Assembly: GCF_040054535.1 (NCBI RefSeq)
Contig: NC_090797.1
Coordinates: forward strand, 6,379,001-6,443,000
DNA length: 64,000 bases
Direction: 5' to 3'
DNA from: Antennarius striatus
Taxonomy: Eukaryota; Chordata; Actinopteri; Lophiiformes; Antennariidae
Shown: piece after piece, positions 1 to 64,000 of the stretch
Position numbering within the stretch: the stretch's first letter is position 1
Layout of the letters: every line of letters starts with the position of its first letter
Made by a program: the position numbers and the translations under genes
The notes under the pieces: generated by a model
Seen by the model: the letters and a program-made list of their open reading frames with translations, nothing else
Told to the model about the DNA's origin: nothing
The model's database searches: none

Positions 1-1157
1 GGGACCTGCTCAACTGACGTGCATGGGGAGATATTGGCTAAAGCAGAAGTTAAACTTGTGACCTTCCTGAAACAGCATGAAACAGTGTCCATAAACATCT
101 TGCCACACCAACACCTTCCATCACAGTGATCACAGACAGTCTGGTTCTGGGTTTAGTTAAAACCAGACCACCCCACCTTTACCCTAATTAGAAGCAGCTT
201 TGGTAGACCCGATCCAGCCAGTAGAACGTCTAGTTTTTTTTTAAAAAGTGCAATGACAGAAATGGGAGTGAATACAAAATTAGCCCTTTTTTGGTAAAGC
301 TGTCAATTGAAGATTCAAATCATGAGCAGTTCAAATTTTAGCCAATTTATCTTTTGAAATAGCTCCATATCTTCCAGACACTCATGGTTCCCAGAGGCTG
401 TATCTGACTTTAAAGTCCACAATCATCACGGTTTTCCTTTTATGTAAACATCACTGACTTTGACAGAAATATCCAGAAAATGAATTGCATGAAATCAGTA
501 ATTCAACAATGTGGATGAAGTTATATTTTCTAAGGTAATAGGTGAAACCTGTCTAGTACAAGATGTGACAAAAGGCTGCAAAATTAATCTCGGTTGAATT
601 TTGTGTTTAGCACCAATTAGCAACAGATAGCATGCTAATCTATCTTGCTAAAAAATAAAGTAAGCATTACTGGTGAGCATCTTAGAACAACTATATTTCT
701 TTTCTTTTTTTGGGAATGTGAAGAAAAACATACATAAACTTGACTTTGCTGTTTAGAAGGTCATCATTGTTTTTCTTGGCAACAGAGTTTTTTTTAATGA
801 TGGCCAAAGTGATGTCCTCCAATTTTTTGACCAAAAAGTCCAAAAGTTCCAATATCCCATGAAGTCATGACAAATAGTACTCATTAAGTGTTGGGTAATA
901 GGGTTAAAACAAGGAAAGGAGGTGTGCTGAGGGACAATGTGAATAGAATTGGACCCAAGTCTTTGTGTATGTGTGTGACGTGTTTTTGTTTCTATTTTCC
1001 TCAGACTAATCAGTATGGAGGCCGAATGAGAATGAATGACAGAGTGTGAAAGAGGGAGAAAGAGAGTTTGTGAGCAGCATTCTCCGCTCAGCTCCACATC
1101 AGACCTATCATTACCAGATGTCACAGCGTGGATGGCTGCCAGCCGAATCACCGCTCA
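1..1157. other. Upstream flank of decorin, no gene seen
   Basis: AT-rich sequence before the pyrimidine-rich stretch that precedes the presumed decorin first exon. Open frames on either strand are short, low in complexity and lack splice-consistent structure or recognisable domains. It may contain distal decorin regulatory DNA, but no specific element can be defended from sequence alone. Confidence 0.5.
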
Positions 1158-1432
1158 TTGCCTCAGACTCTCTCTCTCTGCCTCTTTCTCTTCTTGTTCC
1201 TTCCTTCTTTTCTCTCCATGTCTCCTTTTTTTTTTGCTTGCTCTCCTTTTTTTTCTCTCTTCCTCCATTCTCCACTTCCAGCTGTTTTCGGAGCACGCAG
1301 CAAGAGCGGGGCAAGTTCTCCACCAATTGTTGTCGGTCCTGAGAGGAGCTCGGCGGTGGGACCCCTCCCTCCTTCTATCTCTCTCCTCTCTCCTCTGTCT
1401 CTCTTCCTCTCTCTCTCCTCCCCTTGTTGTGA
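1158..1432 (+). promoter_or_regulatory. Homopyrimidine-rich tracts at the decorin 5' end
   Basis: Two long stretches of almost pure C/T on the + strand (about 1160-1285 and 1364-1430) are separated by a short mixed segment. They lie just upstream of, or within, the presumed first exon of decorin. From memory, the human decorin promoter contains a homopurine/homopyrimidine segment that is S1-nuclease sensitive and affects transcription, so the position is suggestive. Whether this tract is promoter or 5' UTR cannot be decided without a mapped transcription start. Open frames across it on both strands are compositional artefacts. Confidence 0.45.
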
Positions 1433-1439
1433 CAGAGCA

Positions 1440-1586
1440 CACCTGCTTGATCTTGGCTACACGCGTTCCGATTCCAATTACCCCATAGGCCTTTGCAGGC
1501 ACTTCACAGTCTCATCCCCCCACTCGACTGGATTTTTGGGAGTCAAGCTCATCTCTCCTCTCTTGCCTTGCTTCTACTGAGAACAG
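1440..1586 (+). other. dcn: Probable non-coding first exon of decorin (start approximate)
   Basis: A good donor (GAACAG followed by GTAGGC, GT at 1587-1588) ends a stretch with no useful start codon. It lies 6.6 kb upstream of the ATG exon, whose acceptor at 8205-8206 shows that an upstream exon must exist. Mammalian decorin also has an untranslated first exon separated from exon 2 by a large intron. The left boundary is a guess because the transcription start cannot be seen. Confidence 0.4.
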
Positions 1587-4563
1587 GTAGGCTTATCCTT
1601 TGACTCATGTGAAGGGAGAAAAGTATGGGTGAGGTTAGGAATGAGGCAGTGGATTTCAACCACTTTTAAAAGGTTTAATATGAATCTTTTTTGCGATTTT
1701 TAACTATTTTACATAAATACACACTCTGCTTACAAGTCGCATTTTATTCTCATATAATTTGTACAAACAAAAGTGTCTTCTTTTCTTAGCTATACTTGAG
1801 CTTATGTGTTTTTCTCTCAAACACATTTTCTTTCATATTCATTCCCTGATCCAGTCTTGTGTGTTATGTATGTTCTAGACATGTTGCCAGGTCTTTTTCC
1901 CACAGCTCTCTTGCTATGGGAGATGAGAGACCTTAATCATTTCCAGTCCAATCTGCATGCAGCCAAGGGAAGGGGGAACGGGGGAAGGGGGTGTGGTAGC
2001 CTAGTTGATGCCGATACGTCACTCCTCTGCCAGAAAATCTATCCATCTGGTCATTTGTTAATCTCCAAAGTATCCACCAATGACTGCCAGTTCCCAGTTC
2101 TTAAATGTGCTGTTTTGAGTTTGGACAATAGTTTGTTGGTTGTTTGTGTGCAGACCCCAAGCTATTTTTGCATGTTTGATACATGATAATGTAAAATTAG
2201 TGACGTTGACTAATAAAAGGTGTTTAATGAGGAGAAGAGAGAGTATCAAGAGCTCACTTCTCCCTATCGAAACGAAGTCAGGAGGAAAAGGTGACCACTT
2301 GTTGCATTAAAGCATTGCTTGTCTCTCTTTGCGTAGACTCTTTCATTCGTTTTCACCTTCTGTTCTCTCCCTTTGGTATCTGGACAGCCTTCAAGCAAAA
2401 ATGTAGTCAAATGGTCGAAACAACAATGAGGATTTCTTTGTGTTGATTCAAGCCATTACAGCTTGTCAAGACTTTGATTTAGAGGAGCTGTTTCTCTGTC
2501 TTGTAACACCTCCCATTCCGACAGTTCCTTTCAGGTTACAAATAGAAGATTCTCAGCCGAATCTCTTATCTATTTGTTGTGCATCTCTGTTTCTTCTCAA
2601 CCCTTTGTGTCCACCGTGGCAATTGCTACTGTATTTTCACAGGAGCAGAATGGGACCCAAATTGCTAGAGGCAACTTAAAGTGAGAGGCTTTGAAGAGGA
2701 GATGGGAAAAAAAAAAGTTGTATCTGCCAACACGCAGTCCCATTAATCCTGTAATGGTACAGCTTCCTCTATCAAAGAGAGGTCTGGAGGCTTCCCGGCA
2801 AGCCACCACACAACTCTCAGCTAACTCATTACATCCTTTTGCCAGCAGGGAAAAAAAACTAATAAGGCTTGGTTGCAACGAATTACATTGAAAGAGCTAA
2901 AGTGAAGCTAAACTAGCGAAAAATGACACAAAAGGAAATTTTATGACTAGAGAAGACACTTGGAATAGAGGCTAGATAAGAAATAAACACTCACTCAGAG
3001 AATAAGTACTTCAAAAACTCATACATTTCAGTCAAGCAAAACAGATGTTTAATATTTGAACCAGGAATGAGTGAAAAGAAATTTGGAGGCAGCAAGGCCC
3101 AGATTTGCACTCAGGGACTACATTTTTTCCATCTGGACTTCAACTCTCTGGGTCAAAAGCAGAAAAAGAACAATGGAGCTAAATGGACCTCAGCCATGAA
3201 GGTTTTCCCCTCTTTTGCTCTCTAGAATACCAGAAAGTTCCACATGTCAGTCTTTCTTGCCAAACTTTTAATTGTTAGACACAAAAAGAAAGTATCATAA
3301 GCTGTTTGAAAGAAGCTGGGGAAGAAGGGAAAAAGGAAAAAAGGAGGAGGCAAAGATGAACAGCAAAGCAACGGAGGGAAGGTTGAGCAGTTCATCCACG
3401 TCTATGCAGCACAGACTGTTGATAATGGGACTGAGGTTGATGGCAGGCCGACAACTCTTCTCATGGAACAGCAGAAATGTGGCTTAACCACTCACTGGCA
3501 TTTTTACACTATGGCTCCAGTTTACAGGCATGCTTTATAGACCTTAAAGCAATCTTTCAAGACCAACCATTGCTCTGAATCTTTTTTTCATAAAAATATT
3601 GAATTGATTGTAGTTGACAAAAGATTGTGTTGGGCATCCTTGCCGCAAAAAAACCTTCCCTGCAGACGTAAGTAGGGGCGAGGACAGCTATTTTCCAGAC
3701 AGAACTAATTTGGAATAATAAAACAACATTTTGGCTTGGAAATTGTTTGTTGGCCTTGTTTTTGCTTTTTTTCCAGATTCACATGTTCTCACTCCTCAAA
3801 TCCCCGATACATTGGAAATTCATTGACGACCACCAACTCCTCAGAGTCCCTTAGTCCCTTTTTACATTTTAACAAAATTATCAATCACACTTATGTGTCT
3901 GAGAATATGTGGCTTATGCAATCATGTGGGAGGAGAGCTCACTTTAATTTGCTCATGAGCTGAAAGGGCCACACGTGTTTAAACGTCCTGTGGCCTAGTA
4001 AATACCTTCCAGTGATTCATTGCTGACAGACACTCTGCAGAGGCAGACACAGGCCTGTGGAGTGTTAAAAAGAAGAGGGCAGGTAGTAGACAGGGAATGA
4101 CAGTGGCTTGTAGATGGTGTCTGCTTTATATTACTTTTTTTCATTTCAAAAATGATTCAATCCAACACTTTAGTAATCAGAACTCAGATTATTTCATTAT
4201 GCAAAACCATGAGTGAAAAATGGGTTGGATTTGACTTGATAATCCTGCTATAGTTAATTCACTGATTTTCTGAGCTTGAAAGTTTTAAAGAAAGGCAGCG
4301 ACAAGGAGGAGAAAATGACAAAAAAAAAGGAGGAAAATTATTCTATTCCCTCTTGTGAGCTCCGCTTCCTGTCTGGGAATCATTAGTGATGCTGGGGCCA
4401 GACATGAGGGAAGTGGAGGGAGGGGAGAGAGATATAAGACAAAAAAGGGACACAGGGGGATTGACAAGGATGCCACCACCACAGGAAATATCAGCCTCCA
4501 CCCAGCATGATGAATCACAGAGTTTAGGCACACAAGAGGATAAGAGACTTGGTGAATGTTCAC

Positions 4564-4600
4564 TGACTAAACTTTCTCTTTTGATGAGAAAGTTTAGTCA
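4564..4600. repeat. Perfect 15-bp inverted repeat, 7-nt loop
   Basis: The arm TGACTAAACTTTCTC at 4564-4578 is followed, after the 7-base spacer TTTTGAT, by its exact reverse complement at 4586-4600. It could form a stable hairpin in DNA or in the decorin pre-mRNA. No flanking duplication or terminal-repeat family was recognised. Confidence 0.8.
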
Positions 4601-5549
4601 CTATGAAAAACACCATAGTTCGTGTTTAGTAGTTTATCTGTTCACCATCCAAAGCTGTTTGGAAATCTTTGGAACATCTTGAATGCGTGAAATGACTTGC
4701 TGATAAAATAACAAGTTTTGCTTTTTTTTTTTCCGCATTTCCTTGCACACCTCGCCCAAATAGAATCATCACTAAAAGAACAAACTTCTGCTTTGTCATA
4801 ATTAGGGAAACCAAAATGACCTTATTCATCATCCCTCCTCCACACTGTTCATGTTCTTTCAAACTCAGGAAAACATGTTCTGTTGTTCGTATTTTGCATT
4901 AAATGGTTGTCACAGTGGCAATGTTTGTCACAAAAATATCGATTGTGTCATCCTTTTGCCACATTTGTACTGAATTGTGTCAGGCCTTTTTCCAGTGAAT
5001 AAAGTGTGTACCGTTTCCATCTTGTAAACTGGCACAGAGCCACAAACCAACATGTCTCTGGCCCTGTTCCTGAATTAAGTCACACATTTGACTCAATAAT
5101 TGATATCAAGATCATGATTCGAACAGAAATTATTAAATTACAGGGTAAAGTAAATCTACGTGCATCTCCACTTGTAATTGTGTTTTTCTAAGGTGCAAAA
5201 CGTTTTAATTTCCAGTTTAGTGTGATCTTCAGGATTCCTCTAGGAAGTGAAAATAATAAGTTGGAAACCTCTTCAATGCTGATACTGATGCTGTTTGCAT
5301 GGCCAAGTCATGTTCCAGCATGCTTTGAAAGTTGCCTGGGTTTAACTTGCACTCCATACATAAGGAGCCTGTGTTGTGGTGTCTAGTGGATTCTTCAGGT
5401 GTGTGTGAGTCTGTAATGAGGTAAGGGGACATTTGAGGAGGCCAGCCTGCAAACCCTCCAGGCGTATCTGAGCAATAATATAGAATCAAAGCTGAAGGTG
5501 GTCATATGCATTATCTTCAGAGGACAATCCCATTTAGAAAACTAACAAA

Positions 5550-5579
5550 AATGTTTGAATGCATTTGCATTCAAACATT
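5550..5579. repeat. 30-bp palindrome with 14-bp arms
   Basis: AATGTTTGAATGCA at 5550-5563 is followed, after TT, by its exact reverse complement at 5566-5579. It contains overlapping ATGCA and TGCAT elements that resemble octamer-like or homeodomain half sites. It sits in decorin intron 1, about 1 kb from the other perfect inverted repeat. Function unknown. Confidence 0.75.
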
Positions 5580-8225
5580 ATTAGCCAAGATCTCAAGCAA
5601 TAGTGACTGTGATTTCTGCCTTTAACGTAAATGTTTACAGAGCTTAGATTGAGATCAGCTTCTTTTAACCAGTTGTGGCTCAAAACATTAAATATTGATG
5701 GACAAAGCTGGGTGGATTCATGACGGAACTCATGGAGTTGAAATCTTGCACCATTCCACATGTTCATGTATATCTGTTTACATCCTTGTGGCCATGGGTC
5801 AGAGCAGGGAGATAGGGTTCAGTGATGAGCAGTCAAACTCCTGTTATTTGTGTGTTTCTCCATGGCACACCAAACATCCTTCTGAATGACTCTGCCAGCA
5901 TTAAGCACCAGATGTGAAGGGTTCACAACATCAGCACATCTCTGAAATGTGATTAACTAGGCTTTAAAGATTTTGGAATTAAACTATCACATCGTGAGAC
6001 AAGCCTGAGATATCTGGCATCACAGTTAGATAAAACATCAAAAGCATCAACAAACACTGCTTGACCCAGGAGTGCCCGAAATCCAAAACGATGGCAAAAT
6101 GCTGTGGCCAAGTCTGGAGACAAGGTTTTTGTTGGATTGAGTTTTCAGCTGCACTTAGATAAGAGACCCTGACTCAGCCAAGATTACTCAGTCTGTTGAA
6201 GAGTGGAACAACATGTCCTCTGGATATAAAGACCAGTACTCTTTGTTGCAACATCTCCCACCGCGTTACATAGGCCTAGGAGGTAATGGAAAACAGTTCA
6301 TATGGAAAACCACATCTAGACATTCAACAATGTGTAATACAATTCTTGGCACAAAGAGTCACGTTATGAAATTACTGTTTTGAGTGATTTTCAGCTTTTT
6401 CTGCATCATAGCAACTGAACAAGAGCAGAAAAGAAAATCAAGAACACTGCCAAAACAAGTCCCTATTGAATAAAAATGATTTGGGGCCTGTTCAGACTTT
6501 ATGTAAGTTATGTATCCACTGGACTAGAGCTCCACAGCAGGTTAAAGAGATGACTCCCTCATGGACAGGGACTATTACCGCCTAGATCCTGGAGATGTGA
6601 TGAAATGAGTAGTTGCACTGCAACGTGAAAATGCATACAACTTATAAACTCACCCAGAATCACTTTCAGCTCTGGCCAACTGATGGTTTTGGGTCAACCT
6701 CATCATCCCTGTCATGTGTTCAGGTCAAGGTCCACTAAAGAGCAGCTTTACCCGAATCATTTGTTGGCAGCTGCGGCTCAAGTCCTCCCTTCAATTATTG
6801 TGGCACTGAGAGGGTAGGAAGAACTTTTGGCTATACAGATGACAAGGAGATTGCTGGGTTTTTTAGACTTGTTGTCTGCTTGCTGTGTGAAAGGTCATGG
6901 AACTTTGTGGATCTCCATACTGTTTGAGTTTCAGAGAGAGCATGCATGTGTCAACTGGGTTGCGGTTGTCTTCAGAAAGAGGTGACCACATAAGGCAGTA
7001 GGATTCTCCCAGTGATTCTAGAAAGTAATGGTAAATCCACTCAAAGTATTTACACTGTATCCCAATGAGTTATGGAATTTAATTGCCAACAACTTATCAC
7101 TGTTATTACTTTCCACTAAAAAATAGAGCACATTCCCCATACAGGCCATAACGGTGAAAGCCTTTAAAAGCTACTGGAGGTGGCTGGAAATATTAGTGCC
7201 CAGAGAAGATTAAACTCAGTATATCTAGTTACTGGGGACACACTGTTGCAACTGAATGTGTAAAAAATAATGGAAAAACAAAAACTTAAATGACACAGTT
7301 GAGAATGCAGTAGTTATCTATGGATGAATGGATGAATTTGCAATAAGGCTGTCACTGAAGCCAATTTCGATAGATATTGTGTTTTCTTTCTAGTTTGCCT
7401 ACTGCCTGCTGAAGAGCAACTGAGTGTTGTCACTGTGGCAATACTATTGTTAACTAAAAGGTAGGTTAATGGATAAATGTTTGAAATATCTAGATGTAAG
7501 GGATGATGCTACTGAAGATTAAACTGTAAACATTATTTCTGATTGCACTGATTGATCGGTAAAGTAATGGATAAATAGTTGACATTTAGCCAACAATAAT
7601 AGATAATACTTTGACATAAGGTGCCCTGTTGGATAATTGATAAATGTTTAAAATGTGCACCATCTATCATTCCATCTGGTAAAATCTATTTAACTGTTTT
7701 AAACAGTGACAGGTCATGAAAACAACATTGGAATTCCTCCATTATAATTAATAGTTTTAGTATCACTATTTGGGTTTCTTCCCATTCCTTATTTTCACAA
7801 AAAGTTAAATAGTTAATACCTGTCTTTTCTGACAATGTGAAGTAATATTCTGTAGTTTTCTTTGGGTTTGCATAAGCCCCCTTCTCTAGCCTATCGCCTT
7901 CTGCCTAAAATTGCCCAGTCAAATATTTGACCAACCGCACTAAACTATCACACCTAAGTGCTTAACCTTCTGGTCCTTCACCTCTCACCTCTGCCCTTTG
8001 GCTGTCTGGGCTTCAGTCACTGCCTCTCTTTATGTCTGCGTCTTTCTCCCCAACTCTGATTAACTGCCACACGGAAAATGTATTTTCAGTTTTTTTTGAG
8101 TGAAAAACAATTAAACAGAGTGTTCTGGTTTCAAAACTAATCATACACAGACAGTTTTGAAAGAGTATCCACCCAAACCTTTGAATTGTGTCGTCTCATC
8201 CTCCAGGCTCCCTGCTAGCAGCACC

Positions 8226-11200
8226 ATGAGGTCAGCCTGTCTCTCTCTGCTCCTGGTAACCGCCTGCTGGGCTCTGCCCTTCCGCCAGTCTGGCTTCCTG
8301 GACTTCATGATGGAGGATGAGGCAGGATCTGGTGTCCCTGAAGCAGCTCCAGATGTAATGGTACCTTTTGTTCCTGAAGGTCCCAAGTGCCCATTCAGAT
8401 GCCAGTGCCACCTGCGCGTGGTCCAGTGCTCTGACCTTGGTAAGATGAGATGCACAGTCAACATTATCTACTGTGGGATTCTATTAAGAGACAAACCTTA
8501 GTTGAAACTTGAAACCCCTTTTATTATGTGTTGAATTCCATAGTTTTCAGTTTTTGGCAAAGAAATGGTCCCTGCAAAACATAAGTAACTAGTGTTAATG
8601 AAAAATGCTTTCCAAGGTATTATGGTCAATCATCCATGCACTTTCTCAAAAGTTAATCAGTGCATCTGATCAACACTGATTAAAATTATTAAATACACAT
8701 GTAAATAATATATACATATATTATTGTCACACATTCGCACTTCTGAAATGTCTTCAATTTCTCCATCAATGGACTTTTTCCTTGTCCAGCTTAGACAGAA
8801 CCAACAGATTGGCTTCAACCACAGTTGTCTGTACTTATAAAGAATATTCCATACATAGCTGGAAATACAAACTGGTTTCGGTGAAAGTGACAAAAGAGAA
8901 ATAAAAAGATTTTTAAATGTACAGTACAGATTTGGTTTTTTTTCTTTTTTGTCTACTCCTCCATCTGGAGTCCATCTTGATGGGTCACATGCCGAGGTCA
9001 GATGGGTGTTTCCTGGACTTTTACTGTCCTTTTATTGTTTTGAGACATTAATAGCTTTGAAGCAGAAAGAGTCACTGGATTTACAAGCTGTCTCCACTGT
9101 CCACCCAAACCCACAGGGTCTTTCCAAGGGTCAGGAACATGGCACCAATGTTGATATCTTAAATGCTCCCAGATGCTTGATTCACTTCCTGTGATGATTA
9201 TATGATGTGCCCATTATGAAAAAAGACATCGTTCAAGAGTGGGAGTTCAAGTTTCAGAACTTGTTTCTCAATGTAAAGCTTACTCATCGATGTTGAAACC
9301 TTTTAAATTCGTGCAGTCACAACAATTTACTCAACTGTCATCTTGTTTGGAGCAAATCCTCTCTTTGTGTAACCTGATGTATGGCATACACAAGCACTTG
9401 AGTCACCTCACACTCTCAGTCACAGAAAAGTCCCTGACTTCATTTATTCTGGTGCATTTCATAAAATTGCTTTGTTTGGCTCAAGTTTTGCTTGGAAAGC
9501 AAGTTTTTAGGAGACATATAAAAGATGGAGGAAAGGGTAAAGATGTTCAAACTGGAATAATAAAATAAAAAAGTGGACATAACTAGCTCATAAACACTTG
9601 TTTTAATTAGCTCAGAAGAGCCAGAGTTAATATGGAAAAATAAAAGTATCACACAAAGTGTGAAGTAAAAGGAGCGCATTGAAACGTACGGGTATCCCAG
9701 TTAGGCAGGTGGCTGAACACAGCCACAGACAGCAAGAGAGACTAAGGCCAGTTCCATTACATCAGTCCTCCTGCCATACCCCTGGTCAGCAGTGGTGTTT
9801 TCCCTCAGAGATGCAGCTCCATGGCTGGATTCTCAACTCCTGCATAAGCCCTGTTGGCCCCAAACCTCCATCTGTTCCCCAGACCTGCTGGCCGGCACAC
9901 AAATACATTTAGACACACATTATCAAGAGTAATACGTGTTCATTTGGATGCACATGAGTCTAGACAGGACAGAGGAGAGGGCAACAGCTTCTCACTTTTG
10001 TAGATGTAGAGTTTGCAGAATCGCTGCTAAAGCAGTTAGGAGAGAAAGCTTGTCTTTGGGTACAAATGAGTTGTGATTGTGGATGAGCAAAACCTCATTC
10101 AACAGGAGTTGGCATATACTTTAGTTAGACGTTCAGATGCTTTTCTGATTATATGTTTACCCTTCATGTGGTCATCTAAGGTGGCAGGCATACACGCCAC
10201 GTCTGTCCACACTTCTGAGGACCTTCTCCAAAACATCTCAATTTAACAGACCCCATGAATTTGCTCAACCTGAATCATCCAGTATCGATGTCAGACAAGA
10301 ATAGGACATTCTTTGTCACTATTGCTCAAAATGATGAACATGACCCTGTTGCAAGACAGTAGGGACAGTTTTCTGAGCAGATTAAAGTTGGCTTTTAGTG
10401 GTTAGCGCTGTCCCATCACAGCATTTGGGTTTGGGTTCCTCAACCTACTCCAGTCCAGTAACATGCAATATAAGCCAAGTGATGAGTCTATAGTCCGTCA
10501 ATTGGTGTGAATGGTTGTCATTTCTAGAAAGTATTCTCACAATTATTAGTAACACTACTTTTACTTAAGAAAATAATAATTAACAACTGTTTATGTCCCA
10601 TTTCTGGTCAAGTTGCTCTCAGGGAAAAACTAAGATGTTAAGCAAACATGACATTGAGATCATACATTAGCAAGATAGACTGTTTGTTGAAATGTTTATA
10701 ACTTCCATGGTTTTGAGGTTGACTTTTCAGTCAACACATCCACATATCTCCTTATTTGTCTAAGACATTATTATTTATTGTGTAAGTTAGAGCACCATGA
10801 GTGCATTTATAGCCATATAGAGTGTTATGTTGTCATGATGGTGTGACCACAAACAGCTGTGATGGTTTGTGAGTCATCAACTGATGAGCTGGAAAAGCTC
10901 ATGGAGAGAAACCATAGCTGTAAATTATGTTTGGCTGAACAGAAGTCATCGCAAGTTTGTAAGTTAAAATATGTATAACATCCGTATGTATGTGAATCAG
11001 AGATACACATACATAGAGTGTTATAAACAGTTTATTCTATGTCGCTTCCTCTGAAATATAAACTACTCAATTTTAATAAAACATATACTATGACAACCTG
11101 CTGTCTTAACTCACTGTTTTGTACAAGTTCACCGAACGTCAGCCATAATTAAGTCCAAGCAAAGTGACTTAGCGTGAGCTTATTGTTCAGATATGCAGTC

Positions 11201-14200
11201 ACTTCCTCCAAAGGAAATTTGTTTTAGGGTCCATTTCCACCATATGTGCCTCTGAGCACATTAAACAGATATTTGGTCTCTTTGGAATGTCAACACAAAA
11301 CCCATTCTGCTCTATGTCCCAATCATTGAGACTTTATGTAGCATGATATGTTGAAAAAAATTACCTTTATTAATTTCAGTGTAAATTCTGTAAACTCTGT
11401 CACTGTCAGGGGTGACTGTGTGTCCCTTTCTGTTTTCGGAGTCTAAGAAGTCCAAATATTATGTACTCCTGACACCATTTTGCAACGGAGCCTTGCTCAA
11501 TTCTGACAAAAACAAGAAAAGAAATGAAAACTGATCATATTTTACAGACCAGTTCATTGCCTCAGTTATCAGTTTACCCATCATTTAAATACATTTATCG
11601 CATTTACATGCTCACTCTCATCTAAATAAACAGGTCTGAAGGAAGTTCCTATGGACATCCCAGACGACACCACCCTGCTGGACCTGCAGAACAACAAGAT
11701 CACCGAGATCAAGGAGAGTGACTTCAAGCATCTCAAAGGACTTCATGTAAGAGATGCTTTACTTCCAACTGTAAAACCTCATGGTGGTCTGTTTTTTGTT
11801 AAGTTATACAAAATATTCCTACATAACCACAATACTCTTACACTTCATCAACAGACCACACCTGAATTGTTCCCATTCTCAAAACATGGACCATTTCCTC
11901 TTCCCATTCTGTCTATCTTCATCCTCCTTCATTTGGCTACCCACAGTGCACTTTTCTTCCTATATGCACCACCAATACACCAACACCACTACTCCCACAG
12001 TCACCAGGTGCATGGAAATTATTTGCCCATAGGCCTTGCACCCTCAAGCTTTCAGACTCCTCAAACTAATGCAATAAATACCTATGTCTGACAGCGAGAG
12101 CTGTTTCCACTGTAATGTAACTGGCCTCTTAAGGGAATGGATCACATACCTCACTTTGCTTTGTGTGTGCATGCATGAGTTTGGAACAGCAGGAATGAAA
12201 TTCCTCTGGACATCTCCAGAGTGGACTTGAACTTGGCCTTACGTTTTGATGGTACCACATGGAGAATCTAATATCTGCTGGACTCTAAATTTCTTGTTTT
12301 TGTTGGATCCCATCTGGAAATTTCATTTTTTTTAACAACCCAATGGTACATTTGTAGCCGTGATTGTTTCTGAGTGGAAGAAAAAGCAAAGGAAACCACT
12401 AAGGTGTGAAGTTTCAAACAAAGTTGAGTTCCGCAACTGACCTTTAAAAACCAATGCGAATTTAAACAAGCGCAGACCCACTCTACGATTCAATGTTCAC
12501 CTCCGATCTGCCATACAGGAATACAGATTTACATCTGTATCCTTCTTTCTTTTATAGGCTCTGATCCTGGTGAACAACAAAATCAGCGTCATCCATCCCA
12601 AAGCCCTCAGCCCTCTGGTCAAGTTACAGCGTCTCTATCTGTCCAAGAACATGCTCAAGGAGATGCCCCCCAACATGCCCAAGAGCCTGCAGGAGCTGCG
12701 CATCCACGAGAATGAGATCACCAAGATCAAGAAGGCCTCCTTTGAGGGCATGTCCCACATCATTGTCATGGGTATGTAAATAAAGACACATCTCTGAAAA
12801 CGTACTCCTGTTATCCCATTTCTGACAGGCAAACATGTTTGGTGGGCTGGATTGCAAAGCCTAATGGGGTGTTTAAGGCCTGTGGGCCAATATTTGCTGA
12901 GGCCTGACCTAGAGTTTACCCATTTCTACTTGGTAATTCTCGTTGTTATTTTCAATCATTCTTTTTAAAGACCTCAAGTAAAGCTTGTTTTGGTGGCATT
13001 TCAACACTAATATAGGGTTTAAACATTACATTCTAGGAGTCATTAAACTGCGATAGACTATTCGACTATCAATGCATGATCACATTACATGTGCTATTTT
13101 TTGAAAAAACAGGTTTGTCCATAAAGGTCCTTCTTTCTTTTGCTCTGCATTGCTGTTACTTTGATAACTCATCTGACTTTGTAAAGAAAAAGAAATGTAC
13201 TCTTAAAACTAATTTTCCCATAGGGATTATTAAGCGTCCTGATACTGAGACTAAAAAATGTCATTTTGTCATTAATTAATTGAAAGACTGAAGTCATGTA
13301 AAGATGTAAAATCATGAGAAATATAATCCATTATAAAACAGGAAGCCGGGCGTGGAGAAAGCCTGCATTGAACACACAAGCAATTCTCATACCAAAGATT
13401 TTGTTTACTCTTGACTCAGCTCAAACTTCCAGTAACACACCAGGAGAGAAATAAACTTTGTAGATGTGATCAGTGGCAGCTGTGCTCTCTGTTTCTGTCT
13501 CCATCTCTTTCTGTGCTCTAAATTCTTTTTTCATTCATTTTTTTATTTTATTTCAGAGCTCGGGTCCAACCCTCTGAACAGTGAAGGAATCGATGCAGGC
13601 GCTTTCTCTGACCTGAAAAGGGTTTCTTACATTCGCATTGCAGACACTGGCATTACAGAAATACCCAAAGGTAAAGCTGTAATATCTATTTCCACATAAA
13701 TAATTGGAAAACAGAGGAATTAAGCCTAATCCAAGTTCTATTCAGACAAAACTCGGCCAAAAACAACCATTAAAGAATGCATACTTGGATACAATTCTAT
13801 AGCAGTACAATTGCCTCAATGTGAAAAAACAAACTGTGTTGTCTAAGTAATCCAAAACTAGTTCAGGGTGGGGACTGATCTGGTTTATTTAATAAAATGG
13901 CACATTGCATGAAGATTCTATGGATTTACAGATTTTAGAACAGCCACTCTGATTTTTAGGTTTTCAGTAGATACAGAATATTGCACATTGCTAATTATCT
14001 ACTTCCAAATGCAAGTGACATCATGATTGAATAATCTGCTAAATTATCATCTTGGTCATGGCATTAATTCTTGTTTTGTGGCTTAGGTCTACCCGGCTCT
14101 CTCTCTGAGCTCCACTTGGATGGCAACAAGATCACCAAGGTGACAGCTGTCAGCCTCGATGGCTTGAAGAACCTTGCAAAGTAATGAGATAATTATAGAT

Positions 14201-16783
14201 CTTATTTGTTCCCGTCATTTCTAAAAATTGTTAGCCTTAAGATGTTGCAATGCAACCATTCAAATGTTCTTGTATCTTAACACACAGCAGACACTGTTTA
14301 GTCTATTTTAAGTCATAAATGGGCTAAACAGGATGTGACCACGATATCTAAGCCTTCCTGTTCATTGGACAAATTTTGGAAACAAGGTGCCAATCTGCAC
14401 AAGTTCATTTTATTATTGGGCAGTTAATACATGAAACAATGAGCAAATTCTATCACAAGTAAGATAGTGTGTATGAAAAATATGAGTGTACTCAGTCAGT
14501 TTAACAACATTAGATAATGTTAGCATCATCCATACATTACTGCATTAAACCAGGTTAGTTAAGGCTGGCGTGTGAAAGCTGTGTGAGTGTTGTGATGATG
14601 AATTCAGAGTTTCATTTGTAGGGGAAGTATTTGTTATGAACAAGCTGCGGCCACCCCACAACTCTGCAATGGATAAGCAGTCATAGGAAATTAATTTATG
14701 TGTGGAAAAGATACTTTTCTCTTTGGAGAAATGATAACATCCATTTTTTATTCTGTTTACATGGCTCCAGGTTCTCTGTCTTGTTTTCATTCTCTGGTGG
14801 GACGTTTATTAGCTTTACTTGGAACGGTACTTCTGGTATTAAGTGTTTTACTTTAGCCGAAAACCAAATCGAAGATCTAAACAGTAGTTTTTGGACAATC
14901 AAAAATAACCAGTTCGCCTATAAAGTTTGGACATAATGTGTTTGAAAGATCCTGGCTTGAATTGTGCCTAAGATGGCATATTAAAGTGAAAGAAAGAAGG
15001 CGTTGACGCAGCTTCTTTTACATACTCAAGAAGATATGAAAAATGGGTTATTTTTCCATTTCTCCAAATAAAGAAACAGACAGGGGAAGTAATGATCTCA
15101 GTGACAGGTGTAGATTCCATTTGGCATCTTCATTTCCTCAGATTATTTTGTGTGTGTGTGCGTGTGTGGGAGTTTATGCATATGTTATTAACAAATGACA
15201 TCTTTGGCAGCCTGAAATAAACGTTGATGTCATTATTATTAATAATATTCTCCACTCGTAACATTTGTGTTCCTTGTTCTTTGATACATTTGCACTTTGT
15301 TTCACTTTTCTTGCTGATTTTTCCAACAGACTTGGTCTGAGCTACAATGAGATCAGCTCTGTGGAAAATGCCACGCTGGCTAACGTCCCCCACCTGCGAG
15401 AGCTGCATCTCGACAACAACGCTCTGACCAGCGTTCCTCCCGGCCTATCCGACCACAAATACATCCAGGTACACATTGGTTATTAATACAGGTTTGGATA
15501 CACAAGAAGATCACAAAAACATTGTTTTTGTAACCGTTTAATTTCACCAAATTACCCCTGCTTAATCATTATACTTATGTTTCTTATTATCTGGCAGTAT
15601 CATCGCACGTGTTTTATTTTCCATGATCTAAACCAAGCTGGAAAAGTTTAGCTTGTTTTATTTTTTTGCATTTGAGTTGTTTAGGTTCTCGCTGCAGAAT
15701 TACAAGTCGACCAAGCCTTCTAAAGCAAAAATCACATGGATTCACTTAGTTTGTTTATGGAGTAAAGTGTAGGTAGCTTGTAATGATATAACGCGACAGA
15801 TTTTAGCAGTGGGGGGTTGTGTCAACAGACCCGATTCAAGATCCTTTAACTTCATTTCGGCTTCACTTTGTTTCATTTTATTAGTCTTGCTCAAGCTTGG
15901 GTAAATGCTGCATCCATCCCATCCACATAAAAACCTTTTTTGATGTAATTTCCTCTCCTTGGCTGACATTTTAAATTAACTTTTCACTAACCACTGTGCT
16001 GCACAGCTGTAAACCACCTTTTTGCTGTTCTTTTGTGAGCACCAAAGTTTCCACATGGTTCTGCTTAAACACGTGAGAGTAAGGACTCATGAGATTTCCA
16101 CTTACCTCATGTGTCCTTTGCATTCTTCACTTCACTGCAAGTGGAATTTATATGTACGTTTGGGTATTTCTAGATGTATTTAATTTGGAATCCCTAATTA
16201 GTTTGGTTTCAGCTGAGTGTGCGGCACATTCCTCCTTCTGCTCATCCTATCAGTTGAATCTACCCCAGAGTTACACAATCAAAGCCAACTCAAAACACAA
16301 TGCCTGGCTGTATAATTTTTGTTGCCACTTGTGATCATACATGCTTCTGTGTATTCTATCTTCACATTCTCAAGCACCAAATAGCTCTGATTATTACTCA
16401 AGGGGGAAATCATTTTATCATTGTTTTTGCTACAACAGAACCATAAAAAACATCTTTCTCCACCTGTTACTGGTCATTTGGCGACTGATCACTATACTCT
16501 TTATCTACTTTATTGTGGAAATTGTTGCCACGTAATCCCACTCTGTGTCTGAGGGTTGTCATTATTTCAATCTCTTCTCCAGGTGGTCTACCTCCATGCC
16601 AACAAAATTGCTGCTGTGGGAACAGGAGACTTCTGTCCCCCTGGCCTCAACCACAAGAAGGCCATATACTCTGGCATTAGCCTGTTCAGCAACCCCGTCC
16701 CTTACTGGGAAGTTCAGCCAATCACCTTCCGCTGCGTGTTTGAGCGCTCCGCCATCCAGCTCGGCAACTACAGGAAGAAGTAG
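8226..16783 (+). CDS. dcn: Decorin, class I small leucine-rich proteoglycan (7 coding exons, 362 aa)
   Basis: Coding exons are 8226-8439, 11634-11746, 12558-12771, 13557-13670, 14087-14180, 15330-15468 and 16583-16783. All junctions are GT..AG, the phases close, and the frame is 362 codons plus TAG (human about 359). Residues 1-18 are a signal peptide. A GAG-attachment site DEAGSGVPE (Ser35) follows, then the class I Cys cluster CX3CXCX6C (Cys55, 59, 61, 68). A ladder of leucine-rich repeats follows, including the conserved SYIRIADT stretch, which in mammals lies in a collagen-binding repeat. The C-terminal ear repeat ends in [15 protein letters not shown]. The secreted product binds fibrillar collagen and growth factors in the matrix. 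Only one N-glycosylation sequon (NAT, exon 15330-15468) is visible, against three in human. The start follows an acceptor at 8206 by 19 nt and gives a clean signal peptide. Confidence 0.97.
10395..10520 (+). repeat. Decayed teleost interspersed repeat (5' part)
   Basis: The segment reads as a mutated copy of a repeat seen very often in fish DNA: a GTTAGCGCTGT-like start, CATCACAGC, GGGTTTGGGTTCC, then CCAGTCCAGTAACATGCA and finally GTGTGAATGGTTGTC. It lies in decorin intron 2. Family name is not assigned; recognition is from memory of similar sequences. Confidence 0.55.
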
Positions 16784-17965
16784 AGGGTCCCAATTAGTTC
16801 TGTGAGGAAGTGTGTGTTCATAAATGAATGTGTGAATGTTTTGTAAGCATGTATGTGTGACCACAGCCCCGATACACTGACCCCCTACCGAGACTGCCTC
16901 CCCACCCAAAAAAAAAAAAAAAAAAGTTGGATGTCATTAATCAAACTTATTTCAATACTTTAGCAGACATGGACCTTGAATGCATCATTTTCATTATTTA
17001 GATACCAGGTTGCAACAGTAGCACACACAGCTTACACTAAACACCAGCATATAATAATGACACACACAGCATATCATTCTCAGAAGCAGTTATCACATAT
17101 TTCGTGTAACATATTACTAGCATGATATGTGTGTTTCAAAGTGGACAGATTGAAATGAGGACACAATCCTTCATGAAATGTTCAAAATGTTAGAAATCCC
17201 AGTTTTAGACATTAAATTGTGAAAGGGCTGACCTGTAGAGCAGGCAGCGAGGGGTTAACTTGTTTGACAATACCTTTAACAACTGGTATACTAGAATGTA
17301 TTAGTTATTGCCTTTGTACTAGGAATAGCATTGTCATTGAGTGCATTCCTTGAAAGAACTTTTTATTTGCATTGTAGTCAATTTAATTAGACATAAAAGC
17401 AACCGTTACTTCTATTACATTTTAATTTCTTGTGCTTACTCAAGCGCTGATGTACTTGCCACTTTTTCTTCATCACATTTTGCTTCTTCCTTCTCTCCTA
17501 GTGTTTGTTGTTCCGTAAAAAAAGAAGGTGAAAATAGCTTCTAAAAACTGTAGAATAAACCATATATGTTTTAAACAGAGGCCATGCCCAAAGATTTATA
17601 TGCATGCTCTTATTTTTTTTTCCTATCAACTTGAAACTGATGCTTTCTGGAATATCTTGTTAAATGCGTGTATGTATTTCTCGACATGTTTCTCTGCATT
17701 TTATTTCCTTTTGTTAAAGTCAAGAAAAAATAGAGGGTGTATGTGGACTGACATGCCCACTGCAACATATGTAGGTGTGAATGTTACATGTAAAGACGCT
17801 GTACATAAATGCTGTATAAAAACCTCTCATTGCTCAAAGGCACAAGCACTTACCATAGCTAAGACTTAATATATCTGCTACAGAGGTGTTCGTCTTTATT
17901 TCTCGGAGCGGGGGCTCCATCTAAGGTGTCCTAAACAAAATAAAAGTACTGATGGAAAAAGGAGC
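16784..17965 (+). other. dcn: Decorin 3' UTR (end uncertain)
   Basis: Sequence after the decorin stop codon with no conserved coding. It includes an A18 tract at 16908-16925. Candidate polyadenylation hexamers AATAAA occur at about 17554 and at 17939-17944. The second would give a 3' UTR of about 1.2 kb. Which is used cannot be decided from sequence. Confidence 0.4.
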
Positions 17966-18829
17966 CGTTTTGATGGATGTAATGAGGAGAACTTGTAGTA
18001 TGATGAATAATTTGCGCGGAGGTTTGAGCTCCTGGTCGTTGGATGACTCTGCATCAAAAACAGTGCAAAACCAAAGAGGACAGCGGCTTCCTGGTGGACA
18101 AGGTCAAGAGGAGGCACAGGTAAAGTGTAAAAAAACAGCAATGTGTAGGTTTTAGGTTCATATTAATGAAAGAAAAACTTAATGAAGAAACATCTTGTTT
18201 TACTCAAAGATATTCAGTTATAAAATTCTCTATTAGTATGGGATGTGTATGCGTATTAATGTAGAGAAATGCACTCCAACAATAATATGTATGCATTATG
18301 TTTCTTTGAACATTCCACATGTTATTTACGAGGTGTCAGCCCAAGCTGATGATGGATCTTTGAAGTAGCCGAAAAGAAAAATCCAGCTTCAAGTATATTG
18401 CTGTCACTTTTATAAGTCATAAATCAAGTTTGTTTTTTAGCATAATCATTACCCAGTAGCTTTTGACAGAGCACTCTGTTTTTGTCCTCTGGTAAATAAC
18501 AGATTTTGCATTGGACAATACAGACTGTGCTTCTGTCATAGAGTAAATATGCTTTGGATCCTTCCTCCACATCCAATATGTCTTAAAGAAATCCTTAATT
18601 TATTAGTTTTATCCAGTCAGGATATTGCAAGCCATTAAATGTCAGTCTTGTAAAAATAGGTGTGTCTTAGTAACATTTTTCACTATGTTTACAGCAGTGT
18701 AAATCAAATCAGCAATCCTTTCAAAAGCCCATTTTTACAATCTTTTTATTCATGTGGTCCTGCTGATGTTTGGAAAACACGCATTTTTTATTCTATGTTA
18801 AAAATCTCTTACCCTGTTGGGTTTATGGG

Positions 18830-19052
18830 TTTATAGGCTGGAGCTAATCCCAGGAATAGTCCAGGTACACTTAATCACAAGATGTACTGTGTATATTCAC
18901 AGGAAACTTATGCATCTATGTATGCAAATAAACAACACACTCAGTTTGCAGTCTTCAATCCACTGCATCTAGGTTGTGTGGCAGGAAACTGACACTCCAT
19001 AGGGAAATAACACTGACAGGGAGAACATGAAAACTCCACACAGTCAGCAAAT
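18830..19052 (+). repeat. Decayed teleost interspersed repeat
   Basis: Begins with GGCTGGAGCTAATCCCAGGA and ends with GGGAGAACATGAAAACTCCA followed by CACAG, both recognisable as mutated versions of blocks of a repeat found in very many fish loci. The middle is diverged. Family name not assigned. Confidence 0.6.
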
Positions 19053-19867
19053 CTGAACAGACATTGTTACCGTGGTGATTCAATGTGAATCTCTGAGCTG
19101 AATGGAACATTTTTTGGCGATGGAACCAGAAGAAGTCAAAAGATAAAATTCAGATAAATTCACTGTTTCTGTAGCATCAACACCGACGGCTTTTGTGGAC
19201 TGAAGTATCAACATATTTACTGAAGGACCACTTCTGGTCCTTGGTCTGTGATTTGTAATGACTCAGTCATTAAGAGACCATAATGGAAGTATTTGGTTTA
19301 AAAATATATAATCTCTTGAGACACAAAGTAGTTGAGACTCAGCTGACCCTCTGGATTTAGACAGTAATGCGTCCACTAATCAGTTCCCAATCAATAGACA
19401 ATTTATAAAGTTGGGACATTAAGTTTCAGTTGATTTTACCTACAGTACCATCAATATTCACTCCTAAGTGGTCTTGGTCTTTATGGTCTTTATCTTTTCC
19501 TTTTTTACTATCACTTTCTTTGACATTTTTCCATACAATGTACTTAAAAATATTCTCACGACTATATTCTGTTTCTTATTTCACAGGTGGTACCTAAAGG
19601 TATCATTGCATACCTGACACTAACATTTCATTTTGGTTATTAACACAGCTCTTTCTGGTTCTCTATTTATTATTTACCAAGAATGACACATCTAACAAAG
19701 AAAGTAAATAATAAACAGAGGATTGGGTGTTAATTTTTATTAAATTTTCATCTTTACTCTGACACAAACTATGAAAGTTGTCATGTTTGTGAGTCTACAG
19801 TAAACCAACACCTTTCACTAAAAAGTGCCAGTTTCTGGAATTAAATTCTAAATAATGCAAATGATCA

Positions 19868-19894
19868 CCCCCCCCCCCCCCCAAAAAAAAAAAA
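19868..19894. repeat. C15/A12 homopolymer junction
   Basis: Fifteen C followed directly by twelve A on the + strand. Likely polymorphic and prone to sequencing error; the exact length should not be trusted. Confidence 0.9.
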
Positions 19895-21421
19895 CACTTT
19901 CAAAACAACATTTATGAGTTATGACTGTCTCAAAGTCCCTTCCATATATGACTTGGGGCTTCAACTTTTTTCAGAGATGGACAGACTAAAAAGGATCAGT
20001 GTGTGAGAGCTGGCACTCACCCCATCACCTCAGCTGGTTCTGTACAGCGACATGAATGTATTTCAAGCTGTTGCCCCCAAGTGGATAATATATGTAGTTC
20101 AGTTCTCATTCTTATGTCTGCCTTATAAAGCTCACACATGTACAAGCACGATGTGGCTTGATCCCCGGGACAGACATCTGTCTTCGTAACCATTACTAAG
20201 CAGTCTTCATGCATTAGGCCAGTTGCCAGTATGACTGTGTGTTGACACACGATTCTGTGTCTGTAAGGTTTAAATTATTATGTAAGTAGAATTATATTGG
20301 AGAAAAATAGTTTTCTGCAAATATTAGCCCCTTTGCACATACACTCATGGCTTAATGTGCTTTTAGATACACATGTGAGTGTACATGTGTGTGTGTAGGT
20401 GAAGCGCCCGCCTTGTGGAACTTATGCAACCAAAGTAACCTGAGCTGCTTCACAAAGACGGGGTGAGATCCTGCTGAAAAGCAAACTCAGTCTGCAAATC
20501 CAACCCTCATACTGTCTGACTACTCTCTGCATTCCTTAATGAAATCCTCCTATGACACCTCAGCAATGTGCAAATGTGAAATTATAGCATACAAGAGAAT
20601 TTATATAAAACAAAGACCTTAGCTGTTGTAGATAACACTACATCCTTTAATTCCTTAAAGGGATTGTAAGTTGTTGTTGGGTGATAGGAGCTGATGATTT
20701 AATCTTAGAGGAGCAGAGGTCTAGTTAGTGTGGGTCCACTCCTGCTGCACATGTGAAACCATGAGAGGCAAGGTGAGTGAATGACTTGGCCAGCGTGGTA
20801 GGATGAGTCTCTGTTCTAAGCGCAATGCTTACCACACAGCCACATGGCAGGAGCAGAAGGTGGTGTCTGGGTGCCGTCTGAGAGAAGCCTCTGTCTGTCT
20901 GTGCCAAGAAAGCCAAGAATATCCCAGTCTGCTAATATGCTTGCTTGGATCTCCGTCTGTATGCTTCTGTCAGGGCATGTGCGCATTTTTTTTTCCTCAC
21001 ACATTTACTGTATATCTGTGGTTTATGTGTGCGGTGTTGACAGGGAAGAATCATGTAGTTTGATTTTTATCTATCACATTTCAACAATTTTGCATTCAAA
21101 AGATTTAAAAAGCATCATTTGCTTTGTTATGTTGTGTAGCATGGAAATAACCTACATGCTGCTGCTAAAACCTTTAATGAATATTTTAATCGAACAAAAC
21201 TGACTTCAGTAGTAATCCTCCTCCTCATGGAGTGCAGTTCATCCTGATGCTGGATTAATCATGTAACACTACCATGAATTTATTATGGTAGAATGTATTG
21301 TAGAAAGTATTCACCACCTTGGCAAATTGGCTATTGGACTGCCCACCTTCAGTTTGCTACTAGCACCAAGTCAGATGTCCCCATTATTGCAGATGGCATT
21401 GTTGTAGATGTTCTCTTACAA

Positions 21422-21500
21422 CAGGGGTGTCAAACTCATTTTCACGGAGGGCCACATCAGCATAATGGCTATCTTCAAAGGGACAAATGTAACTTATAAA
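21422..21500 (+). repeat. Terminal fragment of a hAT-like element
   Basis: Starts CAGGGGTGTCAAACTCATTT, then GGAGGGCCACATCAGC, which matches my memory of the terminal region of hAT-type elements widespread in vertebrates. I did not find the complementary opposite end nearby, so it appears truncated or too diverged to see. The right boundary is approximate. Confidence 0.55.
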
Positions 21501-23454
21501 TGTAATTAAATGTAACTAGGTATAATCTAAATTCAAACATTAAAGTTGCACAGAAAAAAGTTTGGACGTAAACTTTGTTCAAATTGTTTTTGTCAAAGTC
21601 AAAATGGGCTTAATTATTGCATTGTGTAAAATGTAGTCAAAGCACATTTTGACCTATTTATTTTTAGACACTGGCGTGTTATACAGGATTGAGTTAGTTT
21701 AACAAGGACGGGTCTTTTCTCTATGTTGAATAAAGTCAACTGGACTTGGAGGAAAAGAGTACATCATGACCTAGATGACATGGAATCTCTGCAGATGATT
21801 AGGCAGAGAAATAAATTATTGTCTTTTCCTGAATAAGTTGTGTTTCCAGACTCAAAACTGCAAACAGAAATCGGTCAAACGTGACCAAACCGGGTTCAGT
21901 GAGAAAAATCGCAATATATTTCAAGCATATGGATGTGAAACTAAAATTAAAATACTTTCTTAAATTGGGGCAAAAATGATGACATGATCTTTTTTACCAG
22001 TAAACAGTTAACGAGTGAGTTTTAATCACTAGATGGTAATGGTTTGTTTAAAGAACACCTTCTATTGTATCCAAAGAAAAAAAGTTTATAAAAGAAGCAT
22101 GTAATTTATGAGGTGGGAGTACGTCCCAGGCAAATCTCCATTACAGTGAATTAAAGTGAATAAAGTCATTACTACATTCAGGCATGTCACAAGGAATGTC
22201 ACAAAGCCTTTCTTTATTAGTTTAAGACATTTTCAAGGGAATTTGAATTTGAGTGTTACTGTAGTACTCCTTCGAATCAGAATAACAACACGCTAACAAC
22301 ATATGGATATCAACCAAACCTAGAGTCACCATATATAACTGGACTCAGAGGAAAAACACCCTCCTGAATGGAAAACGTTTACTACTCGCAATATCCAAAA
22401 TCACTTTATTACAAAGATTGAATCTCTGAGCTGATTATTTATCAATTGGCCATTTATTATGGTATCTATTGTGTCACTCAAGCATTATATGAATAAGACA
22501 TGGACTTCTTTTTTAACAGCAGAATTCTTTTGCTGTTGCTCTATATACGTATACATTGACATAAGTATTGTTTTTTTTAATTTAATTTTGCTTACATGTC
22601 ACACATTTAGATACCATATGATTGGATTGAAAACAGTTTATTTTTACAGACCAGATGAAACGTGAGTGTGATTACTAACTGTTAATTAACTGTTCAGAAA
22701 CCTAGAATTTAGACTTTATCGTCACCCTTCATTTGGCCTGTTTACAAAGACCTCAAGAAAATCCCTGAATGAAGACAAAGCAACAATGAGAACGGTTGAA
22801 GCTACTGAGAACACATCTGAAGGGAAAAGAAGCAGTCTGACTCAGCAAATTTCCCCAGCATACTATAAGGTTTTGGAAAAACTTCACTCCAGTTCACAAA
22901 AACACTGCCAGGAACACAAGTCAAGCAACCCTCAAAGAACCAAACATTCAGGGCACAATGTGCATTAATCTTGTGCACACCAATGGAAAGAACAAGGCCG
23001 TGTTTAGAGTTTACCTCTTGGAGAAATAAACACATATACTGCAACCTTTGAGAATTTCTGTCGAAGCACCACCGCAGACTTTCATGTATTTCCTTCTTGG
23101 TTGATTAAAATAAATTCTCTGCAGTAATTGACCTTAACATCCCTGTTTTATAATATACTGAAAAAGAACAACTTTACAGATCACTGAAACTAAAAGCAGG
23201 ACACCACATGAGAAGTGAGGCCTGTGTTTTGTCCGAAGGTCACCGGGACAGGGGCCGAGGGCCATCTGGTGTTTTCTGTTTGTTTGTTTTTTTAAGCTTA
23301 GACTTTAAACAGTCAATTGTGGAACACAACTGATTTCTGACACGATTCTTGCATTTGTCAATTTATTCTGGCATGAAATATATTGGTTCCTGCATCTTTA
23401 ATTGTTTCAGTCTTGCTAAAATAAATACAAGCTTTCAGCTACATATGTAGAGGG

Positions 23455-23530
23455 TGTTTGTTAGCGTTGTTGCCTCACAGCAAAACGATTCTGGGTTTGA
23501 AGGAGTAGTAATAGGTAATGCATGTTGGGT
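23455..23530 (+). repeat. Decayed teleost interspersed repeat (5' fragment)
   Basis: GTTAGCGTTGTTGCCTCACA followed by GCAAAACGATTCTGGGTTTG is a mutated copy of the same repeat start seen at 10395. Only the first part is recognisable. Confidence 0.5.
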
Positions 23531-26163
23531 GGAGCACTTTAGTAAAATATATGGAATTATTTTTTAATGTTGGTTTCGATGTTCAATTTATTGCTGTCTG
23601 TCTATTCTATGTGAACTGTGTAAGAAAACAACTGAAAAATACAAAGACAATGTGTATTTATGTATTTTTCATATAATTGATTAAATGGGATTACTAAAAG
23701 AGAATTTACATGTTGAAGTTGAGTACAAACAAAGCATTTGGAGACTAGGGTTGAAAACCAGTGTCTGCTGGCCTAATGGAAAGGATGTGAGAGCATATGG
23801 CAGACATCAAAACATTGGAGGGGAAGAAGCACAGCGACAAAGAGCAATAACAAAATGTCTGCTTTTCAGCCTGCGATGTACCGACTGTCTGGAACAGCTT
23901 AAGTCTGGGTTCACGCACAAACACTGCCAACAACCACAGAGGAATAAATATTTTGGGCAGTTTACTGATGAAGGGCACAAATGTTAATTGTGTCTGGACC
24001 ATTTGTGTCGGGATCTGAAGTTTCCATCAATTAAATGTCCCTGGAAAGAATGCATCAAGTGTTTGTGTACATAGCTTGATGCACTCTAAGACATACTTTG
24101 CTAATAACTTTATTAATGGGTAATCTGAAATTAAATTTACATTTTTTGCAGTTGCATTCAGTTCTGTGGTATTTTAACATTTTTTGTGCCATTGCTGTTT
24201 TTATGGTCTATGAGTTTACAGTCGTATTTCAGTTCATCGTTTACAACTTTTTCCAGTAGCAGTAAACAGTCTCATTAGCAAAAAACACTACATTAACACC
24301 TAGAAGAAAGCAACAAACAGGCAATTTAGCATTTAGTAGCTAAAGCTGTTCAACTTGGTGTTAAAGTTTGTCAGGCAGCCATAAATGAAACTCCTTGTTA
24401 ACAGTAATGTCGGTTTTGCTGAATGTGTAAATGACTAAGTGCTCTCTATGACCATTTTAAAAGGTACTTTACAAGGTGGTAATATGTCAATGTAGCATTA
24501 GCATCCTCTTGCACTGCTGTCAAGTGACCCAGTTATTGTATGTATGCAGGTTTTAATCATTGAGACCTGTGTAGTATTAACTCTGACCGGAAGAGCAGAA
24601 ATCTAGGTTAAATAGCATGCTAGACAGCAGGTGCCCCCAATGTGTCAAGAAGCATTTAGCATGTGCCAAAGATAAATCGAGTCTCTGACCAGGTCATTCG
24701 TATAGGCTAAAATAAACTCTAGGACTTGACAATGTGGGCCTTTAAATATGGAAAAATGAGATGAAAATTCTTCTAAAAACACTATGCTTGAAACTATATG
24801 ACACCTGGTTTGCCTCATTAACAATAACAAAAAACTAGCTGAGTATTGAACCCCTCTAGTCTTTGAGATTGGGCATGAATGGGGCAACGTTGAAAGACTT
24901 TATCGCTACAAAACAAGAATGACTTAATGGTAACTTCTCTGTATGCAAGAAACAAGGTTAAAACCAACATTGGCCCAAGGAAACAACATGACATCTATGT
25001 TTTATGATGTTTGATCCCATCTTCTCAGAATATACTACCAATGCTTTATTTCATTTGGGTTGTAATTGTTATTAGCCACTATTTAAATCACTGGATGTAG
25101 ATCCCACATGCAACATGTCATTGAAAGGTCATCTTGTCCTATATTCCCTTTTGTGCCACTGCTTCTGAAAAGACTTTGAGGCAGAACAACAATCACCCCT
25201 GAAGGTGCCAAGACATTTACACAAAGGTGTGGCAGCAACCCAACTTTAACCAGGGAAAAGGGACAACTAAAAAGGGACAACTAAATGCAGATGACCTTAC
25301 ATGCCTTAGGCAGCTTTCACAAAGTCCATATATATGGTATATATACATGTATATATCCCATATAGTCCATATTCAAACTCCGTTCTGTATGAATGAAGTG
25401 CTTTTTGTGGCATCATAAAAAGCAAAATTCCATCATGGAGACAATGAACTACTGACAACTTAAGCCGTTAAACAAGCAAGAATGAAAATTAGTTTCAAAA
25501 GCATCAGCAGGTGTTTACAGTATGTTCAGTCAGTAAATGAAGAGTATTTTCAGAGCTGGAATGCATCCAGTGCAAGTTGATGCAGATACAAAATAAATTA
25601 ACTTATTATATTGTTAATTCTGTCCAGATTACCTTCTTATTTTTTATTAACCAACAACGTAAAGTAATTCAGGCTGTGACCTGCACAACAAGATGTTTAT
25701 TCTCAATGAATAAAAACCAATACCTGTCATTTCACAAAGAAAAATCTACTTGTCAATTAACTGAAGACTTCAGAGTGGAGTTAACTTTTTTTTTTTACAT
25801 CTTCAGTACACTCAATAACAAATGCATATGAACGTGGCATGTAGAATTTACTCTTTTGCTTGAAATCTTTGAAGATTGTAATCATATCTAGAGAAAATAT
25901 GAGTAAAGTCAGTTCCCAGTGTGTTTCAATGTCTGCCATGCATCTATAATGGTTTTAGCAAATGTTAAACACCATAGCTTTTGCTAAATTAATATATAAA
26001 TCTACATGTTTGTTAAACATCAAGGGGCTCCAAAATATTAACCTAGCCTATTAACCTGGCAGCTGTCACACACATGAAGTTAAAAAAAGGAGTTATTTCA
26101 AAACTTTAAATTGGGGCTGAAAAAGTGTCAGAGAAAAAAGATAAATAAAATAGAGTTTAATTT

Positions 26164-26243
<80 letters not shown>

Positions 26244-26251
26244 GAGAGAGA
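26164..26251. repeat. (GA)n microsatellite
   Basis: About 44 GA dinucleotides with a few interruptions. The Arg-Glu and Ser-Leu open frames across it are artefacts of the repeat. Confidence 0.95.
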
Positions 26252-27590
26252 TACATCATTGAAGGACATTTTTCACCATCTCCAAAAAAATGCTCTAACT
26301 TTGCTACTTTGTGTTGCTGTTTGCTCAAATCTCTGTTTACTTTGGCCTCATACTGTTTCCAGCTGGTTTTACCACATCACAAAATGATGTCATCTAGACA
26401 ATGGGAATAATCCTTCTTTTTTTCCATGTGCCTTTCAGTGTTCGTCTTTGTTACTCTTGTGAACTTTGCTCAAAATGATTTTTTTTAAAAAGTTTAAGAT
26501 AAGAATTAAAATGTTAATCAAAATAAAAGTGAAATGATAAAAAAAAATCTCTGCAATTGTGGTGTAATTGTGTTCTTACTTCTCAAAAATGCATGAGACA
26601 ACAGAGAAGATGACTTAATGAGTCAAAGGAGGCTGCAAATGCAATGAAAAATACATCGATTCTAAAAACGCAGTCATATAATTCTTCTTTTATGTTAAAA
26701 TGATGATCTGGCATAAGCGAAAAAATAAAATTCAAAAACCCATCTTGATAAAGCAGATTTATTTATGTCAGATTGTGAGGCATTTAAGTTTTCCACACTT
26801 AGGAAATGCTTCCAAGATGGCCTCTATAAATGGTATGTAAAGTAGAGGAACAGACACACTGTGACCAATTACATCCAGGCATCCTGAGATGCTGTGATGG
26901 ACATCTACCACTTGGCTATTTATCTCACTTAAACCTCTTAACTGCACCTATCAAATGAGTCAAACACATCTGACTGCTGAGGCTGGTGGAGAAGAAAAAT
27001 ATGTACCCACAAGAGTGAAAAGTAAAATAATTCATGGTAGAGACATGTGGACTCAATTGAGTCTGCATTCACCTACAGTTACAGACGCCTTTGTTCAAAC
27101 ACAGGAGAAATGTTTCCATTAAGTCTTATGTAAGTCATCTCTGGCCGACGCATAACCTTTTTGTCAGATTTTCCAAACCCTTATTCACAGCTTCAGAGTT
27201 GAATTTATTCTTTTTCACAACTGACGTCTGGGTTAAAGGGCTGCCAGAGATCATTTGAACAGTTTTCCACACATACCTTCTCCCTCACTGCTGATTTTTC
27301 CACAAAAAGTCTGTGCAACTAAAACTCGGTCCTTTGCTTGCCAGACACTTTGGGATGGTTGACTGTGGGACATTCAGTGGAATGCATTACTTCATAAGGG
27401 TGTTGATCGACACAAAAGAACGTTGGTGCAATTTCATCAGCACATTTTGAGCTTTTGTGTTGAAATGCTCTTCTTCCTTGCTGCACCTGCTCGAAGTGAG
27501 TTACCACAAGTTCTTGGATGATGCTTCCCCAGACATTCATACCAATGACGCCTTCAATTTCTATGAAGCCTAGACTTCGGTTTGCCGAAG

Positions 27591-27690
27591 AATCCTTCCC
27601 CTCCTCCTCATTTAATTTTCCCTCTCTGTTTCTCCATCTTCCCCTCTCTCTCCTCCCCCTCTCTCCTTCTTTCTCTCTGTTTTTCTCCAG
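27591..27690 (+). promoter_or_regulatory. lum: Pyrimidine tract and acceptor before a lumican leader exon
   Basis: About 100 bases of nearly pure C/T end in TTTTTCTCCAG at 27690, an excellent 3' splice site. This suggests that the leader exon after it is spliced to a further upstream exon. Alternatively the tract is a promoter feature, as at the decorin 5' end. Sequence alone does not separate these. Confidence 0.4.
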
Positions 27691-27769
27691 AGACCTCCAG
27701 CGTTTGAACACCACACTGTTCTTACCTACTGGCCCTCCACCCCACACACACGAAGACAGAGAACCCCAG
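27691..27769 (+). other. lum: Probable non-coding leader exon of lumican
   Basis: A 79-base segment lies between a strong acceptor (AG at 27689-27690) and a strong donor (CCCCAG followed by GTAAGC, GT at 27770-27771). It lies 1.1 kb upstream of the acceptor of the lumican ATG exon (28899). It contains no ATG, fitting an untranslated leader. Mammalian lumican has an untranslated first exon. If transcription starts inside the tract, the left boundary shown here is not a splice site. Confidence 0.5.
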
Positions 27770-28011
27770 GTAAGCTTACATAAAAAGACATGAAATTCTG
27801 TTTGAATATTGCCGTTTATTGCTGTATTATGTTGGGATTATCAGCTGTCAGGCTTTTGAGCAGTGGTCAGTTTTACAACAAAGAAGCCAAAAAATACTAG
27901 TGCATAATAAGTGGTAGAAGTTGGATGCTTTGAATATTGTTTGGGGGAAAATATATAAGGATAGATCGAGTATGTTTGTATTGATCTCATCTCAAATTTT
28001 TGAGTACCTGC

Positions 28012-28234
<223 letters not shown>

Positions 28235-28903
28235 TCTCCCTGCATTTTTCATGAATCCTGAATGAATCAGTTTAATTTCTCTTCGTCTGCATTGTTGGTT
28301 TTACAAAGGTGATATCCTAAACTAGATATGTGTTAGAGTTAAGTCATTGTGCTGTTTTGTTTTTTTATGCTACTTTGAATAACGGTATGGCACTTATGTA
28401 TGCATATGTATTGTGTAACAATCTTGGAACATCTGTGTTGCATTATTGTTCCCATTGCTGGTTTATGCAGAACTATATACATGTCTATCATCACTGATAA
28501 ATCATGTGGTTGTGCAGCTTGGTTCAAGTTGCAGCTGTAATGATGTGGCTTGATACGGATAATTTAATCCAGAAATCAACGACTGGTTTATCTTCAAATT
28601 GTTTACATAAACTCATGAACATTTATATAATACTCTGGGCAGTGGGTGTAGTCATAGGGTTGTACATATGGGGACCACATACCATATCTTTGTAGCAGTA
28701 TTTATCAAACATAATGGTATGATCATACATTTTGACCATCCCACTAACTTTGACTCAAGTATGCACAAAACAAATCCACTCATATCTATCGCTGTTTGCA
28801 CTTTTATGCTAAACTACATACATTGTTGCTTTTGATTGTGCTATTTATTTTTTAGTAATGGCCTGCCCCCCTTTCCTTTGTGTTTGTTGGATCCACAGGA
28901 GAC

Positions 28904-30324
28904 ATGTTTCCTCTCCGTCTACCCTTGTTGGCCATGTTGGTCAGTTTGACCCTGTGCCAGTATTATGACTATGACTACCGACCTGCTTCCATATTAGGAC
29001 CCTCAGGCCCCAACTGCAATCCAGATTGCGACTGCCCAATCACCTTCCCCAGTGCCATGTATTGCGACAGCCGCAAGTTAAAAGCTGTTCCTCCAGTCCC
29101 AACAGGGATCAAGTACTTGTACCTCCAGAACAACCAGATAGAAGAGATCAAGGCAGGTGTGTTTGACAATGTTACTGATACTCTGCGCTGGCTGATACTT
29201 GACAAAAACCAAATTACCAATTCTAAGATAGCTGCGGGCACAATTGACAAACTCACAGCCTTAACCAAGCTATACTTCAGTCAAAACAACCTGACAGATC
29301 CAGTTGTCCCTCCCTCAAAGTCCCTTGATGAGCTGAAGCTAATGCACAACCAGTTGTCCAAGTTCCCATCTGGACTCCTGGCCGACAAGGAGAATTTGAC
29401 CTACATCTATCTTCAGTACAATCAGCTGACCTCTGATGGAATTGCCGGGGCATTCAAAGGACCAAAGAAGCTGGTATCCCTCGATGTGAGCCACAATAAA
29501 CTGAAGAAGCTGCCAGCCGGAGTCCCCAGTTCCTTGGAAATCCTCTATGCTGACTACAATGACATTGACAGTGTTTCAGCAGGATACCTGAGCAAGATGC
29601 CCGCACTACAGTACCTGAGGATGTCCCACAACAAGCTGGTAGACTCTGGACTCCCTGCTGGAGTGTTCAATGTAACATCACTGTTGGAGCTGGACCTTTC
29701 TTTCAACAAGCTGCAGTCCATCCCTGAGATCAATGAGGAGCTGCAGCAACTCTACCTCCAGGCCAATGAGATAAGCAGTAAGCAGACATGTTTACACATT
29801 TGCAGTAGATTTATGACACCATTTTACAAAGCCAACTCTAAATATTTCAAATTATTATGTTATTTATGGTGTCCCTTAGATATATGTTGTTCCTCTCCAT
29901 AAAACATTTGCGAAGTCTAGTTCCGGCAAAACTCTAATCATCACTGTCGACATCCATGTTTGCTAGTCAGGTGTCCTCTTCACCACCTTTGCAGTTGCAT
30001 GCCTCTCTTCTTTGTGAATTATCATCATTGATCACACAGAATAGCATGAAACCAAAGTGCACACAGTAAAACTGATAAGGAAACCACTGGCCTTCAGCAA
30101 AGGTATGCAATAACTTTTGGGTATTGTGTATTTATGTCTAACAATCAATACATTTTTGATTCTCTGCAGAGTTTGAGCTGTCAAGTTTCTGCAAGTTTGT
30201 TGGAATCTCCAACTTTTCTCATCTGAAGCATCTGCGTCTTGACGCCAACAACATCACGCAAAGCAACATGCCCCCTGAAACTTCCAATTGCCTGCGCCAA
30301 GCTTCAGATATAATGTTTGAATAA
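28904..30324 (+). CDS. lum: Lumican, class II keratan-sulfate type SLRP (2 coding exons, 342 aa)
   Basis: Coding exons are 28904-29777 and 30170-30324, joined in phase 1, giving 342 codons plus TAA (human 338). The ATG lies five bases into the exon after the acceptor at 28898 and starts a signal peptide of about 18 residues. The mature start QYYDYDY matches the sulfated-tyrosine N terminus of lumican. Class II Cys cluster CX3CXCX9C (Cys38, 42, 44, 54) is followed by leucine-rich repeats with YLYLQNNQI, and a C-terminal Cys pair (SFCKF and NCLRQ) that caps the fold. Five N-glycosylation sequons (NVT, NLT, NLT, NVT, NIT) are potential keratan sulfate carriers. The secreted protein controls collagen fibril diameter and spacing, notably in cornea. 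The reading frame continues into the intron past 29777, but the donor A/GTAAGC and the matching second exon define the true end. Confidence 0.97.
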
Positions 30325-30510
30325 GAGCTTCCTTTACATCAGTGACGTATCCATGACGCCTTTATCTACTACCACGGCACAGCTTAGTCCAACGTCCTCT
30401 GGACTTAAGTTTAGCAGCATCACTTTTTTTATTGTTCATATTTGCACATGGTGCAAGTCTGGGATACTGGTATGACATATTCAACAAATAAATGTGCATC
30501 TGGACTAAAT
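30325..30510 (+). other. lum: Lumican 3' UTR (short form)
   Basis: Non-coding sequence after the stop, with an AATAAA hexamer at 30487-30492 that would end the message about 180 bases after the stop. Other hexamers further on (near 31340 and 31583) would give longer forms. Choice not decidable here. Confidence 0.4.
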
Positions 30511-32439
30511 AGACACAATAGATAGATAGGCACAAGTTATCAACATTTTTAGCAATATTTCTCATACAAAAAGTGAACAAAACTGAAGTTAAAACATTTA
30601 GCTCTAGCTAACTGTTGAAAGTAAGCGGGGAAAAATCTAATTATAGGCCATATAAAAATGAAATGGCCAAAGTGTCTACAAATGGCTAATTCATTAAAAA
30701 ACAAAATCACGCATTTCAAACATTCCAAGCTTATATTTGGGAACAACGGAGTAACCAATGTAAATGTGTGCATTGTCTCAGTCGTAGTGTCCTTTTGTTT
30801 TCTGTCTTGTATGTTTCAGTGTTACGCATGTTTAATACAATGGTGGTACAATAATTAATCCATTGCTGTGCAAAGGACGAGCACATGAGACTGCATACTC
30901 ATATTCCAGTGTATAATGTCTAATGTGAGAAATGATGAACAAATGTAATATAGCTGTTACATAGCAGTCACATATGCAACATCTTGAATGAATTAAAGTG
31001 GATCTGATACCAATGCCATTTACCCAAGTCAAAGTCAAATGTTACTGGGTATAAATATATAGCTCAGAAATCTCCATCCAAGACAAATTTAAGAAGGACA
31101 TTGTGTTTCTTAAGTCCCTGGTGTAGAAGCATAGAAGTAATGGCACTTGATTAAAAAACATTGGTATTATATCCTTGACTGTGCTCAGTTAAACCTTAAA
31201 ATGTTAGTATGACGTTCTCTGATAGTCATGAGTCGATTGTTTTCTTTTTCCTAATTTCTAGCTGTCCACTACCAGGCGCATTGCTGACTTGTATACATCT
31301 GAATTCCTTGCATGCAACCAATGGTAACATTCTTTGATAATAAACTACAGCTTTTGCAGTTAAGGCGCTTTCATTGTTACATTGTTGTTTAGCATGTTAA
31401 ACAAATATTTCTCATCAGTACAAAGTCAACTTGGCAGCCGTGTCATATTAAGAAAAGTCATGTTGTTGGAATATCACATTCTGTTTACTTAGTTTTTCAT
31501 TTCATCGTGAATTCTTTTGTGGCCTACGACTCAGTAACTGGATTTGAACTTGGATTTAATGTGAGGAAACCAAACACAGTTGAATAAAATATATTTTCAA
31601 TATATTTGTATGATATTGCTTTGTAAGCTTGCTATAATTAATTAGCCTTACATTTGAGGAGATTGTCAAATTAAGTTTTTTAAGTAACGACAGACATAAA
31701 TTGAATTTCTGACCAAATTTATAAACAGGTAACCTCTTTGAAGGACTTTCAATTTGTAACTAGTTGTTTAACAGTTCCAGAATCCTAGTACAAAACTTAA
31801 AAAATAAAAAAAAACTCGTGGTTATCAATATCTATCAGTATCAATATCAGATATTACCAATATCTATTAATGTGTGTCAGATATACTGTTTGTCCAGCTC
31901 TTTTCAAGGAACCATATATTGCAACCGTATCTTGTATTCCCAAGATTTCAAAGTGTCTTTGATCCACAATAATGACAGAGAAACTATCATCTAACCATAG
32001 AGTGAGGAGGAGTGACTGCTGGTCCTGGAGGGATGCAGGGGTTGTAGGGTTTCACACAGTCCTGCAGCGTCAAGATGCTTTCTATTGAAATTCAACCTAC
32101 CATCTGCCTGGGAAAGAAACCACAAATATCTCGTGATGATTTTAAGGAATTTTATTTTTTCACTGTGGAGCTTCAACACAAGTTATTTAAGTTTCATTTT
32201 GAGGGGTCTGCCTTAGTGTTTTTTCATTAAGATGGATTTTAGTTTGCATTTTTGGATGGAGAATCTGATATGCGATCATTACCACAATTGTGGTTTAATG
32301 TGATAAAATCATCATCATTTTTCTTAGAACATTCATCTTTCCTTTACGGTCAACCCTGAGTCATTTTTAAAGATGATTTTTACAAGATCATCAAAGGTTT
32401 TTGCATTTTTCAGAAAACCAAAGTGGTAAGATCCAGACC

Positions 32440-32530
32440 TGAAGTGTTTCCATGTGGAGGATGTCTGTTTTGTCCATGTCTACGTGACTTCCCACTGGGT
32501 GTCCTGGCCTCCTCCCACAGAAAGTCAGTT
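32440..32530 (-). repeat. Decayed teleost interspersed repeat
   Basis: GTGTCCTGGCCTCCTCCCAC followed by AG, preceded by TTTTGTCCATGTCTACGTGA, corresponds to the reverse-strand reading of the block at about 18990-19050. It is diverged, and boundaries are approximate. Confidence 0.4.
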
Positions 32531-35439
32531 AGTGACTTTGTAGCCCTTTCTAAAGAGTTTGCACTAAAGCATGGCAAGACCTGTGTGTGGCCTTTGTTCA
32601 TTCATGTCGAGCAAAACAACACTTATTAACACGTCAGCATTCCACAAGCAAATAAACGTAACGTTTTACATATGCATCAAACAATACTAAGTGAACAATG
32701 AACCAGTCCTGTTATTACTGATCCCATCCTCGTCCTGGGAGCCAAGTCTCCCTCCTTTGATAGTCATTTTGGCTCGTTTTTTTGTCTTCTTAGGGCTAGC
32801 AGCTTAATGATACTCACTGTTTTTAAAACCTCTGACTAACTCAAGAAGCAAGATTGGTGGATTTTTTTTATTGCTAAGCCAGAGAGTAAAATAACAAAAT
32901 TGGCACATTCTTTTAAATCTCTCTATGTGGTTCAAAATGTGCCATTAATTTTACTAATGAAAAAGCTGGATAAAAACATTTATGTGATTGGTTTATGTTT
33001 ATATTTTTTTGGTATAAGTTATTTCTTATTCGTAAGAACGTATTAACAAAGATGAACCAAAGATGATACTGCTGTCAAATATGTGATAGTACACTCTTTG
33101 CATAGCATTTACCATGCAATCTCTATTTTGAAGAGTTATCTGTGTTGCAAAATGGGATTCTAACCAGGTCAAACAAGCCGATGTGTATTTAGTAATACTT
33201 AACTGGACTTATCCGTGCCTCCATCATCAGAAACATCTGCAATTCATTTCCAGCTCATATGTTCCAAGAGTTTTCACTGTCCAGCAAGTCTGGGAGCCAC
33301 AGCAGAAAGTTCTCAAACGATTGCATCAAAAAGATTTGAAATATTGCAGTTTCTAGTCATCTGGGTCCAGGGTTCCTAAAAGTGAGCAAGTCACTGATGG
33401 ATTGGAGAAGATTTCCAGTAACAAGATTATCTTATAATGTTAGAAAATTATCACGGCTTTGGGTGTGTACTTAATATCCTTTTTATGATAAGGTGCACAT
33501 TTGCGTGGCGCTACACTAAACTACACACATAATCCTGATATGTGCAATGTGCTGGAACCATTACTTTCTTCTCTGAGTGTTAGTCAAGAGTTTGGTATTA
33601 ATCTGCATAAAGCAGCCTTGTTGGTTGGAAACGTGCTTCCATACTTTCTACACAGTTGGATTCCAGATGGCCCATTTGATTCCTGTTGGAGTTTGTAATT
33701 AGGCCCAACTCCAACATTCAGTTAAGAGTGAAATTTTGACCCACTTTTGTGAATGAGCGTCAGTGGCAGTCTGTGTTTCTGTAGGAGCTGCAATGTAATT
33801 AAACTACTCAGCACTTCCCTATGCAATCCAATACAAGTCAGGAGGTAAAGACATCAGCAATGCCTGCTTCTAGTACCATTACACTATGTCGTATGCTGGT
33901 TTTAACATTTTTCTTCACATTTCACATGTTTTTACAGTCATTTGTACCGATTTTCAATTTAAGACAATTTCCTCCTCTTCCTCTGAACTCGCCCTTTTAT
34001 TATCCAAAGTGGAGTTGAGCTCCTGCTGCCCATGGCTGGACAATGAAGTCCTTTATAAAGATTTAAGCCATACAGACTCCTGTTTGAGACAGAAAGCGAA
34101 AGTACAGTATGTTCAGCTACAGTACTGCCTTTTGGCAGCCCTACTTCAAAGATCATTATCATTCAGTCCAGCTGTTCTCAGTTTTAATTTATAGTTGTTC
34201 TTTCAATGCACCTTGATCTCTACAGTTTTCTCCTAATTTTTATAGAATATTTGTCTTTCTTCTTTTATTTCAAGCTCAATGTAGAACAGATGAGGAGCCA
34301 TCTGTTGTACATTTCTCTTTTTCTTACCCTTGCACCAAAAAGTGCAGCTATGGGCTCCAGATGTCCCGCCTGAGCCCTCAATCAAGATACATGTGGAGCT
34401 GACATAAGTAAAGGAGGACAAGAAGATATGGAGGTGCTACATTAGCAAAAAGAAAGACAATGAAGGATCAATCTTTCAATGTTCATCTTTGTGTCAAATA
34501 AAAAGTAAAGTTGCATCTTGGATATCGCTTTCTATTTATTTTTAAGTGTTGCTTAGAGTAGATAATGCCAGCTAAATATTTTCTGGTCAACTACCAAAAA
34601 AACATACAAACAAATCAAACAAAGCTTGATTCCAGGTAGTAGTAACAAAAGACGAATGTGTATTCTAGCAAATACTTAAGACTGGTTTTGCTTCCCCAGG
34701 GAATGATGTTGGCTTAATGAAAGCATTGCTGCTGTAGTCAGTATTGCCAATAAAAAATCTGTTTAATTTATACTATTAATGTGTGCAAGGAGCAAATAGG
34801 AAGGCCAGGCAGTGATGGTCTCCGATGCACCTCTCAACCAGTGCTACTTTGGTGCGCATGCTGTTCTCGGTCCAACAGAAGTGTGATGAAGCATGTGGAG
34901 GCTTTATGCCCAGAAAGAACATTTTATTGGACAAGATTTTTTTCACATGAAATATTCAGGTCTCAATTCACACAGGGACGAATACAGGTTCAGGATTGCC
35001 TCTATTGTTGCACAAGTTCCCATAATGGAGTGTCAGTGCAGCTAAAAGAGGGGATATTAATCTAGGGTATATCAAGCTGAGTCAGTGGTGACATTAACAT
35101 TAAAAATGGATTATATGAGTGGAAAAAGTGTTTAAGTTTTGTAGTAAACCTGTTTGATATATCATATCCTCCATTATCTATCTAATCAAAAAATCTGCAA
35201 TGCACTTCTTCTAGCATGTCGGTGAAACTGTATTAGGCACAGCCTGGCTTTGGGTTACATGTATTCACCACTTTAGCCTAAGAGGCTCACAATGGCAAGA
35301 CTGTACTACAATTTATAGCAGGTATGCTATTTAAGATGATCTACTTTAGTTTAGCATGTTAGCATTTATCCATGCATCCATCAATATTCTCATATCTCAA
35401 TTTCTCATATGCGAGACAACCGTAATCATCTCATGTATA

Positions 35440-35600
35440 GCTACTTTTCTGCTTTTACTGGAGCCTATCTCAAATTACTGTGGACCAGAGGTGGAGCACG
35501 CTCCGTACACATCACTAGTGCATTGCAGAGTATTTATCCTGAGGACATGTTTCCCAGCTATGATTGTAGAAAATGCATGGATGGATAGATGGATTATTAG
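35440..35600 (+). repeat. Decayed teleost interspersed repeat with GGAT-rich tail
   Basis: TGGAGCCTATCTCAAATTAC, then CAGAGGTGGAGCACGCTCCG and CTAGTGCATTGCAGAG, followed by ATGGATGGATAGATGGAT. The order of blocks and the GGAT-rich tail fit a mutated copy of a repeat common in fish genomes. Boundaries approximate. Confidence 0.5.
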
Positions 35601-38600
35601 TCTCTGCAGCTAAGAAGACATCTTACCCAGGATAAAAAATGTCCTGGTGACAAAGAAATGTCATTAGGGTTCATCATCTAAGAAACATTTCTGTGTCCTC
35701 ATAACAATTAATTACCAAACTAAAGAATCACGCTCGTGTGAGGCTAAAACAATGAAGATGAAAATGAGGAACACACATAACTTTTTTTCTGTTCTGCCAG
35801 GTTTAGTTTAATTATAACTTTCCAGGTGAACCATACGTAGACATTTATTTCTAAATAAGTGCTTACATCTAATTATAACATTGAGGGTCTTCCCAACTAC
35901 AATAGACTGTATTGTGAAGATACTTTTAACAATGGCCATTAGTGATAATCAATATATTATTAACAATAGGAATGATAAAAAATAAAAACAAAAAAAGAAG
36001 TTTAAGAAAATTGTTTGGCATTAAAAGCCATTTCAGCTCATCTCTAACCCCATCTAGCAGCCCAGTTAGCACAGTTAGTCTATCAGCTGAAATGAGTCAA
36101 ACACCCACTCCCACCCCCAACAGCAGTTGGGTGGAGTGACCCTCAAACCTGATGACTTCAGTGTCTACAAAAAAAAGGAGACACAATGAAAGAGGTGGGC
36201 AAAAAAAACAGCTGGGCTGGTAGGGCAGTAAGCACCACTCTCTCAAAGGACCTCCCAACTCACACACTATCATCTTTCCACCGACAACACAAGCTCCATT
36301 CTCAAGCCAATAACAATATAGAATACTGTAAAGCTACCTGTGCTGGCTAAGAGCTGTTAAGAGTTGTTGTTTACTGTGGACAATCATCAGAGTTAATCCC
36401 TGAAGAAAAGGAGGAACGGAACTTCACCTGGCTGCATTCAGACCATTCACACCAGCTGGAGAAGCAGGTAATGAGGATTTATCAAAAATCTGTTAGAGAG
36501 AAGAGGGTGTGATGTGTTTTCAGCTGGTTTACATCTGGTTTGACTTGTGTTTAGGTAACACTAATGAAGGATCCAGATTTTAATTGCATGGGTCATTTTA
36601 TTTATTTTAGTGAATTACAGTAGGATCCTTTACTACTGTATTACTGTCCCTTACTATTACATATAAATTCAAAGACAATTTTGTAATCAATCAATTTACA
36701 AAAAATATACTGTAGAAAAATGTACTAAGTAAAATAAGCTGTGACAGTACAAAGGACTCTCTCCTTGTGGAAAGCCACTTTTACTGACAAGCCGGTGCTT
36801 TTCCACATGATAATTATCTTTAAACACTGCCACTTTCTCTGTACTGGATACAGAATGCCATGCAAACTCTTCTAAATGTTTCAAAGTCATGAAGTGGATT
36901 TTAGAAAAGCCCTCAGCTGGAACTGATCCTGCAAAATCAATGCAGAGAAAATACAATTGGTAGGCTCACATTCAAAGCTGCTGGCAGGAAATTATTATTA
37001 TTATATTCCTTTACACGTGTTTCTCTTTAGTTTCTCAGGCAAATTGTAGTTCCAGCTTGCAGAGATCTGTGAAGCCATGACTTGCAATTTTCTACAGATG
37101 TAATACTTAAATCTTAGCATTTATTATAAATACGTGTTGTGTTGTAATTGTAATGGTGTTAGGTATTCTTATTAAATCAGTTTTATTTTGAGGATTTGAA
37201 TTTCAAATGTATTCACACTGATGAGCCCTACAAACACTGTAAGGAAATTAAAACAGAATCAAATCCGTTACAAATAAACTTAATACTGTATCTCAAAAAT
37301 TGTTTTATGAAATGTGCAGCCCATGTTTTATATCATTTAAAAATGTGTGTGATCTTCACCACAGCCTTAATTGTTGAATCACTGAACCTCACCTGGCTGC
37401 ACATCTGATCAATATACTATTACCTGCTATATATAAACCTGTTGATCTCTGAAGTTATCCAAACTGGCATTTTGACTAGTTCACAACTTTTGCAGTGTTT
37501 TGAACCTCCTGTCCATAATGTTTTGAAACTTTTCAGAATGGACAATGGTTTTCATTCCAAAACAAGTTTGTTTGTTGGCCACAATAATAGAAAGACTGAT
37601 GCACACTTGTTAAAGGGATTGGCAGCCAGCCTTATTGTTGCTTAACAGACTAAGTGGCATACCAAGCAGCATCTGCAGCCTTACAGCTTTTACTTTTCAA
37701 TAACAAGCAAATGAAATAACTAACTTGGTTGCTTTCTTTATTAGATAAACATATATAGACTTCCGTTGAATCAGCCAACAAGCCAATCTTATTAGGACTG
37801 TACAGTTAACTATGCAAGGATGTGCCTCATATATCGAGTCTTTGACGCAAAGTTCCATAAACATGTGCTGTACTCAGTGTGGCTGTATAAATGATCACAC
37901 AAGATTACGCTCATGTGTAGGGAAGTGAACACTGTTCACAAGTGCACATTGGCAAACACAAGAGGAGCTGTAATGGGATTGCATGGCTGACTGTGGATAA
38001 GTGTTGATTCTATCCTCACACAACTCAGCTGGGATTATCCTGCAGCATTCAAGCCTTTGCCGTCATCACTGGAAATTAGTGCAACCTCATGCTGGCATGT
38101 TCAAAGGTCACCTGACACTAGTTGAGGTCTACACAGCAGCATGCAAACAATCCCTACAGATTAAGGCTGGCTTCTTTTCGATAACAGCATTACATCTCAT
38201 GTCTGAAGACAATGTATTGTACTTGATGCTTTAGCAAGTACAATATGTTTTCTTTCTTAACAATTAAATCTGACATCATCAAAATTATTATTTACCAAGA
38301 AAAATATATTAAATATCTTCTGAATATAAATGAAGTTACTGATAAATGTACAGTATTATTGTGTTAATATTACTGTACTGACTGTGCAGCAAACCAACAT
38401 GCAGTATATGCATGAGGACTGTTTCAGAAAAATGCTCTACGCTCTGTGATGACTTGTAGAGCTTGCATCCAAATACTGTTGCTCATCAGCATCTTAAAAG
38501 TGTTTTGCCATAAATGTAGGATTAACAGTGACCATGGTGAGAGCTGTGTGCTCAGAAATAAATTATAAATACAATGTTTATCAATTGTAGGTGAAATTTT

Positions 38601-39139
38601 CCTACTTATTATAAATCAAGCTAATCATGTTCCTAAAATCATTTTAGACAAGCTTGATGGTCTCTTACTGGATACTCATAAATCTAAAATTGATGCCTCC
38701 TTATAATTACTTTGTTTTAGTGTACTTTTTGTTTATCCCTCAGTCATAGCTGGTTCCAAACACTGTTAGACATAATAACTCACAGTAAGAAGATTAATTA
38801 ATCCTGATCGCAAAGAACAGACTAAACAAAATTAGTACAAAGGGCACTAAAGTCTCAAACAGATTTGTGAGTCTAGTTAAAGAGAGCTCAAACATGTCAA
38901 CCAACAGGGGAAGGGTTGTACATGTGGGAGTTAGCAAACAAAGAGCAGGTAGGCTTGCATTAGCCTGTTTCTAAGTGGGCCATGTCTCAAGTACCAAAAC
39001 GGTTTAGCACACTACACACCACGTTTGACGTTTGATCTGAGGTGAATCTGATTGGTCAGGAGGAGCTTTAGTGTCAGACTGAGTTACAGGTTGGCACACG
39101 GTGAATGAAAATACAAGTGGTACAAATACAGGGCAGTCT

Positions 39140-39222
39140 AAGGCACAGTCTCATCATTTGGGACTATCCTTGATAAGTAACCGGGAAGAGATATAGCCAA
39201 GAAGGAACCTACAGATTTTAAG
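39140..39222 (+). other. kera: Probable non-coding first exon of keratocan (start approximate)
   Basis: A strong donor (TTTTAAG followed by GTAAGC, GT at 39223-39224) ends an ATG-free segment. A weak TATA-like TACAAATA at 39121-39128 lies at a plausible distance upstream. The acceptor of the ATG exon is 1.0 kb further on (AG at 40247-40248). Keratocan in mammals has a non-coding first exon. The transcription start is not visible. Confidence 0.5.
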
Positions 39223-39248
39223 GTAAGCTGGGTTTTTGGAGATTGAAG

Positions 39249-39281
39249 AAACCCAAGTACTCAACTTGAGTTCTTGGGTTT
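39249..39281. repeat. 33-bp near-perfect palindrome in keratocan intron 1
   Basis: A 16-base arm (39249-39264) is followed after one base by a 16-base arm (39266-39281) that is its reverse complement except at one position. It begins 27 bases after the presumed first-exon donor, so it could form a hairpin in the pre-mRNA or act as a dyad binding site. Confidence 0.75.
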
Positions 39282-40261
39282 TAGCTACACAGAATCATTC
39301 CTTGATTATTTGTACCACATATGGTACCTTAAGGCAGGCTCGAGACGTTTTGAGCCTTATATAGCAAGAAAGCATGAGCACATCCTCAAAAACACGTGTG
39401 CTGACTTTATCTTTGATTTGCAGTAAACTTGCAGCAAAAAGCATGGGCTACTTGAAATAAGTTCCTGAGAAACAGTGAATAAATTAAGAACTTAAACAGG
39501 CACCCAATAACTGAAAATAATGGAGTAGTGCTATATAAGATGGATAAAGAAGGAATGGGAAGCTCATTTCAGAGATTTCTACTTTCCAATCTTTGTGTGT
39601 GCAGCACTCCCAAGTCTGTCTGCCTATGCCCAGAATTATTGGAAGGGTGCTCTTTTCAAATGAATTTGTTCAGTGTGTACCTGAATGTGTGGATGTTTTC
39701 TTGTTTCATCATTTTGTGATCATACAGTCTTAGACAAAATGACTTCAGTGGCAGACTTAGCCATGCATGTTGCAAACAACCTGTTGAATAGCATGCATCT
39801 TACAACTGTCATGCATCGTGTTAAGGTCTAAGCTTTGCTGTTGTTCTAATGCAAGTTAAGCTGGCCTGGCTCTGCATCCTGTCTTTGAAGCTTTACTTGT
39901 CATTGGCATGCAAAGTAATGACCTGGAAAGAGCAGGTTGCATGGCTCTCCGGGCATATGTTATTGAATGTAACAATGATAACATTATTCGTACAATAGGC
40001 CACATACGCTGGTAGTTTTGGCTGATTTTCCAACTTTTTTTTTGCATCTAATGCCACATGATCCACAGAATTTTATCGACCTAAATGTTATATGTCTGGA
40101 GGGTAGATGGTATTTTGTCATCCTCGTTAACATGGATGTCTAGAGAATTCCAGTTTATTTCACCATTGCTGTACTAAGGTATGAGTAATTCTCCAGATCT
40201 CATTCCACAGCTTTTTACAATGTTTTTTCGACTTTCTCTCCATCATAGGTCGAACAGCAAA

Positions 40262-41438
40262 ATGGCACAGCTCCCAAACCTCTTTTGCATTGTGCTCCTG
40301 GTTGGGACAGTTCTCAGCCAGGACATGCCTTACGAAGAATATTTGGCACAGCTGCAAGCCTGTCCTAAGGAATGTCGCTGCCCACCCAACTTTCCCCATG
40401 CCGTCTACTGTGACAATAAAGGCCTAAAGAGTATTCCTCAAATCCCTCCACATACATGGTATCTCTACCTTCAAAACAACAATATTGAGGTTCTGTCAGC
40501 AGATGCCCTACGAAATGCCACATCACTGCGCTGGCTGAACCTGAACCGTAACAAAATCACCAGTGAGGGAGTAGAAGCAGGTGCCATAAGTGGAATGTCT
40601 CACCTGGCACACCTCTACATGGATGACAACCTTCTTTCTTCTGTGCCATCACCTCTACCAACCAGCTTGGAACAGCTACGCCTCTCTCGCAATCGTATCT
40701 CCAAGATCCCTGCTGGTGTCTTTGTTGGTGTGGGTAAACTTAGCCTCTTGGACCTCCAGGGGAACAAGTTGATGGATGATGCCGTAACTGAGGTGAATCT
40801 GAAGGGTCTAAACAACCTGGTACAAATTAATCTAGCCAAGAACCAGCTGAGCAGCATGCCTCTTGGCCTACCTTCTACCACCACCCAGCTTTTCCTTGAT
40901 GGCAACAATATTGAGAAGATCCCTGCTGGCTACTTCAAAGGTTTACCAAAAGTGGCATTTATAAGGCTCAACTACAACAAGCTTAACAGCAATGGGATAC
41001 CCAAAAATGTTTTTAATGTGTCCAGTATTTTGGACTTACAGCTGTCCCACAATCAGTTGACGGAGGTTCCTGACATTTCCTCAGGTCTTGAGCACCTTCA
41101 CCTTGACCACAACAGTATCAAAAGTAAGTCTTGAGACTTCCCTGATATATGCACTAATTATTAATGATCCTAGTAAATACTTTGAACTGTAGACGCTTGT
41201 GTTTATTATGCATCTGTTAAATAGGATTTAGCACCAAGTCTTACGTTTTTTCCTTTCTGCATTTACAGCGGTAGATGGTTCCAACATCTGTCCTGTATCT
41301 ATTGACACCGTTGACGACTTCATCAACGATAGTGTTCCTCAACTACGCTATCTCAGACTGGATGGCAATGAAATTAAACCACCAATTCCCAGGGATGTCA
41401 TTCTGTGCTTCCGTCTCCTGAGGTCCATTGTCATATAA
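40262..41438 (+). CDS. kera: Keratocan, class II corneal SLRP (2 coding exons, 343 aa)
   Basis: Coding exons are 40262-41123 and 41269-41438, joined in phase 1 exactly as in lumican, giving 343 codons plus TAA (human 352). The ATG lies 13 bases after the acceptor at 40248 and starts a signal peptide of about 19 residues. The mature N terminus QDMPYEEYL has tyrosines in acidic context. The class II cluster CX3CXCX9C (Cys34, 38, 40, 50) precedes leucine-rich repeats and a C-terminal Cys pair. The ending CFRLLRSIVI is nearly that of keratocan in other vertebrates. It is expected to be a secreted keratan sulfate protein of the corneal stroma needed for normal corneal shape. I see three N-glycosylation sequons (NAT, NVS, NDS), fewer than the five I recall for human. 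An upstream in-frame ATG exists before the acceptor but would be intronic. Confidence 0.96.
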
Positions 41439-41655
41439 GCAATCTAAAGTCATCATTATCTAATAAGCTTACTCTAAATGAGTACATCTGATGATTTGTT
41501 CATGTGGACGATTCTTTGATAAATGAGATGGCTGAATCCATGCAAGAAAAATTATGATTTATTATGATATTTGCATGATTGTGAAGATCAAGCTCAAACC
41601 AGCATTAGCTGGTTTGCATCAACTTGTTTCATTGCTGTGACGTTTGTAAAACTTT

Positions 41656-41751
<96 letters not shown>

Positions 41752-43999
41752 TTTAAGAGAAAATACAAAATTATGAAGAGAAGAATGGGTCAAAAGCTTT
41801 TAGACGTTGAAAGTCTGTTTACCACTAGTTGTGCCTTATGTTGATAAAAATCAACTTCATGAATGTACAATTAACAATGAACTGATTACCGTATACTTAT
41901 GCATGACAGTGATTAAAACATTGATTTAAATAGGAGGACAGTATATTCCAGTATTAATACATGAAGGTTTTCCAGATCCATAGTCAACATACTTCCTTTA
42001 GCAGAAGGCAGACGTATTGATGTATCACAAAAATTGGAAAGTTTTGCTTTTATTTCAAGAAAACCCCAGTTTTATATCGTTGACTTGAATCAAAATTTAT
42101 GCTACATCAGTCCTGTTTCCCTCTTCTTTTTTTAAAAAACTTTTAAAATTACTCTAAATACTATCTACTGTTGGCAATTTATTTCTATTTAGTAATGTAG
42201 GAAAATGAATAGAAAGCTGACAGTCTTGTGGATATTCATAATTGTTTTCTGTAATGTTTTGTTTAGAAAATAAATGTGATAACTTTTTGCCAATGGGTTT
42301 TTTATTTTGGTAATTCTTTGAGAATAGAGGGCAAAAGATTTCAATTGAATTAAATTTCTTAAAATGTGCATGTGACCCAGACTGATTTTTTCTTTTGTTT
42401 TGTTTGGGAGAGCACCCTGCATGAAATTTATCTAAATATGAACACAAGCCATATCTTAGAAATGGAATATAAAGTAGATCATCATCCACATACTTTCAGT
42501 GTGAATTAATTATTTAGTTGTATCTCCAAATATAGTTTTGTTTCAACTTTAGTTCTTCAATACTGAGTTATCACAGACTCACCAATTAATTTTATCAGTC
42601 TCTGCGCTCTCCATCCCAAAAAATTCCACAATTTCAATCCTTCTGAACACCAAAAACTTTCAGGCTGTCTATAACTATTGATATACTCCAAAAACACCTC
42701 TGATATACAGTATGTTGTAAAATGTAATTATTTTTTTCACAAAAAAAAAAGTTATGAACGATTACTATTTTTTGCTTAAAAAAATAGCAAAACAGATACT
42801 GTATTCAATTTTATAATAATAATGATCAGTGGAAACCTAGAGTTTGCATACTGACCTCTGTATAATCTCTAATAACTCAATTTTCACTAACTAGTCATTT
42901 TTAGTCAGACAAAACAAAACCAGAAATTTGAATTAACTGATTAATTTGATAAGTCTAGAATTCACACACCCCGAAATATAGTCCATGTTGCCTTTTTATC
43001 TCACTGGTTATTAATACATCAATGCCTATACAGAGTTACAAATCATTGTACTGAAGTATACTGAGAGAATCATTATGTCAAGGTATATTTTGTGTAAATT
43101 GCTATTCGCTCTTTTGCCTTTTGACAGTGCTTGGCAGAACAAGTGCCTTGGATATAAATCCCAGCTAAAATGGCAGGTGTGGAAGGATGTCGGGCACTCT
43201 CACTGTGTCCTTTCCCCCTCAATCGTCAAAAGGTGTAGAGTTACCGTGAGAGAGAGGGGTGGGCAGGTTGACACAAAATCATGGCCAAATCAAACTGGCC
43301 CATAGAACTAACCTGTAGTTGTAAGTATACTTTCTTTTTGTTTGTTTGTTTGTTTGCTTTGACAATGGACTCTGAAGATCTTTTAGGGTTTTAGTTCATG
43401 TAGATTCTTTTTGATATCACCATCACAACAACCAGTTGGCTTTGCTCTTTTTCTCTGTGACATACATCAGTTCATTCACAGTCATACTCCAACCAGTAGG
43501 GAGGGCAGAGGCCTTCTTCCAAACGTGGACTTCCTCTCAGTGGCACACTAACAGGGGCTCCTCACAGAGGATTCATTGTGTACAAAGGCCTTGTGGATCC
43601 CCTCATACATGAAAGCAACTCATGCCAAAGTCTCACCCCAGGAAATGTACAAATATTTCAGTCTGATTGAGTCACACTCTTAGAAAAATAAATACACTTG
43701 TCAGGGATAAAGGGGTATTTTGCCATTGGAGGACCTTTCCCCTCTCTTCCCCTCTCTGTGTGTAACGTCCGAACATCTATGTGTGTTTTGTGTTTGAGAG
43801 GGTAGTGCATGTGTGTGTACAGCGTGGGGTGGGTGCACTCCAAGTGACCAAAAGCAATCTCCTCCGGTCCAATCGGTCTCAGTGCCTACCCTGACACATA
43901 AGCGGCAGGGCACTCAGGTCTGCCAGAGCGCACAGACCAACACATACACACAGCTACACACTTGTACATTCTCACACACACATTTTTTTTTACACACCC
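41439..43999. other. Keratocan 3' UTR and keratocan-epiphycan intergenic region, no gene seen
   Basis: AT-rich DNA with a (GT)n tract near its start. A possible keratocan polyadenylation hexamer AATAAA lies at 42269-42274, about 830 bases after the stop. No coding exon is recognisable on either strand. Confidence 0.45.
41659..41750. repeat. (GT)n microsatellite in keratocan 3' flank
   Basis: About 45 GT units with one single-base interruption near 41705. Open frames of Cys-Val repeats here are artefacts. It probably lies in the keratocan 3' UTR. Confidence 0.95.
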
Positions 44000-44110
44000 A
44001 CCCTCCCTCTCCAAGGCACCCTGCACGACCTCTCACCATTGGCCGAGTCCCGGAGCCCTCAGCATCTCCATCACGGCTGAAGGGACCATTCGGGAAAGCA
44101 GGAGACAGAG
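44000..44110 (+). other. epyc: Probable non-coding first exon of epiphycan (start approximate)
   Basis: A strong donor (GACAGAG followed by GTAAGC, GT at 44111-44112) ends a GC-richer segment without an ATG. The next acceptor candidate is just before the epiphycan ATG (near 46620). Human epiphycan starts with an untranslated exon. The left boundary is a guess. Confidence 0.4.
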
Positions 44111-45197
44111 GTAAGCGTTCCTGAGGCTATCTATCATGCTGGCTCAATGGATCTCTGGTGCAGGAGATTAGACGGGCAGCAGCCGGACGAGCCCCTCCGA
44201 AAACACTGCTTCTCAGGGTTTGCTGAGGCCACTGGGCTAATTGGTTGGTGGTGCAGCTGCTTTATTTTCTCTCAGGAATTTGCTTTGGGAGCCTTGGGTC
44301 CATTTGGCATTCTCAGTGGTTGTGATAAGTAGGCTGGTAGTTTTTTAAGATGCTGTAGATTCATGTGCGAGTGTTCAACAGGTGTTTTTTGGATAAGCGA
44401 CAACCTTGGTGATATAGCCTTACTTTGCAGTCTTGACAGCTCCAGCATTAGATTCTTTTGATACAATATCCAATAAAGCTAGATGAATTTTCACTTGAGA
44501 GTTTAAAAATTCTTAAATGTTTTTTGTCCATTTATGCTGATGATTTGCAGAAACTTATATCTCTTCATTTTTTAAAATAATTTTTCACTCAGAAAGGAAT
44601 TTTATTTATTTTTTCACCTATATCACTTAGGGCGGTTTTTTTTTTTCTAATCTTCAAAAAATACACCAAGTTGCCATTTTCTGTATGTTGTTGCAAAGGG
44701 ACGTCTGTCAGGTTTGTTTGTGGCTTTCCAAGAAAAAAAAAATAGAATCATTGGATATCAGGAATGCCCTACACGGAGCCAAACATAACACTGAGGTAGT
44801 CCAGAGGCGACGCACATACACAGCTTCCACACACTGCGCGCTGTGATGACCTGCATAAAAGCACACCTCTGTCTTAAGTATAGTCCCTCTTTCAGTGTGA
44901 CCATGTGGATTTCATAGCCTCATGACAAAGTCAATTTCACTAAAGATACTTTCTCAACCGATACCTGTTTCTCAGTAGGCTTCACTCAGTCAGTTTTGGA
45001 CATGTCCAAAAGACAATGGCAGGATTGATTTGGATGACTAGTTTCTCCTTCCAACAAGAGATTAGATTCATAACTTAAATTACTCATGAAGGTGTATTTT
45101 TTGAATCTGTCCTCATTTCAAAAATAGCAGCGGAGGTTTCTTGATGAAAGATACGTGTGTTAAGAACGTGCATCTGTGTGATGATGTGTCTTTCCAA

Positions 45198-45305
<108 letters not shown>

Positions 45306-45446
45306 GAAGCTTTTCCTTGCAGCTGTAACTCACTGCCATCCTGTCCACAAACCTCGGAGGAATTTGGAGTTTGAGTGTTGAGACAGTCAGTGGCTGGGCC
45401 TCATAAAGACCCTCTGTAAAGGGTGAGAGGTCAAGTTAGCTTAGAA

Positions 45447-45448
<2 letters not shown>

Positions 45449-45493
<45 letters not shown>
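45449..45493. repeat. (CT)n microsatellite
   Basis: About 22 uninterrupted CT units. Confidence 0.95.
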
Positions 45494-45494
<1 letters not shown>

Positions 45495-46629
45495 GATTGA
45501 GTCTTATCCTCTTTCCTCATTCTCTCCATGCAACCCTGAGGGCCAGCATCTTGTCCGCGTCTCTCTCCATCTCACACTTTTCAGCTCTTCTTCTCTTCCC
45601 TTGCTCTCCGTTTCTCTGACCCAGCCTTTGGGTCTCTCTTTATGCTTGACACTGTCTATTTCAGATCAGCTGTTAATGTGCCATGATTTTCCCAAGGGAC
45701 ACTTGATTGAAATCTACACCTGATGCCAGTTGTGCTAATAGTAGTCAACATATGCTAATCTCATTAGCACGTGCCCATTGATTCATGCTCATAAACTTAA
45801 TGACCCTCAAAGCTCAGCAGATTTTTGCTGCTGAGGAAAAGAACAAGATTATGAAGAGCAGTTCGCTGGGGCACAGCAGTGCACAGTAGAGCTGCACTTG
45901 GTGAAATTCATACATGCATACCTTAGAAGAAATACAGAAAGTGGTTGTCTTTTTGGTGTGATTAAGGAAAATATTGAAGTGTTAGCCAAAAACACTGGAA
46001 TGCAAATGAAACTTTGTAACAGAGTTTTATTGGAAAACAAGAAACCTCAGATTCATTCTCCTTCGAATACCTTTAAAACAATTACCCACAAATCCTACAA
46101 GCTGAAGGTAGACTGTTTGGAACAGTTCAGCTGTGCAGATGTCAGGATTCTTTAAACCTTTCCAACCTTTGACACTCCATAAGCAAGCACTGACTTGTGC
46201 CAAGATTGCTTCTCTGGAACAGTTAGCTCCCTAATGCAACCAGGTAGAAGGCCATGCATATTGTGATTCCTCAAAGTGTCAGTGCCCCTGTGATTAATTC
46301 GGTGATTTAATAAGATCTAGTCTGTAACATGTGCAATAGTAATAGTATCAAGTATCATGAAGGCATGCACAAGTGAAGTGCACCCATTGTTGTATAATAG
46401 GACAATACCACAACATCTGCAATATTAGTATTTGAAGATCTGAATATTTTCCGGGGTTTTTTTCAACTACACAAGGTAACAAATGACAATAAATAGCTGA
46501 CTATAGTAATGGAAAATTCATTTTGTTACATTAAAATTTTCATGCAAGGACCTGCACTACATCTTTATTGTAAACCTACAAATGCATTTCCCCTTTGACT
46601 TTATCTCTCTGTTCGTGTCAAAGTGGACA

Positions 46630-49600
46630 ATGAGGATGCTCGTGCGCTTCATGCTGGGACTCTTCGTCCTCAAAGCCGTGGTGGCCAGCCCCCGATTTTC
46701 CCGACAAGTGGACTTGGACACATACGACACTGTCAGCTACGATGTGGATCTAGACAATTTAGATTTGGAAAACCAGGATCTCTATGACTATGAAGACGGG
46801 CTGACAATTGACGATCCTCAGGTAAGGCTTCATCGGTCGATCATTAAGCTCAAGAGAAAATATCTGGCCAAAGCAGTTTGTTCTTTGATTGCACAGTTCC
46901 ACCAGTCATACTGATGAAAAGAGTAATGTATTACAATTTTTCACATTTCACCTCCTGAGAATTTGAAGTCAAAACAACGGTTTGTGTTTGGTCATTTGGT
47001 AGTAGTAGTGCCAATTGCTGCTGCTGTTATTGGGGCTTTTTACCCATAGAAATCACCAATAGTCCATCGATAGATTACCTAATCTCATAATTGAAATACA
47101 GTGTAATGTTCATTTTACCAATTTGTCTATGAGGACAGACAAAAAATATTACTGACGCAATACCAACATCATATATTTAAAACACACAGGCTGTCACAAC
47201 TCTTTGATTTCCTTGTTCTCAGTGTCGTCTTATCATTGATTAATTGGCTGGTTTGGAACCAAGGTCATCAGGTCCACAGAAGAGACAGACATCCAGCTGA
47301 TCTCAACTGCTTTCCAGCCTTATTATGACCAACACATTTCTCTTTTCAATCTTAGTTAGCCATGTCTCGGAATCTCAACAAGGCTAAATTCCTCAGAATC
47401 TGGACTGACTTAAATGTGTGTATTCCAGCAACATTTGTGTTTCAATGACAAAAATATTTTTCATTTGCTCGCAAATGAAAAACATCCCTTGGTGTGCAGA
47501 TTACATATTTTGGAACTATAGTAGGTATACATGGCAATTACAGGAAACTCAGATGTGTAATTTTCCCACGGCAAGCCAGCAGAACATAGAGTCTGTTCAT
47601 AAAGCTGTTGCAGGATTGTTTCTCTGTGAGTTTAACTTGCTCTGTCTTGATACTCAATACATGTCAAACATTGTGAAAGAACCTGTGTTAGTTGAGCAAA
47701 ACTGAAGGACTACTGTACCCTTTGGGATTTACTAACTGACTTTCTGCTGAACATAACAGCTAGCAAAAGACAGAGAAAGGAGAGGCAGCAGAGTTATCTA
47801 TTAGATAATGAAGTCCAGAAGATTTGTTAAATCAGCTCAAGCTGAGTGTGATGTGGCAAGTCTGGAGATCACATCAGTATGGTGAGCCTTGGATTCTATG
47901 TTCCCCATTTATTCATGACAAGGACGTAAAGGCAAAGCAAAGGCAAAGCATTCTTTAATTTTCAACAGGCATCATGTGGGCCAGAATTTTAAATAAAACC
48001 TGATGTGGATTGCCTTCATACCATGACTGTTATCTAAGACCAATCCTCAACCAAAAGTAGATTTTGCAGGTATTAGTTGTGGAGTAAAGAGAGATAGTAG
48101 AGAAAACTACATGAGACATTTGTCTTTACTCTTGGGTAATGCCTTTTGTATTAAACATGTATGGATATAGCAAAGCCTGATGCATCAGATTTTGTGGGAA
48201 TCAGGAGCAGGAAGAAGAGAGGCAGAACAATTACCAGAATCTTTCCAGTCCGTATTAAGGACTAGTAGTTCATCTGTAGCACTCATTAGGTAGGACTTGC
48301 ATATTGCAATGATCTGACGTATTTTGCTGACGGCACCATGTAGTGAAAGGGTAGGTCTTCATAGGCTGGGTGCTCAAGAAGAGTGAGGATTAAATGGATT
48401 TTATTCATACAAACATCAGATATCAGGCGAGAAATGAGGCGGTGATGAGCTCCATGCCTCTGGAATGCTGACTCCTAACTTTCCAACATCCGTCTGTTGG
48501 TATTTCTGTTCTTTCTCCTCAGGGCTTATCACTTTTCAGAGGAACGAAGGCTCATCTTCTGTGTTATACAAGCAAATTTCCCTCAGTCTGCTGCATACAA
48601 AAGGACGTCTTGCAAATGCTTTAATCACTGATTTCAGATCCCTTTTAGCATCACCTTAGCTTCACGTTCAGGTTGCTTTTCATTGTTTTGCCTTGACTCC
48701 AGTTTCAGTGAAAAAAGTTGTTTTAGTTAATTACAGCCGGCAATTTAAATGTTTAACTTTATTTACACAAAAGCCAGTGCAAAATAACATTTACAGCTGC
48801 ACATGATATACCCTAACCCAGTCATTAAGACTGTATTGACAAAATTACCTGTAATTCTGTAACTGCTGTCAGCTTTGCTGTTGAATCAGGTCAACATTTC
48901 TCCTATACACCTATACTACTTTATTTGTCCCACTTGGGAATCAGCTAAATGAAAACAATGTACATGTCTCATCCTTATCCACTAATTGGTAAGTTATCAC
49001 AATAGTCTTAAAATAACCAAAAAATACAGGGCATTGCCTGCATCAAATAGACAATCAACACTGCCCTCAAGCATTTGTAACTAACATGAAGCTGGCCAGT
49101 TTGCCTAACTCATCATAGTTGGGAAACACAATCAATGCTCTGTCCAAAGGTCTATTTACAATTTTATATTTTTAAAAAAAAGATGATGCATTGATCTCTG
49201 ATTACGTCTCCCAACTATTGGCGCTGGTCATGAAGACTATTGCTAGTGCATGTAAAAAGAGCAACACAACAGATATGGTCAAACAATTGAAACTTGATTT
49301 GCAGCTCATTTTAATCTGCTAGCGTTCATATGCTTGATGCAGAACTGCATATTCCAAGATAATTTAGCACTCTTCCGATTCCATATTTTTATATCATAAT
49401 GTTGGGAAGATATGTTGCTTAAAAAACAAAAACAGATTCAGTGTTTATTCTGGTAAGTGTAGGTGAATTTCTTTGTAATAATCTGAGCTCATGCTCACTC
49501 TTATTCTAATGAATGACTCAAAACCTGCTACTAGTCTCATAAAGGGGTGGGAGGTGACAAAACCCATGTGACAACAATACAGGAAGTGAAAGTGAGCTGT

Positions 49601-52600
49601 GCCATTTATGAGCCAACTCCAGTAAAAAAACTTTCCAGGATTACTGACACAATACATACTGTTTGTATAATTCTTTTAAAAAATAGAAGTATAAAAGCAA
49701 GGTTTTGGGTTTGAACTGTCAGACTCTTTCTTCATACAGTATCTTGTTGCTGCGAGGTTGCCAACCAGTGGGATGTTATTGTGAGACAGATGACCTTTAT
49801 CAATCTTCTTATTAAGTTGCAGCTAGAAAGTCAACATGCACATTACTATAACTTCTTAAATAGATAAATTTTACTTTCACTTTGACCCGAAAAGCCATGA
49901 CTATGATTTTTCCGCATGTTTTACTGGGCCTTTAAAGCGATTATCCAATGCTCCCCATCTAGTTGTTGGATATTCTGTCGTTTTGTTCATAATGCAGCTG
50001 GTAAAGCAGTGAGAATGTTCCCCTGCTGAATGTATCTACTGATTGCTAGGCTATGTGCTACAGCACAAGCATTGGTGTTGGATGGATGCTTACGTCGAAC
50101 GTCTCTCCCTGTACACTAGACTGTTTTCCCATGCTGTTTCCAGAGCTTTTTTCAGTAGTTTCTGGTTGCCAGTTTTTCACCTCTTCTTTCCCCTTGGGTG
50201 TATATGTTTGCTTAGTGGAAAGAGGGATATGAAAGAGAGAGCTGCAGCAAGCTAACTGCGTGAGACTTTTCAATGGCCTGCCTTGTTTTACTGAAAACTA
50301 TGTCTGCCAAGCTTTAAAATGTGACTTTCAGTGGTGGTCATCTCTGCACTGATGCATTTAATGTCTTTTCATGATTCTTGGTTTCTTACAGTACATTTTG
50401 TATTATAAAGATTGGACTTAATGTGGCTTGTATCTTTTCACATTCATTTCGGATGCTTCTTGGCTCTTTGTCATCTGATAATTGTTGCTAAAATCTGAAA
50501 CCAGTAAAATAAGAATTCTTGCAGCTACCATGTGAGTCTTGGTTCCACAAGGACCATTCCCTTCTAGCAGGCTTGAGTTAGTCTTTGGAATTCATGAACG
50601 TCAATGTTACCTGTGACTGTGTGTGGAGGTTTATTGCCCTCTTCTGGAAAATGGTAGAACTGCACCAATGAAACTTGCAAACATAGAGGCTAACTATAAT
50701 AAATGGTCACATAGTACACCTGATACTAGCACTAGTGTCTGTAACAAACACAGGTGCTGATGTAAGGGATGGAAACACCCCGTTCTTCTGCATGACACAG
50801 CAAGTTCAGTCCCATGCCATGTTCACGTTGGAACAACAAATCCTAATTTATCAATATGATTCTCATTTGCATCCAAGAATTCACTAACCGTACACTTTTC
50901 TTCCATAAAACATAAACATACCATCACTATAGTTAAGAAAGGCATTGGAGGCTGCACCAGGGGCACTCTCTTTCTATCAAATGCCGGACACTAAAGTGAA
51001 CTATTTTCTGTGTGATATATGTTGTTGGACTTATTTTTACATTTTTGACTCAGTGAAATTGTCTTTACCTCAGATAGAGATTGGAACACTGGCCCCACCT
51101 GACTATAACTATCCTGTACCTGAGGCCACGTTGGAAGAACAAATACAAGAGGAGGAAGAAGAGGAAGAGATGCCTTTGACACCCCAGCTCGCCCCTCAGG
51201 GTTCAGGGGGATCTGGGGTTCTCATGGGCCCAGACACACAGAAAGGTCTGAAAAAGCACAAACCTTTGATCAACCCAAGAGTCACATGACGGTCAACGAT
51301 GACCTGGTTTTAGTGAGGGTCTTACTCTCGTGGAGTAAAGGCAGCACCCATTATGAGAAAACCATCCAAAGCCAAGATAGACTATTACACTCTCTAACAT
51401 CATCTTCTGCATCTTTAATAGTCACCTGTCCATGTGCATGTCTTCCATTTAACTAGCTGATAATGGTTAAATGTGTGCTGTTAATCATCATGTCCAACTA
51501 ATCATAACTGTGAGCTCCAGATCTGACTGATCCATTTCACTTTGTCTGTTTATTAATACCTAATCTTGTCTCTAACAAGAGGTGGAGCTGCGTCTGACGC
51601 CCATTGATATCCTCCATGTGTCTGGAGATTTTGAGGGATCCATGGGGTCTGGGGCTTCTGGAGAATCTGGGTCTGGAGGTTCTGGGACTTCTGGAGATAT
51701 TGTCCTGGTATCTGGAGATTCTGAGGAGCTCCTCAGCTCTGGGGAATCAGGGGAATTCTTGGTATCTGGGGATATCTTGATATCTGGGGATGTAGTGATA
51801 TCTGGGGATGTCTTGATATCTGGAGATCTCTCAGGATCTGGGGATATAGTAGGAATCCCCTCCGGGGACTTTGGCTCTGGAGAGTCTGGGGATGAGTCTG
51901 GTGCTGAGCTCTCAGGAGATCTCTTGATCCCGGGGGTTTCTGGAAGCTCTGGGGAAGTTTCTGGGGATTCTGATGAGTCCAGGATAATATTGATATCTGG
52001 AGGTTAGTACCTTTAAAGACCAGAGGCCTGCCATAATTATCTGATCTGTTTATGTGTGATTCATGCTCATTCATTATCTTAAATTCCATTTAACTATGTT
52101 AAATGTTGATTTGTTTGCTTATAATCTCACTTATTTGTTCCACCATGTGTTTTTGTTTCCGTGTCATGCTCTCTTAACATTTGTCTTCATCTAAAATGTG
52201 AGATTGATTGGTTAATAGTTTGATTGATTGTCTTTCTCACCCTCTTTAATCTCACGTCTCCTAACCCCAACACTTGGCTCTAACAAGAGGAGGAGCTGCC
52301 CCTCATTCCCGAGACTATCCCCAGCGAGGCATCAGGTGCTTCTGGGGGATTCTCAGGAGCTTCAGGAACCTCAGGGGCCTCTGGGGATCCCGAAACATCT
52401 GGAGAGCCAGAGTTCTCTGGAGATTCTGGTGTCTCTGTTTCTGGAGATGTAGAGGTCCCTGAGGTAACTCTGGTCCCTGACACTGATAAAGGTCAGTATC
52501 TAAACTGGATTTGTGTGAAATATGTTAAATTAAGGTTACAAATTAAAGTTCTAGTTGTATCAGGGGAAGAAAACACCATCATACGCATATATCCTTTCAA

Positions 52601-55600
52601 CTACAAACAAGATCAGTTCTACTGCTCATCCACAGCAGATCAGTCCACAGAGAAACCAGCAGATGATATTTTTTGTTCATGCACTGAACCAAACAATTTT
52701 AGCTCAAATGAATTGGCATCATCTTCAGGTCTTTTTCATTGACACGGTTCCAGGGACAGGTCAGAGCCAGTTACAAACTACAAACCAGTTCTCCATGTTC
52801 CCACAGCTGAAAAACCAGCTCATGAAAGTTGGTGCCAGAATGGAAACAAAGCATTAAAGGGATATCCAAAGCTGTTTAAATCAATCCACTGTACTTTAAG
52901 AAACTTTCTTGAAGACATTTCGCCTCTCATCCAAGAGGCTTCTTCAAGCTTTTAAAGGGATAGAAAAAAACCCAAAATGTTCATGACAGGAAGTCAGGGC
53001 TGGGATTATCCTACAAAATCAAAAGTTTGTGATGATCATATTTTTGTTGTTGTTGTTGTTCTTGCTAACAAATGTACTTTTTAACTCCTCAGCAGTTCAT
53101 GTTTCATGTCATTAACACAAAAAATATATTTTCATTTAACGTCTATTCTTCAGTTAAATGTCATATTTGGTTAACACTGCTAATTTACAATGGCAAACAG
53201 TGGGCTGCTGATTGCCAGACCTCATGTTCCATGTCCACGCTGATCTAACCGTTTTCTTTAACACCTAATCTTTTCTCTAACAAGAGGAGGGGCTGCTTCC
53301 ACCCACACCAGAAACCCCTCAGGAGGGTACTGGCACTGTAGAAGGGTCTGTGAGTTCTGGTTTACCAGAGCCTGGTGAACCCGATGAGCCTGATGAGCCT
53401 GTGGTTGACAGAACAGGTCAGTACTGAACAACACAGGCACCAAAGTTTTCATCACAGCCCTTTGGATCATGTGTTACCCTGAATCTTGATCTGTTGTTAG
53501 ATATATGCTTTATATCCACAAATGTGTATAAAGTATTTGAATTTGATGAGATTTTGTTTAGGGGTGAATCTTGGACAAGGGAAGAGTTTCTTCAATTTTG
53601 AGGTGGATTCGGATACAAATGTAGATTGATTTTTCCCATAATACAAAATTTGTAAAAAATTGTTTATTACCTTTTGAAAAATCATGAAGAAAAACCACAC
53701 ATTTTTATTGGAATATAACAGATTGCACAGATTAAAATATATATTTAGATTGAGCAATATGTTGTGAGTCATGGCACTGCCACGAACATGTAGCTGAGAT
53801 AATCAGCTGTTACAGCCAATTTCATCTGTCAAAACCACCCTTTAATGCCAAATGTTTCATATTTAATGTAATTGGCCTTTCAGGATTTTCGAGATTTCTA
53901 CATCATAAGTGAGATTTTTTTCTGTAAAACCTGATGTTTACAATCAGATGGATGCTTCTGCATTTTGCATGCAATAAAAATTAGATTTAGCAAAAATTAT
54001 ACAAATTTAAGCTCATATATACAAATTTATGTAAATAAATTACAAACTTCTCAGAAGGCTTCATTAAGTTGTTATTTTCTAAAACTTTGATTTTTCTGGA
54101 ATAAATAAATCTGGATCCTCCATTATTGTTGAGAACTCTGACAATAAACAAAGTTCAACAGGAGGATTCCACGGTTAAGAAATGAGTTGGTAGTAACCTG
54201 GTATGGGGCAGATCTGAATAAAATGTTATTTTGGAGACCTTTCTGTAGTGTGCTCTTTGCCCTTGTTGCATTGGTATAAATATAAAGTATGTCACCACGG
54301 AAATCATTACAGAATTTTGTTTGAACAGCCTGGGAACTAATGTTGTATGGATTTCCTTCATCTCATACTTTCCCGTCTCACTCCTTCCAACTGATGCACT
54401 CCAGGTATGCCCACTTGCTTGTTGTGCACGTGCCTTGGTGGTTCGGTCTACTGTGACGACTTGAAACTGGACAGCGTCCCACCTCTTCCCAAAGACACCA
54501 CTCACTTCTACGCACGCTACAACAGAATCACCAAGATCAACAAGTCGGACTTCGCCTTCATGAGTATGCCTTTCGTTTGAATGAAAGTGTATGAAGATCT
54601 CAGAACAGGGAACCAGATATATAGATGCACATCAGGCATTCAAGCGTTTGTGATTTGTGCTGTTTTCAGACAAGCTGAAGAGGATTGATTTGACTGCCAA
54701 CGAGATAACGTCCATCGATGACACAGCATTTTTAGGTCTGCCTCAGCTTGAGGAGCTGGTGATTCGAGAAAATCACGTCTCACAGCTGCCTGCTCTCCCC
54801 GAGACAATGACCCTGATCGACGGCAGTCACAACAACATCGGCACCAAGGGCATTCACAATGAGGCCTTCAAAGTATGTTCATCCACCAAAAGCTGATAAA
54901 ATGGCTAGTTGTAGATAAATTCTTACTCTTTACATTTTCATTCCTTTTTTGCCACAGTATTGACTTATACACAAATACAGTCATGTTAATTGAGTCAACA
55001 ATGAGTTTTCCCATTGTGTACAGGATATGACGAGTCTGCTGTACCTGTACCTAACGGACAACCACCTCGATTACATCCCTGTGCCTCTACCAGACAGTCT
55101 GCGATCTCTACACCTACAGGTAGGTCAGCTCTGACCTCACGTCTCATCATCGCCAAATAAAGCAAAGGCAAAAATAATATCAGGATGGTTATGTCAATAA
55201 ACACAAGGATGTTTTGGATCAGATTACTTGTAAATCCATTTAAAGTACAGGATTACAAAAAATCTAATCTACCGGTATGTCCAGACTTTACATATCCAGC
55301 GTGGCTCCAAACACCAAATCATACCTTTTAAAACAAAAGGCAGCCTGTCAGCCATGGACACCAATTGTATTTAGTTGTCTGGAAATGGTGGACAAACCCT
55401 TTTCCAGGGTTGGACAGGTTAGCTAGTTCAGGGGTTGGACGACAAAATCTTCGTTTTCTCCTCCTTCAGTCATTGTGAGAGCCAAAACCAAGTAGATTTT
55501 CCAGGCTCAAAATCCATGCAGATTTCTCCGCTAAATCTCTGCACTCTAACCAAAAAGGATCTGCATAGTGCTGCCTTCTCAGAGTGAGTATCCAATCAAA

Positions 55601-56433
55601 GGACACTTACATGTCAGGTGAATGTGAGGCCAGCTAGAATGCCCAGAGTCCCCAACTCGTGATCTGATTGGCTATCTTATCTATGAACTCTATGTACCCA
55701 TTTTCTTACAGTGCAGGGACACCTCCATTCTAGATTGTGAAGGCCCTGGACAAGTTTCACTCAACCTGGCAACACAAGCTAGCTGAATTCGGATTGGATA
55801 AAACCTCTCTAACCTAAAAATAGAACACTGACCCAATGTTGACCCATGTCATATTATATCCCAATGTGTGTGTGTATAAAGTAAAATGCTGAAAAATATA
55901 GTTATTTTTTATCATAAATATTATCATGATTTCTGGTTATGTTAGGCCATCAGACACAGCCCACCGCTATGCAACCCTGATTTTTTTTTGTCAATGTTGC
56001 ATAATTTGAGATTCTATTACTATACAACCCTAACAAAAAAAATAGTTACTCAAAGAATAAACTGACAATAGTTTTTTGAACATGTTTTTTTTCCCAAAAT
56101 ATCAATCCTCGTCCAATTTTGGATTCCAACAAATTATTTCAAATTTGAATGACTGAACTTTTAAAGTGCATGAAATCAAATAAAAATGATACAGTCAATG
56201 CTGCCTTTACATACAGCTCAGGCAACAGTATCTCATTGTGTATCCTAAATTTCCCATTGCAGCGTAACAATATTCAAATGATGCACGAGGACACATTCTG
56301 TAACCTGAAAGATTTCAACTACATCAGGAATGCGCTGGAGGACATCCGTCTGGACGGCAACCCCATCAACCTCAGCAGGACCCCGCAGGCCTACATCTGC
56401 CTGCCTCGTATTCCCATCGGGGATCTTATTTAA
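46630..56433 (+). CDS. epyc: Epiphycan, class III SLRP with an inserted Ser-Gly-rich domain (9 coding exons, 583 aa)
   Basis: Coding exons are 46630-46821, 51074-51245, 51580-52002, 52288-52491, 53285-53416, 54405-54563, 54670-54872, 55024-55119 and 56263-56433. All are GT..AG with closing phases, giving 583 codons plus TAA. Human epiphycan is about 322 aa; the excess is the 253 residues of exons 51580-53416. Residues 1-19 are a signal peptide. An acidic stretch with Tyr (DLYDYED) suits tyrosine sulfation. The second exon ends GPDTQK, like human GPHTNED. Residues 122-374 hold the Ser-Gly/Asp domain. The class III cluster CX2CXCX6C (Cys379, 382, 384, 391) and a short LRR array follow. The ending, with ALEDIRLDGNPINLS and QAYICLPRIPIGDL, is characteristic of epiphycan. 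It is expected in cartilage matrix. The donor at 51246 (GTCTGA) is weak. Introns 46822-51073 and 55120-56262 show no other gene. Confidence 0.93.
51762..51833 (+). repeat. epyc: Coding 18-bp minisatellite (hexapeptide repeat) in epiphycan
   Basis: Four adjoining 18-base units, of the form ATATCTGGGGATGTCTTG, encode I/V-S-G-D-I/V/L-L/V. They start at 51762, 51780, 51798 and 51816. The units are nearly identical and keep the frame, so copy number can change without harm to the reading frame. Confidence 0.85.
52905..52952. repeat. Fragment of a common fish interspersed repeat
   Basis: TTGAAGACATTTCGCCTCTC followed by ATCCAAGAGGCTTCTTCAAG matches a block seen repeatedly in fish genomes (from memory). 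It lies in the intron between the second and third Ser-Gly exons of epiphycan. Confidence 0.6.
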
Positions 56434-57275
56434 CCACACAGACACAAATCTACACACTGCACACATCTTTGTACATATTGACACACACAATCACACAGGC
56501 AGACATGCATCCAATTTATAACGTCCTCAATTAATTGATGTTTCAGATCTGTCAAATACTGCTTATGTATATGAATACACATCAATTATCAATCAGATAC
56601 TGGTGATCGAACAAAACACACATGGACACATTGAAACATTCATTCTCTCGTTCTAACAAAACACATTTATGCACGCAAAGACACACACACACACAAGAAC
56701 ATTCTCAAATCGCACCCCAACCTGATAAAGAGTAACTGATGGATGGCGTTCAAAGACATCAGTATTTTAAAACTCTCAAATGGCAAATGTTCAGTGTCTG
56801 TTCATGACTGGCAAGAGAAAACAACCAGTAATATTTTTTAAATATGTTTGTTTTGTAAAAATAAAAAATAATATAAATATTAATGAACAAATCTAACACT
56901 TCTGGACATGTATACTAGTGTAAACTTATTGAAGCTGGAGCTTAATGGAAGACAGACTGAGTAGCTAAAGCAATAAAAAATGCATTTAAACACTCATTTG
57001 TTGTAAAGTCTGTACTGTAATATAAAAATAGATTTTTTTTTACAGGAACTGCAATATTTGGTACATTACATTTAAAAAGGTAATGTTTTAACCATGCACA
57101 GTAGCTTAAACCAGAGACTCCTCTCCTGAGAGTCAATAAAATTCAGATTATTGTTTGATTTGGGAGGGGGGTTGTTGATTTTGATTGTGGATGGGGTTAA
57201 GAATAAGTCTAAAAGCTTGCTAATGTGTGCTCTGTATGGAATAACCACAAGTGAATAAAGTTGTTTTGAAGACCT
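56434..57275 (+). other. epyc: Epiphycan 3' UTR
   Basis: Non-coding sequence after the stop, with AATAAA hexamers at 57135-57140 and 57254-57259; the latter is followed within about 30 bases by another. A 3' UTR of about 0.7-0.85 kb is suggested. Confidence 0.5.
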
Positions 57276-57390
57276 CTCTGAAATAAAAGTGGCTCAATGG
57301 TTTCATTGAAAAGTTAGAAATTTGTTCACATTTGGAAATGTGAATGAAGATGCAGCAAATGTGGGCGGAGTAAAAAAATTTCTACAAGTA

Positions 57391-58000
57391 CAGTGATTCC
57401 TCTACTTACGAATGTCTCTACTTACGAAATTTTCTACTTACGAAATTTCTCAGGAGGAACATATTACCTCTACTTATGAAAGAAATTTCGACTTACGTAA
57501 TGTAAAAGCACAGTATCGGCTGATACTCGAATAAAAACACAGTATCGGCTGATAGTCGAATCTCTCACATGTTCCTGAACGCAACATTCTCATAGCTGCT
57601 CTCCCATTACGTATCTTCCTAGCATCTCATTGGCTAAGAGGGATGCCACTCCACCTCTGTGGAGCTAGAGGTGTTTATGGAGTGTCTCCGGCATTCGGCA
57701 CTCGACCCATGAGGTAGTCTGATAGTTTTGCGCAAATATTTCTTGTCCATACAAACAAAGCAAGAGATCATAGAAAGCATGAGAAAGGGATGCCTTTGGT
57801 TGATCTCACCAAAGAATATGGCCGTAATGCATCTACAATCGCCACGTTATTAAAACAAAAGGAAGTTTAAAGAGTTTAAGGCATGGCGTGGGTGGTTGGA
57901 TAAGTTCAAAAGGAGGACTGGAATTCACTCTGTTGTTCGGCATCGTGAGATAGGAGCGCATGAACCAAAGAGGGAAAAAAACAATGGGGACAGCTGCTAA
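57391..58000 (+). mobile_element. Decayed Tigger-type (pogo, Tc1/mariner superfamily) transposon fragment
   Basis: A TA at 57389-57390 precedes CAGTGATTCCTCTACTTACG, a plausible terminal inverted repeat start, and TCTACTTACGAAAT recurs within it. Around 57757-57870 a CENP-B-like helix-turn-helix is readable: KQEIIESMRKG, then, after a one-base frame change, VDLTKEYGRNASTIATLL. At about 57875-57970 a second DNA-binding segment reads WLDKFKRRTGIHSVVRH. Both are typical of the N-terminal half of Tigger transposases. The DDE catalytic part and a right terminal repeat are absent, and the frame is broken, so the copy is dead. Confidence 0.75.
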
Positions 58001-58010
58001 AAGGTAAATG
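57870..58010 (+). pseudogene. Tigger transposase remnant, second DNA-binding segment
   Basis: The readable frame includes FKEFKAWRGWLDKFKRR and GIHSVVRH, the CENP-B/Tc5 type DNA-binding region that follows the first helix-turn-helix. It then ends without catalytic motifs. It is part of the mobile element fragment described for this place and has no intact start or stop. Confidence 0.65.
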
Positions 58011-58611
58011 ACTGTCATTATTATTCTTTACTCTATTCTTTTTTTTTTATGTTATGCACAACTCTCATTTATTGTGTAACAATCTAATCGTAACATGTAT
58101 TTGAAAAACAGAAAAAGGTGAAAGAAAAAAAATCTTTTAAATCTGAATGGAGTTAATAAATATACATTCTACTCATTCATATCCATTCAGCACTACACTG
58201 ACATACCTCCATGCCCGCATGCCGCATGGCCGAGTTTCTCCCTCCAGAGATGTTTATTAGAAACTCTCAGCTTCACAAAGTTGTCAGTCTGTTTTAAATT
58301 CACTAACAGAGTAAGAGAGAAAAATTTTAGTAAACAAAAAAAATTACATAGGTCTGCATTCAAAAACGGCTGTAGCAAACATGGAGCACCTACTTTGACA
58401 TAATTATTTCAATATTCATTCGGTATACGTCTTGCTAGGTCGTTCCTCCTTTAGAAGGAGCCTATCTACTTCTTCTCTGTTTGAATGCAGCGCGTCACCA
58501 TTAACTTTATAATCAGAGGCGTCAAAGGCAGTATCTCTCACTACCGCCCCCTAGTCTTAAGGAGGAGACAACGACGACGATGCCCTTTTTCGGACAAGTG
58601 CATTTTAGATC

Positions 58612-58686
58612 ATTTGATGGGCTCCAGCTCCCCGTAACCCGCGACAGCAGATAGAGCGGTAACAGAAAATGGATGGATGGATAGAT
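58612..58686 (+). repeat. 3' end of a teleost interspersed repeat with GGAT tail
   Basis: GGGCTCCAGCTCCCCGTAAC, then CGGTAACAGAAAATGGATGG and ATGGATAG: a recognisable 3' end of a repeat family common in fish. The 5' part is missing or unrecognised. Confidence 0.6.
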
Positions 58687-58964
58687 TTTCTTAATGACAT
58701 TGAAAATTAGAAGAAGAAAAAAAGGTTACAACAAGAATAAAATTCTGTAATGCCATCCAATAGCATTCTAAGGTTGAATAATTTGATTTTAAATATTTCT
58801 ATGAGTGCCCTATAAAGAATTATGCACAAAAACATATTCCTGGAGAATCTCAACGATTCACAATTTCATTTGTTTTTCTCTTAAATATAATGACATTACC
58901 TCATGTTGTTAATTTTAGTAAACGTTATGCCTTGTTTCTAAAAAGGAGCCTATTTCCCATAAGT

Positions 58965-59027
58965 GGGCGTGGCCTGTCTTTATATAAATGTGAGTAAATT
59001 AAAAGCGAAAGTGCTTCAAACCACAGC
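58965..59027 (+). promoter_or_regulatory. TATA promoter of the CCCH/WWE gene with an interferon-response-like element
   Basis: GGGCGTGGCC (58965-58974) is a GC/KLF-type box. TATATAAA at 58981-58988 is a good TATA box, about 40 bases before the ATG at 59028, so transcription would start close to 59010-59018. AAAAGCGAAAGTG at 59001-59013 resembles an interferon-stimulated response element (GAAANNGAAA), with the first G changed. Its place between TATA and ATG is unusual for an upstream element. Confidence 0.55.
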
Positions 59028-62000
59028 ATGGCCTCTGCAACGGGTAAGTACACTTTACTGTGATTTTCTTCTGGTGTTCATCTGCCCTCTACTTGTATTT
59101 GAACCGGATTTCAGCCAAGGAGATTTGTATCATCGTTATGCTTGGGGAGTTACAGTATTTAGTGACGTTTATTAAATAGAATGGGCGTATTTAAATTTAT
59201 GGTTGGTTAATCTTGACGTCACATGAAAACTGTATCATGATAGAATTATTAATATGTCATATTAGGGGGGAAATGAACGGAAATGACACAGGCTTTAACT
59301 CTACCTAGGTCACAATTTATCAAAATTCACCGTTATAGAAAATCTACAACCTGGTTTCACTTTCGCTTCTTATTTTTTCCTCTAGCCGAGCAGTACAATT
59401 AATATGCTTTTTCAATGCCTGCTTCTTATTAATTTCTTATTATACGCGCCGTTTAATTGTTATTGTCTAAATTGTACTTAAATTTTTTATTTTAAATATT
59501 TTCTATCAACTAGTATTTTTCAACGTGACCACGGGCAGCTCATAATTTAAACATCCACTAGAGGGTACTGTTACATGTGTCATAAGGACCGGGACACTGG
59601 AACGCTTCATTTTTCTGTTTTGTGTTTTTAATACGTGATTGGGTCTTATTTTCTTCACTACAGGACTTGGACATGAACCAGCTGTGAATTTTGCACATTG
59701 ATCAACTAATAATTCTAACCTGTATGTGATGGTTGCATGTCTTATTCCTTAAAACATGAGGTCAGTGACCTGCCTGGCTGGTTGGGGTCAAATTCTTTCT
59801 AAGCATTCTGGAGAATGCTATAGATTTTAATGAAAATCTTCTCAACATCAAACCTTGTTCCATATATCATTTTGCCTTCCAAAATAATAAAGAATAACAA
59901 GGTGATGTGCATTAATGTCTTGGGAAGCATTCCATCATCACTGGAAACTACAAATAAGTGATCACCAACCTTTTTCTTCCTCTGTCCTTTGTGCTCTTTC
60001 TTCAGACTCTGATGTGGAAAGCGCTTCTGGGGAGGACTTAGATGTCAGCAGTGAGCTGGACAGTGACGAATATTCAGATGTAGAAAATGACTGTCGGGTT
60101 TGTTTATGGGCAGAGAAGATGTTGACAGCATTTATTTTATGACCCTCATTGAAATACATCTATTTGATGTGTATTACTATAGTTGTCACTCCAGTGCTGA
60201 CGAACATCCTCCGTATTTATCTTTTTTTTTCAGAATTCTGAGACACAAGCTTGCAGGTTTTACAACAGTGGTGGCTGTCGGGATGGGCCCAGGTGTCGTT
60301 ACCTGCACGTCTGCAAGTATGCACTGCGAGGGAAATGCCGTAATGGATCCAAATGTAAGCTGAACCACAACACGGGTAGAGGATCATCCTTTGGTGCAAG
60401 AAGGATACATTCACACCAGCCATCAACAAATGACGAGGGGACAAAAGGTTGAATGATTAATCTTTCTTTCTGATCCCCATCTTAACAGCAAACTTTTATT
60501 TTCTATGTGTGTGAGTTTTATATGTGTGCATTTGCTATGTGCTTAATTGCTTCTGTAATTCATTCTTTGTAATAGATGTGAGAATGATGTGTGGTTTTGA
60601 TTCACATTAGTGCATACAGTATTCAGTAGATGATGTGATGAGTTTGCCCCAATGACCCTCAGTTCTTTGTCTTTTTTAATCCAGGCCCAATTCTTAATGA
60701 TGGTCGATTCTACCAGTGGCAGCTGAATGCTAGAAATTCCTGGAAGGATATTGAAAATGATCACGTTATTGAGGCCCAGTACTCACTGCCCCACACCAAA
60801 AGCATTAAAATCTACAACACACCTTATGGGTAAAGGATAATAATTTAAAATAAATTTAAGCACAGAAGGGAAAAAAAGATTTCTGATTAAATCAAATATT
60901 TTTGTCCCCACAGGTCAGTGAATATAGATTTCAATAGAATGAGAGTCGATGGGAAGAGTGTGAGAGTGAGACGTTTAGATGATGGAAACACTGAGTGGAT
61001 CTGGTACTTCACCGTGCATAGGAAGTGGAACAAATATGGAACCAAGGTAAATGGAGTCCCACCTAAACCTCTGTTTTTTGTACAAAATTACCCAAATTCC
61101 CATCTTTTATTAAAATTCAGTGTGTGACCTGAAATTTTCTTTTCTAATTTTCTCAGACGTTAACTAACATTAATTTCAACAGGTTTCATATGGAACCTGC
61201 AGCTCTGTAACCAGCAATGATATAGAAAAGAAGTTCAAGACTGACCCAAAAGGTTCTATTACTTTCAGCATCACTGGTGAAACCTTGGAAATTAGATTCG
61301 AAGGTGAAGCACAGACAGGAAATTGTCATATAATCATGCTGACTTTGAAATGAAGAACTTTGTTTTCTGTGCAAATGCTAAAAATATTTCATTGTGCCTG
61401 CCAGAAATGCAACAAGTGGGGAAAAAAAGACGCAGGAAAGTGAATCGTCGCCCGCTGTACCGTCACAAGCAAGCAGGAGCAGGGTGAGCTTGTATTTTGC
61501 CCATTGGGGTTAAAGGAGTTCAATTAAAGGATTTAATATTGAATTTACACATTTTCTGAGAAATTATTCAGATTTATTTTGAAAAAAGCCATGTTAGCCA
61601 TTTATGTTGTTTAGTTTTAATGCTGACCCAAGGGACGTATTTAACATAGAGATGTGAAAGTGGCAGAAATGTTAGCATCATTTTAAAAGTTATCAATCTG
61701 AGTCTGTTTTTCTCCAGTGTTTCTCAGGCAGCTGCAGCTTTACACAATCTTTCTTTGGGCTCTGGACCAAAGTGGCAGTTTGAGAAGAAAAGAGGAGGTT
61801 GGCATGATTTCAAACAGGTCAGTCGTCAGAAAAAGAGAAGTTACATTTATCTGGAAACATTATCATTAAGAGAGAAAAATTAGGCTCTAAACAGCTTTGT
61901 CTCGACAGAGCTGTTCTCAAACTGATTGCTCAATAACTAGTGATGACATCGAGCAGCAGTACCAGAAGAACCCAAACAAAGGCATGTTCTTCAACGTGAA

Positions 62001-62158
62001 AGGAGAGCTATACAAGCTGGACTTTAAAGGTTTGGTTAAATATTGTGACTATCTCCACTTAAATAGTAATCCAAAAACATGATGGGGTTTTTTTCTCCAC
62101 AGAAATGAAACAAACCAACCTCAACACCAAGAAGTCACGCAAGATCAGACGTATCTAG
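59028..62158 (+). CDS. PARP12/ZAP-like CCCH zinc finger-WWE protein lacking a PARP catalytic domain (10 exons, 358 aa)
   Basis: Exons are 59028-59043, 60006-60097, 60234-60447, 60685-60829, 60914-61046, 61183-61303, 61405-61483, 61718-61817, 61909-62029 and 62103-62158; phases close to 358 codons plus TAG. The donor of exon 3 is uncertain (60447, or 60375 in the same phase). Residues 1-36 are Asp/Glu/Ser-rich. Two tandem CCCH fingers follow, both CX7CX5CX3H (Cys43, 51, 57, His61; Cys63, 71, 77, His81). A WWE module spans about 108-178 (FYQWQLN), a second about 180-257 (EWIWYF, SNDIEKKF, then KKRRRKVNRRP) and a third about 283-358 (PKWQFEKK, SDDIEQQY, YKLDFKEMKQTNL). In PARP12 and ZAP, WWE modules bind ADP-ribose and the fingers bind RNA. 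Here the stop falls right after the last WWE, so no transferase domain exists. A role in RNA/ADP-ribose sensing is inference. Confidence 0.82.
59353..59369 (-). promoter_or_regulatory. Consensus ISRE in intron 1 of the CCCH/WWE gene
   Basis: Read on the minus strand the bases are GAAGCGAAAGTGAAACC. This contains GAAAGTGAAAC, a full match to GAAANNGAAAC, the interferon-stimulated response element. The same GCGAAAGTG core occurs at the promoter (59005-59013). It lies about 310 bases after exon 1. Function is inferred from the match only. Confidence 0.55.
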
Positions 62159-64000
62159 AGGGTTACGTCTGACACCTAAAGGAGAAAACTTACAATCAAC
62201 GGTTTAAAAACAGCACTCATGCAATTGCCTTAATAAGAGATTTACTCTGAGTGTCTGAGGTGCATGACTTAACCCTGGCTTCAGTGGTCATCTACTGATC
62301 ATCAGCCCCTTTTATAGTATTGTAATGGTTAGTTTAATATAAATATATAATTAACACTCAGCTGCCATTAAATATTTTGAAATTTACCAACTCATACCTA
62401 CTAACAGCTTTCACTCGGTTGATACTGCATGAGCTTTTGTGAAAAATTGACACAATTATACCAGGAAATACTTTTATTTTAGTTGGTAATGCTAATGATT
62501 CTTAAACACTGCCGTATTAACTTGCAAAGAAAAATGTGTCTTTAATTAATGACAAGAATCTCGTGTGAGGGCTTTAGTGACATCTAGTGGTATAGCTGCG
62601 TATTGCATACTGATAAAGTGTTGAAAGAACTCTATATAACTGCATTTTGCCTCTATCTTTTTTCTCCAAGTCTCTCTCTCTCACACACACCCACACACAA
62701 TTTTAAAACCATTACAAATAATGACAACAGTTTGAAAGTATTAGAGTGTGTACTTTCCTTTATATGTACAATGATCATTGGACCATCTCAGAGACCAACA
62801 CATAAAACTAGGGCCAGACTAAACATTTAACAACAGTGGTATACAAACAATCTTGTAGAAGAATAATCTTTATTCTGCTGCTTTGAGGTTCTGCAGGGAA
62901 AACACATCACAGCTCACATTCGCTTATTGATAAAATCTTAACTGCCTCACACAGAATGCTGACCTTCACGATGGAAAATTTCCAAGTACATAGATGTTTG
63001 AGGATCATGGAGAAATGATCCAAATTCACTACATAGCTTGAGAGCTCACCTGCTGTAGGTGGTGTTATTTTCACAAAAACAAATTACTCATTAAATTAAG
63101 TTACAGTTCAGAACGTTATCAACTAGTCAGCACAAACAGTGTGAGCAAGGTGCGTCTAAAAAGAATATATAATTCTCTTTAAAGATGTTCAAAGGTGTAA
63201 TTTAGAATGAGTGCATATTAATATTAAGCTAAGAAAGTCAGACCATAATGATTGCAGGTCAGTGGAGATGAAGGTGAGGTGACATCCACGGATGCTCGAA
63301 CCTATCGATGTGCACCTTTAAAAAAACTGATCAGAATTATTGCACACGACTCATCTAAGGCCTCTTAACTATTATGACAAAGACAGAAAAATTCCAAGGC
63401 CCTCACAGAATGATCCATACGACTGTATACGTACACATCTGAATACAAATGTCACCAGCAGTTTCCCTCACAGCTGAAAAGTGCTGAAATGAAATTACAA
63501 ATGTACAGAAATGGTGCATGTGAGGATTTTGAGTCCTGTAACGACATCTGAGCAAATGCAGCTCAGTGAATAAAATGACATTGGTCAATGGAATAATTAG
63601 GAATCACTATTATTTGATTTTGATTATAAAATCAAAAAAGGAACTTTTTATTTTTAGAAACTTGCAATCAAGCAAATAATTTAAGAAGCAGCTGATTCAA
63701 AGAGAAATGTTTATATCTCTGTAACAGATGAGTGTCGAGCTTTACACATGTACCCATGTGTGGTACATTAGTCTAAGCAGTACATACCTTCTTTTTCAAT
63801 TGTTTATCATCAGCTAAAAGTATCACTGGTGTTATAGCTACTCCGCTGTCATCTGAAATATATTCATACTGCAGGAAATGTCTTCTGTTACCAAAGGATG
63901 TGAAATGGTTGGTCAAGCTTTTAACAAGCCTGGTTGGATGTCACATAAAATGACGATTCAGGGGTTTTTGCAGTCTTTAAAGAGAAAAAGATTGCAACCA
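62159..64000. other. 3' flank of the CCCH/WWE gene, no further gene seen
   Basis: AT-rich sequence without PARP catalytic motifs or other recognisable coding on either strand. At 62869-62874 the + strand reads TTTATT, an AATAAA on the minus strand, so the last 1.1 kb could be the 3' UTR of a convergent gene whose coding part lies outside the window. Evidence for this is weak. Confidence 0.4.

Follow-up and report, generated by a model that had tools for sequence, protein, structure and literature searches.

A Ser-Gly-rich exon cassette in the epiphycan gene of Antennarius striatus, a candidate chondroitin sulfate attachment domain

The epiphycan gene (epyc) of Antennarius striatus contains three open, in-frame exons (here A, B, and C) with a common 5' boundary and a Ser-Gly density like that of an aggrecan-like chondroitin sulfate (CS) domain. 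With a probability of roughly two in three, we interpret A-C as an optional glycosaminoglycan (GAG) attachment cassette whose splicing would turn a small leucine-rich proteoglycan (SLRP) into a CS brush of aggrecan density in notochord and cartilage.

Gene structure and identity

The window, meaning the whole 64-kb stretch of DNA that was analyzed, corresponds to C22:6379001-6443000 of the 548-Mb genome. Exon numbering refers to coding exons, with 46630..46821 counted as the first. The coding exons of epyc are:

46630..46821, + strand, first coding exon, with Met, a signal-like hydrophobic stretch, and an acidic N-terminus, placed by translation and a GT donor
51074..51245, + strand, exon 2, acidic (EEEEEEE), 2 Ser-Gly, phase 1 at its end
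51580..52002, + strand, exon A, 141 aa, 25 Ser-Gly, phase 1-1
52288..52491, + strand, exon B, 68 aa, 10 Ser-Gly, phase 1-1
53285..53416, + strand, exon C, 44 aa, Pro/Glu/Asp-rich, 1 Ser-Gly, phase 1-1
54405..54563, + strand, Cys-cluster exon, with CLLCTCLGGSVYC (Cx2CxCx6C), in which the LRR domain begins
54670..54872, + strand, LRR exon
55024..55119, + strand, LRR exon
56263..56433, + strand, last coding exon, with the C-terminal Cys pair and the stop

All eight introns between these exons had GT...AG ends. The long protein, with A-C included, had 583 residues, and skipping A-C left an open, in-frame protein of 330 residues, about the length of mammalian epiphycan (~322 aa, a figure from the preliminary description of this DNA). 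Because A, B, and C are all phase 1-1, adding or skipping any one of them would leave the reading frame intact.

The predicted protein supports the identification of the gene as epiphycan, a class III SLRP. The N-terminal cluster CLLCTCLGGSVYC in exon 54405-54563 has the Cx2CxCx6C form given for the class III cysteine cluster in PMC6293640. N-terminal Tyr with an acidic residue at +1 is described as an epiphycan feature (PMC7310474), and the first coding exon contained four Tyr with Asp or Glu directly after each, in TYD, SYD, and LYDYED. In the PDB, the 330-aa form was closest to opticin (E 1.8e-72), with decorin behind (E 1.4e-22). A Pfam scan of the 583-aa protein returned seven families, each LRR or LRRNT, with LRR_8 above its cut-off (E 3.4e-21) and LRRNT at 22.4 bits, below its cut-off of 25.8. 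The gene shares with epiphycan (EPYC, PG-Lb, DSPG3) the cluster order, the Tyr-rich acidic N-terminus, the Cx2CxCx6C motif, and an LRR domain nearest to opticin, and departs from the usual form in having three more exons, carrying 36 Ser-Gly, inserted after the acidic exon and ahead of the Cys cluster; it is the form without them that approximates the ~322-aa mammalian length.

Ser-Gly content of exons A-C

Together, exons A-C encoded 253 residues, among which Ser-Gly occurred 36 times: A contributed 25, B 10, and C a single one. The preliminary description had given these totals for three in-frame exons between the acidic and Cys-cluster exons, and they were exact on recount, as was its span of 51580..53416, which runs from the start of A to the end of C to the base. 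Its statement that most Ser-Gly are followed by Asp or Glu agreed with our count of 22/36 (15 SGD, 7 SGE). Its view of a Ser-Gly region made of three exons held for A and B (35/36 pairs) and was refined for C, which is Pro/Glu/Asp-rich and not a Ser-Gly exon. The whole 583-residue protein contained 38 Ser-Gly, the two extra coming from the acidic exon 51074-51245, and seven of the 38 were GSG, five of these in the insert.

When the 253 residues of the insert were shuffled 20,000 times, Ser-Gly occurred 8.7 times on average and 18 times at most, versus 36 observed, and SG[DE] 1.9 times on average and nine at most, versus 22 observed. The insert had 54 acidic and 4 basic residues and a Ser-Gly density of 14.2 per 100 aa. 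An acidic residue lay within four positions of the dipeptide at 33/36 insert Ser-Gly, and at -4 to -1 for 19/38 in the whole protein. Clustered Ser-Gly with nearby acidic residues, the pattern sought for a CS attachment domain, was thereby found in the insert.

At the DNA level, the motif TC[TCA]GG[AGT] on the + strand reached 59 copies per kb in A and 54 in B, roughly 30 times its density of 1.9 per kb elsewhere in the window. Copies were in the coding frame at 25/25 sites in A, 10/11 in B (35/36 for both), and 1/2 in C. No copy lay in either intron adjoining exon A, and the next two introns had three each. Across both strands of the whole window, three open frames had at least four Ser-Gly: exon A, exon B, and the antisense of B (five). 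An open frame antisense to exon A (51572-52003) was dismissed as a side effect of TCN-GGR-GAN codon usage. Every Ser in the 36 pairs was encoded by TCN (28 TCT, 7 TCA, 1 TCC), and Gly codons were GGA (16), GGG (16), and GGT (4). Codon-position variation at SG[DE] sites was discarded as circular, since the sites are picked by amino acid.

Exon origin and splice signals

The starts of A, B, and C share a boundary sequence that was present in three exact copies in the 64 kb:

51571..51582, + strand, duplicated boundary at the start of exon A, TCTAACAAG followed in the exon by AGG
52279..52290, + strand, exact copy at the start of exon B
53276..53287, + strand, exact copy at the start of exon C

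TCTAACAAGAGG was common to the three starts, which were its sole matches at ≤1 mismatch in 64 kb; shuffling gave a mean of 0.48 matches, and three were reached in 1/100 shuffles. Alignments across the boundary, intron and exon together, extended for 42 bp at 88% between A and C, 27 bp at 93% between A and B, and 38 bp at 82% between B and C. Exon A contained 5.7 tandem units of an 18-bp repeat that keeps the reading frame (51746-51847). From these alignments, A, B, and C would have arisen by duplication of one exon start, and the Ser-Gly stretches may have grown later, partly as the 18-bp repeat. Since the motif is concentrated in A and B, lies in frame, and is accompanied by the common boundary, A, B, and C look like real, tandemly duplicated coding exons. 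Searched against the genome, exon A matched only itself at E ≤ 0.001 (20/20 candidates scored).

Donors matched the consensus at 7/9 positions for A and 8/9 for both B and C, the 96th to 99th percentile of the 3717 GT in the window, by a crude score that gives the certainly used donor of the Cys-cluster exon just 4/9. The exon B acceptor had a middling pyrimidine tract (67th percentile). Acceptors were AAG for A, B, and C and CAG for all five others in the coding sequence.

Comparison with aggrecan-like and other chain-bearing domains

As a yardstick we used a locus on C4 that sits downstream of Link modules in an aggrecan-style arrangement and is probably aggrecan-like. Its CS domain (L010 1059-2450) lies in one open frame that spans 464 residues, of which ~31 precede the likely acceptor, and contained 61 Ser-Gly, with 16 SG[DE], 18 GSG, and an acidic residue within four positions at 52/61. 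The resulting density was 13.1 Ser-Gly per 100 aa versus 14.2 in the epyc insert, although the aggrecan-like peak was richer (33 Ser-Gly per 141 residues, the length of exon A, which had 25). Both domains have SGD and SGSG runs and, by reading, a phase 1-1 exon; the aggrecan-like domain has a 12-residue repeat unit and upstream Link modules, unlike epyc. DNA similarity of exons A and B to the 7-kb aggrecan-like locus was not significant (best E 0.048). Derivation of A and B from aggrecan was rejected as unsupported at the DNA level, by that value and by the genome-wide search in which exon A matched itself only. Because aggrecan-like Ser-Gly density occurs here without significant DNA similarity, convergence is likely, and the insert resembles a CS domain of independent origin. 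The Pfam scan found no Xlink modules in the 583-aa epyc protein, which is therefore no aggrecan, though it may work like the CS domain of aggrecan. A second aggrecan-like Link locus (C1, L009) had no open frame of at least five Ser-Gly within the 10 kb taken.

The insert also resembles serglycin, in which chains are attached at closely spaced Ser-Gly; serglycin differs from epyc in its uninterrupted SGSG repeat and in having no LRR. Searching the genome for the serglycin family gave no match, a result that the search itself flagged as uninformative.

Chain attachment

A canonical CS linkage region has been found on wild-type zebrafish epiphycan, according to a passage of PMC9458601 that cites Delbaere et al. 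2020. The main text of that article (PMC7758351) does not contain the word epiphycan and refers to Supplementary Table S6 for the full list. Xylosyltransferase 1 is described as needing Gly or Ala after Ser; beyond that, it tolerates varied contexts and tends to favor acidic ones (PMC5992326). Under this lax rule nearly all Ser-Gly sites would qualify. The stringent CS attachment motif from C. elegans, E/D-G/A-S-G, occurred at 1/38 Ser-Gly, and the same source calls attachment motifs alone an ambiguous guide, since they may be occupied only now and then (PMC8418075). Since this is a worm motif and xylosyltransferase 1 is laxer, the 1/38 lowers the case for CS and does not end it. The insert is probably a CS-bearing domain.

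Long epiphycan forms in fish

PMC7310474 credits long splice variants of ray-finned fish epiphycan to Zhou et al. 2006, notes N-terminal regions of nearly double length in some ray-finned fish epiphycans, and states that the short fish variants are those corresponding to other vertebrates; for its alignments the short variants were chosen and the long ones excluded. The zebrafish long splice variant (dspg3l; Zhou, Shirabe and Kuwada 2006) is, by the same account, likewise a longer ray-finned fish form made by splicing (PMC7310474). With a long fish form already in print, exons A-C are probably optional, and we regard the Antennarius striatus form as a variant of the known fish long form and not as a new kind of molecule. 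The suggestion that no such form had been described is correspondingly weakened. What stands of the earlier idea of a GAG-bearing epiphycan domain is the gene identity, the reading frame, the aggrecan-like density, and the CS reported on the zebrafish protein (PMC9458601); its newness does not stand, and the dozens of chains that it suggested are a prediction. Among the literature matches listed, which cover titles and abstract starts and leave most subscription journals outside coverage, none announced a Ser-Gly-rich epiphycan domain.

Alternative explanations

The secretory kinase Fam20C recognizes the motif S-x-E. Exons A-C could therefore be translated mainly as an acidic, phosphoprotein-like spacer with few sugar chains, in which SGE would serve as Fam20C sites as in mineral-binding SIBLING proteins. 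We consider this rather unlikely. The 54 acidic versus 4 basic residues among the insert's 253, the SGE in 7/36 Ser-Gly, and the single strict worm CS motif among 38 pairs all fit such a spacer, but of the 22 sites with an acidic residue next in line, 15 are SGD and so not S-x-E, and Ser is coupled to Gly far above chance although a kinase would not need the glycine. The CS reported on zebrafish epiphycan (PMC9458601) also argues for chains.

The insert could alternatively reflect repeat expansion tolerated in a disordered linker, by slippage of a TCTGGRGAT-like unit, with a length that drifts between species and no particular role. That all 36 Ser codons are TCN indicates that DNA-level repeat expansion accounts for part of the density, and the 5.7 units of the 18-bp tandem repeat at 51746-51847 point the same way. 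As an account of the whole insert, however, expansion without a role is unlikely: Ser-Gly are irregularly spaced (2 to 12 residues from one to the next), yet the motif keeps to the coding frame in 35/36 copies across A and B, the Gly codons are split 16, 16, and 4 among GGA, GGG, and GGT, and the density equals that of the aggrecan-like domain. A third possibility, that epyc transcripts seldom or never include A-C and the 330-residue form is the working protein, is very unlikely. The in-frame skip product, the AAG acceptors at A, B, and C versus CAG at the other five exons, and the agreement of short variants with the form of other vertebrates (PMC7310474) would be consistent with disuse, but stops would be expected to build up in disused exons, whereas these are open and in frame, with strong donors and the motif concentrated within them, and the same source notes long forms elsewhere among ray-finned fish.

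Proposed function and its significance

SLRPs bind collagen, sit on its fibrils, and usually carry one or a few chains, and the dense CS of aggrecan is brought via hyaluronan. In the optional cassette that we favor, splicing A-C into the Antennarius striatus transcript would allow xylosyltransferase to prime many insert serines, and the predicted CS/dermatan sulfate chains would lie close together in the segment that joins the Tyr-rich N-terminus to the leucine-rich repeats. The LRR domain would then place a dense CS brush on collagen fibrils, making a fibril-anchored, highly charged, aggrecan-like molecule, and skipping A-C would give the usual sparsely substituted epiphycan, here of 330 aa. 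Inclusion versus skipping would therefore determine how charged and how hydrated the fibril surface is, the mechanical role that we predict. The brush would be located in the notochord sheath and cartilage; Alcian staining is reported as positive in the notochord sheath and head cartilage (PMC10665197), and catshark epyc is reported to be expressed by chondrocytes and chordocytes (PMC11917481).

That an SLRP independently evolved a CS domain of aggrecan density, through exon duplication and repeat growth, and is switched by splicing between sparse and heavy forms in notochord and cartilage is a tentative proposal, to which we give slightly less than even odds. If true, fibrils would gain aggrecan-like charge directly from an SLRP through its optional CS domain, and such an SLRP could contribute to the Alcian-positive notochord sheath of fish. 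Zebrafish, with CS reported on its epiphycan, would be a possible test system if its long variant has such a domain.

SLRP neighbors in the window

SLRP genes lay in a row on the + strand of the window, with epiphycan last. LRRNT matches fell at window positions 8388, 29015, and 40358, a list from which the epyc exon was absent, and from their reading frames we named these loci decorin, lumican, and keratocan, respectively. By the LRRNT matches and SLRP frames, epyc adjoins kera in a dcn-lum-kera-epyc cluster, which is the published gene order (PMC11917481). Rfam gave no match within the window. Two class III-like loci elsewhere (C2 and C5) had no open frame of at least four Ser-Gly in the 20 kb taken at each as two 10-kb pieces; we take them to be osteoglycin 1 and 2. 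The window's own decorin has an acidic Ser-Gly site near its N-terminus, DEAGSG, which has the look of an ordinary SLRP attachment site and resembles epyc in its acidic Ser-Gly context; decorin has one such site, whereas the epyc insert has dozens of Ser-Gly.

Splice acceptors and antisense frame of the Ser-Gly exons

All three exons bearing the 253-residue Ser-Gly insert of the epiphycan gene epyc (A, B and C) had an AAG acceptor (3/3; 51580, 52288 and 53285), and the five remaining acceptors of the epyc coding sequence were all CAG. The AAG acceptors common to exons A-C are a possible mark of regulated inclusion. The strand opposite exon A contained an open frame that is probably a side effect of codon usage there.

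51572-52003, - strand, open frame of 143 residues, Ser-Pro-rich

Ser-Gly sequence outside epyc

The A. striatus genome (G000) contained an aggrecan-like chondroitin sulfate domain on contig C4, so named from the Link modules upstream, whose 464-residue open frame encodes Ser-Gly 61 times. Its 36-bp period gave a 12-residue unit resembling SGDISGSGxGGF. In decorin, DEAGSG is the classical site of chain attachment.

1059-2450 of locus L010 (G000:C4, 24864258-24865649), aggrecan-like domain
8115-8501, decorin first coding exon, including DEAGSG

Class III relatives

The epyc Cys-cluster exon matched only two other places in the genome at E <= 0.001, on contigs C2 and C5, both of which we take to be osteoglycin-like from reading their sequence. 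Opticin was not among the matches of this single whole-genome search (same query and threshold). Opticin is described as mostly lost in fish in a passage of PMC2637281; a passage of PMC11917481 lists it as present in bony fishes.

Downstream sequence

Two short tandem repeats lay just 3' of epyc, and beyond them was a stretch that by eye resembled a transposase reading frame.

57401-57561, tandem repeats with 16-bp and 29-bp units
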